Assembly (NCBI GenBank): GCA_017516465.1
Contig: JAFXCR010000029.1
Coordinates: 1-43,113, forward strand
Reading direction: 5' to 3'
Source: Ruminococcus sp.
GTDB lineage: Bacteria; Bacillota; Clostridia; Oscillospirales; Ruminococcaceae
DNA length: 43,113 nucleotides
Part shown: positions 1 to 43,113 of the stretch, one piece after another
How the letters are laid out: every line of letters begins with the position of its first letter
Numbering within the stretch: position 1 is the first letter of the stretch
The notes under the pieces: model-generated
The model's database searches: none
What the model saw: only the letters and a program-made list of their open reading frames with translations
Told to the model about the DNA's origin: nothing
Position numbers and translations under genes: made by a program

Positions 1-270
1 GCTTCGGAGCTTCAAGCTTTACTCCCGGCTTCGGAGCTTCCGGTTTCACTTCTGGCTTCGGAGCTTCAAGCTTTACTCCCGGCTTCGGAGCTTCCGGTTT
101 CACTTCCGGCTTCGGAGCTTCAAGCTTTACTTCCGGCTTCGGAGCTTCTGGTTTCACTTCCGGCTTCGGAGCTTCCGGCTTTACTTCCGGTTTCGGAGCT
201 TCCGGTTTCACTTCCGGCTTCGGAGCTTTCGGTTTTACTTCCGGCTTCGGAGCTTCCGGTTTTACTTCCG
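1..270. repeat. Ten tandem 27-bp coding repeats
   Basis: Ten units of exactly 27 bp start at about 1, 28, 55, 82, 109, 136, 163, 190, 217 and 244, each beginning GCTTCGGAG or TTTCGGAG on the plus strand. On the minus strand each encodes nine residues (PKPEVKPEA with E/G/L/K substitutions). The substitutions alternate ([14 protein letters not shown]), which suggests expansion of a 54-bp double unit. The array continues beyond the left edge. Confidence 0.95.
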
Positions 271-475
271 GCTGTTCCGCTGCTTTGACTTTCACCGCAC
301 GGACAGGACTTACCACTACTCTTTTAGGTCCCTGAACCTTGCTTTTTCCTGAAAGTCTGATTGATTTTTCTACGATAAAAGGTTCACCGCATCCGGGACA
401 GACCCACGCATCTTTTTCACTGTCTACCTGAACAGGTTCACCGCAGTAATAACATTTTGAATTGACTATGCCCAT
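1..475 (-). CDS. Zinc-ribbon protein with PKPEVKPEA repeats (3' end outside window)
   Basis: Reading from ATG at 475, the N-terminus has two Cys pairs (C8/C11 and C26/C29, in the contexts CYYCGEP and CPGCGEP), a typical small zinc ribbon. After about 65 residues comes a run of near-identical nine-residue units of the type PKPEVKPEA, still open at the window edge. There is no signal peptide or membrane segment in the visible part. An AGGAGG ribosome binding site lies just upstream (481-486) and a consensus promoter precedes it. The Pro/Lys/Glu repeat should be an extended, charged linker; what it connects to is beyond the window. The function is unknown. The gene call is certain; the family is inferred only from the ribbon. 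Confidence 0.85.
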
Positions 476-498
476 ACAAACCTCCTGGTATTTACTTT

Positions 499-517
499 TT
501 GGTATGAACCATACCAA
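499..517. promoter_or_regulatory. Perfect palindrome, probable operator
   Basis: TTGGTATG-AAC-CATACCAA is a perfect 8-bp inverted repeat with a 3-base spacer. It lies immediately downstream of the -10 box at 522-527, over the expected transcription start, and upstream of the ribosome binding site. This is a classic repressor-operator position. An RNA hairpin at the 5' end of the mRNA is the alternative. No regulator gene is adjacent. Confidence 0.5.
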
Positions 518-521
518 TTAT

Positions 522-550
522 ATTATACTTTTTTCAGCTTCGATAGTCAA
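522..550 (-). promoter_or_regulatory. Sigma-A type promoter of the zinc-ribbon gene
   Basis: On the minus strand TTGACT (545-550) and TATAAT (522-527) are separated by 17 bases. Confidence 0.75.
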
Positions 551-600
551 TAGAAATGAATAAATATTGATAATGTCAGAGAATTTTTGTTATCATGCAC

Positions 601-631
601 AAAAAATCGGCTGTGTATTTAACACAACCGA
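601..631 (-). terminator. Intrinsic terminator after pyrF
   Basis: A 10-bp stem (607-616 with 622-631) has a 5-base loop and, read on the minus strand, is followed by six T (606-601). The one non-Watson-Crick position is a G-U pair only in the minus-strand transcript, which supports this direction. Confidence 0.8.
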
Positions 632-674
632 CTTTTAATTTATATATTTTACATTAAATAGTTGCTGTGCTTTC

Positions 675-1601
675 TTATTTGAGATTAATATACTGAGTAA
701 TATCATCTCTCATGCGGATAACCTCACGGCGTGCTGCCTTGGCAAACTCGCGTTCATCGCAGCCTTCCTTTTTATACGCACACATTACTGCACGGCTGGA
801 ATTAACAATGGCACCAAGACCGTTTTCATCAAATCCGCCCTTGAGTCCTTCAGCTCCGCCACCCTGTGCACCATAGCCAGGAACAAGAAACATTGTATGA
901 GGCAGACGCTTTCTTAACTCAGAAAGCTGCTCCGGATATGTAGCTCCGACAACGGCACCTACTGCGGAATATCCGTACTTGCCTATTGTATCTGCTCCCC
1001 ATTTTTCACACATATCACCCATTTTTGCGTAAACAGGAGTACCATCCTCAAGGCGGAGATCCTGAAGCTCGCCGCTTGACGGATTTGAAGTCTTTACAAG
1101 AACGTAAATTCCCTTATCACGCTCACGACAGTATTTAAGAAGCGGATCGATACCGTCTGTGCCAAGATATCCGTTTACTGTGAGGGCATCTGCACCGAAA
1201 GGCTCAACCTCAGTATCGCAGATATTTACAGTTCCGATGTGAGCACTTGCGTAAGCCTCCATTGTTGCACCGATATCATTTCTCTTACCGTCTGTGATAA
1301 CGAACATTCCGTTGAGCTTTGCATATCTGATAGTCTTTTCGAGGGTTCTGATTCCATAGTGACCGAACATCTCGTAGTATGCCGCCTGTGGCTTGATTGC
1401 AGGAACGATATCATGAATTTCATCGATAATTGCCTGATTGAAGTCAAAAATCGCCTTTGAAACAGCTTTCATAGTCCAGCCGTCGCTTTCCTGATAACGT
1501 CTCATGATGAATTCGGGAACGTATTCAGGTCTGGGGTCAAGACCTACAACAGTAGGATTCTTCATTTCAATGATTTTCTCAATAAGTCGATCAAATGACA
1601 T
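675..1601 (-). CDS. pyrF: Orotidine 5'-phosphate decarboxylase
   Basis: Decarboxylates OMP to UMP, the last step of de novo UMP synthesis, in the cytosol. At 308 residues it fits the longer subfamily-2 enzymes. The catalytic D-x-K-x-x-D motif is visible as DGKRND (D104, K106, D109), preceded by the substrate-binding GLDPRP near residue 20. The phosphate-binding region VPGYGAQGG lies near residue 240. The ATG follows an AAGGTAAGG stretch and starts 9 bases after the pyrC stop, so the two genes form one operon. A terminator follows the stop codon. Expression is probably controlled by the attenuator in front of pyrC. Confidence 0.96.
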   Translation of the reverse strand: MSFDRLIEKIIEMKNPTVVGLDPRPEYVPEFIMRRYQESDGWTMKAVSKAIFDFNQAIIDEIHDIVPAIKPQAAYYEMFGHYGIRTLEKTIRYAKLNGMFVITDGKRNDIGATMEAYASAHIGTVNICDTEVEPFGADALTVNGYLGTDGIDPLLKYCRERDKGIYVLVKTSNPSSGELQDLRLEDGTPVYAKMGDMCEKWGADTIGKYGYSAVGAVVGATYPEQLSELRKRLPHTMFLVPGYGAQGGGAEGLKGGFDENGLGAIVNSSRAVMCAYKKEGCDEREFAKAARREVIRMRDDITQYINLK

Positions 1602-1610
1602 AGCTTTACC

Positions 1611-2882
1611 TTACCTTTCGTCGTATCTTATAATACCTTTTGATATAGTCACAAGAGGCTTGCCTGTGAGGGACATCCCCTTGAAAACCGTATTGTGTGA
1701 TTTGGATTGAAGTTTTTCCGGATCAACAGTCCATTTTCTGTTGATATCTGCGATCATCAGATCAGCACTTTTTCCCTCCTCGATGGAAGGAATTTCAAGT
1801 CCGAGAATCCTTCTCGGATTCACACACATCAACTCTGCAACCCTGTTCAGGCTGATCTCGCCAGTGTGAAAAAGTGCTGTCAATGTGGCTGCAAACGATG
1901 TCTCAAGCCCCACAACACCATTGGGAGCCTTTTCAAAATCAGCTTTTTCTTCAGCGGTATGAGGAGCATGATCAGTGATTATACAGTCTATTGTTCCGTC
2001 CTTTAGACCGTTAATAATCGCCTTCACATCCGCATCTGTTCTCAGCGGAGGATTCATTCTGTAATCAGCGTCACGCTTTTCAAGAAGCTTATCAGTCAGC
2101 ATAAAATAATGCGGTGCCGTTTCACAGGAAACTTTAACTCCCTTTAATTTGGCAAATCTGATAATATCTGTGCTGCCCTCGGTAGAAACATGACAAATAT
2201 GGATTCTTGCGTCTGCGGATGAAGCAAGAATTATCTCACGGGCAGTGATATAATCCTCAGACGCTCTGTCCATCCCCTTTACACCGAGCTTTTCCGAAAT
2301 TTCGCCCTTGTTCATGATACCGCCGTTTATAATGCTGAGATCCTCGCAGTGAGAGGCAACAAGAAGTCCGTTTTCATTAGACTTTTCAAGAGCTTTTCGC
2401 ATCATTTCAGCATTTTCAACAGGTCTTCCGTCGTCAGAAATGCAGATACAACCTGCTTCTTTAAGAGCCTTGTAGTCATTCAGACCATCACCCTTCATTC
2501 CACCGGTGATACAGCCTACCGGATATACATCCACGCCTGTATCCTCTGATTTTTCAATAATATAGCGGATTGTTTCCGGATTATCGCACGGCGGATCTGT
2601 ATTGGGCATTGCAAGAACACCCGTAACTCCTCCGGCAAGAGCAGCTGCACAGCCGGTGAGGATATCCTCTTTATGGGTAAATCCGGGATCACGGAAATGA
2701 ACGTGCATATCAAAGAGTGACGGCATCAGCACGAGGTCTGTTCCGTCTATTATGGTATCAGCTTCGTTTCTAAGATCATTACCGACTGCGGCAATAATTC
2801 CGCTGCTGATAAAAACATCAGTAATGATATCCTTTTCAGCGTCAACAGCACGGATATTTTTTATAAGAATACTTCCTGACAT
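1611..2882 (-). CDS. pyrC: Dihydroorotase (type I)
   Basis: Interconverts carbamoyl aspartate and dihydroorotate in de novo pyrimidine synthesis. The metal-binding HVH motif (H60, H62) followed by FRDPG, the SDDGRPV segment and DHAPHT near the C-terminus are all present; the length, 423 residues, is normal for the family. I use the ATG at 2882, which has GGGGGA seven bases upstream and gives the usual start (SILIKNIRAVD). An in-frame ATG at 2915 would add 11 residues but lies inside the 3' arm of a terminator hairpin, so it is unlikely to be used. First gene of pyrC-pyrF; the upstream attenuator suggests control by pyrimidine supply. Confidence 0.95.
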   Translation of the reverse strand: MSGSILIKNIRAVDAEKDIITDVFISSGIIAAVGNDLRNEADTIIDGTDLVLMPSLFDMHVHFRDPGFTHKEDILTGCAAALAGGVTGVLAMPNTDPPCDNPETIRYIIEKSEDTGVDVYPVGCITGGMKGDGLNDYKALKEAGCICISDDGRPVENAEMMRKALEKSNENGLLVASHCEDLSIINGGIMNKGEISEKLGVKGMDRASEDYITAREIILASSADARIHICHVSTEGSTDIIRFAKLKGVKVSCETAPHYFMLTDKLLEKRDADYRMNPPLRTDADVKAIINGLKDGTIDCIITDHAPHTAEEKADFEKAPNGVVGLETSFAATLTALFHTGEISLNRVAELMCVNPRRILGLEIPSIEEGKSADLMIADINRKWTVDPEKLQSKSHNTVFKGMSLTGKPLVTISKGIIRYDER

Positions 2883-2896
2883 ACATTCATCCCCCA

Positions 2897-2935
2897 ACAA
2901 AAAATAAAAGCCCATCCGAATCCTTTCAGACGAGC
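2897..2935 (-). terminator. Leader terminator (attenuator) in front of pyrC
   Basis: On the minus strand the arms 2935-2925 and 2920-2910 pair over 11 positions, including four G-U wobbles, with an AGGA loop. They are followed directly by TTTTATTTTTT (2909-2899). It lies between the promoter (3031-3059) and the pyrC start at 2882, so transcription must read through it. This is the layout of transcription attenuation. Confidence 0.75.
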
Positions 2936-2997
2936 ATACTAAGCCATTTTAACTCTATCTCGGAAGAAATCCGCCACAGAGAAAGTATACATACACG

Positions 2998-3022
2998 CCT
3001 TGCCGGCTCATAACCGTAAAGG
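2998..3022 (-). promoter_or_regulatory. Hairpin resembling a PyrR binding site
   Basis: Near the 5' end of the pyrC transcript, CCTT (3022-3019) pairs with AAGG (3001-2998) and CGG (3016-3014) with CCG (3006-3004), enclosing a seven-base loop TTATGAG. The CCTTT..GAG..AAGG arrangement resembles anti-antiterminator loops bound by PyrR in Bacillus pyr leaders. The match is by eye and the loop is not an exact consensus. Confidence 0.4.
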
Positions 3023-3030
3023 ACATATAC

Positions 3031-3059
3031 ATTATATCATATTTCATTCTGTTTGTCCA
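3031..3059 (-). promoter_or_regulatory. pyrCF promoter
   Basis: TGGACA (3054-3059) and TATAAT (3031-3036) on the minus strand are 17 bases apart. The predicted leader to the pyrC start is about 140 nt. Confidence 0.75.
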
Positions 3060-3100
3060 GTATTTTTTATTTTTTTATAAATTTAATCAACACTAAAGAT

Positions 3101-3310
3101 TCACTTTGATTTTTTCTTGCGGATATTGCTTTTCACCTTGAGAACAGCAAGTGCAATTGCAGCATTTCCGACACTTTTGGCTATTGCCTTTACATCGTGC
3201 TTTGTCGAATTCTTAGGAGCCTCAACTGCCTTATCAACGCTTCCTGCACCAGCAGTCTTTACAGATCCCACACCAAACGAAAATTTCTCTGTTTTCTTTT
3301 CAAATTCCAT
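3101..3310 (-). CDS. Small basic protein of unknown function
   Basis: A 69-residue product, MEFEKKTEKF..., with a central stretch rich in Ala, Val and Ser and a strongly basic end (KSNIRKKKSK). It lies directly behind trmB. The ATG at 3316 overlaps the trmB stop but has its ribosome binding site (GGAGGA) touching it. The ATG at 3310 has GGAGG seven bases upstream and is preferred. A stretch IAKSVGNAAIALAVLKV is mildly hydrophobic but too short for a confident membrane span. I do not recognise a family. Translational coupling to trmB and the good ribosome binding site make it likely a real gene. Confidence 0.6.
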   Translation of the reverse strand: MEFEKKTEKFSFGVGSVKTAGAGSVDKAVEAPKNSTKHDVKAIAKSVGNAAIALAVLKVKSNIRKKKSK

Positions 3311-3312
3311 AA

Positions 3313-3975
3313 TCATTCCTCCGAAACTGGTCTTGCGATAAGGAATTTAATTTTCTTTCCCTCATCGCTGAACATTTTTTCATGCTCTGTAACAAAGTTT
3401 TCATAAGGACTCTCGCTGTGAAGATCAAACGTCTTATATAGAATCTCGAAGCCGGCTTCCTCAAAGTACTCAAAGGATTCCTCAAAAAGCTCGTCATCAT
3501 CGGTCTTGAACCAGATCTCCCCACGCAGGAATTTCTTATAGTTGAGAAGCTGTCTTGTATGCGTAAGACGACGTTTCTTGTGCTTCTTTTTCGGCCACGG
3601 ATTGCAGAAATTTATATAGATTCTGTCTGCACGATCGTTTTCGTTCCATGCAAGATCAATACGCTCAATATTCTGGATAGCAATCTTCACATTATCCATC
3701 TGCTGATTTTTCTCACTGTAAGCCTGCTCAAGCTTTCTTTTGGCAAGCACAAGCATCTCGTTTTTTATATCCATTGCGATAAAATTTATCTCAGGATGAG
3801 CCGGAGCCGCCTGCGAGATAAAGCCACCCTTTCCGCAGCCAAGCTCCACATAAAGAGGCTTATCCGGATCATCAAACAGCTCCTGCCAATGTCCGATCTG
3901 CTGCTGTGGTTCATGTATGTAAAACGGGCAGGCTTCAAGCTCAGGCTTTGCCCATGGTTTATGTCTGATTCGCAT
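3313..3975 (-). CDS. trmB: tRNA (guanine-N7-)-methyltransferase
   Basis: Methylates G46 of tRNA at N7 using S-adenosylmethionine. The SAM-binding motif [11 protein letters not shown] is near residue 45, and the family signature [16 protein letters not shown] is near residue 125. At 220 residues the length is normal. The start has AAGGAGA at the right distance. It is transcribed from its own promoter at 4018-4046, divergently from the PLC-like gene, and its stop overlaps the start region of the small gene behind it. Confidence 0.95.
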
Positions 3976-4017
3976 ATTAAAAATCTCCTTAAGTTTTGTT
4001 CGATATTCGCTTGATAT

Positions 4018-4046
4018 ATTATATCACGAATTTCCAGAAATAGCAA
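4018..4046 (-). promoter_or_regulatory. trmB promoter
   Basis: TTGCTA (4041-4046) and TATAAT (4018-4023) on the minus strand with a 17-base spacer. Confidence 0.65.
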
Positions 4047-4064
4047 CAGATTTTTTTAATCTGC

Positions 4065-4093
4065 TTGATTTGTATTCCCAAATACGCTATAAT
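4065..4093 (+). promoter_or_regulatory. Promoter of the PLC-like gene
   Basis: TTGATT (4065-4070), a 17-base spacer and TATAAT (4088-4093), back to back with the trmB promoter. Confidence 0.7.
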
Positions 4094-4127
4094 TAACATA
4101 TAAATATGTAAAGGGAGGATGATTTTT

Positions 4128-5180
4128 ATGAACAGAAAATGGAAAAAAACCAACATAGAAATGAAAAAACTCACCGAATACTATCTGTCTGTTCGCAAAT
4201 CGGAAAGAAAATCCGTTCACAAAATACTGGTACAACGTGCTCTGCCTATGCTATGTGAACTTATTCCCGAAACAGCAGAATTTTATCTTCCTCTGACCGA
4301 TATAATAATCAGCAATGTATGCCGTCCTGACAGCACCGGAGATTACGAAAAGGGTACCGGTCGTCATTATTACTGCGTATCAAATGCTTACGGAATGAGA
4401 AAATTCCCATCGAGGGGATATTACAAAAACGGTATACGGAAATTCGCCAAAAGTGCCCGTTCCATGTTTGAAGAAGATTATACCATGGCAATTACCATGT
4501 ACAAAGCCGGATTCACACACAAAGCAGCTATATATTTTGCCCGTGCAATTCACATGATCTCAGATATCTGCTGTCTCCCTCATGTTACAGGAATGACTTA
4601 CTATTCAAGCAAAAAAGAGATACACAAATCATACGAATCTCTTGCAAGAGCTATGTATCCCGACGCTCTTCCTGAACGCAGTATATCAGCCAAGGAACTT
4701 GAACTCTTTATCACGGATAACGGCTTCGGCAAAGCTGTCAACTCAATTACAGAAGCCCAGTATGGCGAATCTGATACTCTCCACGATGATCCGGTGAAGT
4801 CCATAGCCAACAGACTTTACAAAGCCGAAGAAGTCGTTGCCGCCCTGATGTACCGCTTTATGAGGGATGTTTCCGGAAACTCTGCCGTAAACGGCTGTAT
4901 CTGTGATAAATCATACATTTCACGCCACGATATCTGTATAAATATCACTGAAGACGGACTCTGCCTTGAACACAATGGAACTCCCATTTCAGTCATGACC
5001 GACAAGAAAAACAGCTGCGATATTTTCAGAGCCGCACATCGCTTCGACGGCTTATATACTTTTTCTCCGATATCAGATAAAAACGGAAGATCCTTAATTC
5101 TCCGCAGCCGCAAACTGAGTCCATTTAATCCTCACCGTGATAATCAGCTTTACAGAATCTCCAATTATGAACAAAAATAA
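4128..5180 (+). CDS. Zinc-dependent phospholipase C-like protein without signal peptide
   Basis: A 350-residue protein; I chose ATG 4128 because GGAGG lies nine bases upstream, while ATG 4119 abuts the GGAGG. The middle keeps the zinc-ligand spacing of Bacillus and Clostridium phospholipase C: H142-x3-D146-x5-H152-x13-H166-x3-E170, identical to H118/D122/H128/H142/E146 of B. cereus PLC. HKILVQRAL at residue 31 matches the helix carrying its second N-terminal ligand, and D68...H80 (HYY) may match its Asp/His pair. The mature enzyme's N-terminal Trp ligand and a signal peptide are absent, so this may be cytosolic or a divergent relative. The last 100 residues are unassigned. Enzyme activity is inferred from motif spacing only. 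Confidence 0.7.
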   Translation: MNRKWKKTNIEMKKLTEYYLSVRKSERKSVHKILVQRALPMLCELIPETAEFYLPLTDIIISNVCRPDSTGDYEKGTGRHYYCVSNAYGMRKFPSRGYYKNGIRKFAKSARSMFEEDYTMAITMYKAGFTHKAAIYFARAIHMISDICCLPHVTGMTYYSSKKEIHKSYESLARAMYPDALPERSISAKELELFITDNGFGKAVNSITEAQYGESDTLHDDPVKSIANRLYKAEEVVAALMYRFMRDVSGNSAVNGCICDKSYISRHDICINITEDGLCLEHNGTPISVMTDKKNSCDIFRAAHRFDGLYTFSPISDKNGRSLILRSRKLSPFNPHRDNQLYRISNYEQK

Positions 5181-5213
5181 TCACAACATAAAGTTATACT
5201 ATAATAGATATAA

Positions 5214-5385
5214 GGCAACACCGCACAAAGATTATGCGTATATTGCACAGTCAGATTTTTCGTTAGGTTGAACAAAAATCCCACAGGCATACTGTCGTAT
5301 GTTAAGGGATTTTTGGACAAGATGACGAAAAAGATGCAAACAAGATGCGTACAAAGACGTCAGGCGGTCTTTGTGCGGTTTTGTC
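5214..5385. mobile_element. MITE-like palindromic element, copy 1
   Basis: The terminal inverted repeats are GGCAACACCGCACAAAG (5214-5230) and CTTTGTGCGGTTTTGTC (5369-5385), matching at 15 of 17 positions when one is inverted. Inside, CAAAAATCCC and GGGATTTTTG form a further inverted repeat, so nearly the whole 172 bp can fold into one long hairpin. There is no transposase gene. A shorter relative with the same ends lies at 23122-23204. The rest of the gap 5181-5623 holds only AT-rich sequence and a hairpin at 5538-5563. Confidence 0.7.
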
Positions 5386-5537
5386 ATAATACAAAAAAGC
5401 AGACAAACACCGTCAAATATGTTTATGATGTTAATAACCACAAAAACACATAACGAAAGAAAGCTTATTGAATATTATAGCACAAGAAGCACGGTTTCGC
5501 CAACGGGTAGTAAAATATGTTTTAAAAACAAATAATC

Positions 5538-5563
5538 AAAGGCAGATAGTAACATCCGCCTTT
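5538..5563. terminator. Hairpin behind the lipoprotein gene, possible terminator
   Basis: AAAGGC and GCCTTT (5538-5543 and 5558-5563) enclose a partly paired loop. No strong T-run follows on either strand, so terminator function is uncertain. Confidence 0.35.
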
Positions 5564-5623
5564 GAAATAATCACTTTCTTTGTTCAGTTTTTAAGGTAAT
5601 ATCGTACTTTATGCGGTATTATC

Positions 5624-6946
5624 TTAATTCTTTGTATTGAAAATAAGCTCAATCGGTTCAGAGTTAGGATAATTAATTTCTGTGATAGATAAGGATATAC
5701 TATCATCATCACAGAAGTAAATATGTCCCTTGAGTCCGGTACCATCCTCACTGCCGTAGGTGTTCAGTTTTACTAATCGTCCGGTATGGTCTGAATTGTC
5801 AATTGTTCCAGTAAGAAGTCCTGTCACAAATGTACGGTATTTGCTCAATTTAAATGTCACAACTCCGTCTTCAATTACGGTGATACAAAGCTCATAGCCG
5901 TTTGTATTGTCGTCAACAGTCCATGTACCTACAAAATCGCTATATTCTATAAGCGTCAATTCATCTGTTAGAGCTTCTTCAAGTGCAGCTTCATTCTTAT
6001 TGTTGTATTCTATTACAGCCTGATATTCAGGACAGGCTTCTTTTGCCTGCCACATTATTGCATTACGATTCGTATATTCAGATATTCTCCAGCCGCCGTC
6101 CTCACGGATAAGAGTGATCTGCATAGGATATTCATATTTATAATCGTCACCGAACAAATACATCATTTCTTCGGGAACATAGTAACCATAGTAATCAGAA
6201 AATCCGGAGCCATAGTAAAAAGGTTTGATATGATCTGTGAAATCCATATATACATCGGCAACAATTTTATTTTCATCCTTGCTCTTTATTTCTATTCTTG
6301 AATCAGAAAAATCATAAAAGCCTGCGAAATCTCCGCCCATCCATGTATGATAAAGCTTTCCGTTCTTCTCTCTGAATCCATCAAAAATTTTATCCAGAAG
6401 TTTGTAGTCTGTTGAATATACAGAAAGAACATCCTCTTTCACATTGTCAAGAGTAAGGGTATCTCCCAGAAAAGCGTAGAACGCTTCGTCTTCGTCATAG
6501 ATAATATCTCCACGGTTTACCAGATCATCCACAGTAATATAAGAATCAGATACGTTTATATCGTTTCCTTGTCCGTAGCAGTCAGGGTAGCCGTTCGGAA
6601 ACATTGATTCAAAGCTGTACTCATCAGCAGCTGTAACGTATTTTCTTACAGCTTCGATAATTTCCTCGTCTGTATCTTTTTCCGGATCAATATCGGGAAG
6701 TCCGAGCTTATTGAAATATTTATTGTCATTACCGGAAGATACTATTATCTCAGTCGGTGCTTCTGTCGTAAGCGTTGATATTTCTGTTTCAGATATTGTT
6801 ATCAAATCAGCGGCTCCGGAGCTGTCCGGTTTTGAATCATTGTTTAATTCGTTTTTCTTTCCGCATCCTGTTGTTCCGACTGCGGCAGTAAGTACCCCGC
6901 ATAAAGCGATTCTGCTTGCAATATAAAAAATCTTATTTCTGTTCAT
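5624..6946 (-). CDS. Lipoprotein paralogous to the outer domain of the anti-sigma partner
   Basis: A 440-residue protein with a hydrophobic N-terminal segment ending in a lipobox-like GTTGC (Cys28), then a Ser/Thr/Glu-rich linker. From about residue 67 it matches the extracellular part of the upstream anti-sigma protein: both carry APTEIIV, KYFNKLGLPDIDP or its close equivalent, RKYVTAADEY, and a C-terminal FVGTW or FTGTW beta-type domain of lipocalin-like appearance. It lacks the cytoplasmic anti-sigma segment. Its promoter region shares a block of about 60 bp with that of the sigma gene, so it is probably a regulon member. The function is unknown; it may be a soluble or membrane-tethered ligand binder, or a decoy or modulator of the sensor. 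Confidence 0.8.
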   Translation of the reverse strand: MNRNKIFYIASRIALCGVLTAAVGTTGCGKKNELNNDSKPDSSGAADLITISETEISTLTTEAPTEIIVSSGNDNKYFNKLGLPDIDPEKDTDEEIIEAVRKYVTAADEYSFESMFPNGYPDCYGQGNDINVSDSYITVDDLVNRGDIIYDEDEAFYAFLGDTLTLDNVKEDVLSVYSTDYKLLDKIFDGFREKNGKLYHTWMGGDFAGFYDFSDSRIEIKSKDENKIVADVYMDFTDHIKPFYYGSGFSDYYGYYVPEEMMYLFGDDYKYEYPMQITLIREDGGWRISEYTNRNAIMWQAKEACPEYQAVIEYNNKNEAALEEALTDELTLIEYSDFVGTWTVDDNTNGYELCITVIEDGVVTFKLSKYRTFVTGLLTGTIDNSDHTGRLVKLNTYGSEDGTGLKGHIYFCDDDSISLSITEINYPNSEPIELIFNTKN

Positions 6947-6979
6947 TGTTTATTCCCCTTAAACTATAATTTCTATTCG

Positions 6980-7039
6980 GAAGAACTTCAAAAAATGTTC
7001 TTCTATTTACTACACAATCGGAAGTGCCATTATTGTGCA
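6980..7039 (-). promoter_or_regulatory. Conserved upstream block of the lipoprotein gene (ECF promoter candidate)
   Basis: On the minus strand an inverted repeat TGCACAAT..ATTGTGTA (7039-7032 and 7018-7011) is followed by TAAATA and a hairpin GAAGAAC..GTTCTTC (7003-6997 and 6986-6980). The same elements, with nearly the same spacing, occur in front of the sigma gene at 9038-9096, while the surrounding sequence differs. It is therefore a candidate target of that sigma factor. The exact -35 and -10 boxes cannot be assigned by eye. Confidence 0.6.
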
Positions 7040-7093
7040 GGCGAAAATTTTTTTTTGCAATCAGAAAGTCATATCTTGTACAGATGAATGCGG

Positions 7094-7120
7094 AAAAAAC
7101 GGGCGGAAATTTCCGCCCGT
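7094..7120 (-). terminator. Terminator after the anti-sigma gene
   Basis: A perfect palindrome ACGGGCGGAAATTTCCGCCC is followed by six T on the minus strand. It separates the sigma/anti-sigma operon from the lipoprotein gene, which therefore needs its own promoter. Confidence 0.8.
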
Positions 7121-7136
7121 AGTCTAAACTGTTTTG

Positions 7137-8531
7137 TCAGGTTGATTTTTTGAATACCATTACTTCCAATGATTCAGAACCGGGATAATCAGAATTAACG
7201 ACAAATAATGTTATGCTATTATCGCCATTACAGAAGTTGACAGAGCCCTCTATTCCGTATATATGCTCACTGCCGTAGGTATCGAACATTGCAGTATCCC
7301 TGTATTCGGATTCTATATCTGCTGTTATAAGTTCCGTTGAAAACGCACCGGATTTGCTGAGCTTGAATGTTACTTTGCCGTCTTTTATTGACTCAATATT
7401 AAGTTCATATTCCTCTGATTCATCAGTCCATGTGCCGGTAAAATCGTCATAGTTCAGATTTCTGTAAACATAATCCAGTATATCAAGATACTCCGGACAG
7501 ACTTCCTTTGCCTGCATTGCTATTTTAATACGATTGGTATATTCGGATATTCTCCAGCCGTTGTCCTCACGGATAAGAGTAATCTGCTGAGGATATTCAT
7601 ATTTATAGTTATCATCGAACAGATACTTCATTTCTTCGGGGATTTCATCAAAACGGTTATAACCGGTTGTAACCCAATCGGTAAAATCCATGTATACATC
7701 AGCAACGATTTTATTTTCATCCTTGCTTTGGATTTCTATTTTTGAATCAGAAAAATCATAAAAGCCTTCAAATTCTCCGCCAATCCATTTGCAATATAAT
7801 TTTCCGTTCTTCTCCTTAAAGCAGCTCCAGATTTCATTAAGATGCTTGTAATCCTTTGAATATACGGAAAGTACATCTTCTTTTACACTGTTAAGAGTAA
7901 GTGTGTTTTCCTTGAAAGCATAGAACGCTATGCTATCACTATCAATCAGCAGATTCTCACTTTTTTTCAGATCATCCGAATTATATGGATTATTTTCATC
8001 TCCGTATGCGTAGTTCTCAGGATAGCTGGTGGGAAGCATTGATTCAAAGCAGTACTCATCGGCGGCTGTAACATATTTCCTTATAGCTTCGGTAATTTCC
8101 TCATTTGTATCATTTGCCGGATCAATATCAGGAAGTCCGAGCTTATTGAAATATCCCTTATTATTGACTATTATTTCAGTCGGTGCTTCTGATGTTGTAT
8201 CTATTGTTAATGTTGAAGCTTCAATTACATTTGATTTTGTTTTTTCTTCAGATACAGAGCTGAGGGAATCAGAGTTCTTATTTGATAAACCTTTCATGGC
8301 AAGTCCTATTGCTCCTCCAGCAGCTACAAGTACGCCACAGGCGGCAATCGTGCTGATGGTACGGGTAATCCTGCTTCTGTTTATTGTTTCTACGCCTTCA
8401 ACGGTATTTTCGTATTCGTTTGATGTCATTTTGATTTTAGAAGGCTCTGAAAGCTTTTTTCTCATTTCTGCCTTGAATTCGTCTGTATAATCTATGTTCT
8501 CATATATTTTGCGGAAATCATCTCTTTTCAT
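7137..8531 (-). CDS. Putative membrane-bound anti-sigma factor with large outer sensor domain
   Basis: 464 residues. The N-terminal part of about 55 residues (YENIDYTDEFKAEMRKKL) is cytoplasmic-type and charged. One membrane segment covers about 57-80 (ISTIAACGVLVAAGGAIGLA), and the remainder is a large outer domain. It starts two bases after the ECF sigma gene, the usual sigma/anti-sigma pairing. No zinc-type HxxxCxxC anti-sigma motif is present, so the sigma-binding part would be of another kind. The outer domain is shared with the lipoprotein at 5624-6946. The role is inferred from gene order and topology, not from a recognised domain. Confidence 0.7.
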   Translation of the reverse strand: MKRDDFRKIYENIDYTDEFKAEMRKKLSEPSKIKMTSNEYENTVEGVETINRSRITRTISTIAACGVLVAAGGAIGLAMKGLSNKNSDSLSSVSEEKTKSNVIEASTLTIDTTSEAPTEIIVNNKGYFNKLGLPDIDPANDTNEEITEAIRKYVTAADEYCFESMLPTSYPENYAYGDENNPYNSDDLKKSENLLIDSDSIAFYAFKENTLTLNSVKEDVLSVYSKDYKHLNEIWSCFKEKNGKLYCKWIGGEFEGFYDFSDSKIEIQSKDENKIVADVYMDFTDWVTTGYNRFDEIPEEMKYLFDDNYKYEYPQQITLIREDNGWRISEYTNRIKIAMQAKEVCPEYLDILDYVYRNLNYDDFTGTWTDESEEYELNIESIKDGKVTFKLSKSGAFSTELITADIESEYRDTAMFDTYGSEHIYGIEGSVNFCNGDNSITLFVVNSDYPGSESLEVMVFKKST

Positions 8532-8533
8532 AT

Positions 8534-9013
8534 TTATGCCTCCTCTATCTCAATCTTAAGTTTAGCCCGTCCTCGCCGCAGAAGCGAGCCGACAGTGTTT
8601 TCGCTTTTATCAAGTATCGATGCTATTTCCTTTATTGAGTATCCTTCATAATAGTAAAGAAAAATCACCGATGAATATTTTTCAGGAAGTGCTGCAACAG
8701 CCTCCCGAAGTTCTCTTGCCTGTGTTGTATCCACTGACATAACGGATTCCGGAACAGATTCAAGCTCTGTTCTTACCTTTTGTCTCCAGCTTTTCTTGTA
8801 GTTGATACAGCGGTTTATTGTTGAACGAAGAAGCCATGCTTTGAGGTGTTCATCATCGTTGAAGCTTCGTGGATTTTCGTGGAGCTTAAGGAATACTTCC
8901 TGTGAAATATCCTCTGCCTCGCTGTAATTTCCTACGCAGCAGTAGGCAGTTCTCAGCACAAGCTGACCAAATGTATCAAACGCATATAATGCTGTGAAAT
9001 TCACGTCATTCAT
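8534..9013 (-). CDS. ECF-type RNA polymerase sigma factor
   Basis: 159 residues with region 2 (GNYSEAEDISQEVFLKLHENP, then AWLLRSTINRCINYKK) and region 4 (LPEKYSSVIFLYYYEGYSIKEIASIL, then NTVGSLLRRGRAKLK). It directs RNA polymerase to a specific promoter set and is presumably held inactive by the membrane protein encoded next. The start has AAAGGG upstream. The block at 9038-9096 recurs before the lipoprotein gene, which suggests positive autoregulation, common for ECF factors. The stimulus is unknown. Confidence 0.92.
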   Translation of the reverse strand: MNDVNFTALYAFDTFGQLVLRTAYCCVGNYSEAEDISQEVFLKLHENPRSFNDDEHLKAWLLRSTINRCINYKKSWRQKVRTELESVPESVMSVDTTQARELREAVAALPEKYSSVIFLYYYEGYSIKEIASILDKSENTVGSLLRRGRAKLKIEIEEA

Positions 9014-9037
9014 TTCATTATCACACCCTTTTTGCGT

Positions 9038-9096
9038 GAAGAACCTCCGGAATGTTCTTCTATTTAATACACAATCGGCAATGCCATAATTGTGCA
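9038..9096 (-). promoter_or_regulatory. Conserved upstream block of the sigma gene (autoregulation candidate)
   Basis: TGCACAAT..ATTGTGTA (9096-9089 and 9075-9068), then TTAAATA and hairpin arms GAAGAAC (9060-9054) and GTTCTTC (9044-9038). It matches the block at 6980-7039 at most positions between 9096 and 9054, well above the surrounding similarity. Confidence 0.6.
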
Positions 9097-9157
9097 GACT
9101 GAAAAAATTTTTTAAATTGAAAAATTATGCTACGTACATAAGAGTACGGAAACGTGT

Positions 9158-9188
9158 TTCAGGGGCGACCTCAAGTGTCGCCCCTGAA
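9158..9188. terminator. Strong hairpin after the GNAT gene
   Basis: TTCAGGGGCGAC and GTCGCCCCTGAA form a perfect 12-bp stem with a 7-base loop, 21 bases behind the GNAT stop. There is no T-run, so it may act as an mRNA end-stabiliser or a weak terminator. Confidence 0.5.
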
Positions 9189-9208
9189 TATTGATACCGG
9201 AAAAGATA

Positions 9209-9709
9209 TTATTTAATGTAAAGCTCCATATCAACGCACTCCCATACACCAATTGGCATTTCGCAGTTTCGTCTGTTGTATTCCTTGAAGCCAATCGCTT
9301 CATAACAGTGCTTTGCACTTTCGTTGTTGACAAATACGCCTAAATCAATTCTTTTCGCAGTCAGATTTTCTTTTACATATTCTATACCAAGACGGAGCAT
9401 TTCCTTTCCATAGCCTTTGCCTCTTAATTTGGGATTTACTATAACAAATCCGAATCTGACTGTGTTGTCATCATCATCTCTAGGGTAACGAATAATAAAA
9501 TGCCCTTGTACCTGATCATTTTCATTTACTGCTGTCAGGGGAAAGAATCTGCCACTTTTGATCTGCGGTGTATAGCTGTCTTCAATGTCATTTTCATGAA
9601 GCGGAAATTTATTGAATCTGTCAGCTGACCATCTGTATAGTTCTTCTTCAGAGCTGAGCCATTTACAGATGATTGATGAATCTTCTTTTTTATATGGTCT
9701 TAAAATCAT
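9209..9709 (-). CDS. GNAT-family N-acetyltransferase
   Basis: 166 residues. The acetyl-CoA binding motif is RGKGYGKEML near residue 95, with a preceding beta strand (RFGFVIVNPKL) and the C-terminal NNESAKHCYEAIGFKEY typical of RimJ/RimL-like members. It transfers acetyl from acetyl-CoA to an unknown amine. It sits 37 bases behind the DUF5662 gene on the same strand with its own AAGGAG site, so it may be the last gene of the sugar-transport operon or separately expressed. Confidence 0.88.
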   Translation of the reverse strand: MILRPYKKEDSSIICKWLSSEEELYRWSADRFNKFPLHENDIEDSYTPQIKSGRFFPLTAVNENDQVQGHFIIRYPRDDDDNTVRFGFVIVNPKLRGKGYGKEMLRLGIEYVKENLTAKRIDLGVFVNNESAKHCYEAIGFKEYNRRNCEMPIGVWECVDMELYIK

Positions 9710-9746
9710 TACAGCAACATCTCCTTAATTTTTTATATATTACAAA

Positions 9747-10289
9747 TCATAATTTTTTCCTGTTTCTTCGCAGAGAGCGTCTGATATACTGGAATGCCGC
9801 GTCCTCGCCCTTTTCTGCGACGAGTCTCAGCAGGAATTCCAGTTTGTCAGAGGTGTATTTCTCGATGACTCTTTTCGGCTTTGCTATGAGAAAATATTTC
9901 AGTGGCATATCATCGGTATAATTTTTACCGTTGTATATTTTTGAAGCGGCAACGCGGTCGCAGAACATTTCGTAGATAAAAATATCAGGCATCCGCACCG
10001 GTTCAGACTGTCTCGTATTTATATTGTAGTCCGTCCAGTATTCAAAGTGGTGGCGATTTCTTCCTTTATGGTGCATCCATGCCTTTGAATAGCCATTGGC
10101 TTCACGCTCCATTTCGTTGGGACTGCGTGTTCCCTGAAAATATTTTACACCAGAGATGAATTCTGCCGGTGAAAATTTTGACAGATCATGCAGAAGTCCG
10201 CGTCGTATCAGTCCGGCTTTCATGCAGTGTTTCATGACCATGTGACGGTGTCTGATGACAGTTGTGAGATGTCCTGTGAATTTATTCAT
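9747..10289 (-). CDS. DUF5662 family protein
   Basis: 180 residues. N-terminal repeated His (TTVIRHRHMVMKHC), then LLHDLSKFSPAEF (an HD-like H-D pair), then HHKGRNRHHFEYWTDY. This His/Asp-rich pattern matches the DUF5662 family as I know it and suggests a metal-dependent, HD-domain-like fold. Its function is not known. The start overlaps the end of the GH88/GH105-type gene, so translation is probably coupled, and it may act on or regulate the same pathway. Confidence 0.7.
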   Translation of the reverse strand: MNKFTGHLTTVIRHRHMVMKHCMKAGLIRRGLLHDLSKFSPAEFISGVKYFQGTRSPNEMEREANGYSKAWMHHKGRNRHHFEYWTDYNINTRQSEPVRMPDIFIYEMFCDRVAASKIYNGKNYTDDMPLKYFLIAKPKRVIEKYTSDKLEFLLRLVAEKGEDAAFQYIRRSLRRNRKKL

Positions 10290-11418
10290 TATTGCGGATT
10301 CCTTTCGTAAGCTCAGTGTATGCCATTATCAGTGGAGCAATGCCCTTGGCGTCGTTTTCTGTTACACGTTCTGAGAGATAATATTCTGCTGTGCCGCTGC
10401 GATCCTTACCGAGACCAGCCATAAGACATATATTTTTAAGCAGGGGTGTATTATCATCTGCAAATACGATGAATTTTTCTGTCACAGCAGAGAGAGCCTT
10501 TTCTCCGGCAGCGTTTATTGTTTCATCAACTTTTCCAAGACGATATGCTTTTAACGCAGAATAGGCAAAAAGCAGAGTTCCGCTCGTTTCGGGATAGTTG
10601 CCGGAAAGCTCCGGATGTACTGGAAGCTGAAGCAGCATTCCATCAGGCATTGCGTAAGAAGCGAGAGAACGGAGAAGATCTGCAAGCATTCCGGTAATTT
10701 CATTATCATCCGGAAGGATTTCACACAGATCAGCAAGTGCCGCACTGATCCAGCCCATGGATCGCAGCCAGAATTCTTGTGAAAGTCCGGTTTCTGGATC
10801 TGCCCAGTTAATAGATTTTGTCTCATCATAGCCATGATAGTAAAGACCGCTTTCTGCATCGTGCATAAGATTCCGGATATTGCGTAGCTGACAGAGAACA
10901 TCGTCAATAAGAGCGATATTTCCGGATATACCGGCGAATTCTGCCATAAACGGGAATGCCATGTACGAACCGTCAAGCCATATCTGACGTGGATATATCG
11001 CCTTGTGCCAAAAATTTCCGCATTCGAGTCGTGGCTGCTGCGAAAGAGCATTGGCGAGATTCTGAGTGGCTTTCAGCCAGCGTTCATCGCCGGTAATCCT
11101 GTAAAGGGAGAGAAGATTTTTTCCTCCGTTTATGTTGTCAAGATTGAAATCCTCACGATTCATTGTGGGGATATCACCATTTTCGTCAACGTATGCAGAT
11201 GTGAATCGGACTGCAAAATCGAGGAGTTCCTGATCTCTGTTTAGTTCATAGAGACGGATCACAGCTGTTATCATGCAGCTGTCGATGTAGTTCCATTTGG
11301 GTTTCTTCCGGAAGATGAGACTTTCACGGTTCCATAGCGGACAGAGAGGCTCCGACGGAAAAATTAGTTTCTGGATATAAAGTTTTACAGCTTCTTCAAG
11401 CCGGTGAATGTAGTTCAT
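10282..11418 (-). CDS. GH88/GH105-type unsaturated uronyl (rhamnogalacturonyl) hydrolase
   Basis: 378 residues from ATG 11418, whose ATGA overlaps the permease stop; an upstream in-frame extension runs into the permease gene and is rejected. Motifs typical of the alpha/alpha-six-barrel family are DGSYMAFPFMAEFA (near residue 150), SINWADPETGLSQEFWLRSMGW and MGWISAALADL. Family members remove the unsaturated uronic acid from oligosaccharides produced by pectate or rhamnogalacturonan lyases. There is no signal peptide, so it is cytoplasmic and should act on oligosaccharides taken up by the adjacent transporter. Exact substrate (pectin or glycosaminoglycan type) is inferred. Confidence 0.8.
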   Translation of the reverse strand: MNYIHRLEEAVKLYIQKLIFPSEPLCPLWNRESLIFRKKPKWNYIDSCMITAVIRLYELNRDQELLDFAVRFTSAYVDENGDIPTMNREDFNLDNINGGKNLLSLYRITGDERWLKATQNLANALSQQPRLECGNFWHKAIYPRQIWLDGSYMAFPFMAEFAGISGNIALIDDVLCQLRNIRNLMHDAESGLYYHGYDETKSINWADPETGLSQEFWLRSMGWISAALADLCEILPDDNEITGMLADLLRSLASYAMPDGMLLQLPVHPELSGNYPETSGTLLFAYSALKAYRLGKVDETINAAGEKALSAVTEKFIVFADDNTPLLKNICLMAGLGKDRSGTAEYYLSERVTENDAKGIAPLIMAYTELTKGIRNNE

Positions 11419-12242
11419 CCGGACAGACCTCCTGCGGTTATTCCGCTGACAAATTTTTTTTGAGCGAGAGCAAAAACGGCAACTGACGGTATCAGTCCTA
11501 TCACTGAAACAGCGATAATTCTGCACTGCTCATAGCTTTGTCCCGTGCTGTCAACGGATAATCTGAGTGCAAGGGACAGTGGATATTTTTCTACCGACTG
11601 TATGATGATCAGTGGATTGAGAAAATCATTCATCGTCCACAGGAATGTGAATACAGCGATTGAAGTAACTGCCGGCTTTATACAGGGAAGAAGCACAAGA
11701 AAGAGCGTTCTCAATGTACCGCAGCCGTCAATCCTTGCAGCTTCGTCGAATTCACGAGGGACGGAATCAAAAAATCGTATAAGTATGAATATGAACATCC
11801 CCTCCTCTGCAAGAAGTGCAGGGAACACAAGGGGAACGTATGTATCAAGAAGTCCGGTATCACGCCAGAAAAGGAACATCGGCATAATTTTTACGATAGC
11901 TGGCATGAGCATTCCTATAACGAGAAGTGCCGAGAAGAATTTTTTCAGCGGAAAATCAAATCGTGAAAAGCCATACGCAACCAGCACAGAGGAAGTCACA
12001 GCGAATATTATTTTCGGAATAATTATCTTAAATGTATTTATGAAATAGTGTCCCATTGTGTAGGGAGTAACGGTTTTCCAAGCATTTTTCCAGATGTCAA
12101 AATCTATACTCTCCGGAATAAACCAGACGGATGAGAAAATTTCTCTGTTTGACTTGAAGGACGCTCCGAGAAGCCACAGAAGCGGATAGAGCATTACTGC
12201 GGAAAGCAATATCATCACCAGATAAACGGGGAGCTTTTTCAT
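11415..12242 (-). CDS. Carbohydrate ABC transporter permease (MalG type)
   Basis: 275 residues with about six membrane segments, starting with a hydrophobic N-terminal helix (YLVMILLSAVMLYPLLWLLG). The EAA loop that contacts the ATPase is EFDEAARIDGCGTLRTLFLV near residue 185. It is the second CUT1 inner-membrane subunit and overlaps the preceding permease gene by four bases. No ATPase gene is nearby, so a shared MsmX-like ATPase encoded elsewhere is expected, as in other Firmicutes. Confidence 0.93.
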   Translation of the reverse strand: MKKLPVYLVMILLSAVMLYPLLWLLGASFKSNREIFSSVWFIPESIDFDIWKNAWKTVTPYTMGHYFINTFKIIIPKIIFAVTSSVLVAYGFSRFDFPLKKFFSALLVIGMLMPAIVKIMPMFLFWRDTGLLDTYVPLVFPALLAEEGMFIFILIRFFDSVPREFDEAARIDGCGTLRTLFLVLLPCIKPAVTSIAVFTFLWTMNDFLNPLIIIQSVEKYPLSLALRLSVDSTGQSYEQCRIIAVSVIGLIPSVAVFALAQKKFVSGITAGGLSG

Positions 12243-13132
12243 GAGCGGTCACGCTCCCTTCTGCCGGTCACGAGATACATAAGTCCGACCGCAAGGGCGA
12301 TAACAGCGAAAAGCACCCACGAAACAGCGTTTGCATAGCCGGCTTCGCTGTATTTGAACATTTCGTCATAGATAAGCATTCCAACTGTGTATGTACTTCT
12401 CAGCGGACCGCCTCCGGTTATCATGTAGGGTGCATTGAATTCCTGCAAAGCGGAAATAGTCTGCAATATCAGGTTAATGAAGATAACCTTTTTTATCTGC
12501 GGCAGAGTAATGCTGAAAAACGACCGTATACAGCCGCATCCGTCAACTTTTGCTGCATCGTAGAGCTCACGGGGGATATCCCTGAGAGCCGCAAGAAATA
12601 TGATCATTGTCGAGCCGAATTCCCACAGACGAAGCAGAATAATTATGTAGATAGAAGCGTCCGGATTGCCGTACCAGCTTACAGGCGAAGCTCCGAAAAG
12701 CTCCAGAAACTGATTTACAAGACCGTCAGCGGTGAAAAGATACTGCCACATTATTACAACAGCAAGATTTGCTCCAAGTATCGAGGGAATATAAAAGGCG
12801 GTACGGAAAAATCCGATTCCCTTTATTTCGAGATTGAGCAGAAGTGCCGTAAGAAGCGATACTATCAGTTTCAGCGGAACAAGTATAGCCGCATATTTCA
12901 GCGTGACGCCGAGAGCCTTGCGGAAGTTCTCGCTGCTGAGCATGGTTTTGTAGTTTTCCAGCCCGATGAATTTAGGTTCTCCGGCACTGCGGTAATCAGT
13001 CATTCCGAGTACGAATGAGCATACAAACGGATAGAGTGTAAACAGAATGAATCCGGCTATAAAAGGCGATATAAGCAGAAGTCCGGTATATTTGCCGACT
13101 CCCACAGGATTTTTATATTGTCGGTGCTTCAA
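12239..13132 (-). CDS. Carbohydrate ABC transporter permease (MalF type)
   Basis: About 297 residues with six predicted membrane segments and the EAA loop ELYDAAKVDGCGCIRSFFSI near the C-terminal third. The TTG at 13132 has AAAGGAG eight bases upstream. The ATG at 13153 overlaps the stop of the solute-binding protein gene (TAATG) but has no ribosome binding site, although coupled reinitiation there remains possible and would add seven residues. It pairs with the MalG-type permease to form the channel. Confidence 0.92.
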   Translation of the reverse strand: MKHRQYKNPVGVGKYTGLLLISPFIAGFILFTLYPFVCSFVLGMTDYRSAGEPKFIGLENYKTMLSSENFRKALGVTLKYAAILVPLKLIVSLLTALLLNLEIKGIGFFRTAFYIPSILGANLAVVIMWQYLFTADGLVNQFLELFGASPVSWYGNPDASIYIIILLRLWEFGSTMIIFLAALRDIPRELYDAAKVDGCGCIRSFFSITLPQIKKVIFINLILQTISALQEFNAPYMITGGGPLRSTYTVGMLIYDEMFKYSEAGYANAVSWVLFAVIALAVGLMYLVTGRRERDRS

Positions 13133-13152
13133 GCTGTTCACTCCTTTCCGCA

Positions 13153-14460
13153 TTACTTTAGTCTGTCGAGATATTCACTGACTGAGGTGTACATTTCGTC
13201 GGCTGCTGTTTTAGTATCGCAGAGATCATAGGATACCTGTTCGATAGCGGTGTTGTAGAATTCCTTCATTCGTGGAAGCTCCATATACGGACTTATCGTA
13301 ACGGTATCGAGATTATCCAGCATGGAATCGCTTTCGTAGGCAAGACCGGTCAGCAGACCATTTTGTTCAAGACTTTCGTGTGCATAGCGTGAAGCTGGAA
13401 TTCCTCTTGTTGTTCCGAGTATACGGGCACATTCGCTGTTATTCAGAAGGAAATTTATAAAAGCGGCAGCTTCATCAGGGTATTCCGTGTTTCCGGAAAC
13501 AGCATACAGCATGGAGGGCTTTATCATCCAGCCACTGCTTGTTCCGTCCTCAGTTGTCAGGAAGGGACCTGTTTTAAGGGCACCCTCAGGAAGAACAGCT
13601 TCGTATTTTCCCACAGAGCTTCCCCATTCAAGGACTCCGGCAACGTTTCCTTCGATAAATTCCGGAGACTGGTAGAGTGCAGCATTTCCATCCTCATCTG
13701 TTCTTGTCTGTATCGTGCGTATAACGCCGTGATCTTCCAGTTTCTTATAGAAATCAAGAGCCATGCGGATATCATCGGCAGTAAAGCCAAGTTTTCCGTC
13801 CATGGAAATGAAGTCCCTGCCAGTGATCTGCTGAACATAAACAATAGCGAGATACCATGCCGTTCCTCCCGACTGGATATCAAGATCAAGCGGATAAATT
13901 CCATTCTGGCTGAATATATCGCCAAGCGAGATAAGCTCATCCCATGTCTGTGGAAATTCAGCACCGAGGTTTTCGTACACATCGGAGTTGTAGAAAAGAC
14001 CTCGTCCCGTAACTGAAACCGTAACTGCATTGAGTTTTCCGTCCACTTCGCCGAAGGAGAGGATCTCCTTGTCAAAACCAGAAAGGTCAAGCTGCTTGCT
14101 GAGATCATTCAGATTGTAGAAGCTGTCTCCGTCAGGAGAAAGCGTTGCGAGCCAGTCGTAATTTATCTGTATGATATCAGGCTCAGTGCCGCCGCTCATC
14201 TGTGAGGAAACTTTTTCAGTCCAACCGTCCCAGCCACCATATTCCGAAATAATTTCTATTTCCGGATGGATGGAATTCCACAGTTCAATGGCTTCAAGAG
14301 TTGCCTTGTGGCGTTCATCGTCGCCCCACCATGAGAACCTGAGGGTACATTTATCAAGTTTTCCGTCAGCAGGGGTAATAGCTCTGTCATTCTTTTTTTT
14401 ACAGGCAGTAAAAACTGCCATACAGCAGAAAGCTGTAATAAGGGAAATAATTTTTTTCAT
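13153..14460 (-). CDS. Sugar ABC transporter substrate-binding lipoprotein (family 1)
   Basis: 435 residues. A signal peptide with lipobox VFTAC (Cys20) is followed by a charged linker. The mature part begins LRFSWWGDDERHKATLEAI, and has EPDIIQINYDWL and later FINFLLNN, typical of CUT1 solute-binding proteins of the YesO/YtcQ kind. It captures an oligosaccharide outside the membrane for the two permeases. The downstream GH88/GH105-type gene suggests unsaturated pectic oligosaccharides. It is the first gene of the operon, with a consensus promoter at 14498-14526 and a palindrome just upstream. Confidence 0.93.
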   Translation of the reverse strand: MKKIISLITAFCCMAVFTACKKKNDRAITPADGKLDKCTLRFSWWGDDERHKATLEAIELWNSIHPEIEIISEYGGWDGWTEKVSSQMSGGTEPDIIQINYDWLATLSPDGDSFYNLNDLSKQLDLSGFDKEILSFGEVDGKLNAVTVSVTGRGLFYNSDVYENLGAEFPQTWDELISLGDIFSQNGIYPLDLDIQSGGTAWYLAIVYVQQITGRDFISMDGKLGFTADDIRMALDFYKKLEDHGVIRTIQTRTDEDGNAALYQSPEFIEGNVAGVLEWGSSVGKYEAVLPEGALKTGPFLTTEDGTSSGWMIKPSMLYAVSGNTEYPDEAAAFINFLLNNSECARILGTTRGIPASRYAHESLEQNGLLTGLAYESDSMLDNLDTVTISPYMELPRMKEFYNTAIEQVSYDLCDTKTAADEMYTSVSEYLDRLK

Positions 14461-14497
14461 ACTCTCATCTCCCGTTTATATATAATGGTACATAATA

Positions 14498-14526
14498 ATT
14501 ATATCGGAATTCTTCAAGGAAATCAA
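14498..14526 (-). promoter_or_regulatory. Promoter of the sugar-transport operon
   Basis: TTGATT (14521-14526) and TATAAT (14498-14503) on the minus strand with 17 bases between. Confidence 0.75.
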
Positions 14527-14561
14527 GACTTTATGTTATGATTTTTTCATCATTTGAAAGC

Positions 14562-14583
14562 ATTGTCCAGTTAATTGGACAAT
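14562..14583. promoter_or_regulatory. Inverted repeat upstream of the sugar operon promoter
   Basis: ATTGTCCA-N6-TGGACAAT is a perfect 8-bp dyad, 35 bases upstream of the -35 box. This is a typical activator position. It lies in the divergent gap between the transport operon and the phosphatase gene, and no regulator gene is adjacent. Confidence 0.45.
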
Positions 14584-14671
14584 TCCCCTGAATACTTTGC
14601 CAAACCTTCCTTTGAAGAAGCAGAGATGTCTATGTGATTACAATCCTGATTTACTCTTCGCTTAGTATATC

Positions 14672-14700
14672 TTGATTTACTATGGATAATATGTTATAAT
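14672..14700 (+). promoter_or_regulatory. Promoter of the phosphatase-nitroreductase operon
   Basis: TTGATT (14672-14677), 17 bases, TATAAT (14695-14700); AGGAGG precedes the start codon. Confidence 0.75.
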
Positions 14701-14731
14701 CATACCATAAAAAACTCAGGAGGATTGAGAA

Positions 14732-15190
14732 ATGGTAAAAATCATGTTCGTCTGCCACGGCAATATCTGCCGCTCACCAATGGCTGAATTTATAATGAAA
14801 AAGCTTGTCTCTGATATGGGAATCAGCAGTGAATTTCATATTGCTTCAAGTGCAACAAGCACCGAGGAAATAGGAAATCCCGTGTACCCCCCTGCACGTA
14901 CAGAGCTTGCCGGACACGGTATAGGATGCAACGGTAAAACTGCTGTCCAACTTAAAAAGTCCGACTACGATAAATACGATTATTTCATCGGCATGGATAT
15001 CGCAAATATCCGCAATATGAACAGGATTTTCGGCAGCGATAAGGACGGAAAAATATATAAGCTCCTGACCTTTGCCGGACGCAGTGATGATGTTGCAGAT
15101 CCGTGGTATACCAGAGATTTTGAAACAACATACAGAAATATTGATGAAGGCTGTCGTGGACTTATCAGACATATCATGGAGGAGCTATGA
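14732..15190 (+). CDS. Low-molecular-weight protein tyrosine phosphatase
   Basis: 152 residues. The P-loop near the N-terminus is VCHGNICRSP, containing the nucleophilic Cys and the Arg of C-x5-R. The general acid Asp lies in DPWYTRDFETTY near residue 120. It dephosphorylates phosphotyrosine proteins, or low-molecular phosphoesters in some members. The cytosolic enzyme is followed, with a four-base overlap, by a nitroreductase gene, so the two are co-translated. Substrates are unknown. Confidence 0.93.
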   Translation: MVKIMFVCHGNICRSPMAEFIMKKLVSDMGISSEFHIASSATSTEEIGNPVYPPARTELAGHGIGCNGKTAVQLKKSDYDKYDYFIGMDIANIRNMNRIFGSDKDGKIYKLLTFAGRSDDVADPWYTRDFETTYRNIDEGCRGLIRHIMEEL

Positions 15191-15681
15191 AAGAAATATT
15201 TGAAAGAATAAGCGTAAGAAAATATCAGGATAAATCTGTTGAAGCTGACAAAATCGAACAAATTCTCAAGGCTGCAATGGCAGCTCCGTCAGCGTCAAAC
15301 CAGCAGCCATGGGAATTTTATGTTGTAACTGATAAAGAAAAAATCAGACAGCTTTCTAAAATCAGTCCATATGCCGCTTGTGCTGAAAATGCACCTTTGA
15401 TAATAGTTCCCTGCTATCGTACAAAAGGACTCAGATGGAACGAAACTGTACTGCTTGATCTCTCGGCTGCAACAGAAAATATGCTCCTTGAAGTAACCTC
15501 TCTCGGACTTGGCGGTGTATGGCTTTGTGCGGCTCCTTTAGAAGAAAGAATGACAAGAACAGAAGCAGTTCTTGAAATTCCTGCAGATCTCCGTGCCTTT
15601 GCTCTCATTGCTGTTGGTTATCCCGCAGAATCAAGAACTCAGCAAAACAGATTTGACGAAAACAGAGTTCATTATATTTAG
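15187..15681 (+). CDS. Nitroreductase family protein
   Basis: 164 residues. The FMN-binding start is RISVRKYQDKSV, followed by AAMAAPSASNQQPWEFYVV, the family signature, and later GLGGVWLCAAP. Members are flavin enzymes that reduce nitro groups, quinones or other acceptors with NAD(P)H. It overlaps the phosphatase gene (ATGA). The length is at the short end of the family, as in many clostridial members. The physiological substrate is unknown. Confidence 0.92.
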   Translation: MKEIFERISVRKYQDKSVEADKIEQILKAAMAAPSASNQQPWEFYVVTDKEKIRQLSKISPYAACAENAPLIIVPCYRTKGLRWNETVLLDLSAATENMLLEVTSLGLGGVWLCAAPLEERMTRTEAVLEIPADLRAFALIAVGYPAESRTQQNRFDENRVHYI

Positions 15682-15717
15682 GCAACACATTAACTAAAAA
15701 CGCTATTACGGAAATAA

Positions 15718-15780
15718 TCCCCCTTAGAGCAGCTGCTTGAAGATTACTTCATAACTGCAAAAAGGGGAATTTTTTATTTT
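15718..15780 (+). terminator. Terminator after the nitroreductase gene
   Basis: CCCCTT and AAGGGG arms enclose an inner GCAGCTGC palindrome and are followed by a T-rich run starting at 15770. Confidence 0.55.
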
Positions 15781-15793
15781 TTCTGAAAAAAGC

Positions 15794-15860
15794 TTGACAA
15801 ACGATTAAACACGTGTTAAAATGTTATTATCAATTCAACATATATTTAATCGTTTAATCG
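15794..15860 (+). promoter_or_regulatory. Promoter and operator of the metal-resistance operon
   Basis: TTGACA (15794-15799), 17 bases, TAAAAT (15817-15822). The spacer contains the palindrome AACACGTGTT. AACGATTAAA (15800-15809) recurs inverted as TTTAATCGTT (15845-15854), followed by a second TTTAATCG (15853-15860). Such repeats over and behind a promoter fit autorepression by the ArsR-type protein encoded next. Which repeat is the operator is not decidable by eye. Confidence 0.65.
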
Positions 15861-15880
15861 AATACGAAAGGATGTCTAAA

Positions 15881-16243
15881 ATGAAAAGAAAAACTTTACC
15901 TCATAACCACAGTCATAACGAAAACAAGGTTCTTGAAAGCCTTCCTTCAACAGAAAATTGCAGATTAGCCGCAGATATATTCAAACAGCTGAGCGACGGA
16001 ACAAGACTGCGTATATTATGGCTCCTTTGTCACTGCGAGGAATGCGTATGCAATATTGCAGCAGCAATGGAAATGAGTGATCCTGCTGTTTCACATCATC
16101 TGAGAACACTAAAAAATACAGGTCTTATTGTCAGCAGACGCGACGGAAAGGAGACTTATTATAAGCTCGCTGATACTCAGGTTGCAGATTATGTACACCG
16201 TATCTGCGAAGAAATATTCCACATCACCTGTCCACTGAATTGA
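15881..16243 (+). CDS. ArsR/SmtB-family metal-sensing repressor (CadC-like)
   Basis: 120 residues from ATG 15881 (AAAGG nine bases upstream); an ATG at 15872 directly abuts the AAAGG. The winged-helix DNA-binding region is MSDPAVSHHLRTLKNTGLI. The metal site CHCEECVCNI (C50, C52, C55, C57) corresponds to the ELCVCDL site of CadC. The N-terminus has HNHSHN, and two more Cys lie near the C-terminus. It is expected to release the operator on binding Zn, Cd or Pb. It is the first gene of an operon with an ICMT-like methyltransferase and a CDF exporter, consistent with metal efflux control. Confidence 0.9.
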   Translation: MKRKTLPHNHSHNENKVLESLPSTENCRLAADIFKQLSDGTRLRILWLLCHCEECVCNIAAAMEMSDPAVSHHLRTLKNTGLIVSRRDGKETYYKLADTQVADYVHRICEEIFHITCPLN

Positions 16244-16259
16244 GAAAGGCGATCATGAT

Positions 16260-16835
16260 ATGATTTTTAAAATAACAGCTCTTATGATATTGACTGTGTT
16301 CTATACTTTCTATTTCGTAAAAATTATAATCCAGAAAAGGCAGTCAATCAGGACTACTCAGTTAGGTGTCGGGAATAAAGCTGAAAAAGTACTGCTTATT
16401 GAACGAACACTGAGTATTGCAAATATGCTTGCTCCTGTAATCAGTGTATGCAGTATCTTCATTGTACAAAAATATCCTGCTGATCCGGTCAGAGTCACTG
16501 GCATTGCAGCAGGAGTTATAGCCGTTATTTTCTTTGCAGCAGCCACCATTGCAATGAAATCAAGCTGGAGAGTAGGGATTCCAGAAGAAAAAACCTCTCT
16601 GATCACATCAGGTATATACAATTGGAGCAGAAATCCGGCTTATGTGGGATTTGATTTACTATATCTGTCTGTATGTCTTATGTTTTTCAATATTCCTCTG
16701 ATGATAATTTCTATCTGGGCAGCTGTAATGCTTCACTTGCAGATCATACAGGAAGAAATTCATCTTCATAATATGTGCGGTACAGAATATGATGAATACA
16801 AAGAACGCACAATGAGATATTTCGGAAGGAGATAA
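16260..16835 (+). CDS. Isoprenylcysteine carboxyl methyltransferase (ICMT)-like membrane protein
   Basis: 191 residues with four to five hydrophobic segments. The SAM-binding C-terminal half has ITSGIYNWSRNPAYVGF and QEEIHLHNMCGTEYDEYKERTMRYF, the family signature (RNPxYxG..E..L....G..Y..Y). Bacterial members methylate lipid or protein thiol/carboxyl groups; most are uncharacterised. It is sandwiched between the metal sensor and the CDF exporter. A role in metal resistance is inferred from position only. Confidence 0.88.
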   Translation: MIFKITALMILTVFYTFYFVKIIIQKRQSIRTTQLGVGNKAEKVLLIERTLSIANMLAPVISVCSIFIVQKYPADPVRVTGIAAGVIAVIFFAAATIAMKSSWRVGIPEEKTSLITSGIYNWSRNPAYVGFDLLYLSVCLMFFNIPLMIISIWAAVMLHLQIIQEEIHLHNMCGTEYDEYKERTMRYFGRR

Positions 16836-16839
16836 AACT

Positions 16840-17733
16840 ATGAAAACAGAAAAAAACATATTAATTGCATTTATACTCAATTTGTCATTTTCAATTTTTG
16901 AGTTTATAGGCGGTACAATTACAAACAGCGTTGCTGTCATCTCCGATTCAATTCACGATATAGGTGACGCTGTAAGTATCGGTATTTCTTATTTCCTTGA
17001 AAAGAAAAGCAGGAAGCAGCCCGATTCAACGTACACCTATGGTTATACAAGGTACTCCGTACTCGGCAGCGTTATCACAACTATAATTCTGATAACCGGT
17101 TCGGTAATGGTTATCGTCAATGCCGCAGAAAGAACTATCAATCCCGTTGAAATAAATTACAACGGTATGATTATTTTCGCTGTAATAGGTGTTGTTGTGA
17201 ATTTTTCAGCTGCTTATTTTACTAAGGATGGAGATTCGCTCAATCAGAAGGCGGTTAATCTGCATATGCTTGAAGATGTTCTCGGCTGGGCAGTTGTCCT
17301 GATTGGTGCAGTAATCATGCGTTTTACGGACTTTTCTGTTATTGATCCGCTGATGTCAATTGCAGTTGCAGTTTTTATTCTGGTAAATGCACTGAAGAAT
17401 CTTAAAGAAGTACTGGATTTATTTCTGGAGAAAGTGCCTCATGGTATTTCAGTTGAAGAAATCAAAGAGCATATCTCCGGAATCAAGGGGGTTCTGGATG
17501 TTCACCACATTCATATCTGGAGCATGAATATCAACAGCAATTGTGCAACAATGCACATTGTCGCAGAAGGAAATCCACAGCTTATCAGAAATCAGATAAG
17601 AGAAGAACTGAAAGAACACGGTATTTACCATGCAACTCTTGAGCTTGAGGACAAGGACGAAAACTGTCTCGACAAGCATTGTCATACAGAATACATTGCT
17701 TCATCCGGACATCATCACCATCATCATCATTGA
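16840..17733 (+). CDS. Cation diffusion facilitator (zinc/cadmium exporter) with His tail
   Basis: 297 residues and six membrane helices. The tetrahedral metal sites are SDSIHDIGD in helix 2 (D36, H39, D43) and HMLED in helix 5, typical of Zn/Cd-selective members. A cytoplasmic C-terminal domain (HHIHIWSMN, then MHIVAEG) follows, and the protein ends in seven consecutive His, likely a zinc-binding tail. It exports metal in exchange for protons. It starts four bases after the ICMT-like gene and is the last gene of the sensor-controlled operon. Confidence 0.95.
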   Translation: MKTEKNILIAFILNLSFSIFEFIGGTITNSVAVISDSIHDIGDAVSIGISYFLEKKSRKQPDSTYTYGYTRYSVLGSVITTIILITGSVMVIVNAAERTINPVEINYNGMIIFAVIGVVVNFSAAYFTKDGDSLNQKAVNLHMLEDVLGWAVVLIGAVIMRFTDFSVIDPLMSIAVAVFILVNALKNLKEVLDLFLEKVPHGISVEEIKEHISGIKGVLDVHHIHIWSMNINSNCATMHIVAEGNPQLIRNQIREELKEHGIYHATLELEDKDENCLDKHCHTEYIASSGHHHHHHH

Positions 17734-17766
17734 CAAACAAAAATATATTCAGATATACTGAAAAGA

Positions 17767-17803
17767 ATCCGCTTCCGATAATAATCAGAAGCGGATTTTT
17801 TTA
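17767..17803. terminator. Terminator between CDF gene and uvrA
   Basis: ATCCGCTTC (17767-17775) and GAAGCGGAT (17788-17796) form a 9-bp stem followed by a seven-T run on the plus strand. The T-run reaches into the uvrA stop codon. On the minus strand the T-run is weaker. Confidence 0.8.
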
Positions 17804-20623
17804 TTCAAGATAAGGCTTAAGATATTTTCCGGTATATGATTTTTCACACCGGACAACTTCTTCGGGAGTTCCCTGTGCTACGATAAGTCCGCCGCCGTCA
17901 CCGCCCTCAGGACCGAGGTCGATAATATGATCCGCAACCTTTATCACGTTTAGGTTATGTTCAATGACGATAAGTGTATTTCCCTGATCAGCAAGACTTT
18001 GCAGAACCTTTATCAGCCTATGGACATCGGCAGTATGAAGTCCCGTAGTCGGCTCGTCAAGAATATATATCGTTCTGCCAGTCGCACGCTTTGAAAGCTC
18101 TGTGGAAAGTTTTACTCTCTGTGCTTCTCCTCCGGAAAGAGTTGTTGCCGGCTGTCCTATCTTGATATATCCAAGTCCTACTTCCTGAAGCGTTTTCAGT
18201 TTTCGTGCTATCTTCGGGATATGCTCAAAAAATTCCACGCCCTCGTCAACTGTCATTTCCAGCACGTCGTAAATAGATTTCCCCTTGTAATGGACTTCAA
18301 GTGTTTCACGGTTATATCTTTTTCCCTTGCAGACCTCACAGGGAACATAGATATCCGGCAGGAAGTGCATTTCTATCTTGATTATTCCGTCACCCTCGCA
18401 GGCTTCACAGCGTCCTCCGCGGACGTTGAAGGAAAATCTTCCGGCTGCATATCCCCTTGCCTTTGCATCGGCTGTTTTTGAAAAAAGATCACGGATATCC
18501 GAGAAAACTCCTGTATAAGTCGCCGGATTTGATCTCGGAGTTCTGCCTATTGGCGACTGATCTATGCAGATTACCTTGTCAAGGTGTTCAAGACCTTCCA
18601 TTTTATCAAATTTTCCGCTTTTGATCTTGGCACGGTTAAGTCTTGCGGCAAGATGTTTATAGACAATCTCGTTGACAAGCGAAGATTTTCCAGAACCGGA
18701 AACTCCGGTTACGCAGACGAACATTCCCAGAGGAATAGAAATGTCAATATTTTTCAGATTATGCTCCTCTGCACCTCTTATCGTGAGGAAATTTCCGTTT
18801 CCTGTGCGGCGTTTTTGCGGAATCTCAATTTTTTTCTTTCCGCTGAGATACTGACCTGTAATGGAATTCCGGCATTTCAGAAGCTTGTCTACTGTTCCGG
18901 CAAAAACCACCTCTCCGCCGTGAATTCCTGCTCCCGGTCCGATATCAACGATATAATCGGCGGCAAGCATAGTATCATCATCATGCTCAACAACTATCAG
19001 CGTATTTCCAAGATCACGAAGACGCTTGAGCGTTGCAATGAGCTTGTCGTTGTCACGTTGATGAAGTCCGATACTCGGCTCATCGAGGATATAAAGCACT
19101 CCCACAAGTGAAGAACCTATCTGCGTTGCAAGACGTATTCTCTGGCTTTCGCCGCCGGACAACGTTCCCGAAGAACGTGACAGTGTGAGGTAATCAAGAC
19201 CGACGCTTTTAAGGAATCCAAGACGCTCCTTAATTTCTTTTATAATGCGGTCTCCCACAAAGCTGTCATGCTTTGAAAGCTTTATTTCACTGAAAAAGCT
19301 CAGTGCGTCCTTAACGGATAAATCGGTCAGAGAACTGATATTCCTCTCCCCTACTGTTACGGCAAGATACTCGTCACGAAGTCTTTTTCCCCTACATTCG
19401 GGACACTCGACCTCGCTCATATATTCTTCAAGCTCTGCCTTTGCATAGGAACTGTTTGTTTCCTTGTAGCGTCTTTCAAGATTGTTGATAACTCCCTCAA
19501 ACGGCGAATAATATACTCCGCCGCCAAGAGTTTTAGGACGTTTAAGCTCCAGCTTTTCGCCTTTCGTACCGTAAAGGAAAAGGTCAAGCGATTCTTTAGA
19601 AAGCTTCTTTACCGGAACATCAAGCGGTATGCCGTATGTTTCAGAAATCGCTCTGTAATACATCATTGAGATAGAATCTTCTGTCAGGGAATTCCAGCCG
19701 TGAGCGTTTATAGCTCCCTCCTGAATGGAAAGCTCCTTGTTCGGCACTACAAGCTCCGGATCAATGTGGATGAATACACCGAGACCTGTACATTTCGGGC
19801 AGGCACCGGTAGGATTATTGAACGAAAACATCAGCGGTTCAAGCTCGCCGATACTTATATTATGCTCTGGACAAGCGTAATTCTGAGAGAAAAGCATTTC
19901 CTCGCCGCCGATAACATCCACCACAGCAAGTCCTTCAGTGATAGAAAAAACAGTTTCGAGGCTGTCCGTAAGACGTGTATTTATTCCTTCTTTGATAACA
20001 AGGCGGTCAACAACAATTTCGATATTGTGCTTTTTATTCTTGTCAAGCTTTGTTTCCTCTGTCAGCTCGAACATAATACCGTCAATGCGGACACGGACAA
20101 AACCCGATTTCCTTGCGTGATCGAGTTCCTTGGCGAACTGTCCTTTTCTCGATCTTGCAATAGGTGCTAAAAGCTGGATCCTTGTTCCTTCCGGAAGCTC
20201 CATGATAGTATCTACCATCTGATCTATTGTCTGCTGAGATATTTCTCTGCCGCAGACGGGACAATGCGGAATGCCGATTCTTGCGTAAAGCAGACGGAGA
20301 TAATCGTATATTTCGGTAACTGTTCCGACTGTTGAACGTGGATTTTTCGATGTGGTTTTCTGATCTATGGATATCGCCGGCGAAAGTCCCTCAATGCTGT
20401 CAACATCCGGTTTTTCCATCTGGCCGAGAAACATTCTTGCATAGGAAGAAAGACTTTCAACGTATCTCCTCTGACCGTCAGCGTATATCGTATCAAAAGC
20501 CAGCGAGGACTTTCCCGAACCTGAAAGACCTGTCATAACGATAAGCCTGTCTCGTGGCAGTTCAAGATCTATATTCTTCAGATTATTTGTTTTTGCACCT
20601 TTGATTATGATCTTATTTATCAT
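17801..20623 (-). CDS. uvrA: Excinuclease ABC subunit A
   Basis: The 940-residue DNA-damage recognition ATPase of nucleotide excision repair. The first Walker A is [12 protein letters not shown] near residue 33 and the second [13 protein letters not shown] near 640. Each has its ABC signature ([15 protein letters not shown] and [15 protein letters not shown]) and Walker B ([15 protein letters not shown] and [15 protein letters not shown]). Zinc-finger Cys pairs are at CPVCG, CPEC and CEAC/CEVC. Length and order are normal. It has its own promoter; no uvrB is nearby. Confidence 0.98.
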
Positions 20624-20659
20624 AAATATCCTTCTTTCAACGAAACATATTTTCTTCTA

Positions 20660-20688
20660 ATTATACCATGTGTTTTATATAAAGTCAA
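20660..20688 (-). promoter_or_regulatory. uvrA promoter
   Basis: TTGACT (20683-20688) and TATAAT (20660-20665) on the minus strand, 17 bases apart. Confidence 0.75.
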
Positions 20689-20735
20689 GACAGCTCGTCT
20701 CCGGTATGTGTAAAATAAATATAGGCAATGTAGGA

Positions 20736-20800
20736 TGCGATGCCCACATCGCACCGCAAAGAGATTCACATTCATTACGGACGGATGTAAGCATCCGCCC
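20736..20800. repeat. Pair of intergenic stem-loops between uvrA and the DUF368 gene
   Basis: TGCGATG..CATCGCA (20736-20742, 20747-20753) is followed by GGACGGATG..CATCCGCCC (20779-20787, 20792-20800). They sit in the 331-base divergent gap, outside both promoters. They look like short dispersed stem-loop repeats of the REP kind. Nothing else is apparent in this gap. Confidence 0.45.
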
Positions 20801-20864
20801 TAATAAAGAAATAAACTAATAAGAGTATGTTTGTACCAGCTCCGTAAAAATCTTTGTAAAGTCC

Positions 20865-20893
20865 TTGACATTCAGGTCAATTTATGAGATAAT
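20865..20893 (+). promoter_or_regulatory. Promoter of the DUF368 gene
   Basis: TTGACA (20865-20870), 17 bases, GATAAT (20888-20893). Confidence 0.65.
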
Positions 20894-20954
20894 AAGACTG
20901 TTATTATTTGCCGTTTCATTGTGTATAAACGGTCAGAAAGGAAAGGAGCTTAAA

Positions 20955-21839
20955 ATGACACATATTATTAACGTGCTGAAAGGCGTCGTTATAGGAATTG
21001 CTAATGCTATTCCCGGAGTAAGCGGAGGTACCATGATGGTTATCATGAAGGTCTTTGACCGTCTGCTTGGTGCTGTAACGCTCAATCTCAAAAAACTCAA
21101 GGAGAATTTCGTTTTCCTGCTGACAATTCTTTTAGGAATGGGTATCGGAGTTATTCTTTCCGCTAAAGTTCTTAGCGTATGCTTTGAGAAATATTTCGTG
21201 CAGACACAGTTCTTCTTCATGGGCGTTGTTCTCGGAAGTCTCCCCATGATATACAGAATCGCCACAGAAAAGAAGAAATTTTCAGCTGTTCATATAATCC
21301 CGTTCCTCATAGGCGTGGGTACTATCATAGGCGTAACCATTGCAAGTATGTCAATGGGTACAAATACTGCTCATGATTCACTTAACGTCGGAACATTCTT
21401 CTACCTTGCCACAATATCTGTTGTTGCCGCTGCTGCAATGATTATGCCTGGTCTCAGCGGAAGTCTCGTTCTCCTTATCTTGGGAGGCTATCAGACTGTT
21501 ATTCAGGCTGTTGATGATATGAACATCCCAATCCTCATTCCAGTTGCAGTAGGAATTATAATCGGTGTTGTGCTCTGTGCAAAGCTTATCACAATTTGTC
21601 TGAAAAAGTGGTACAGAGGAACTTATGCAGTAATCCTCGGACTTATCTGCGGTTCATTCTATGCTATATGGCCGAGAGAAGATCCCGGAACTAAGGGAAG
21701 TGCTGATTTTGCATTCAATATGACCGGTATTATCGCTATTATTATCGGAATCATCGGCGTTATGCTTCCTCTTTCAATGAATCTCATCGACAGAAAGAAA
21801 AACGGTGCTTCTAACAAAAACGAAGCCGTAACTGAATAA
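20955..21839 (+). CDS. DUF368 membrane protein, probable polyprenyl-phosphate transporter
   Basis: 294 residues from ATG 20955 (GAAAGGAG upstream); longer in-frame starts run back into the promoter. Near the N-terminus is GIANAIPGVSGGTMMVIM, and in the second half the matching repeat AMIMPGLSGSLVLLILGGY. This pair of PGxSGG/PGLSGS elements is the DUF368 hallmark. There are about eight membrane segments. Members have been reported to recycle undecaprenyl phosphate across the membrane for cell-wall synthesis; that role is assigned here by family only. It is a single-gene unit with its own promoter and terminator. Confidence 0.9.
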   Translation: MTHIINVLKGVVIGIANAIPGVSGGTMMVIMKVFDRLLGAVTLNLKKLKENFVFLLTILLGMGIGVILSAKVLSVCFEKYFVQTQFFFMGVVLGSLPMIYRIATEKKKFSAVHIIPFLIGVGTIIGVTIASMSMGTNTAHDSLNVGTFFYLATISVVAAAAMIMPGLSGSLVLLILGGYQTVIQAVDDMNIPILIPVAVGIIIGVVLCAKLITICLKKWYRGTYAVILGLICGSFYAIWPREDPGTKGSADFAFNMTGIIAIIIGIIGVMLPLSMNLIDRKKNGASNKNEAVTE

Positions 21840-21847
21840 AAAAATCA

Positions 21848-21881
21848 CCGCACCCGAAATAATTACGGGTGCGGTTTTTTT
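21848..21881. terminator. Terminator between the convergent DUF368 and dockerin genes
   Basis: CCGCACCCG (21848-21856) and CGGGTGCGG (21866-21874) are followed by seven T. A-rich sequence before the stem lets it also serve the minus strand. Confidence 0.85.
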
Positions 21882-21884
21882 ATA

Positions 21885-23096
21885 TTATTCAAGCTTCAGA
21901 AGCATTCTCTGAATTTCAAGAGCGTCTGCATTAGTTATGCCGTCGCCATTTCCAACAATATCAGCCTTGGCTTTACCCGGATTTGTAAGACGATATTTAT
22001 CAGGATTACCGACAGCCTGAAGAATCGTAATAGCATCGGAAAGCGACAGTGTATTATCATCGTTTGCGTCGCCGGCTAATTTTCTGATAAGTTCGATTTC
22101 AGGTTCTCTGTAAGTGTGATATACATCACAGTTATCCATTCTCGACCTGAGAGCTATACCTTCGTCAGCGAGTTCGCACAGAATATTAAAAAGTTCGTCG
22201 CCCGACAACGGTTCATCAGGAATAAACTCGGCATACATTCCTTCGCCTTCGTCAATGATGCCATAATTCTCATCACGGCTGCGGATAGTGAAGCTTATAC
22301 CATGTTTATCGTAGATATCTCTGGCTTTTTCAATGTTTTCATACTTTACAATGTTATTTTCATCTATGTAATAGTAGTTGAGCCAATAGGAATGACTATA
22401 TCTGAAGCTTACCAGATGCTCATTTGCACACTTAAGGATATTATCTATATCTTCCTGATCCAATCTGTTATCACTGTCGGAGATCTTATAGCACGCTCCG
22501 TTACTGATACCAGCCTTATCCTGAGATGTACGGCTTAATCTGAGGTTAGGAGCGATTTCGGCAAGCTTGTCGGCATCAACAGGAGAATCATTATTATCAG
22601 ATGTCAGTCTGCAGAATAATTCTTCTGCTTTAAGCATCTCAACATCATAATAATTCTTGCCACTTTCTTTGTCCAAATATATTCTGTATTCGTACAGACT
22701 GGAATCAAGCGGTTTTTTAAGACCTCCATCTATTCTCGGATCTCCTGTTACATGGAGATAAAATGATTCTATTTTTTCAGCCGGTACTACAATAAAATCA
22801 CGGGAATGTAAAGCTTTTTCGTCTTTATAAAAATCGTCCTCTTTTTCAAAATCATATTCATATTCATAATTTGAGTGATAAAGGTCATAGCCGTTGAAAA
22901 TGCTGTCTTCTTTTTCATACTGACCAATTCTGTAAACTTCTTTCATATTCCACATTGTATAACCGTATTTTTCAGCCTCAGCACCTGTAATTTCTTCATA
23001 TTCATAGGTATCCTTGTAATAAAGAGCTGAAGTAACAGAGGCAGTCATTGTGGATAAAACTGAAAGCGATGCGAGTAATGCCATTAATTTTTTCAT
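21885..23096 (-). CDS. Secreted dockerin-domain protein
   Basis: 403 residues. It starts with a signal peptide (MKKLMALLASLSVLSTMTAS) and ends with a type I dockerin: GDANDDNTLSLSDAITILQ (first calcium-binding repeat) and IVGNGDGITNADALEIQRMLL (second). Dockerins anchor proteins to cohesin-bearing scaffoldins in cellulosomes. The 300 residues between, rich in Asp, Glu and Tyr, show no glycosidase motif I recognise, so this may be a non-catalytic or new module. The ribosome binding site is AAGGAGGA. A MITE-like element lies in its 5' UTR. Confidence 0.88.
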   Translation of the reverse strand: MKKLMALLASLSVLSTMTASVTSALYYKDTYEYEEITGAEAEKYGYTMWNMKEVYRIGQYEKEDSIFNGYDLYHSNYEYEYDFEKEDDFYKDEKALHSRDFIVVPAEKIESFYLHVTGDPRIDGGLKKPLDSSLYEYRIYLDKESGKNYYDVEMLKAEELFCRLTSDNNDSPVDADKLAEIAPNLRLSRTSQDKAGISNGACYKISDSDNRLDQEDIDNILKCANEHLVSFRYSHSYWLNYYYIDENNIVKYENIEKARDIYDKHGISFTIRSRDENYGIIDEGEGMYAEFIPDEPLSGDELFNILCELADEGIALRSRMDNCDVYHTYREPEIELIRKLAGDANDDNTLSLSDAITILQAVGNPDKYRLTNPGKAKADIVGNGDGITNADALEIQRMLLKLE

Positions 23097-23121
23097 TATA
23101 GTTCCTCCTTACAAATTTTAA

Positions 23122-23204
23122 TGCAATACCGCACAGAGATTGCACAAAAGATGCCAGCAGAGATTATGTGCAAAGCCGCAAGACGTGCTTTGTGCGGTGT
23201 TGCC
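23122..23204. mobile_element. MITE-like palindromic element, copy 2 (short)
   Basis: It begins with GCAATACCGCACAGAG and ends CTTTGTGCGGTGTTGCC (23188-23204), the same ends as the 172-bp element at 5214-5385, but it is only about 83 bp long. It lies 26 bases before the dockerin start codon, between that gene and its probable promoter. Confidence 0.65.
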
Positions 23205-23296
23205 TAAATACTTCTCGTCAGGTTTACGGGCATATAAAAAATTTATGTTACTACCTCTTTTGTTAAATAAAAAATCCTTGTTGATTCTTCGATTAT

Positions 23297-23302
23297 ATTA
23301 TA
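23297..23302 (-). promoter_or_regulatory. Extended -10 promoter candidate of the dockerin gene
   Basis: TATAAT preceded by TG and one base on the minus strand; the -35 region is weak. A second candidate, TTGACT (23435-23440), 17 bases, TATAAT (23412-23417), lies further upstream. From either, the transcript would contain the whole MITE-like element. Confidence 0.5.
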
Positions 23303-23522
23303 CCATAAAAATCCTGTTTGTATCAGATCTTGTGCAAATTGTAGATAGCACTTCAAAAGTATTCATCCTGATTTTATATACTTGAAAACGGGTAAACTTT
23401 TCCTTATACTTATTATATTGTAAGCAAGTTAAGAAGTCAACTTGTATAATAGACGAAAATGTGGAAGTATGCTTATATAATATGCTGAATAAAAAAATAT
23501 TTTAAAAATAATTCCCGACCTA

Positions 23523-23551
23523 TTGACAAATCCTGTCCGATGTGGTAAAAT
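23523..23551 (+). promoter_or_regulatory. rpsF-ssb-rpsR promoter
   Basis: TTGACA (23523-23528), 17 bases, TAAAAT (23546-23551). A perfect hairpin GGTATCGT..ACGATACC (23557-23576) sits at the predicted 5' end of the transcript. The remainder of the gap from 23205 shows only AT-rich sequence. Confidence 0.8.
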
Positions 23552-23582
23552 AATCAGGTATCGTATGCACGATACCATATTA

Positions 23583-23623
23583 TCCTTACCCTCAGTAGGT
23601 TGAGGGCATATCCCGGAAGGAGG
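23583..23623 (+). promoter_or_regulatory. Candidate S6:S18 autoregulatory mRNA leader
   Basis: The outer stem is TCCTT (23583-23587) with AAGGA (23617-23621) and the inner stem CCCTCA (23589-23594) with TGAGGG (23601-23606). The 3' side of the internal loop carries CCCGG (23612-23616). The two-stem form with a CCG in the internal loop fits the known rpsF leader bound by the S6:S18 complex. AAGGA is part of the rpsF ribosome binding site, so binding would block translation. Confidence 0.6.
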
Positions 23624-23631
23624 TGTACATC

Positions 23632-23925
23632 ATGGCAAAGGTATCCGCTAAGTATGAAGTAATGGTTGTTTTCAGCCTTAAGAACGGCGAGGAGCCTATG
23701 AAAGCTCTTGTTGAGAAGTTCAAGCAGAGAATCGAAAGACATGCCGAAGCTGTTGAAGTCAACGAGGATTGGGGTAAGCGTAAGCTTGCATATCCTATCG
23801 AGGACGAGACAGAGGGTTACTATGTAATCTACACATTCGAGTCTAAGCCCGATTATCCCGCTGAGCTTTCAAGACGTCTCAACATCACAGACGGCGTTCT
23901 TCGTTCACTCGTAACAGTTTGCTAA
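23632..23925 (+). CDS. rpsF: 30S ribosomal protein S6
   Basis: 97 residues from ATG 23632 (AAGGAGG upstream): MAKVSAKYEVMVVFSLKNGE, then WGKRKLAYPIEDETEGYYVIYTFES, the S6 signature, and a C-terminal strand region. S6 binds 16S rRNA with S18 on the 30S platform. It is the first gene of rpsF-ssb-rpsR, the order conserved in Firmicutes, behind a leader that can mimic the rRNA site. Confidence 0.97.
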   Translation: MAKVSAKYEVMVVFSLKNGEEPMKALVEKFKQRIERHAEAVEVNEDWGKRKLAYPIEDETEGYYVIYTFESKPDYPAELSRRLNITDGVLRSLVTVC

Positions 23926-23960
23926 TTGCATAACGTCATTATTTCTCAGGAGGTGCAATG

Positions 23961-24470
23961 ATGAATAAAGTTATTTTAATGGGAAGGCTTACTGCTGACC
24001 CGGAACTCAGACAGACACAGAGCGGTATTAGCTCATGCAGATTCACTGTGGCTATCGACAGAAGATTTGCCGATAAGAATACTGGTGAAAGACAGGCTGA
24101 TTTCATTTCATGCACAGCATGGAGACAGACAGCGGAATTTGTTTCCCGATACTTCAGCAAAGGAAGCATGATCTGCGTTGAGGGAAGTCTCAGATCAGGC
24201 AGCTATCAGGATCGCAATCATCCAGATGTAACTCACTATACAACAGATGTTTTTGTTGACAATGTTGAGTTCTGCGGATCTAAAAGAGAATCCGGAAACA
24301 GTAGCGGTTCTAATTATTCCGCTCCCCAGAATAACTACAACAATAATTATCAGACTCCTCCGCAGCAGGCAGCTCCTATACAGCAGCCCGCTCAAAATAA
24401 CGACAGTATGTCTTACGGCAGTCTGAGTGATTTTGAAGAAATCCTCAGCGACGGAGATGTTCCGTTCTAA
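23961..24470 (+). CDS. ssb: Single-stranded DNA-binding protein
   Basis: 169 residues starting MNKVILMGRLTADPELRQTQ. The OB fold runs to about residue 105, followed by a flexible Asn/Gln/Pro-rich linker (about 106-150). The acidic tip EILSDGDVPF recruits replication and repair partners. Of two adjacent ATGs (23958, 23961) the second has the better distance from AGGAGG. The gene lies between rpsF and rpsR as usual. Confidence 0.97.
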   Translation: MNKVILMGRLTADPELRQTQSGISSCRFTVAIDRRFADKNTGERQADFISCTAWRQTAEFVSRYFSKGSMICVEGSLRSGSYQDRNHPDVTHYTTDVFVDNVEFCGSKRESGNSSGSNYSAPQNNYNNNYQTPPQQAAPIQQPAQNNDSMSYGSLSDFEEILSDGDVPF

Positions 24471-24512
24471 GAAAAACTTTAACGTTACTTTATAAAGATA
24501 GGAGGAAAAGTC

Positions 24513-24755
24513 ATGGAAAAGGAAAGAAATTCCCGTCCTGCAAAGAAGCTTCGCAAGAAGGTTTGCTTATTCTGTGCTGACAGAATCGACAGAATTGATT
24601 ACAAGGATCTCGCTAAGCTCAGAAAGTGCATGACAGAGAGAGCTAAGATTCTTCCCAGACGTGTGACAGGAACCTGCGCTTTCCATCAGCGTGAGCTCAC
24701 AGTTGCAGTAAAGAGAGCAAGACACATCGCTCTTCTCCCTTATGTAAGCGACTAA
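24513..24755 (+). CDS. rpsR: 30S ribosomal protein S18
   Basis: 80 residues with a Lys/Arg-rich N-terminus, [42 protein letters not shown] and the C-terminal [13 protein letters not shown]. The four Cys (two in CLFC, one in LRKC, one in GTC) suggest the zinc-binding C+ form; zinc binding is inferred. It closes the operon and is followed by a terminator. Confidence 0.97.
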
Positions 24756-24770
24756 TCTATATAAAAAAAC

Positions 24771-24795
24771 GGGAGGCTCAATACCTCCCTTTTTT
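24771..24795 (+). terminator. Terminator after rpsR
   Basis: GGGAGG (24771-24776) and CCTCCC (24784-24789), then six T. Confidence 0.85.
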
Positions 24796-24817
24796 GCATT
24801 TCTTCTATGTATACCCT

Positions 24818-24960
24818 GCTGCATCCGGAAGATCATTTCCGCCGATATGCAGCATTAACCAATTCTGACTATCAGAATCAGCGTCAGGCATGATTTTTAT
24901 AGATCTGCGGCATCTTCTGGAGTTACAGTATATACGCTTCACTCCTAAGATCTATAAAAA
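24818..24960. repeat. Cluster of inverted repeats between rpsR and the DUF378 gene
   Basis: Three nested or successive dyads occur. GCTGCAT..ATGCAGC (24818-24824, 24847-24853) encloses CGGAA..TTCCG. ATTCTGA..TCAGAAT lies just behind. A perfect 13-bp pair TTTTTATAGATCT (24894-24906) and AGATCTATAAAAA (24948-24960) frames 41 bases. None has a clear terminator tail for the DUF378 gene. The cluster is either a structured 3' UTR or a degraded palindromic repeat. Confidence 0.5.
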
Positions 24961-24964
24961 AATT

Positions 24965-25183
24965 TTACCGGTCTGTTGTGTTGAACGCCAGCTCGTCATC
25001 CCTGCGGAAAAGCAGAGATATGCACCATACCGCAGAAATGGCTACAAGAATATAGACAGTTCTGCTGATAAGGCTTGCTGCACCGCCAAAAAGCCAAGCA
25101 ACAAGATCAAGCTCGAATATACCTACCAGACCCCAGTTTATTCCTCCGATAATCAGAAGAATAAGAGCTAATTTATCCCACAT
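24965..25183 (-). CDS. DUF378 small membrane protein
   Basis: 72 residues. LALILLIIGGINWGLVGIFELDLV is the typical family start (GxxNWGLVG), followed by a second membrane helix (VYILVAISAVWCISLLF) and a short charged tail. The two membrane segments and the length match the DUF378 family, whose function is unknown. A GAGGTG ribosome binding site lies ahead. It is a single gene with its stop next to the inverted-repeat cluster. Confidence 0.9.
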   Translation of the reverse strand: MWDKLALILLIIGGINWGLVGIFELDLVAWLFGGAASLISRTVYILVAISAVWCISLLFRRDDELAFNTTDR

Positions 25184-25222
25184 ATTGAGAACACCTCGCT
25201 TTAATTCGGGGTTAAGTCAACA

Positions 25223-25274
25223 CGGCAAAATAATCTGAATTCATTTTGCCGCATCACCCGACGCTTTATGCGTC
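25223..25274. repeat. Two stem-loops in the divergent gap DUF378/NERD
   Basis: CGGCAAAAT (25223-25231) and ATTTTGCCG (25243-25251) form a perfect 9-bp stem, followed by GACGC..GCGTC (25260-25274). They could be operators or structured 5' UTR; there is no good T-run. I saw no convincing promoter for either gene here. Confidence 0.45.
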
Positions 25275-25328
25275 TGTTTGTATTATTGCTGTTTAAATCT
25301 GAATTATTCAGTAGTTTAGGAGAAAATT

Positions 25329-25952
25329 ATGGAAAAAAATCTTAAGATATTTTTTATCGTTTTAGCCGCAGCTGCCGTTCTGCTGATCCTCTGGGGAATC
25401 ATTTCCTACTTCAGCAAGGGCAGACGCAAGGGAAGAGCAGCAGAAAAAAAGGTCGCAAAGACCATTTCCAAGCTCGGAAAAAAGGATAACATCCGTATTA
25501 TTAACAACGTTTTTCTTCCGCTGTATAACAAGACCGTTGAAATAGATCATCTCGTTTTCGGACGCTTCGGCATACTTGTTATTGAAACAAAGGGGATTTC
25601 AGGAGTTATTACAGGCAGCGGAAAAAAGCTCGTTCACAAAATCGGTGCAAATGTTCACAAACTTTATAATCCGCAGCTTCAGAACAAAACCCACATTGAC
25701 AACGTTATCCATCACCTGAAAAAGGGCGGATTCTCATCCACTCCCGTTTACGGTGCTGTAATATTCACTGATAAGGAACTGGTTTTCGATGAAAGTCTCG
25801 GTATGACACTTGACCAATTCAAGGATATGTACAACGAGCTTGATGACAACGGGTGCAATCAGGATGTACTTTATCACTACTTCCAAAAGCTTGGAGTTAC
25901 AAATCCGATAAAGAAATACTTCCATAAATTCAACAAGAAGGACTGGGATTGA
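25329..25952 (+). CDS. NERD domain membrane-anchored protein
   Basis: 207 residues. There is one N-terminal membrane helix (IFFIVLAAAAVLLILWGIIS), then the NERD region: GRAAEKKVAKTISKL, NNVFLPLYNKTVEIDHLVFGRFGILVIETKGISG. The D-H and E-T-K positions correspond to the restriction-endonuclease-like core of this domain. The family is linked to DNA or RNA processing, but few members are characterised. It is a single gene followed by a hairpin at 26000-26023. Confidence 0.88.
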   Translation: MEKNLKIFFIVLAAAAVLLILWGIISYFSKGRRKGRAAEKKVAKTISKLGKKDNIRIINNVFLPLYNKTVEIDHLVFGRFGILVIETKGISGVITGSGKKLVHKIGANVHKLYNPQLQNKTHIDNVIHHLKKGGFSSTPVYGAVIFTDKELVFDESLGMTLDQFKDMYNELDDNGCNQDVLYHYFQKLGVTNPIKKYFHKFNKKDWD

Positions 25953-25999
25953 TTTTTATTGATTCTGTAATAAAGAATATTGTTTTACAGAACAAATTC

Positions 26000-26023
26000 A
26001 AGGGCGGTCACTGACCGCCCTTT
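26000..26023 (+). terminator. Terminator-like hairpin after the NERD gene
   Basis: GGGCGGTC (26002-26009) and GACCGCCC (26013-26020) with flanking AA/TT pairs; only three T follow. Confidence 0.55.
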
Positions 26024-26032
26024 GTATTTAGC

Positions 26033-26058
26033 AAAAAAGACTGCTCAGGCAGTCTTTT
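26033..26058 (-). terminator. Terminator after the HPr-like gene
   Basis: AAGACTGC (26037-26044) and GCAGTCTT (26049-26056) with a TCAG loop; on the minus strand the T-run is six bases. Confidence 0.8.
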
Positions 26059-26072
26059 CATCAGGTAAGTTA

Positions 26073-26303
26073 TTACTTTACGATAAACTTTTCGATGTCC
26101 TTAAGGAAAGCATCAGCATTGTCTGTATGAGCATTGAGCTGAATCGGCTTTGAAAGATCAAGGCTGAAAATACCCATGATTGACTTTGCGTCTACCGCAT
26201 ATCTGCCGGATACGAGGTCAATATCGAAATCATAACGCATTACGACATTAACGAAATCCTTTACGTCATTGATTGCCTGAAGAAAAACTGTTGTCTTTGT
26301 CAT
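26073..26303 (-). CDS. HPr-like protein without the active-site His
   Basis: 76 residues. The second half, YAVDAKSIMGIFSLDLSKPIQLNAH, matches HPr and retains the regulatory Ser of KSIMG. The site of HPr His15 (in the IHARPA segment) is replaced by INDVKDF, so phosphotransfer from enzyme I is not possible. Such a protein could act like Crh, as a Ser-phosphorylated regulator with CcpA, or serve another role. The ribosome binding site is AGGAGG; it is a single gene with promoter and terminator. Confidence 0.85.
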   Translation of the reverse strand: MTKTTVFLQAINDVKDFVNVVMRYDFDIDLVSGRYAVDAKSIMGIFSLDLSKPIQLNAHTDNADAFLKDIEKFIVK

Positions 26304-26388
26304 ACTATTACCTCCTGTAATAAAGGTGTTCTTGTGGATGTTTTTTCTTGTTTACTTCTTTTTTGCGGATTGGCCCTTCCGCACTTAT

Positions 26389-26417
26389 ATATTAGCACTA
26401 ATAAATCCCTTTGTCAA
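26389..26417 (-). promoter_or_regulatory. Promoter of the HPr-like gene
   Basis: TTGACA (26412-26417), 17 bases, TAATAT (26389-26394) on the minus strand. Confidence 0.7.
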
Positions 26418-26581
26418 GCCATTTAAAGTAAATTTGTCAATTTAGTATAATAGAGCCGTCTTTGATGAAGTTTTTTTATTCATTGCTAATAATTTATTTA
26501 GACTGCATAAAAAATAAACAATCGTTTTGTGCAACTTTAACATGACAAATTAAAGAACAAATCTGATATATAAGGTGAAAT

Positions 26582-27886
26582 ATGTATAAAGTATTTTTTA
26601 TAACTTTAGGTTGCAAGGTCAATCAGTATGAAACTGAGTGTATGAAGGCTGATCTTATCTCAAAAGGATTTGAAACAGCTTGCTCTCCTGACAAAGCTGA
26701 CGTCATAATCCTCAATTCATGCACCGTAACATCCTCCGGAGACAGCAAGTCCCTCTATGCTCTGCGAAAGCTCCGTAAAGACAGACCGGACGCTCTTGTT
26801 GTCCTGACAGGATGTCTCCCGCAGGCTTCTCCCGAAACTGCTGAAAACATACCGGAAGCTGATATCATTATCGGAACAAAAAACAGAAAGCTTCTCCCCT
26901 CAATGATAACAGAATCCCTTGAACAAAAACAGCGTATCGTCCAGATAGACAAATACAGCTGCAACGACAGCTTTGAAGATCTTGTCCACAGCGATTTCAA
27001 GGGCAAAACAAGAGCTTTTGTAAAGATTCAGGACGGCTGCAATCAATTCTGCTCTTACTGCATAATCCCCTTCGCCCGTGGAAGATGCCGTTCCAAGCCT
27101 TTGGACGTTCTCCGCAATGAACTGAAAATGCTCGCAGATGCCGGTCACAAAGAAGTTGTTCTCGTTGGCATAAATTTAGCATTCTACGGCATGGAATACG
27201 GTCTCCGACTCGCAGACGCAGTTGAAGAATGCTCCCGTATCTCCGGAATTGAACGTGTTCGTCTCGGCTCACTTGAACCCGAAATGATATCAGACGACGA
27301 CCTGCTGAGACTCTCGAAATGTCCGCAGTTCTGTCCGCAGTTTCACCTTTCTCTCCAGAGTGGCAGTGATACCGTACTAAAACGAATGAATCGACGTTAT
27401 ACCACGGCAGAGTATTACGATCTTGTATGCCGCATCCGCCGAATCTTCCCTGACGCTTCCTTTACTACCGATATCATGGTGGGATTCCCTCAGGAAACTG
27501 AAGAGGAATTCATACAATCAATGAATTTTGCTGAAAAAGTTGGTTTCGCAAAAATTCATGTGTTTCAGTATTCCCCCAGAAAAGGAACAGTAGCCGCTGG
27601 AATGCCGCAGCTTTCAAAGAAAATCAAAGCAGAAAGAGCTGACCGTCTAAAAGCTCTCGGAAACCGCCTTCAGGAAAAATATCTTCTTAATCTTGTCGGA
27701 AAAACTGTTCCTGTGCTCTTTGAACGTGAAAATAATACAGATTTCCACCACGGATATGCACCGGATTATACATTAATAAAAATTTCTCAGAAAAATTTTA
27801 AAAAAAGTTTGCGTAATTTCATTTTTTATGTTACAATAGAAGAGGCACACAATGACTTCTGCTATGGCACCATTTGTGAGCCGTAA
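26582..27886 (+). CDS. mtaB: tRNA t6A37 methylthiotransferase
   Basis: 434 residues. The N-terminal methylthiotransferase domain begins FITLGCKVNQYETE, with cluster Cys at C11, C47 and C78. The radical-SAM domain has the C153-x3-C157-x2-C160 motif (DGCNQFCSYC), and a short TRAM-like end follows. It converts t6A to ms2t6A at position 37 of ANN-decoding tRNAs. LGCKVNQYE distinguishes MtaB from MiaB and RimO. The start has AAGGTG. The purL promoter lies inside its 3' end. Confidence 0.95.
   Translation: MYKVFFITLGCKVNQYETECMKADLISKGFETACSPDKADVIILNSCTVTSSGDSKSLYALRKLRKDRPDALVVLTGCLPQASPETAENIPEADIIIGTKNRKLLPSMITESLEQKQRIVQIDKYSCNDSFEDLVHSDFKGKTRAFVKIQDGCNQFCSYCIIPFARGRCRSKPLDVLRNELKMLADAGHKEVVLVGINLAFYGMEYGLRLADAVEECSRISGIERVRLGSLEPEMISDDDLLRLSKCPQFCPQFHLSLQSGSDTVLKRMNRRYTTAEYYDLVCRIRRIFPDASFTTDIMVGFPQETEEEFIQSMNFAEKVGFAKIHVFQYSPRKGTVAAGMPQLSKKIKAERADRLKALGNRLQEKYLLNLVGKTVPVLFERENNTDFHHGYAPDYTLIKISQKNFKKSLRNFIFYVTIEEAHNDFCYGTICEP
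27809..27837 (+). promoter_or_regulatory. Probable purL promoter inside mtaB
   Basis: TTGCGT (27809-27814), 17 bases, TACAAT (27832-27837), giving a leader of about 140 nt before purL. Confidence 0.55.
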
Positions 27887-27910
27887 AATCAAAAGTATTT
27901 CGTGGATATT

Positions 27911-27959
27911 CTGTTTTCTGACCGGTGTGAACTCTGACAGACTCGCACTTCAGAAACAG
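27911..27959 (+). promoter_or_regulatory. Long hairpin in the purL leader
   Basis: CTGTTTTCTGA (27911-27921) pairs with TCAGAAACAG (27950-27959) with one bulge. Above it GTGTGA pairs with TCGCAC, closing a 12-base loop. It ends 12 bases before AAAGGAG of purL. It does not resemble the purine riboswitch as I know it, and it lacks a T-run, so translation-level control or mRNA stability is more likely than termination. Confidence 0.5.
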
Positions 27960-27984
27960 CTGACCTCGGAAAGGAGATTTAATT

Positions 27985-30900
27985 ATGTCCGTTTATAGAA
28001 TTTATGTTGAAAAGAAACCGGAATTCGCTGTTGAAGCACGTTCCGTAATGAACGACGTGAGTACTGCTCTCCGTCTGAATCTGACTAATCTCAGAATCCT
28101 TAACAGATATGATGCAGACAAGCTCAGTCAGGATGACTTCAATGCCGCTGTTGATACAGTATTCTCTGAGCCTGCTGTTGACATTGTTTACGATGATATG
28201 CCCGCTGTCGGTGAAAACGACAAGGTATTTGCTGTGGAATATCTTCCCGGTCAGTTCGATCAGAGAGCTGACAGCTGCGAACAGTGTATCCAGATTCTCC
28301 GTCAGGGCGAAAGATGCCGCGTGAGAAACGCTCGTGTATACATTGTTTCCGGAAACCTTACAGACAATGAATTCGACAAGCTTAAAGCATATATTATCAA
28401 CCCCGTTGAAAGCCGTGAAGCTTCTCTCGAAAAGCCCAAAACACTCGATACAAACTATGATATCCCTGAAACTGTCGAAGAACTTGAAGGCTTTATCAAC
28501 CTCAATGCAATCGGACTTCATGCCTTTGTAGACAAATTCGGGCTTGCTATGGATTACGATGATATCAAGTTCTGTCAGGATTATTTCCGAAACGAGGAAA
28601 AGCGTAACCCCACTATTACTGAAATCAGAATGATTGACACATACTGGTCCGATCACTGCCGTCACACTACATTCCTCACTAATGTGGAAAATGTGAATAT
28701 AAAAACACCCTATATCAAGGATACATACGATATGTACCTTAATGTCCGTGAAGAACTTGGCAGATCAGACCGCCCTGTAACTCTTATGGATATCGGAACT
28801 CTCGCTGCAAAGAAACTCAAGAATGACGGTCTTCTCCCTGATCTCGACGAGAGTGAAGAAATAAATGCTTGCTCTGTAAAGATCAAGGTTGATATCGACG
28901 GAGTACTTGAAGACTGGATCCTTATGTTCAAAAACGAGACTCACAACCACCCCACTGAGATCGAGCCTTTCGGTGGTGCTGCAACCTGTCTCGGTGGTGC
29001 TATCCGTGATCCGCTTTCAGGACGTTCCTATGTATATCAGGCAATGCGTGTAACCGGTGCTGCTAATCCTCTCGTTCCCGTTGAAGATACTATTTCCGGA
29101 AAGCTTCCGCAGAGAAAGATCACTGTCGGTGCTGCTAACGGATACAGCTCTTACGGTAACCAGATCGGTCTTGCTACCGGTCACGTTGCAGAAGTATATC
29201 ACCCAGGATATGTTGCAAAAAGAATGGAGATCGGTGCTGTTTTAGGTGCTGCTCCTGCTGAAAATATCAGACGTGAAAGACCGACTCCCGGAGATATCGT
29301 TATCCTCCTCGGCGGAAAAACAGGCCGTGACGGCTGCGGCGGTGCTACTGGCTCCTCTAAGTCCCATACTCTTGAATCACTCGAACACTGCGGTGCAGAG
29401 GTTCAGAAGGGTAATCCCCCTGAGGAAAGAAAGCTCCAGAGACTTTTCCGCAATCCTGACGTAACAAAAATGATAAAGCGCTGCAACGACTTCGGTGCCG
29501 GCGGTGTTTCTGTTGCTATCGGTGAGCTTACTGACGGTCTTGTAATCAATCTCAACGCTGTTCCCAAGAAATACGAAGGTCTTGACGGAACTGAAATCGC
29601 TATTTCCGAATCACAGGAAAGAATGGCTGTTGTTATCGCTCCTGAGGATATGGAAAAATTCATGGAAGAAGCTGCAAAGGAAAATCTTGAAGCTACTCTC
29701 GTTGCTGATGTTGTTGAAGAACCCCGTCTCAAGATGATCTGGAACGGCAATACTATCGTTGATCTTTCCCGTGAATTCCTTAACTCAAATGGTGCTCCCA
29801 AGTATACAGATATCGAAATCGAGACTCCCGCAGAAACAAAGGCAGAGGAAATTACAGACAGTGCTGATTCATGGACAGAGCTTATGTCTAACCTCAATGT
29901 ATGCTCACAGAAGGGACTTATTGAGAAGTTTGACTCTACTATCGGTGCCGGAACAGTTCTCATGCCTTTCGGCGGCGTATATCAGATGACTCCTTCTCAG
30001 GCTATGGCTGCAAAGATTCCCGTACTTTCAGGCGATACAAAGACCTGTTCCCTCATGGGCTGGGGTTACAATCCTGATATATCTGAAAAAAGCCCTTACC
30101 ATGGTGCAATGCTTGCTGTTATTGAATCTATCGCTAAGGTTGTTGCAGCCGGCGGTACTTACAAGAAGTGCTGGCTGACATTCCAGGAATACTTCGAGAG
30201 AACTCAGAACGATCCCAAGCGTTGGGGCAAGCCTATGGCTGCACTTCTCGGTGCTTTCAAGGCTCAGCTCGAAATGGGCTGCGGCTCTATCGGCGGTAAG
30301 GACTCAATGTCCGGTACTTTTGAAAATATCGACGTTCCGCCTACACTCGTATCTTTTGCTGTTTCTACTGCAATGGCTGACAAGATCGTTTCTACTGAAT
30401 TCAAGAGTGCCGGAAACTCCGTTATCATGATTACTCCCGAATACGACGAAAATGGTCTGCCTGTATTCAGCAGCATCAGAAACTGCTTCGACAAGGTAGA
30501 AAAGCTCATCGCTGACGGTCGTGCTAACTCAATCTGGACTATCGGATACGGCGGTGCTGCTGAGGGTATCGCAAAGATGTGCTTCGGTAACAAGATCGGT
30601 TTTGCTTTTGATGTACGTCTTACAAGCGAACAGCTCTTCAAGCCCTGCTATGGTTCATTCATCATCGAACTTAACGGCGATGCTCAGGACGGCGAATATG
30701 TTATCGGTAAGACAATTTCCGACTACATGATCCGTTGCATCGATTACACTGTAAATCTCGACAACATCCAGCGTGTATGGGAAGGAAAGCTTGAACCTGT
30801 ATTCCCGTGCAGAATCAAGACTACCGACGTTACTCCTGAGGTTTACTCACATTCAGACAGACTCCACCTTACAGCTTCTATCAAGGCAGCTCAGCCGAGA

Positions 30901-31689
30901 GTACTTATCCCTGTATTCCCCGGCACAAACTGCGAATACGATACTGCAAGAGCATTTGAAAAGGCTGGCGCTGTTCCGGAAACTGTTGTTATCAGAAATC
31001 TGACAGCTGAGGCTATCGAGGAATCTGTAAACTACTTTGAAAAGGCTATCAGAAAGTCACAGATCATTATGATTCCCGGCGGATTCAGCGGCGGTGACGA
31101 GCCTGAGGGAAGCGGTAAGTTCATTACTGCATTCTTCCGCAACCCCAGAATCAAGGATGCTGTTCATGATCTTCTCAAGAACCGTGACGGTCTTATGCTC
31201 GGTATCTGCAATGGCTTCCAGGCTCTTATCAAGCTCGGTCTTGTTCCTTACGGCGAAATCGTTGATATGACAGACGAATCTCCTACTCTTACTTTCAATA
31301 CAATCGCACGTCACCAGTCAATGATGGTAAATACAAGAATCGCTTCCAACAAGAGCCCTTGGCTCTACGGCTGCGAAGTTGGCGATATCCACACTATCCC
31401 GATCTCACACGGTGAAGGACGCTTCGTTGCTCCTGCAAGCCTTATCCAGCAGATGGCTAATAACGGTCAGATCGCTACTCAGTACGTTGACCTTAACGGC
31501 AATCCGACAATGGATATCCGCTATAACCCCAATACTTCTATCGAGGCTATCGAGGGTATTACTTCCCCTGACGGACGTGTTCTCGGTAAAATGGGACACA
31601 GCGAACGTATGGGCAGCTTTATCGGTAAGAACGTTGCCGGAAATAAGGATCAGAAAATCTTTGAAAGCGGCGTGAATTACTTTAAATAA
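27985..31689 (+). CDS. purL: Phosphoribosylformylglycinamidine synthase (single-chain)
   Basis: 1234 residues. Converts FGAR to FGAM with ATP and glutamine, step four of purine synthesis. The synthetase part has HNHPTEIEPFGGAATCLGGAIRD and GCGGATGSSK. The C-terminal glutaminase domain (from about residue 970) has VFPGTNCEYDTARAFEKAG, the nucleophile elbow LGICNGFQ, and later a SHGEGRF His. The single polypeptide with both activities is the long clostridial form rather than the split PurLQS of Bacillus. It stands alone; no other pur gene is next to it. The start has AAAGGAG. Confidence 0.97.
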   Translation: MSVYRIYVEKKPEFAVEARSVMNDVSTALRLNLTNLRILNRYDADKLSQDDFNAAVDTVFSEPAVDIVYDDMPAVGENDKVFAVEYLPGQFDQRADSCEQCIQILRQGERCRVRNARVYIVSGNLTDNEFDKLKAYIINPVESREASLEKPKTLDTNYDIPETVEELEGFINLNAIGLHAFVDKFGLAMDYDDIKFCQDYFRNEEKRNPTITEIRMIDTYWSDHCRHTTFLTNVENVNIKTPYIKDTYDMYLNVREELGRSDRPVTLMDIGTLAAKKLKNDGLLPDLDESEEINACSVKIKVDIDGVLEDWILMFKNETHNHPTEIEPFGGAATCLGGAIRDPLSGRSYVYQAMRVTGAANPLVPVEDTISGKLPQRKITVGAANGYSSYGNQIGLATGHVAEVYHPGYVAKRMEIGAVLGAAPAENIRRERPTPGDIVILLGGKTGRDGCGGATGSSKSHTLESLEHCGAEVQKGNPPEERKLQRLFRNPDVTKMIKRCNDFGAGGVSVAIGELTDGLVINLNAVPKKYEGLDGTEIAISESQERMAVVIAPEDMEKFMEEAAKENLEATLVADVVEEPRLKMIWNGNTIVDLSREFLNSNGAPKYTDIEIETPAETKAEEITDSADSWTELMSNLNVCSQKGLIEKFDSTIGAGTVLMPFGGVYQMTPSQAMAAKIPVLSGDTKTCSLMGWGYNPDISEKSPYHGAMLAVIESIAKVVAAGGTYKKCWLTFQEYFERTQNDPKRWGKPMAALLGAFKAQLEMGCGSIGGKDSMSGTFENIDVPPTLVSFAVSTAMADKIVSTEFKSAGNSVIMITPEYDENGLPVFSSIRNCFDKVEKLIADGRANSIWTIGYGGAAEGIAKMCFGNKIGFAFDVRLTSEQLFKPCYGSFIIELNGDAQDGEYVIGKTISDYMIRCIDYTVNLDNIQRVWEGKLEPVFPCRIKTTDVTPEVYSHSDRLHLTASIKAAQPRVLIPVFPGTNCEYDTARAFEKAGAVPETVVIRNLTAEAIEESVNYFEKAIRKSQIIMIPGGFSGGDEPEGSGKFITAFFRNPRIKDAVHDLLKNRDGLMLGICNGFQALIKLGLVPYGEIVDMTDESPTLTFNTIARHQSMMVNTRIASNKSPWLYGCEVGDIHTIPISHGEGRFVAPASLIQQMANNGQIATQYVDLNGNPTMDIRYNPNTSIEAIEGITSPDGRVLGKMGHSERMGSFIGKNVAGNKDQKIFESGVNYFK

Positions 31690-31744
31690 TAAATATACGG
31701 TCAGTTTACTGTAATATTTTTATAGGAACTTCATATGCGTTTAT

Positions 31745-31954
31745 CGGGGGAAACCTTTCTGAGGAAAGGTTATCCCCCGAACCCCCTTCCAAAGACTTTT
31801 AATACTAAAATTTCCGCCTGACATATCATACTTAGAAAACAAATGAAAAACTTCAAGTTTTCTCTTTGAGTATGATATGTCAGGCGGAAATTTAATACTG
31901 AAAGTTTTAGGAAAGGAGTTTGAGGAACAACCCTTTTTCAAAAGGGTTTTCCTC
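31745..31954. repeat. 210-bp palindromic repeat element between purL and metG
   Basis: The core is a perfect 25-bp inverted repeat (31808-31832 and 31869-31893) with a 36-base centre. Its outer arms continue to pair imperfectly to both ends. Each end has its own hairpin: CGGGGGA..TCCCCCG (31745-31751, 31773-31779) around ACCTTTC..GAAAGGT, and GAGGAA with CCCTTTT..AAAAGGG (31922-31954). There is no coding potential. It lies between convergent genes and may serve as their transcription barrier. It looks like a MITE or dispersed structured repeat. Nothing else is apparent in 31690-32008. Confidence 0.75.
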
Positions 31955-32008
31955 AATAATGTATACAATACTCCTGTAAAGATATAACAGTCAAGCTGAC
32001 CGTAAATT

Positions 32009-34015
32009 TTATTCAAACTGGCTTTCGTGGCGAGTAAAGAAGTCGGTTCTCGGCGGCAGGAATTTAAGTTCATGTTTTTCGCCGGTGAAGAAATTAATCG
32101 GTTCAAGAATAGTATCCCATGACCAGATACGTTCATCTGTCTGGAGATATTCACGAAGCTTTTCTGTACCAAATGGTGCCATAGGATGAAGCAGTACACC
32201 AGCAATTCTGATAATATAAAACAGATTTGCAAGAGCCTGTTCAAGGGCATCACGGTCAGGATATTCGCCTGTGAGAGCCTTAGCCATATACTTACTTCCG
32301 TTTCTGATATAGCTGTCAAGAACGTATGTGCACTGATGGAATGCAAACTTTGACATATGGCGCTCATATTCCAGAACAGCCTTTTTAGCGTCAGCAAGGA
32401 AGCTTTCCTCCGGTGCCTTGTCAGGAAGAATTCCGTTCAGTTCCTTCTGTGTTGTATAGAATGCTGTACGAATCATTCTGTTATACACGTTAGAGAGCAG
32501 CAGTCCGTCCTTTACAACAGGATCTGTATCTTCCGGATTTGCATCGGGATTATACGGCTTAGGCATAAAGCTTACAGAACGCTGTCCGAGTCCAAGACCG
32601 AGCCAGTGCATACGCAGCTGTTCAGGTGTATAATGATCGAGAAGCTCATCAGCCATAGGAGGCTTTACTGCTCCGGAGCTTGAAGCCTTCTTATCAAGGA
32701 ACAGAATGTGGTGATTTGCCACGATTATAGGCATCTGAAGCTCTCCTTCAGCCGGAGAAGCTGTCTTTTCCTCACCGTTCTGCTGAGCCATCCACATAGC
32801 CGGCTCAGTGATTCCGTAGAAATAGATATTGTCCTGTCCGATGAACTGATATACTGTTGCATCCTTGCTGCACCAGTATTTTTTCCAGTCATCCTTATCC
32901 TGTCCAGACTGCTCCAAATATGTCTGTGTAAATGAAATAGGTGCCCAGAGTGATTCCGGCCATACCCATACGGTAAGCGGATCTTCTCCCTCGAGAACAG
33001 GTGCAGGTACTCCCCATTCGATGTTTCCTGTCAGACGGAACGGAACGAGTGTTTTTCCGGTACGATAACGGATACCGTTTTCAGTAAGGATACGGCAAGC
33101 TTCATCGCAGTCGGGAAGATTTTTAAACTCGATTGTGAAAGAAGGCTTTTTCTTTTCCTCAAAGTACTCATGCTCAGGCATTGAAGCCTTGAGTTCCATG
33201 TATTTTTCTTCAAATTCACGCTTGATATAGATTGACGGTGCTTTCAGGAATTCGTCAATAGTTTTCCATACAACAGGGCGGACATCCTTGCGCTTTTTAA
33301 GCTCCTCAACCCAGTTTTTCATCAGCTGTTCGTAATCTCTCAGACGGAAATACCAGTTAGTAACCGGCTTCATTACGGGAGTTTCGCCTGTAAGTGTGCT
33401 GACGGGATTAAGAAGGTTTTCGGGCATATACTGATGACCGAGATCACATTCGTCTGCATAGCCCTTTTCGGATGTACAGCCTTCTACGGGACATTTTCCA
33501 ACTACCTGACGGCCGTTGAGGAAAACTCCTGCCTTTTCGTCAAAGAACTGCATTGTTGTGATCTTATCAAGCTGTCCCTTTTTGTAAAGGGAACGGATGA
33601 ACCAATCTGTTACTTCTGAGTGGATCTCCTTTGATCTGCCAAGACCGGACGCAGCAAAAAGATTCGGCGATATACCGTAGGATGCGAGTGTTTTCTTCTG
33701 TTTATCGTGATTGCTTCCCACGAATTCTTCAAGAGTCCCCTCAAACTCGCCCTTTTCCACCTTTACACGCCAGCCCTCAGCGATAGGCGAACCATAACAG
33801 TCAGTACCGCTGACGAAAATAACATTCTCTTTGCCGATTCTGTCACGGAGAAATCTTGCATAAGTATCGGCAAATACGAGCATTCCTCCCACATGGCCAA
33901 AGTGAAGTTCCTTGTTTCCGTAAGGCATTCCTCCGGTGATAACTGCACGCTTGGGAAATTCCGGACGTGGAATCTCAAAGGGCCTTCCGTTGTTCTGATC
34001 TTTATTTCTTGCCAT
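32009..34015 (-). CDS. metG: Methionyl-tRNA synthetase (class I tRNA ligase), variant KMSKS
   Basis: 668 residues. The Rossmann start is RAVITGGMPYGNKELHFGHVGGMLVFADTYARFLR, with HFGH as the HIGH motif. A zinc knuckle (CPVEGC..CDLGH) lies near 175. The anticodon-binding half is helical (YERHMSKFAFHQC). Where KMSKS is expected the protein has KKASSSG, so the loop is degenerate. Length and layout fit MetRS; a paralogue with another role cannot be excluded. It lies 24 bases behind gltX in one operon. Confidence 0.82.
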   Translation of the reverse strand: MARNKDQNNGRPFEIPRPEFPKRAVITGGMPYGNKELHFGHVGGMLVFADTYARFLRDRIGKENVIFVSGTDCYGSPIAEGWRVKVEKGEFEGTLEEFVGSNHDKQKKTLASYGISPNLFAASGLGRSKEIHSEVTDWFIRSLYKKGQLDKITTMQFFDEKAGVFLNGRQVVGKCPVEGCTSEKGYADECDLGHQYMPENLLNPVSTLTGETPVMKPVTNWYFRLRDYEQLMKNWVEELKKRKDVRPVVWKTIDEFLKAPSIYIKREFEEKYMELKASMPEHEYFEEKKKPSFTIEFKNLPDCDEACRILTENGIRYRTGKTLVPFRLTGNIEWGVPAPVLEGEDPLTVWVWPESLWAPISFTQTYLEQSGQDKDDWKKYWCSKDATVYQFIGQDNIYFYGITEPAMWMAQQNGEEKTASPAEGELQMPIIVANHHILFLDKKASSSGAVKPPMADELLDHYTPEQLRMHWLGLGLGQRSVSFMPKPYNPDANPEDTDPVVKDGLLLSNVYNRMIRTAFYTTQKELNGILPDKAPEESFLADAKKAVLEYERHMSKFAFHQCTYVLDSYIRNGSKYMAKALTGEYPDRDALEQALANLFYIIRIAGVLLHPMAPFGTEKLREYLQTDERIWSWDTILEPINFFTGEKHELKFLPPRTDFFTRHESQFE

Positions 34016-34039
34016 TTTTTCAAGACCTTTCGATTTTAA

Positions 34040-35674
34040 TTAAAGCCAGTTTTTAATTCTGTTTCTTACGATATCCTCACCAAGAACATGGCTCACCTCG
34101 TGGATATCCGGTGCATTTGCACGGCCAGTAAGTGCAATTCTCAGCATATTTGTGATGTGAACGATGCTTCCCTTGAACTGATCAGGATTCTTCTTGTAAT
34201 CCTTAGGCTTTACAGCGAATCCAAGTTCATCAGTGATCGTCTTTACCTTGTCGAACCAAGCAGAGGAATCATCATCATGATCGTAGCTTTCAAGATATTT
34301 CGCAAAGAAGAGCTTTCTTGTTTCCTCGTCGCATTCCTCCGGCATTTCATCTGTTACGGTGAAGGTCTCATCATAGTAGAAGCTCATGAATACACAAGCC
34401 TGCTTCCATGTTTCGAGATCCTTTCTCGGCTTATTTCCGCCCTTTCCGACGTTGAGTGCAGCAACTGTTCTCTCAGGATACTTCTTGATAAGCTCTGCGA
34501 ATGTCTGATCGTATTCTTCACACCAGCCAAGCCAGTTCTTGTATACGTTTTCAGCGGTCATGCGTCCGATTACGTCCTTGGAGATATTTCTCAGCTTGTC
34601 CAGATCAACAAGTGCTCCGGAAATTGACATCTTTTCCAGAGTGTAGGGGAAATCCCTGTAATCAGCGTCAGGATTTGCAATTCTCCACTCCTCAAAGTTT
34701 GAGTTAAGAACTGTAAGCAGGAATTCCCAGATAGAATCTGCACTGATTCCCTCATGCTGATAGTAAGACAGTGCAAGCTCAGGATCCTTTCTCTTTGAGA
34801 GCTTGCGTTTTCCCGTACCTTCCATTTTCATAAGTGTAGCTGTATGGCAGTATATCGGCATATCCCAGCCAAGAGCACCAAAAAGCTCAACGTGCATAGG
34901 AAGTGAGGAAAGCCATTCCTCACCTCTGATAACGTGTGTAGAACGCATAAGATGATCATCCACAACGTGTGCAAAATGATATGTCGGGATTCCGTCGCTC
35001 TTGAGGAGAACGAAGTCCATATTGTTTCTCGGCATTTCGAGCTTACCTCTTACTGCATCCTCAACAGCGATGTACTCGTCAGTCTGAACACCTCTGTAAC
35101 GAAGTACCCATTCCTTACCGGCACTAATATTTTCCTTGACCTGATCTATATCAAGATCACGGCAGGCAGCGTATTCGCCGTAGATTCCAGGATTTTCCTT
35201 GTTAGCAGTCTGCTTTTCGCGGATAACGTCGATTTCTTCGGCAGTCAGGAAACAGGGATATGCCAGTCCCCTCTGAACGAGGTGCTTTGCGAAAACGTGA
35301 TAGATATCCTCACGTTGTCTCTGACGATAAGGACCGTAATTTCCGTTATCTCCGCCGGAAACAGCACCTTCGTCGAAGTTCACACCGAAATAGCTCATTG
35401 CACTGATTACAGTTTCAACAGCACCCTCAACCTCTCGCTTATTGTCGGTATCCTCGATACGCAGATAAAAAACGCCGCCGGACTGGTGAGCAAGACGTTC
35501 TCCGATAAGAGCATTATAGAGATTTCCAAGATGAACGAAACCTGTGGGACTTGGACCTATACGGGTAACGCAAGCTCCTGCCGGAAGTTCACGCTGCGGA
35601 AAACGGTTTTCCATATCCTCCGGCTGAGCAGTTACATCAGGAAAAAGAAGATTTGCAAGTGCATTATAATCCAT
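34040..35674 (-). CDS. gltX: Glutamyl-tRNA synthetase
   Basis: 544 residues, class I. N-terminal TRIGPSPTGFVHLGNLYNALI contains the HIGH equivalent HLGN, followed by YLRIEDTDNKREVEG. The KMSKS loop is KRKLSKRKDPE near residue 300. It is longer than the usual 480-500 residues, mainly in the C-terminal anticodon region. It charges tRNA-Glu (and possibly tRNA-Gln). It is transcribed from a near-perfect promoter with a leader of about 30 nt, too short for a T-box, together with metG. Confidence 0.95.
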   Translation of the reverse strand: MDYNALANLLFPDVTAQPEDMENRFPQRELPAGACVTRIGPSPTGFVHLGNLYNALIGERLAHQSGGVFYLRIEDTDNKREVEGAVETVISAMSYFGVNFDEGAVSGGDNGNYGPYRQRQREDIYHVFAKHLVQRGLAYPCFLTAEEIDVIREKQTANKENPGIYGEYAACRDLDIDQVKENISAGKEWVLRYRGVQTDEYIAVEDAVRGKLEMPRNNMDFVLLKSDGIPTYHFAHVVDDHLMRSTHVIRGEEWLSSLPMHVELFGALGWDMPIYCHTATLMKMEGTGKRKLSKRKDPELALSYYQHEGISADSIWEFLLTVLNSNFEEWRIANPDADYRDFPYTLEKMSISGALVDLDKLRNISKDVIGRMTAENVYKNWLGWCEEYDQTFAELIKKYPERTVAALNVGKGGNKPRKDLETWKQACVFMSFYYDETFTVTDEMPEECDEETRKLFFAKYLESYDHDDDSSAWFDKVKTITDELGFAVKPKDYKKNPDQFKGSIVHITNMLRIALTGRANAPDIHEVSHVLGEDIVRNRIKNWL

Positions 35675-35710
35675 ATTTTATCATCCTCAATTTTTATTTC
35701 ATATTGTTTT

Positions 35711-35739
35711 ATTATATCACGATTCACGGATTTTGTCAA
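35711..35739 (-). promoter_or_regulatory. gltX-metG promoter
   Basis: TTGACA (35734-35739), 17 bases, TATAAT (35711-35716) on the minus strand: full consensus. Confidence 0.85.
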
Positions 35740-35763
35740 TATATCCGATAATGTTTGACCTCT

Positions 35764-36279
35764 CTACATTGTTGCAGAAACGTGCTCAAAACTGGTGACA
35801 AGCATATTCCACGTCTTGCAGTCAACAATGCCGTTTTGCGGGAGTCCAACCTTCCTCTGAAACATCATTACCGCTTTCATGGTATCATCACCGTAAGTTC
35901 CACACGACGTAATAATCGGGAAATTATCGTAATATTTCTGGAGAGATCGCAGAATCGTCTGTATGATACATACAATCTCTCCCTTGTCGCCCGATCTGAC
36001 TTTATGCTTATCAGATGGAAAACAATCAAGAGGACGAGGTGAAGCCTTCAGAAATTCTTTGTAAACACTGACTATTTTATTCCATGTCGCAGAATCAACG
36101 TTTCCCGTATCGGCTAAGCCGTATGCACGCTGAAACGCCTTTACCGTAACAGCCGTCTCAGTACCGTAATTCCCATCCGGAATAATCGCCGGAATTCTGC
36201 TGTCAAACAGCGATATCGCATATAAATATGTCTGTATTTCTCTTATGTGCTGTCTTTTCTGTGTATTTGTATATGGCAT
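35764..36279 (-). CDS. Two-domain peptidoglycan-binding protein
   Basis: 171 residues without signal peptide, containing two PG-binding-1 type repeats: PDGNYGTETAVTVKAFQRAYGLADTG with VDSATWNKI, and YGDDTMKAVMMFQRKVGLPQNG with VDCKTWNML. These three-helix modules bind peptidoglycan. There is no catalytic domain. It is the last gene of a three-gene unit, 15 bases behind the SpoIID-like gene. With no signal peptide it may act from inside, for instance in a mother cell, or be released by lysis; this is inference. Confidence 0.85.
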   Translation of the reverse strand: MPYTNTQKRQHIREIQTYLYAISLFDSRIPAIIPDGNYGTETAVTVKAFQRAYGLADTGNVDSATWNKIVSVYKEFLKASPRPLDCFPSDKHKVRSGDKGEIVCIIQTILRSLQKYYDNFPIITSCGTYGDDTMKAVMMFQRKVGLPQNGIVDCKTWNMLVTSFEHVSATM

Positions 36280-36294
36280 TTATAATCGCTCCCT

Positions 36295-37692
36295 TCACGC
36301 CTGTGTAATGATATATCCCGGATTCTGATATGGTCTCTTATCAAAGCCGAATTTCAGATCAGAATAAACCTCAGCGATTTTATCCCATGTAACTCCTCCG
36401 ACTATTCCTGAAGGATTTATACCAAATTGCTTCTGAAAGGCAATCACAGCCTGCTTTGTAATGGGGCCAAAATATCCGGTATTATTCACTGCAGGAATGT
36501 TTTTATAAGTACCGCTGATAAATGTAAGGTATTCCTGAAGAATCTTTACATATTCCCCGGAAACACCCTCACGAAGCACAGTTCCCGGATAAAGTGCAAC
36601 ATCCACATACTGCGGCGGCACTGACTCAATAATTCCCTCATAAGCTCGGTAGATATCATTTCGTGTCGCACGATCTATCTCGCCTGTCTGCGGAAGTCCA
36701 AAAACACGCTGAAATGATTTCACGGAACGCTCCGTACTTTCCCCGAAATATCCGGTTATTTCGACTGGCTCGACCATTGCGTAATACGCTCCGATAACCG
36801 CAAGATAATACTGAAAAGTACTTACCTCCTGACTTTGCATTCCTATGCTCAGATCCTCAGTATAGATATTCATAACATCTTCAAGTCTTACTCCCTCGGA
36901 ATTAAGCTCTGCCAGACGTTTTACGCTTGTATATATATAAGCAATCCTGTACCATGTTGCAGCGTCAACAATACCATTCGAAACAAGATCAAATACCTCC
37001 TGAAACTTGATTACAGCTTCTTCTGTTGCCGGATCAAAAATCCCGTCAGTTGCCGGTATTTTGGGAATTGCCGGATAATTGGAAGATATCCTGTTAAGAA
37101 ATATCTGCATAGAACGCACGTCGTTTCCTCCAGAACCAAGCTTAAGATCTATTCCCGGATACGACGGCGTCAGGCTCTGCACTGGTGCATCCCTTACAAG
37201 CTCTATGTTATTTCCATAATAATACTGAAGAATATCAAAAGGCACCAGCCCTTTGTTTGCAAGATCAACCGTTCCCCATTGAGAAAGCCCGTCACAGGTT
37301 GACGTTGTTCCGTTACAGAAAGATGTAAACAGAGGTTCTATAAATCCGGAACGTGTAACGTAATCATTGAACAGCTCATCCACAATATGACTGATATTTT
37401 CAAAGATTTCCCTGCCGTTTATAAATTTCTGGTCGTACTGCGTGGTCGATGTAATATCAAAATTATATCCTCTTGAACGATACCATTCAGTGTAGATACG
37501 GTTAAGTGCATAAGATACTATCACATATATATTTGCTCTCAGCGAACTTTCAGGCCATGTCGGGTAAATCTCGCTGGATGCAACGTTTTTTATGTATGAC
37601 GGAAAACTTACTTTTACATTCGGGGCGTCTGAATCCGGAGTTCCGAGATGAACTGTTATAAAATCCGGAATATATGGAATTCCTGAAAGCAT
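36295..37692 (-). CDS. SpoIID-like protein with three peptidoglycan-binding domains
   Basis: 465 residues, no signal peptide. Residues 10-165 resemble SpoIID lytic transglycosylase: YIKNVASSEIYPTWPESSLR (E41 at the position of the catalytic Glu), ANIYVIVSYALNRIY, NFDITSTTQYDQKF, two Cys (C126, C133) where SpoIID may bind zinc, and DGLSQWGTVDLANKG with ILQYYYGNNIEL. Three PG-binding repeats follow (about 175-250, 285-360 and 375-450), each with GYFG or DGIFD and FQ..F motifs. It could cleave glycan strands stripped of peptides, as SpoIID does during engulfment. Its start is two bases behind the preceding gene. Confidence 0.8.
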   Translation of the reverse strand: MLSGIPYIPDFITVHLGTPDSDAPNVKVSFPSYIKNVASSEIYPTWPESSLRANIYVIVSYALNRIYTEWYRSRGYNFDITSTTQYDQKFINGREIFENISHIVDELFNDYVTRSGFIEPLFTSFCNGTTSTCDGLSQWGTVDLANKGLVPFDILQYYYGNNIELVRDAPVQSLTPSYPGIDLKLGSGGNDVRSMQIFLNRISSNYPAIPKIPATDGIFDPATEEAVIKFQEVFDLVSNGIVDAATWYRIAYIYTSVKRLAELNSEGVRLEDVMNIYTEDLSIGMQSQEVSTFQYYLAVIGAYYAMVEPVEITGYFGESTERSVKSFQRVFGLPQTGEIDRATRNDIYRAYEGIIESVPPQYVDVALYPGTVLREGVSGEYVKILQEYLTFISGTYKNIPAVNNTGYFGPITKQAVIAFQKQFGINPSGIVGGVTWDKIAEVYSDLKFGFDKRPYQNPGYIITQA

Positions 37693-37694
37693 AC

Positions 37695-38438
37695 TTATAC
37701 CTCCCTTCCGGCAGAAGTCCCGAAAAACGGCTCCTGATTGTAGATTGTAAGCGTTTCATCAGTTTCTTTCATCAACAGCGGAACAGGAATCATATTGAAA
37801 TCCTGAATGGACGTTATGCCGGAAAATACCGGAACATCCACACTTCTGGCATTAAAAAAACCTTTTGCCGTTACACTGATATCGTAAAGGCTGTAAGGAC
37901 GTGTTTCAGAATAAGGCTGCTGTGAAAAGCTTGCATCCGGTACAGGAACTTCAAAAAGCGGTGCAGTACCACTGTTATCAGCAATTCCGCTTGCAATAAG
38001 AAGTCTACTGCCATTGACAATAGCAGAAATCAGTACAACAGCACCTTCAATTGCAAATGCTTCATTACCTGTCCGGACATTCACAAGAATAAAACCTATC
38101 GAACTGCCAAGCTCATTTTCAAGATCAGGATTATCCGTCAAAGACTCATCCTCAAGATCTGACAGGTCAGGATCAGGAAAACGTTCATCAAGATCATTCG
38201 GCTCTTTCTCAAGAAATCCCGACCATGCGGTGTCATCAGCAGAATTTGGATCCACATCATCTATTTCAGGTGAAATGTTCTCCTGAAACCCTTCCTCCGG
38301 AACCATCATATTATCAGAGATTTCCTCCTTGTAGATAGTCTCACCAGTTTCATCCGGAACAACATCTTCTTCGTTCTTTCTCTGACCATAGAGCTTCATC
38401 ATCTCACGCTTGTATTGATCAAGCTGTTTTTTGTCCAT
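37695..38438 (-). CDS. Acidic protein with C-terminal beta-sandwich-like domain, first gene of the SpoIID/PG-binding unit
   Basis: 247 residues from ATG 38438, with GAGGAGG upstream; an in-frame ATG at 38459 precedes that site. Residues 1-30 are basic and helical (MDKKQLDQYKREMMKLYGQR), and about 30-115 are very acidic and Asp/Glu/Pro-rich, probably disordered. The rest (FILVNVRTGNEAFAIEGAVVLIS, then YDISVTAKGFFNARSVDVPVFSG) looks like a carboxypeptidase regulatory-like beta sandwich. No signal peptide. The function is unknown; the tight linkage suggests it is a structural or targeting partner of the two PG-binding proteins. Confidence 0.75.
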   Translation of the reverse strand: MDKKQLDQYKREMMKLYGQRKNEEDVVPDETGETIYKEEISDNMMVPEEGFQENISPEIDDVDPNSADDTAWSGFLEKEPNDLDERFPDPDLSDLEDESLTDNPDLENELGSSIGFILVNVRTGNEAFAIEGAVVLISAIVNGSRLLIASGIADNSGTAPLFEVPVPDASFSQQPYSETRPYSLYDISVTAKGFFNARSVDVPVFSGITSIQDFNMIPVPLLMKETDETLTIYNQEPFFGTSAGREV

Positions 38439-38504
38439 AACATCGCCTCCTCGGTACAATATTATTCCAAAAAGGTATTTTATATGACAGAATCAGCCTG
38501 ATAA

Positions 38505-38538
38505 AATCAAAAAGCCTGTCCTTTTTCAGGACAGGCTT
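38505..38538 (-). terminator. Terminator after rplA
   Basis: AAGCCTGTCC (38512-38521) and GGACAGGCTT (38529-38538) with a T-run on the minus strand. It ends the rpmG-secE-nusG-rplK-rplA unit. Confidence 0.85.
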
Positions 38539-38551
38539 ACATTGTTTATGA

Positions 38552-39247
38552 TCAAACTCCGAATTTTGCAGTTGCAACTGGAACTCCAGGACCCATTGTT
38601 GAAGTAACTGTGCAGCTCTTAAGGTAAGTACCCTTAGCAGCAGCAGGCTTAGCCTTAACAATAGCTTCCATAAGAGTTGTGAAGTTTTCTTCGAGCTTAG
38701 CAGCACCGAAAGAAACCTTACCGATAGGACAGTGAATGATGTTTGTCTTATCAAGACGGTATTCAATCTTACCAGCCTTAGCTTCTGTAACAGCCTTTGC
38801 AACGTCAGGTGTTACTGTACCAGCCTTCGGGTTAGGCATAAGACCACGAGGTCCGAGAACCTTACCGAGACGTCCAACAAGACCCATCATGTCAGGTGAA
38901 GCGATTACTACATCGAACTCCATCCAGTTTTCCTTCATGATCTTGTCAACATAGTCCATACCGCCAACATACTCAGCACCAGCAGCCTGAGCAGCCTCGT
39001 ACTTATCTTCCTTACAGAATACAAGAACTCTAACGCTCTTACCTGTTCCGTTAGGAAGAACAACAGCACCTCTTACCTGCTGATCAGCGTGTCTTGAGTC
39101 AACGCCGAGACGGATGTGAGCTTCTACTGTCTCATCAAACTTAGCCTTTGCATTCTTGCAAACGAGATCAAGAGCCTCAGTAGATTCATACTGCTTTGCA
39201 TAATCAACAGCCTTAACGCTGTCAACATATTTTTTGCCGTGTTTCAT
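38552..39247 (-). CDS. rplA: 50S ribosomal protein L1
   Basis: 231 residues. It contains [45 protein letters not shown] (signature) and [19 protein letters not shown]1 binds 23S rRNA at the mobile stalk and in many bacteria represses its own operon. The leader in front of it resembles that before rplK. It has an AGGAGG site and is followed by a terminator rather than rplJ-rplL. Confidence 0.98.
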
Positions 39248-39266
39248 TATATTTCCTCCTGTTTAA

Positions 39267-39319
39267 GTGGTAATACCGATTGCTTATAGCTAATCGATTA
39301 GCGGAATTTTCCTCCCACC
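39267..39319 (-). promoter_or_regulatory. Structured rplA leader, candidate L1 site
   Basis: On the minus strand GTGGGAGGAA and TTACCAC (39273-39267) can close a structure that includes the palindrome GCTAATCGATTAGC. GTGGGAG and TTACCAC also frame the rplK leader. Upstream in the 158-base gap are further hairpins, including CTGTCA-TTA-TGACAG. Confidence 0.45.
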
Positions 39320-39405
39320 AATATAGCCTGTCATAATGACAGCTCAGAGAAGTCAGAACGGAATATCGGATATTATTTATGTCCGGTTCCGTCGTCATTC
39401 AAAAA

Positions 39406-39831
39406 TCAGTCAACAACTACAACGCCCATTGAGCGAGCTGTTCCTGCGATCATGCTCATAGCTGCTTCGAGTGAACCAGCGTTAAGATCGGGCATCTTCT
39501 GCTCTGCGATCTTCTGAACCTGCTCCTTAGTGATGTTTGCAACCTTTGTCTTGTTAGGAACTCCTGAACCGCTGTTAATGTTGCAAGCCTTCTTGATAAG
39601 AACTGCAGCGGGGGGAGTCTTTGTAATAAATGAGAATGAACGGTCTGCATAAACAGTGATAACAACAGGGATGATCATACCGATGTCATTCTTTGTTCTC
39701 TCATTGAATTCCTTTGTGAATGCCATGATGTTTACGCCGTGCTGACCGAGAGCCGGACCAACAGGCGGTGCAGGAGTAGCCTTTCCTGCTGCGATCTGAA
39801 GCTTAATGTAGCCAACTACTTTCTGTGCCAT
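39406..39831 (-). CDS. rplK: 50S ribosomal protein L11
   Basis: 141 residues. It has [38 protein letters not shown] (N-terminal signature) and a C-terminal rRNA-binding part ending in [13 protein letters not shown]11 forms the GTPase-associated centre with the L10-L12 stalk. The start has GGAGGTG. It is part of the conserved secE-nusG-rplK-rplA order. Confidence 0.98.
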
Positions 39832-39852
39832 GTAATTCGCACCTCCATAAAT

Positions 39853-39892
39853 GTGGTAAATGGCGAGGCAAGACTTATTTTACCTCTCCCAC
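39853..39892 (-). promoter_or_regulatory. Structured rplK leader, candidate L1 site
   Basis: On the minus strand GTGGGAGAGG at the 5' side and CCTC..TTACCAC (39859-39853) at the 3' side: GAGG pairs with CCTC, and GTGG with CCAC. The ribosome binding site follows directly. L1 control of rplK-rplA translation is established in E. coli; its use here is inferred from the shared motif. Confidence 0.45.
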
Positions 39893-39922
39893 TGAAGCCA
39901 TGCGGGCTTCTTTTTGACCTTG

Positions 39923-40453
39923 TTAATCATCCACCCTTATTACCTGACTAAGAGGCAGTGTGGTGGGTGTTTCACGTCCGAACATTGATACAAGAAGATC
40001 AACAGAGCGGTCGTCGAGATTGATGTTCTGAACGACGCCTATAAATCCGTCCATAGCGGTTCCTGAAATCTGAACCCTGTCACCAACACCGAAGTTTACT
40101 TCAACAGTTGAAGAAACATCGATTCCAAATAGAGATTTAACTTCTGCTTCAGAAAGGGGTGTAGGTTCGGAAGCGGGACCAACGAATCCTGTGCATCCTC
40201 TGGTATTTCTTACGACATACCATGAGTCGTCAGTAACGATCATTTTGACCAGAACGTAACCCGGATAGGTCTTTCGTTCGATCTCTTTTGTTTTTCCGTC
40301 GGTGATTTCTGTCACCTTTTCAGTCGGAACTCTGACCTCGTGGATAAGATCATGAAGCTTACGGTTTTCAACAACCTTCTCAATATTCTGGGCAACCTTA
40401 TTTTCGTAGCCTGAATATGTGTGGATAACATACCACTTTGCTGCTTCTGACAT
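39923..40453 (-). CDS. nusG: Transcription termination/antitermination factor NusG
   Basis: 176 residues. The NGN domain begins KWYVIHTYSGYENKVAQNIEK, contains YPGYVLVKMIVTDDSWYVVRNTRGCTGFVG, and is followed by a C-terminal KOW domain (FGVGDRVQISGTAMDGFIGVVQNI). It binds RNA polymerase and affects pausing and elongation. It lies between secE and rplK, with GAGGAGG before the ATG. Confidence 0.98.
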   Translation of the reverse strand: MSEAAKWYVIHTYSGYENKVAQNIEKVVENRKLHDLIHEVRVPTEKVTEITDGKTKEIERKTYPGYVLVKMIVTDDSWYVVRNTRGCTGFVGPASEPTPLSEAEVKSLFGIDVSSTVEVNFGVGDRVQISGTAMDGFIGVVQNINLDDRSVDLLVSMFGRETPTTLPLSQVIRVDD

Positions 40454-40480
40454 AATAATCCTCCTCAGATTTCCGAAGGT

Positions 40481-40720
40481 TTAGCGCTGATAGATCAGAG
40501 ACATGAGCTCTAAGAAGCCCGTGTCAAGCAGACCAACAAGAAGAGCTGAAAGTGCAACAACTCCGACTACAACGGAAGTATTGTTGGCAACAGTTTTCTT
40601 TGAAGGCCAAACCACTTTTTTGAATTCAATTTTGAGGTCCTTAAACCACTTGCGGATTTTACCCGGCTTTTTCTTCTCGGTTTTTTCGGACTTCTTTTCT
40701 GAAGTTGTATCCTTAGCCAT
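40481..40720 (-). CDS. secE: Preprotein translocase subunit SecE
   Basis: 79 residues: a charged Lys/Glu-rich N-terminus, the amphipathic IRKWFKDLKIEFKKVVWPSKK (signature) and one membrane helix (NTSVVVGVVALSALLVGLLDTGFL). It stabilises SecY in the export channel. It stands 18 bases behind rpmG in the conserved rpmG-secE-nusG order. Confidence 0.96.
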   Translation of the reverse strand: MAKDTTSEKKSEKTEKKKPGKIRKWFKDLKIEFKKVVWPSKKTVANNTSVVVGVVALSALLVGLLDTGFLELMSLIYQR

Positions 40721-40738
40721 AAAAAATACTCCTTCCGA

Positions 40739-40888
40739 TTACTTAGTTTCCTTGTGAAGAGTATGCTTCCTGCAGAACTTGCAATGCTTCATCATTTCGA
40801 GTCTGTCGGGATCATTCTTCTTGTTTTTCTTGGAAACATAGTTGCGCTGTTTGCACTCTGTGCAAGCTAAAGTAACCTTTACTCTCAT
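40739..40888 (-). CDS. rpmG: 50S ribosomal protein L33
   Basis: 49 residues from ATG 40888 (GGAGG upstream): [46 protein letters not shown]. The two CxxC pairs identify the zinc-binding (C+) form. The longer in-frame start at 40990 lies on the promoter -10 box and is rejected. It is the first gene of the secE-nusG-rplKA unit. Confidence 0.97.
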
Positions 40889-40913
40889 ATCGGCACCTCC
40901 TGAATTAATACTT

Positions 40914-40982
40914 CCTCCGACTGAACGGAGGTAGGTTGTTTGCCTCCCTCGTATCGGGCATAAAAATAAACCCCTATCGAGG
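40914..40982 (-). promoter_or_regulatory. Structured rpmG leader
   Basis: Two stem-loops occur on the transcript: CCTCG..CGAGG (40978-40982 with 40947-40951), which encloses GGG..CCC pairing, and CCTCCG..CGGAGG (40914-40919 with 40926-40931). Their role is unknown; neither has a T-run. Confidence 0.45.
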
Positions 40983-40989
40983 TAAAACA

Positions 40990-41018
40990 ATTATACCACA
41001 TACTTACGGAAAAGTCAA
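40990..41018 (-). promoter_or_regulatory. Promoter of the rpmG-secE-nusG-rplK-rplA unit
   Basis: TTGACT (41013-41018), 17 bases, TATAAT (40990-40995) on the minus strand. The rest of the divergent gap up to 41194 is AT-rich, and I see no other clear element. Confidence 0.8.
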
Positions 41019-41194
41019 GCCTTTTCAAAAAAATATTTTTTAGGATTTTCAATCCGATTATTCAATTCATCAAATTATCATTTTTCATAATATTATCACA
41101 ATTTAGTCACTATTTCAACACACATTAGTATTATTATTAATAAAAATTTATGGTATATTCTTGTGAAGATTATACCAATTGAGGAGATGTTTAT

Positions 41195-41701
41195 ATGAAA
41201 TGCAATTATTGCGGAAATGAATTCAACAGCGGTAATTTCTGCCCTCACTGCGGAGCAACAACACAGAACGATCAGACCTCTGTTTCTCCGACCACATCAC
41301 AGAACTACTATCAGAATCAAAACCAGAATCAGAACCGTTACATTTACAGCGATTCCTCTATGGTTCAGAAGCGTTCAATCGCTACCTGTATCATACTTTC
41401 ATTAGTCACTTGTGGAATTTATGGAATATTCTGGTTTATAAACCTTACCAACGACACAAAGTGTCTTTCTAACGATGCAACTTGCCCAAGCGGTGGAACA
41501 GCTTTTTTGTTCTGCCTCCTCACCTTTGGTATTTACGGCATTTACTGGGCTTACAAACAGGGTGAAAGAATAGATGCTGCTCGCACATCAAAAGGTCTCG
41601 CTCCTACAAATCAGGGAGCTATTTACATTATTTTTTCGGTTATAGGATTAGGAATTGTTGCTTACGCACTTATGCAGAAAGAAATCAACGATCTTGCATA
41701 A
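41195..41701 (+). CDS. Zinc-ribbon DUF4234 membrane protein
   Basis: 168 residues. The N-terminal zinc ribbon is MKCNYCGNEFNSGNFCPHCG (two CxxC pairs), followed by an Asn/Gln-rich linker (about 25-50) and a DUF4234-type region with three hydrophobic segments (IATCIILSLVTCGIYGIFWFI, GTAFLFCLLTFGIYGIYWAY, and AIYIIFSVIGLGIVAYALM). The repeated GIYGIxW motif is typical. The function of the family is unknown. It is a single gene with an own terminator. Confidence 0.88.
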   Translation: MKCNYCGNEFNSGNFCPHCGATTQNDQTSVSPTTSQNYYQNQNQNQNRYIYSDSSMVQKRSIATCIILSLVTCGIYGIFWFINLTNDTKCLSNDATCPSGGTAFLFCLLTFGIYGIYWAYKQGERIDAARTSKGLAPTNQGAIYIIFSVIGLGIVAYALMQKEINDLA

Positions 41702-41718
41702 ATTTATTTCCGACAACT

Positions 41719-41747
41719 AAGAGGACATCTTCGTGTCCTCTTTTTTT
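41719..41747 (+). terminator. Terminator after the DUF4234 gene
   Basis: AGAGGACA and TGTCCTCT with a six-base loop, then seven T. Confidence 0.85.
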
Positions 41748-41832
41748 CTTTAACATAATAGTTACTAATCGAAAATATTTTTAGCAAACCCGAATCACAA
41801 ACGTGTTTTTATTCACTCTTTCAGATTACAAC

Positions 41833-41861
41833 AAAAGCCTGTACCTAAAAGTACAGGCTTT
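41833..41861 (-). terminator. Terminator of the following minus-strand gene
   Basis: AAGCCTGTAC (41835-41844) and GTACAGGCTT (41851-41860) with T residues behind on the minus strand. Confidence 0.75.
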
Positions 41862-41865
41862 CATC

Positions 41866-42477
41866 TTAATATTGTTCACTCATTGCTTTTTCAAAAGCAT
41901 CTTCAAGAGCCTTATCCAAATCATCAGAATACTTCTTATAATTATCTTTTGTAACTACCACTGGCTTAGAACCGGTATATTTTGAATTCTGCTTGGATGC
42001 CACTGCAATACAGATACCTCTATCACAGGCAGCTTTAAAATCAAGCTTATCAACATCGTTGAAGTATTCCTTGAGTGACTTGTATATTTCCTCACCATCA
42101 ACACTAATTGAACCGCCAGTAGTTTCAACTTCTACACAGTGTTCCCCTGCTGAATAGGAAAGTTCTTCAATAATGACTGTATTTGCACCTTCTTCATCCA
42201 TTTCAGTAAGAACAGTATTAATAGCATTATAAAGACTTGACGAAGCAGAATTAGCAGATGTCACCTTAGACTTCACCTCACGTCTTGCTCTTCTTGCATC
42301 CTCTTCCTTCTGTTCAGAAACAGCCTTCCATATCAATATTCCGGAAACTGCTGCAATAGCAACAACCACAGCGATAACTATAAGAATAATAACTTTTTTA
42401 TTTTTATTATTCTGAGGAGTCTGATTTACGAAAGGATTCTGTACTCCTGCCGGATACCCCTGATTCTGATTATTCAT
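41866..42477 (-). CDS. Single-span membrane protein of unknown function
   Basis: 203 residues. A short Asn/Gln/Pro-rich N-terminus (1-25) precedes one membrane helix (about 29-50, VIILIVIAVVVAIAAVSGILIW) and an outer or periplasm-side-like domain of 150 residues starting with a basic, helical stretch (EEDARRARREVKSKV). That arrangement is pilin- or pseudopilin-like (AASAxxA-type helix and an outer domain with two Cys, ACDRGIC), but there is no prepilin cleavage motif. No family is recognised. It lies between the DUF4234 gene and gap, with its own terminator. Confidence 0.75.
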   Translation of the reverse strand: MNNQNQGYPAGVQNPFVNQTPQNNKNKKVIILIVIAVVVAIAAVSGILIWKAVSEQKEEDARRARREVKSKVTSANSASSSLYNAINTVLTEMDEEGANTVIIEELSYSAGEHCVEVETTGGSISVDGEEIYKSLKEYFNDVDKLDFKAACDRGICIAVASKQNSKYTGSKPVVVTKDNYKKYSDDLDKALEDAFEKAMSEQY

Positions 42478-42552
42478 TAAAACACCTTCTTTTTCAAATT
42501 ATACAAATACAGGGACGACAAAAGCCGTCCCCGTAATTCGTTATGCTTTTAA

Positions 42553-43113
<561 letters not shown>

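What the first reader, a model, noticed from the sequence alone, without database searches (positions are those of the whole stretch)
5624..9096. ECF sigma, membrane partner and a free lipoprotein copy of the partner's outer domain, with shared promoter blocks
Seen: the sigma gene and the candidate anti-sigma gene are two bases apart; the next gene encodes a lipoprotein sharing the partner's outer domain but not its cytoplasmic end. The sigma and lipoprotein genes share an upstream block (TGCACAAT..ATTGTGTA, then a GAAGAAC..GTTCTTC hairpin) at 9038-9096 and 6980-7039, while a terminator separates the transcripts. Inference: the sigma factor drives itself and a tethered copy of its sensor domain, which could titrate a ligand or act as feedback on the signal.
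Basis: partly seen in the sequence, partly recalled or inferred. Interest (0 to 1): 0.72.

Follow-up and report, generated by a model that had tools for sequence, protein, structure and literature searches.

The report
Sigma factor drives its sensor's copy
In a gut Ruminococcus, a gene-switching protein appears to turn on both itself and a surface-anchored spare copy of its own sensor, a copy that seems to have been made when a deletion fused the switch's promoter to the sensor gene; what the sensor detects is unknown.

Summary
An ECF sigma gene (8534-9013) and a membrane partner (7137-8531), minus strand, are followed after a strong terminator by a lipoprotein gene (5624-6946) 53% identical to the partner from residue 50 on. 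The shared block contains a promoter: TGCA[CT]-N17-TTGT lies at or before the start of 19 of 22 close sigma relatives in the genus at one fixed spacing (shuffles: mean 0.08), and of 0 of 11 more distant ones. The TGCACAAT/ATTGTGTA palindrome is incidental: other members have TGCACGAAA/TTGTATA. The partner's cytoplasmic segment matches 25 of 27 candidate anti-sigmas, its outer domain only 5, so the family is modular. The lipoprotein's origin is readable: sigma promoter and leader hairpin run straight into a frame-broken remnant of anti-sigma codons 38-49, then its ATG. In 35 loci examined only this one has such a copy; its dN/dS against the partner (0.35) suggests purifying selection. Most likely it is a sensor-domain copy freed from sigma binding, made under sigma control to bind the sensor's ligand at the surface. 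New variant of a known kind.

The parts
8534..9013 (-). ECF sigma factor gene (159 aa, regions 2 and 4 only)
   Evidence: orthologues in G050 and G041 are 93% and 96% identical
7137..8531 (-). single-pass membrane partner, candidate anti-sigma factor (464 aa): cytoplasmic 1-~55, hydrophobic stretch 61-79, outer domain
5624..6946 (-). lipoprotein gene (440 aa): signal peptide with Cys28 aligned to the partner's membrane stretch, plus the outer domain
   Evidence: NG86 dN/dS 0.35 against the partner
9068..9096 (-). sigma promoter: TGCAC box at 9092-9096, TTGTGT box at 9069-9074
7011..7039 (-). lipoprotein promoter, same two boxes: TGCAC 7035-7039, TTGTGT 7012-7017
9038..9060 (-). leader hairpin of the sigma transcript, 7 pairs
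   Evidence: 4 of 200 shuffles fold as well in a window fitted to the hairpin; in a longer window 32 of 200
6980..7003 (-). leader hairpin of the lipoprotein transcript, 7 pairs
   Evidence: 0 of 200 shuffles in a fitted window; 11 of 200 in a longer one
6947..6979 (-). frame-broken remnant of anti-sigma coding sequence between hairpin and lipoprotein ATG
   Evidence: score 34; 0 of 5000 mono- and 0 of 2000 dinucleotide shuffles reach it, 1 of 17124 tiled 45-mers of the window does (the two homologous places left out)
8385..8418 (-). the matching intact stretch in the anti-sigma gene, codons 38-49
7099..7120 (-). intrinsic terminator between partner and lipoprotein genes

Best explanation
This is an autoregulated ECF sigma/anti-sigma operon of a family with swappable outer domains, and the third gene is an anti-sigma copy that lost its sigma-binding half. 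Supported by sequence: the promoter class, the modular partner, and the fused origin of the lipoprotein. Inferred: when the partner's outer domain meets its ligand at the cell surface the sigma factor is released, transcribes its own operon and the lipoprotein, and the lipoprotein, unable to hold sigma, accumulates outside and binds the same ligand. It would thus neutralise the agent and, by the same act, damp the signal, without adding anti-sigma to the cytoplasm.
For: Promoter: 19 of 22 sigma genes at least 51% identical have TGCA[CT]-N17-TTGT (searched from 220 bases before to 160 bases into the called frame); the 14 other gap lengths tried together give 1 gene; shuffles mean 0.08, max 2; 0 of 11 distant genes. 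A genus-wide exact scan with one form gave 20 hits, 16 directly before a sigma gene of this family, 1 control hit. Lipoprotein promoter: 42/46 with its sigma's, spacer 10/13 against 5-7/13 with relatives, above the 68% coding identity. Origin: the remnant abuts the hairpin. Modularity: cytoplasmic part matches 25 of 27, outer part 5 of 27, window included. Lipoprotein lacks partner residues 1-49. Precedent: RsiV senses and inhibits lysozyme (PMC5014341, passages).
Against: No ligand, contact, transcription or localisation was measured. The lipoprotein was found in one genome of 125 (many genomes incomplete, at most 13 candidates scored per genome), so the relatives' circuits seem to work without it. 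The lipobox TTGC is atypical at -3. The promoter lacks the AAC/CGT boxes of canonical ECFs (PMC8103513, passages). A looser pattern gave 31 sites: 8 before sigma genes, 1 the lipoprotein, 22 others, against 6 control hits, so other targets may exist. The two outer domains differ at 44-47% of positions and could bind different ligands. In the tree the lipoprotein does not group with its own genome's partner, though support is weak (86/91).
Confidence: 0.6

Rival explanations
1. The lipoprotein is a duplicate that took up a new job: it kept the promoter but its outer domain now binds another ligand or partner. (The odds given for rivals are not exclusive of each other.)
For: Only 53-56% identical to the partner; the outer domain evolves fast while sigma stays 93-96% identical between species.
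Against: The lipoprotein is no more diverged from the partners than the partners of three species are from each other (53-56% in all six pairs), so no sign of a special shift.
Confidence: 0.25
2. The shared block is only a leftover of a duplication; the lipoprotein is expressed from another promoter or not at all.
For: Duplication is clear, and weaker similarity extends above the promoter; a sigma-70-like match lies at 6991-6963; gene conversion could have kept the blocks alike.
Against: 42/46 alike although synonymous divergence is high (dS 0.93; P 2e-4 against 68% identity), both boxes intact, 440-codon frame kept at dN/dS 0.35. Sigma-70-like matches are at chance level: 16 found, 14.6 expected.
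Confidence: 0.1
3. The TGCACAAT/ATTGTGTA inverted repeat is the operator of a repressor or activator, not a sigma promoter.
For: In the four closest sites the boxes are nearly palindromic; an unrelated TGCACAA..TTGTGCA palindrome exists before an mraZ-like gene.
Against: Other family members keep positions and spacing but lose the palindrome; the motif follows the sigma family (16 of 20 hits).
Confidence: 0.06
4. The lipoprotein modulates proteolysis: it pairs with, or shields, the partner's outer domain or competes for the protease that cuts it.
For: Homologous outer domains on the same membrane face could associate; a lipoprotein, CseA, takes part in the control of the ECF SigE of Streptomyces (PMC8999054, passage).
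Against: Nothing in the sequence results points to association; not testable here.
Confidence: 0.15

Closest known systems
SigV/RsiV of Bacillus subtilis
   Same: ECF sigma held by a membrane anti-sigma whose outer domain is the receptor; there the receptor also inhibits its ligand lysozyme (PMC5014341, passages); an autoregulatory circuit (PMC8287880, title and start of abstract in a listing)
   Different: no DUF3298/DUF4163 match in any of 7 members at E<=1; here a separate lipoprotein copy of the sensor exists; ligand unknown
SigI/RsgI paralogue sets of cellulolytic clostridia
   Same: several paralogous sigma factors with limited cross-talk (PMC6056542, abstract); variable outer domains (recalled)
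   Different: our sigma is an ECF by regions 2 and 4; no RsgI-type domain among the matches at E<=1
SigE/CseA of Streptomyces coelicolor
   Same: lipoprotein tied to an ECF response (PMC8999054, passage)
   Different: SigE is under a two-component system with CseA; whether CseA resembles any anti-sigma sensor was not tested here

Membership tests
ECF (group IV) sigma factors | only sigma regions 2 and 4, short linker | tested here: met
   region 2 at 13-75, region 4 at 100-152 of 159 aa
ECF (group IV) sigma factors | adjacent single-pass anti-sigma factor | tested here: inconclusive
   gap 2 bases, one hydrophobic stretch at 61-79; sigma binding itself not shown
ECF (group IV) sigma factors | positive autoregulation | tested here: inconclusive
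   conserved promoter class with 19 of 22 sigma genes; no transcription data
ECF (group IV) sigma factors | canonical AAC (-35) and CGT (-10) boxes | tested here: not met
   TGCAC and TTGT instead; the review says later definitions kept only the two-domain criterion (PMC8103513, passage)
RsiV-type anti-sigma | DUF4163 and DUF3298 | tested here: not met
   no match at E<=1 in 7 members
zinc-binding anti-sigma (ZAS) | zinc-finger anti-sigma Pfam domain | tested here: not met
   no match at E<=1
IseA endopeptidase inhibitor | Pfam PF16800 above its cut-off | tested here: not met
   lipoprotein 20.2 bits against 29.9; 3 of 7 members at E<=1
bacterial lipoproteins | signal peptide ending in a lipobox cysteine | tested here: inconclusive
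   VGTTGC at Cys28 by eye, -3 residue atypical; no predictor run

The most novel reading that the evidence does not exclude
In this sigma family the sensor is the effector: the family's promoter, in its strict forms, is found mostly before its own sigma/anti-sigma operons, so the main thing these circuits make more of may be the outer domain itself, and in this species a deletion split off a pure effector version of that domain.
Probability: 0.3. Interest if true: 0.72.

Novelty: new variant of a known kind. Interest (0 to 1): 0.5.

Why it matters
It gives a readable record of how a signalling receptor can give rise to a free surface protein: a deletion joins the regulator's own promoter to the receptor's outer half, and the membrane helix becomes a signal peptide. 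It also gives a testable promoter code for a modular ECF family in gut Ruminococcus on which my paper searches listed nothing, and a receptor-only protein that could be used to fish for the unknown ligand.

Tried and rejected
Palindromic operator: rejected because other family members lose the palindrome but keep boxes and spacing. Mobile or scattered repeat: rejected, the block occurs twice in the genome. TGCACAAT-N14-ATTGTGTA sites in four genomes, this one included, have another spacing and unrelated neighbours. A wider regulon: in the own genome a relaxed scan gave 9 hits against 2 control hits: the two window sites, a paralogous sigma gene with its own promoter (C48, L101), a site 133 bases before a gene that by eye encodes a C1-type protease (C19, L089; may be chance), a palindrome hit on both strands before an mraZ-like gene (C51), and three sites without a gene of this family; the extended motif with up to 2 mismatches left the two window sites plus that palindrome. 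That these sigma factors serve only themselves cannot be claimed from these scans, because the patterns were made from sigma promoters. Known outer-domain family or solved relative: none convincing. Other lipoprotein copies next to family members: none seen in 35 loci, which cover all places matched (ORFs of 90 aa or more). Named relatives by the lipoprotein alone: none. Leader hairpin as a family feature: the G042, G040 and G061 leaders fold no better than shuffles (96-199 of 200 shuffles fold as well). Paper searches listed no paper that by its listing treats a sigma-driven lipoprotein copy of an anti-sigma sensor; the library lacks most subscription journals.
Full report
WHAT IS THERE. Three minus-strand genes: an ECF sigma factor (8534-9013), a membrane protein with one hydrophobic stretch two bases downstream (7137-8531) and, past a strong terminator (7120-7099), a lipoprotein (5624-6946). 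The sigma protein has regions 2 and 4 only. The lipoprotein is 53% identical to the membrane protein over 441 columns, and its first residue falls on residue 50 of it, just before the membrane stretch; that stretch has become a signal peptide with a cysteine at position 28.

THE SHARED BLOCK CONTAINS A PROMOTER. The 46-base block is found twice in the assembly, up to 3 mismatches, with no control hits, and in none of the other 124 genus genomes at that stringency. A looser form (TGCACAAT, 8-16 bases, ATTGTGTA) gave 8 sites: the two here, the sigma orthologues of G041 and G050, and four sites with one more base of spacing and unrelated neighbours. I then fetched 35 loci covering every place matched by the partner protein in the genus, found 33 sigma homologues, and looked around the start of each, from 220 bases before to 160 bases into the called frame, because mechanical frames often start too early. 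TGCA[CT]-N17-TTGT is present in 19 of the 22 sigma genes that are at least 51% identical to this one; the other three keep TGCA[CT] at the same spacing with GTGT or ACGT. None of the 11 more distant genes has it. Gaps of 10-24 bases other than 17 give 1 gene in all. Shuffled sequences give 0.08 genes on average, at most 2. Many members read TGCACGAAA...TTGTATA, which is not palindromic, so the palindrome seen here is incidental. The boxes differ from the AAC/CGT pair given as typical of ECFs (PMC8103513, passages).

INDEPENDENT CHECK. Scanning the 125 genomes for the form TGCACGAAA-N13-TTGTNT gave 20 exact hits, one in each of 20 genomes, against 1 control hit; 16 of the 20 lie directly before a sigma gene of this family, including sigma genes that I had not fetched before; four do not. 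One is a second family member of this same genome (G000:C48), so paralogues have distinguishable promoters; the lipoprotein's promoter matches the version of its neighbour. The form closest to this locus, TGCAYAAW-N14-TTGTGTW, is less specific: 31 sites, 8 before sigma genes, 1 the lipoprotein, 22 elsewhere (21 of them looked at), 6 control hits. One of the 22, in G042, lies 135 bases before a secreted protein that by eye has dockerin-like repeats and an HExxH motif. Further targets therefore cannot be excluded.

THE PARTNER IS MODULAR. Of the 33 sigma genes 27 had a downstream partner by my gene-calling rule. The first 60 residues of the window's partner match 25 of the 27 (itself included, E up to 5.4e-5), the outer part only 5 (itself included). 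A conserved cytoplasmic segment next to a conserved sigma, with exchanged outer domains, is what an anti-sigma domain with swappable sensors should look like; contact with sigma is inferred, not shown. G061 carries a longer outer part in which the second half matches this family.

HOW THE LIPOPROTEIN AROSE. Sigma and lipoprotein leaders align closely from the block to the end of the hairpin; a weaker, A/T-rich similarity, not tested against chance, reaches about 55 bases above the block. Directly after the hairpin (6980) the lipoprotein leader stops resembling the sigma leader and matches anti-sigma codons 38-49 (8385-8418) with a one-base gap and two TAA stops (6947-6979), up to the ATG. The match score is reached by 0 of 5000 mono- and 0 of 2000 dinucleotide shuffles and by 1 of 17124 tiled 45-mers of the window with the two homologous places left out (in one search, without leaving these out, 4 of 5000 random 45-mers). 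The simplest history is a copy of the operon in which a deletion removed the sigma gene and the first 37 or so codons of the anti-sigma gene, joining promoter and leader to the outer half.

AGE AND SELECTION. Synonymous divergence between the two copies (0.93) is like that between this species and G050 (0.96), and dN/dS is 0.28-0.38 over the six pairs, 0.35 for the two copies; dS this high is imprecise. The tree places the partner with G041 (86/91, below the strong-support mark) rather than with the lipoprotein, so the duplication does not look recent and may predate the species split, with loss elsewhere. Against that background 42 of 46 promoter bases alike is more than coding identity predicts (P 2e-4). 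Gene conversion could also explain part of this.

LEADER HAIRPIN. Four leaders (both here, G050, G041) fold into a 6-7 pair stem just below the TTGT box, and between this species and G050 two pairs swap G-C with A-U; G041 uses a shifted stem. In windows fitted to the hairpin 4 (sigma), 0 (lipoprotein), 14 (G050) and 0 (G041) of 200 shuffles fold as well; in longer windows the sigma leader is unremarkable, 32 of 200. G042, G040 and G061 leaders show no clear stem. I treat it as a minor feature, perhaps for mRNA stability.

WHERE IT COMES FROM. Two relatives can be named by their contig lengths: G050 is MAG Ruminococcus sp. RGIG4258 (roe deer colon) and G041 MAG Ruminococcus sp. SIG537. In a draw of 396 genomes of the family, 126 genera, the outer-domain profile matched 2 genomes at E<=1e-8, both of this genus.

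HOW IT WORKS. Best reading: ligand outside releases sigma; sigma makes more sigma and partner and, here, a tethered outer domain that cannot hold sigma. Binding the ligand would both neutralise it and damp the signal. RsiV is a precedent for a sensor that is also effector: it binds lysozyme, triggers SigV, and inhibits lysozyme (PMC5014341, passages). Rivals are a new ligand for the lipoprotein, modulation of proteolysis, an inert leftover and a palindromic operator; the last two are the least likely. No outer-domain family was recognised: IseA-type inhibitor matches are below the cut-off and no solved relative was found by sequence.

VERDICT. A well-supported promoter and a clear evolutionary story, with an inferred function. 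New variant of a known kind; interest 0.5.

Noticed in passing
window 5203-5390: About 190-base element with terminal inverted repeats (ACCGCACAAAGA..TCTTTGTGCGGT) that folds very strongly; a 78% identical copy (188 bases) lies in the G041 contig (L057 724-911) and end pieces in G002 (L077). Looks like a MITE; no Rfam match in the window.
   Followed up: partly
L016/L054 (G042:C84), 187 and 80 bases before the sigma start: The sigma promoter and leader are present twice in tandem in front of one sigma gene.
   Followed up: partly
L128/L165 (G042:C25:11888-11919): An exact match to the close-type promoter 135 bases before a secreted protein that by eye has dockerin-like repeats and an HExxH motif; possible further target.
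   Followed up: partly
L017/L050 (G061:C7): Anti-sigma of 650 aa whose outer part seems to combine two outer domains, the second related to this family.
   Followed up: no
L102 (G000:C51:11696-11724): Palindrome TGCACAA-N15-TTGTGCA before an mraZ-like gene (by eye), perhaps the site of another regulator.
   Followed up: no
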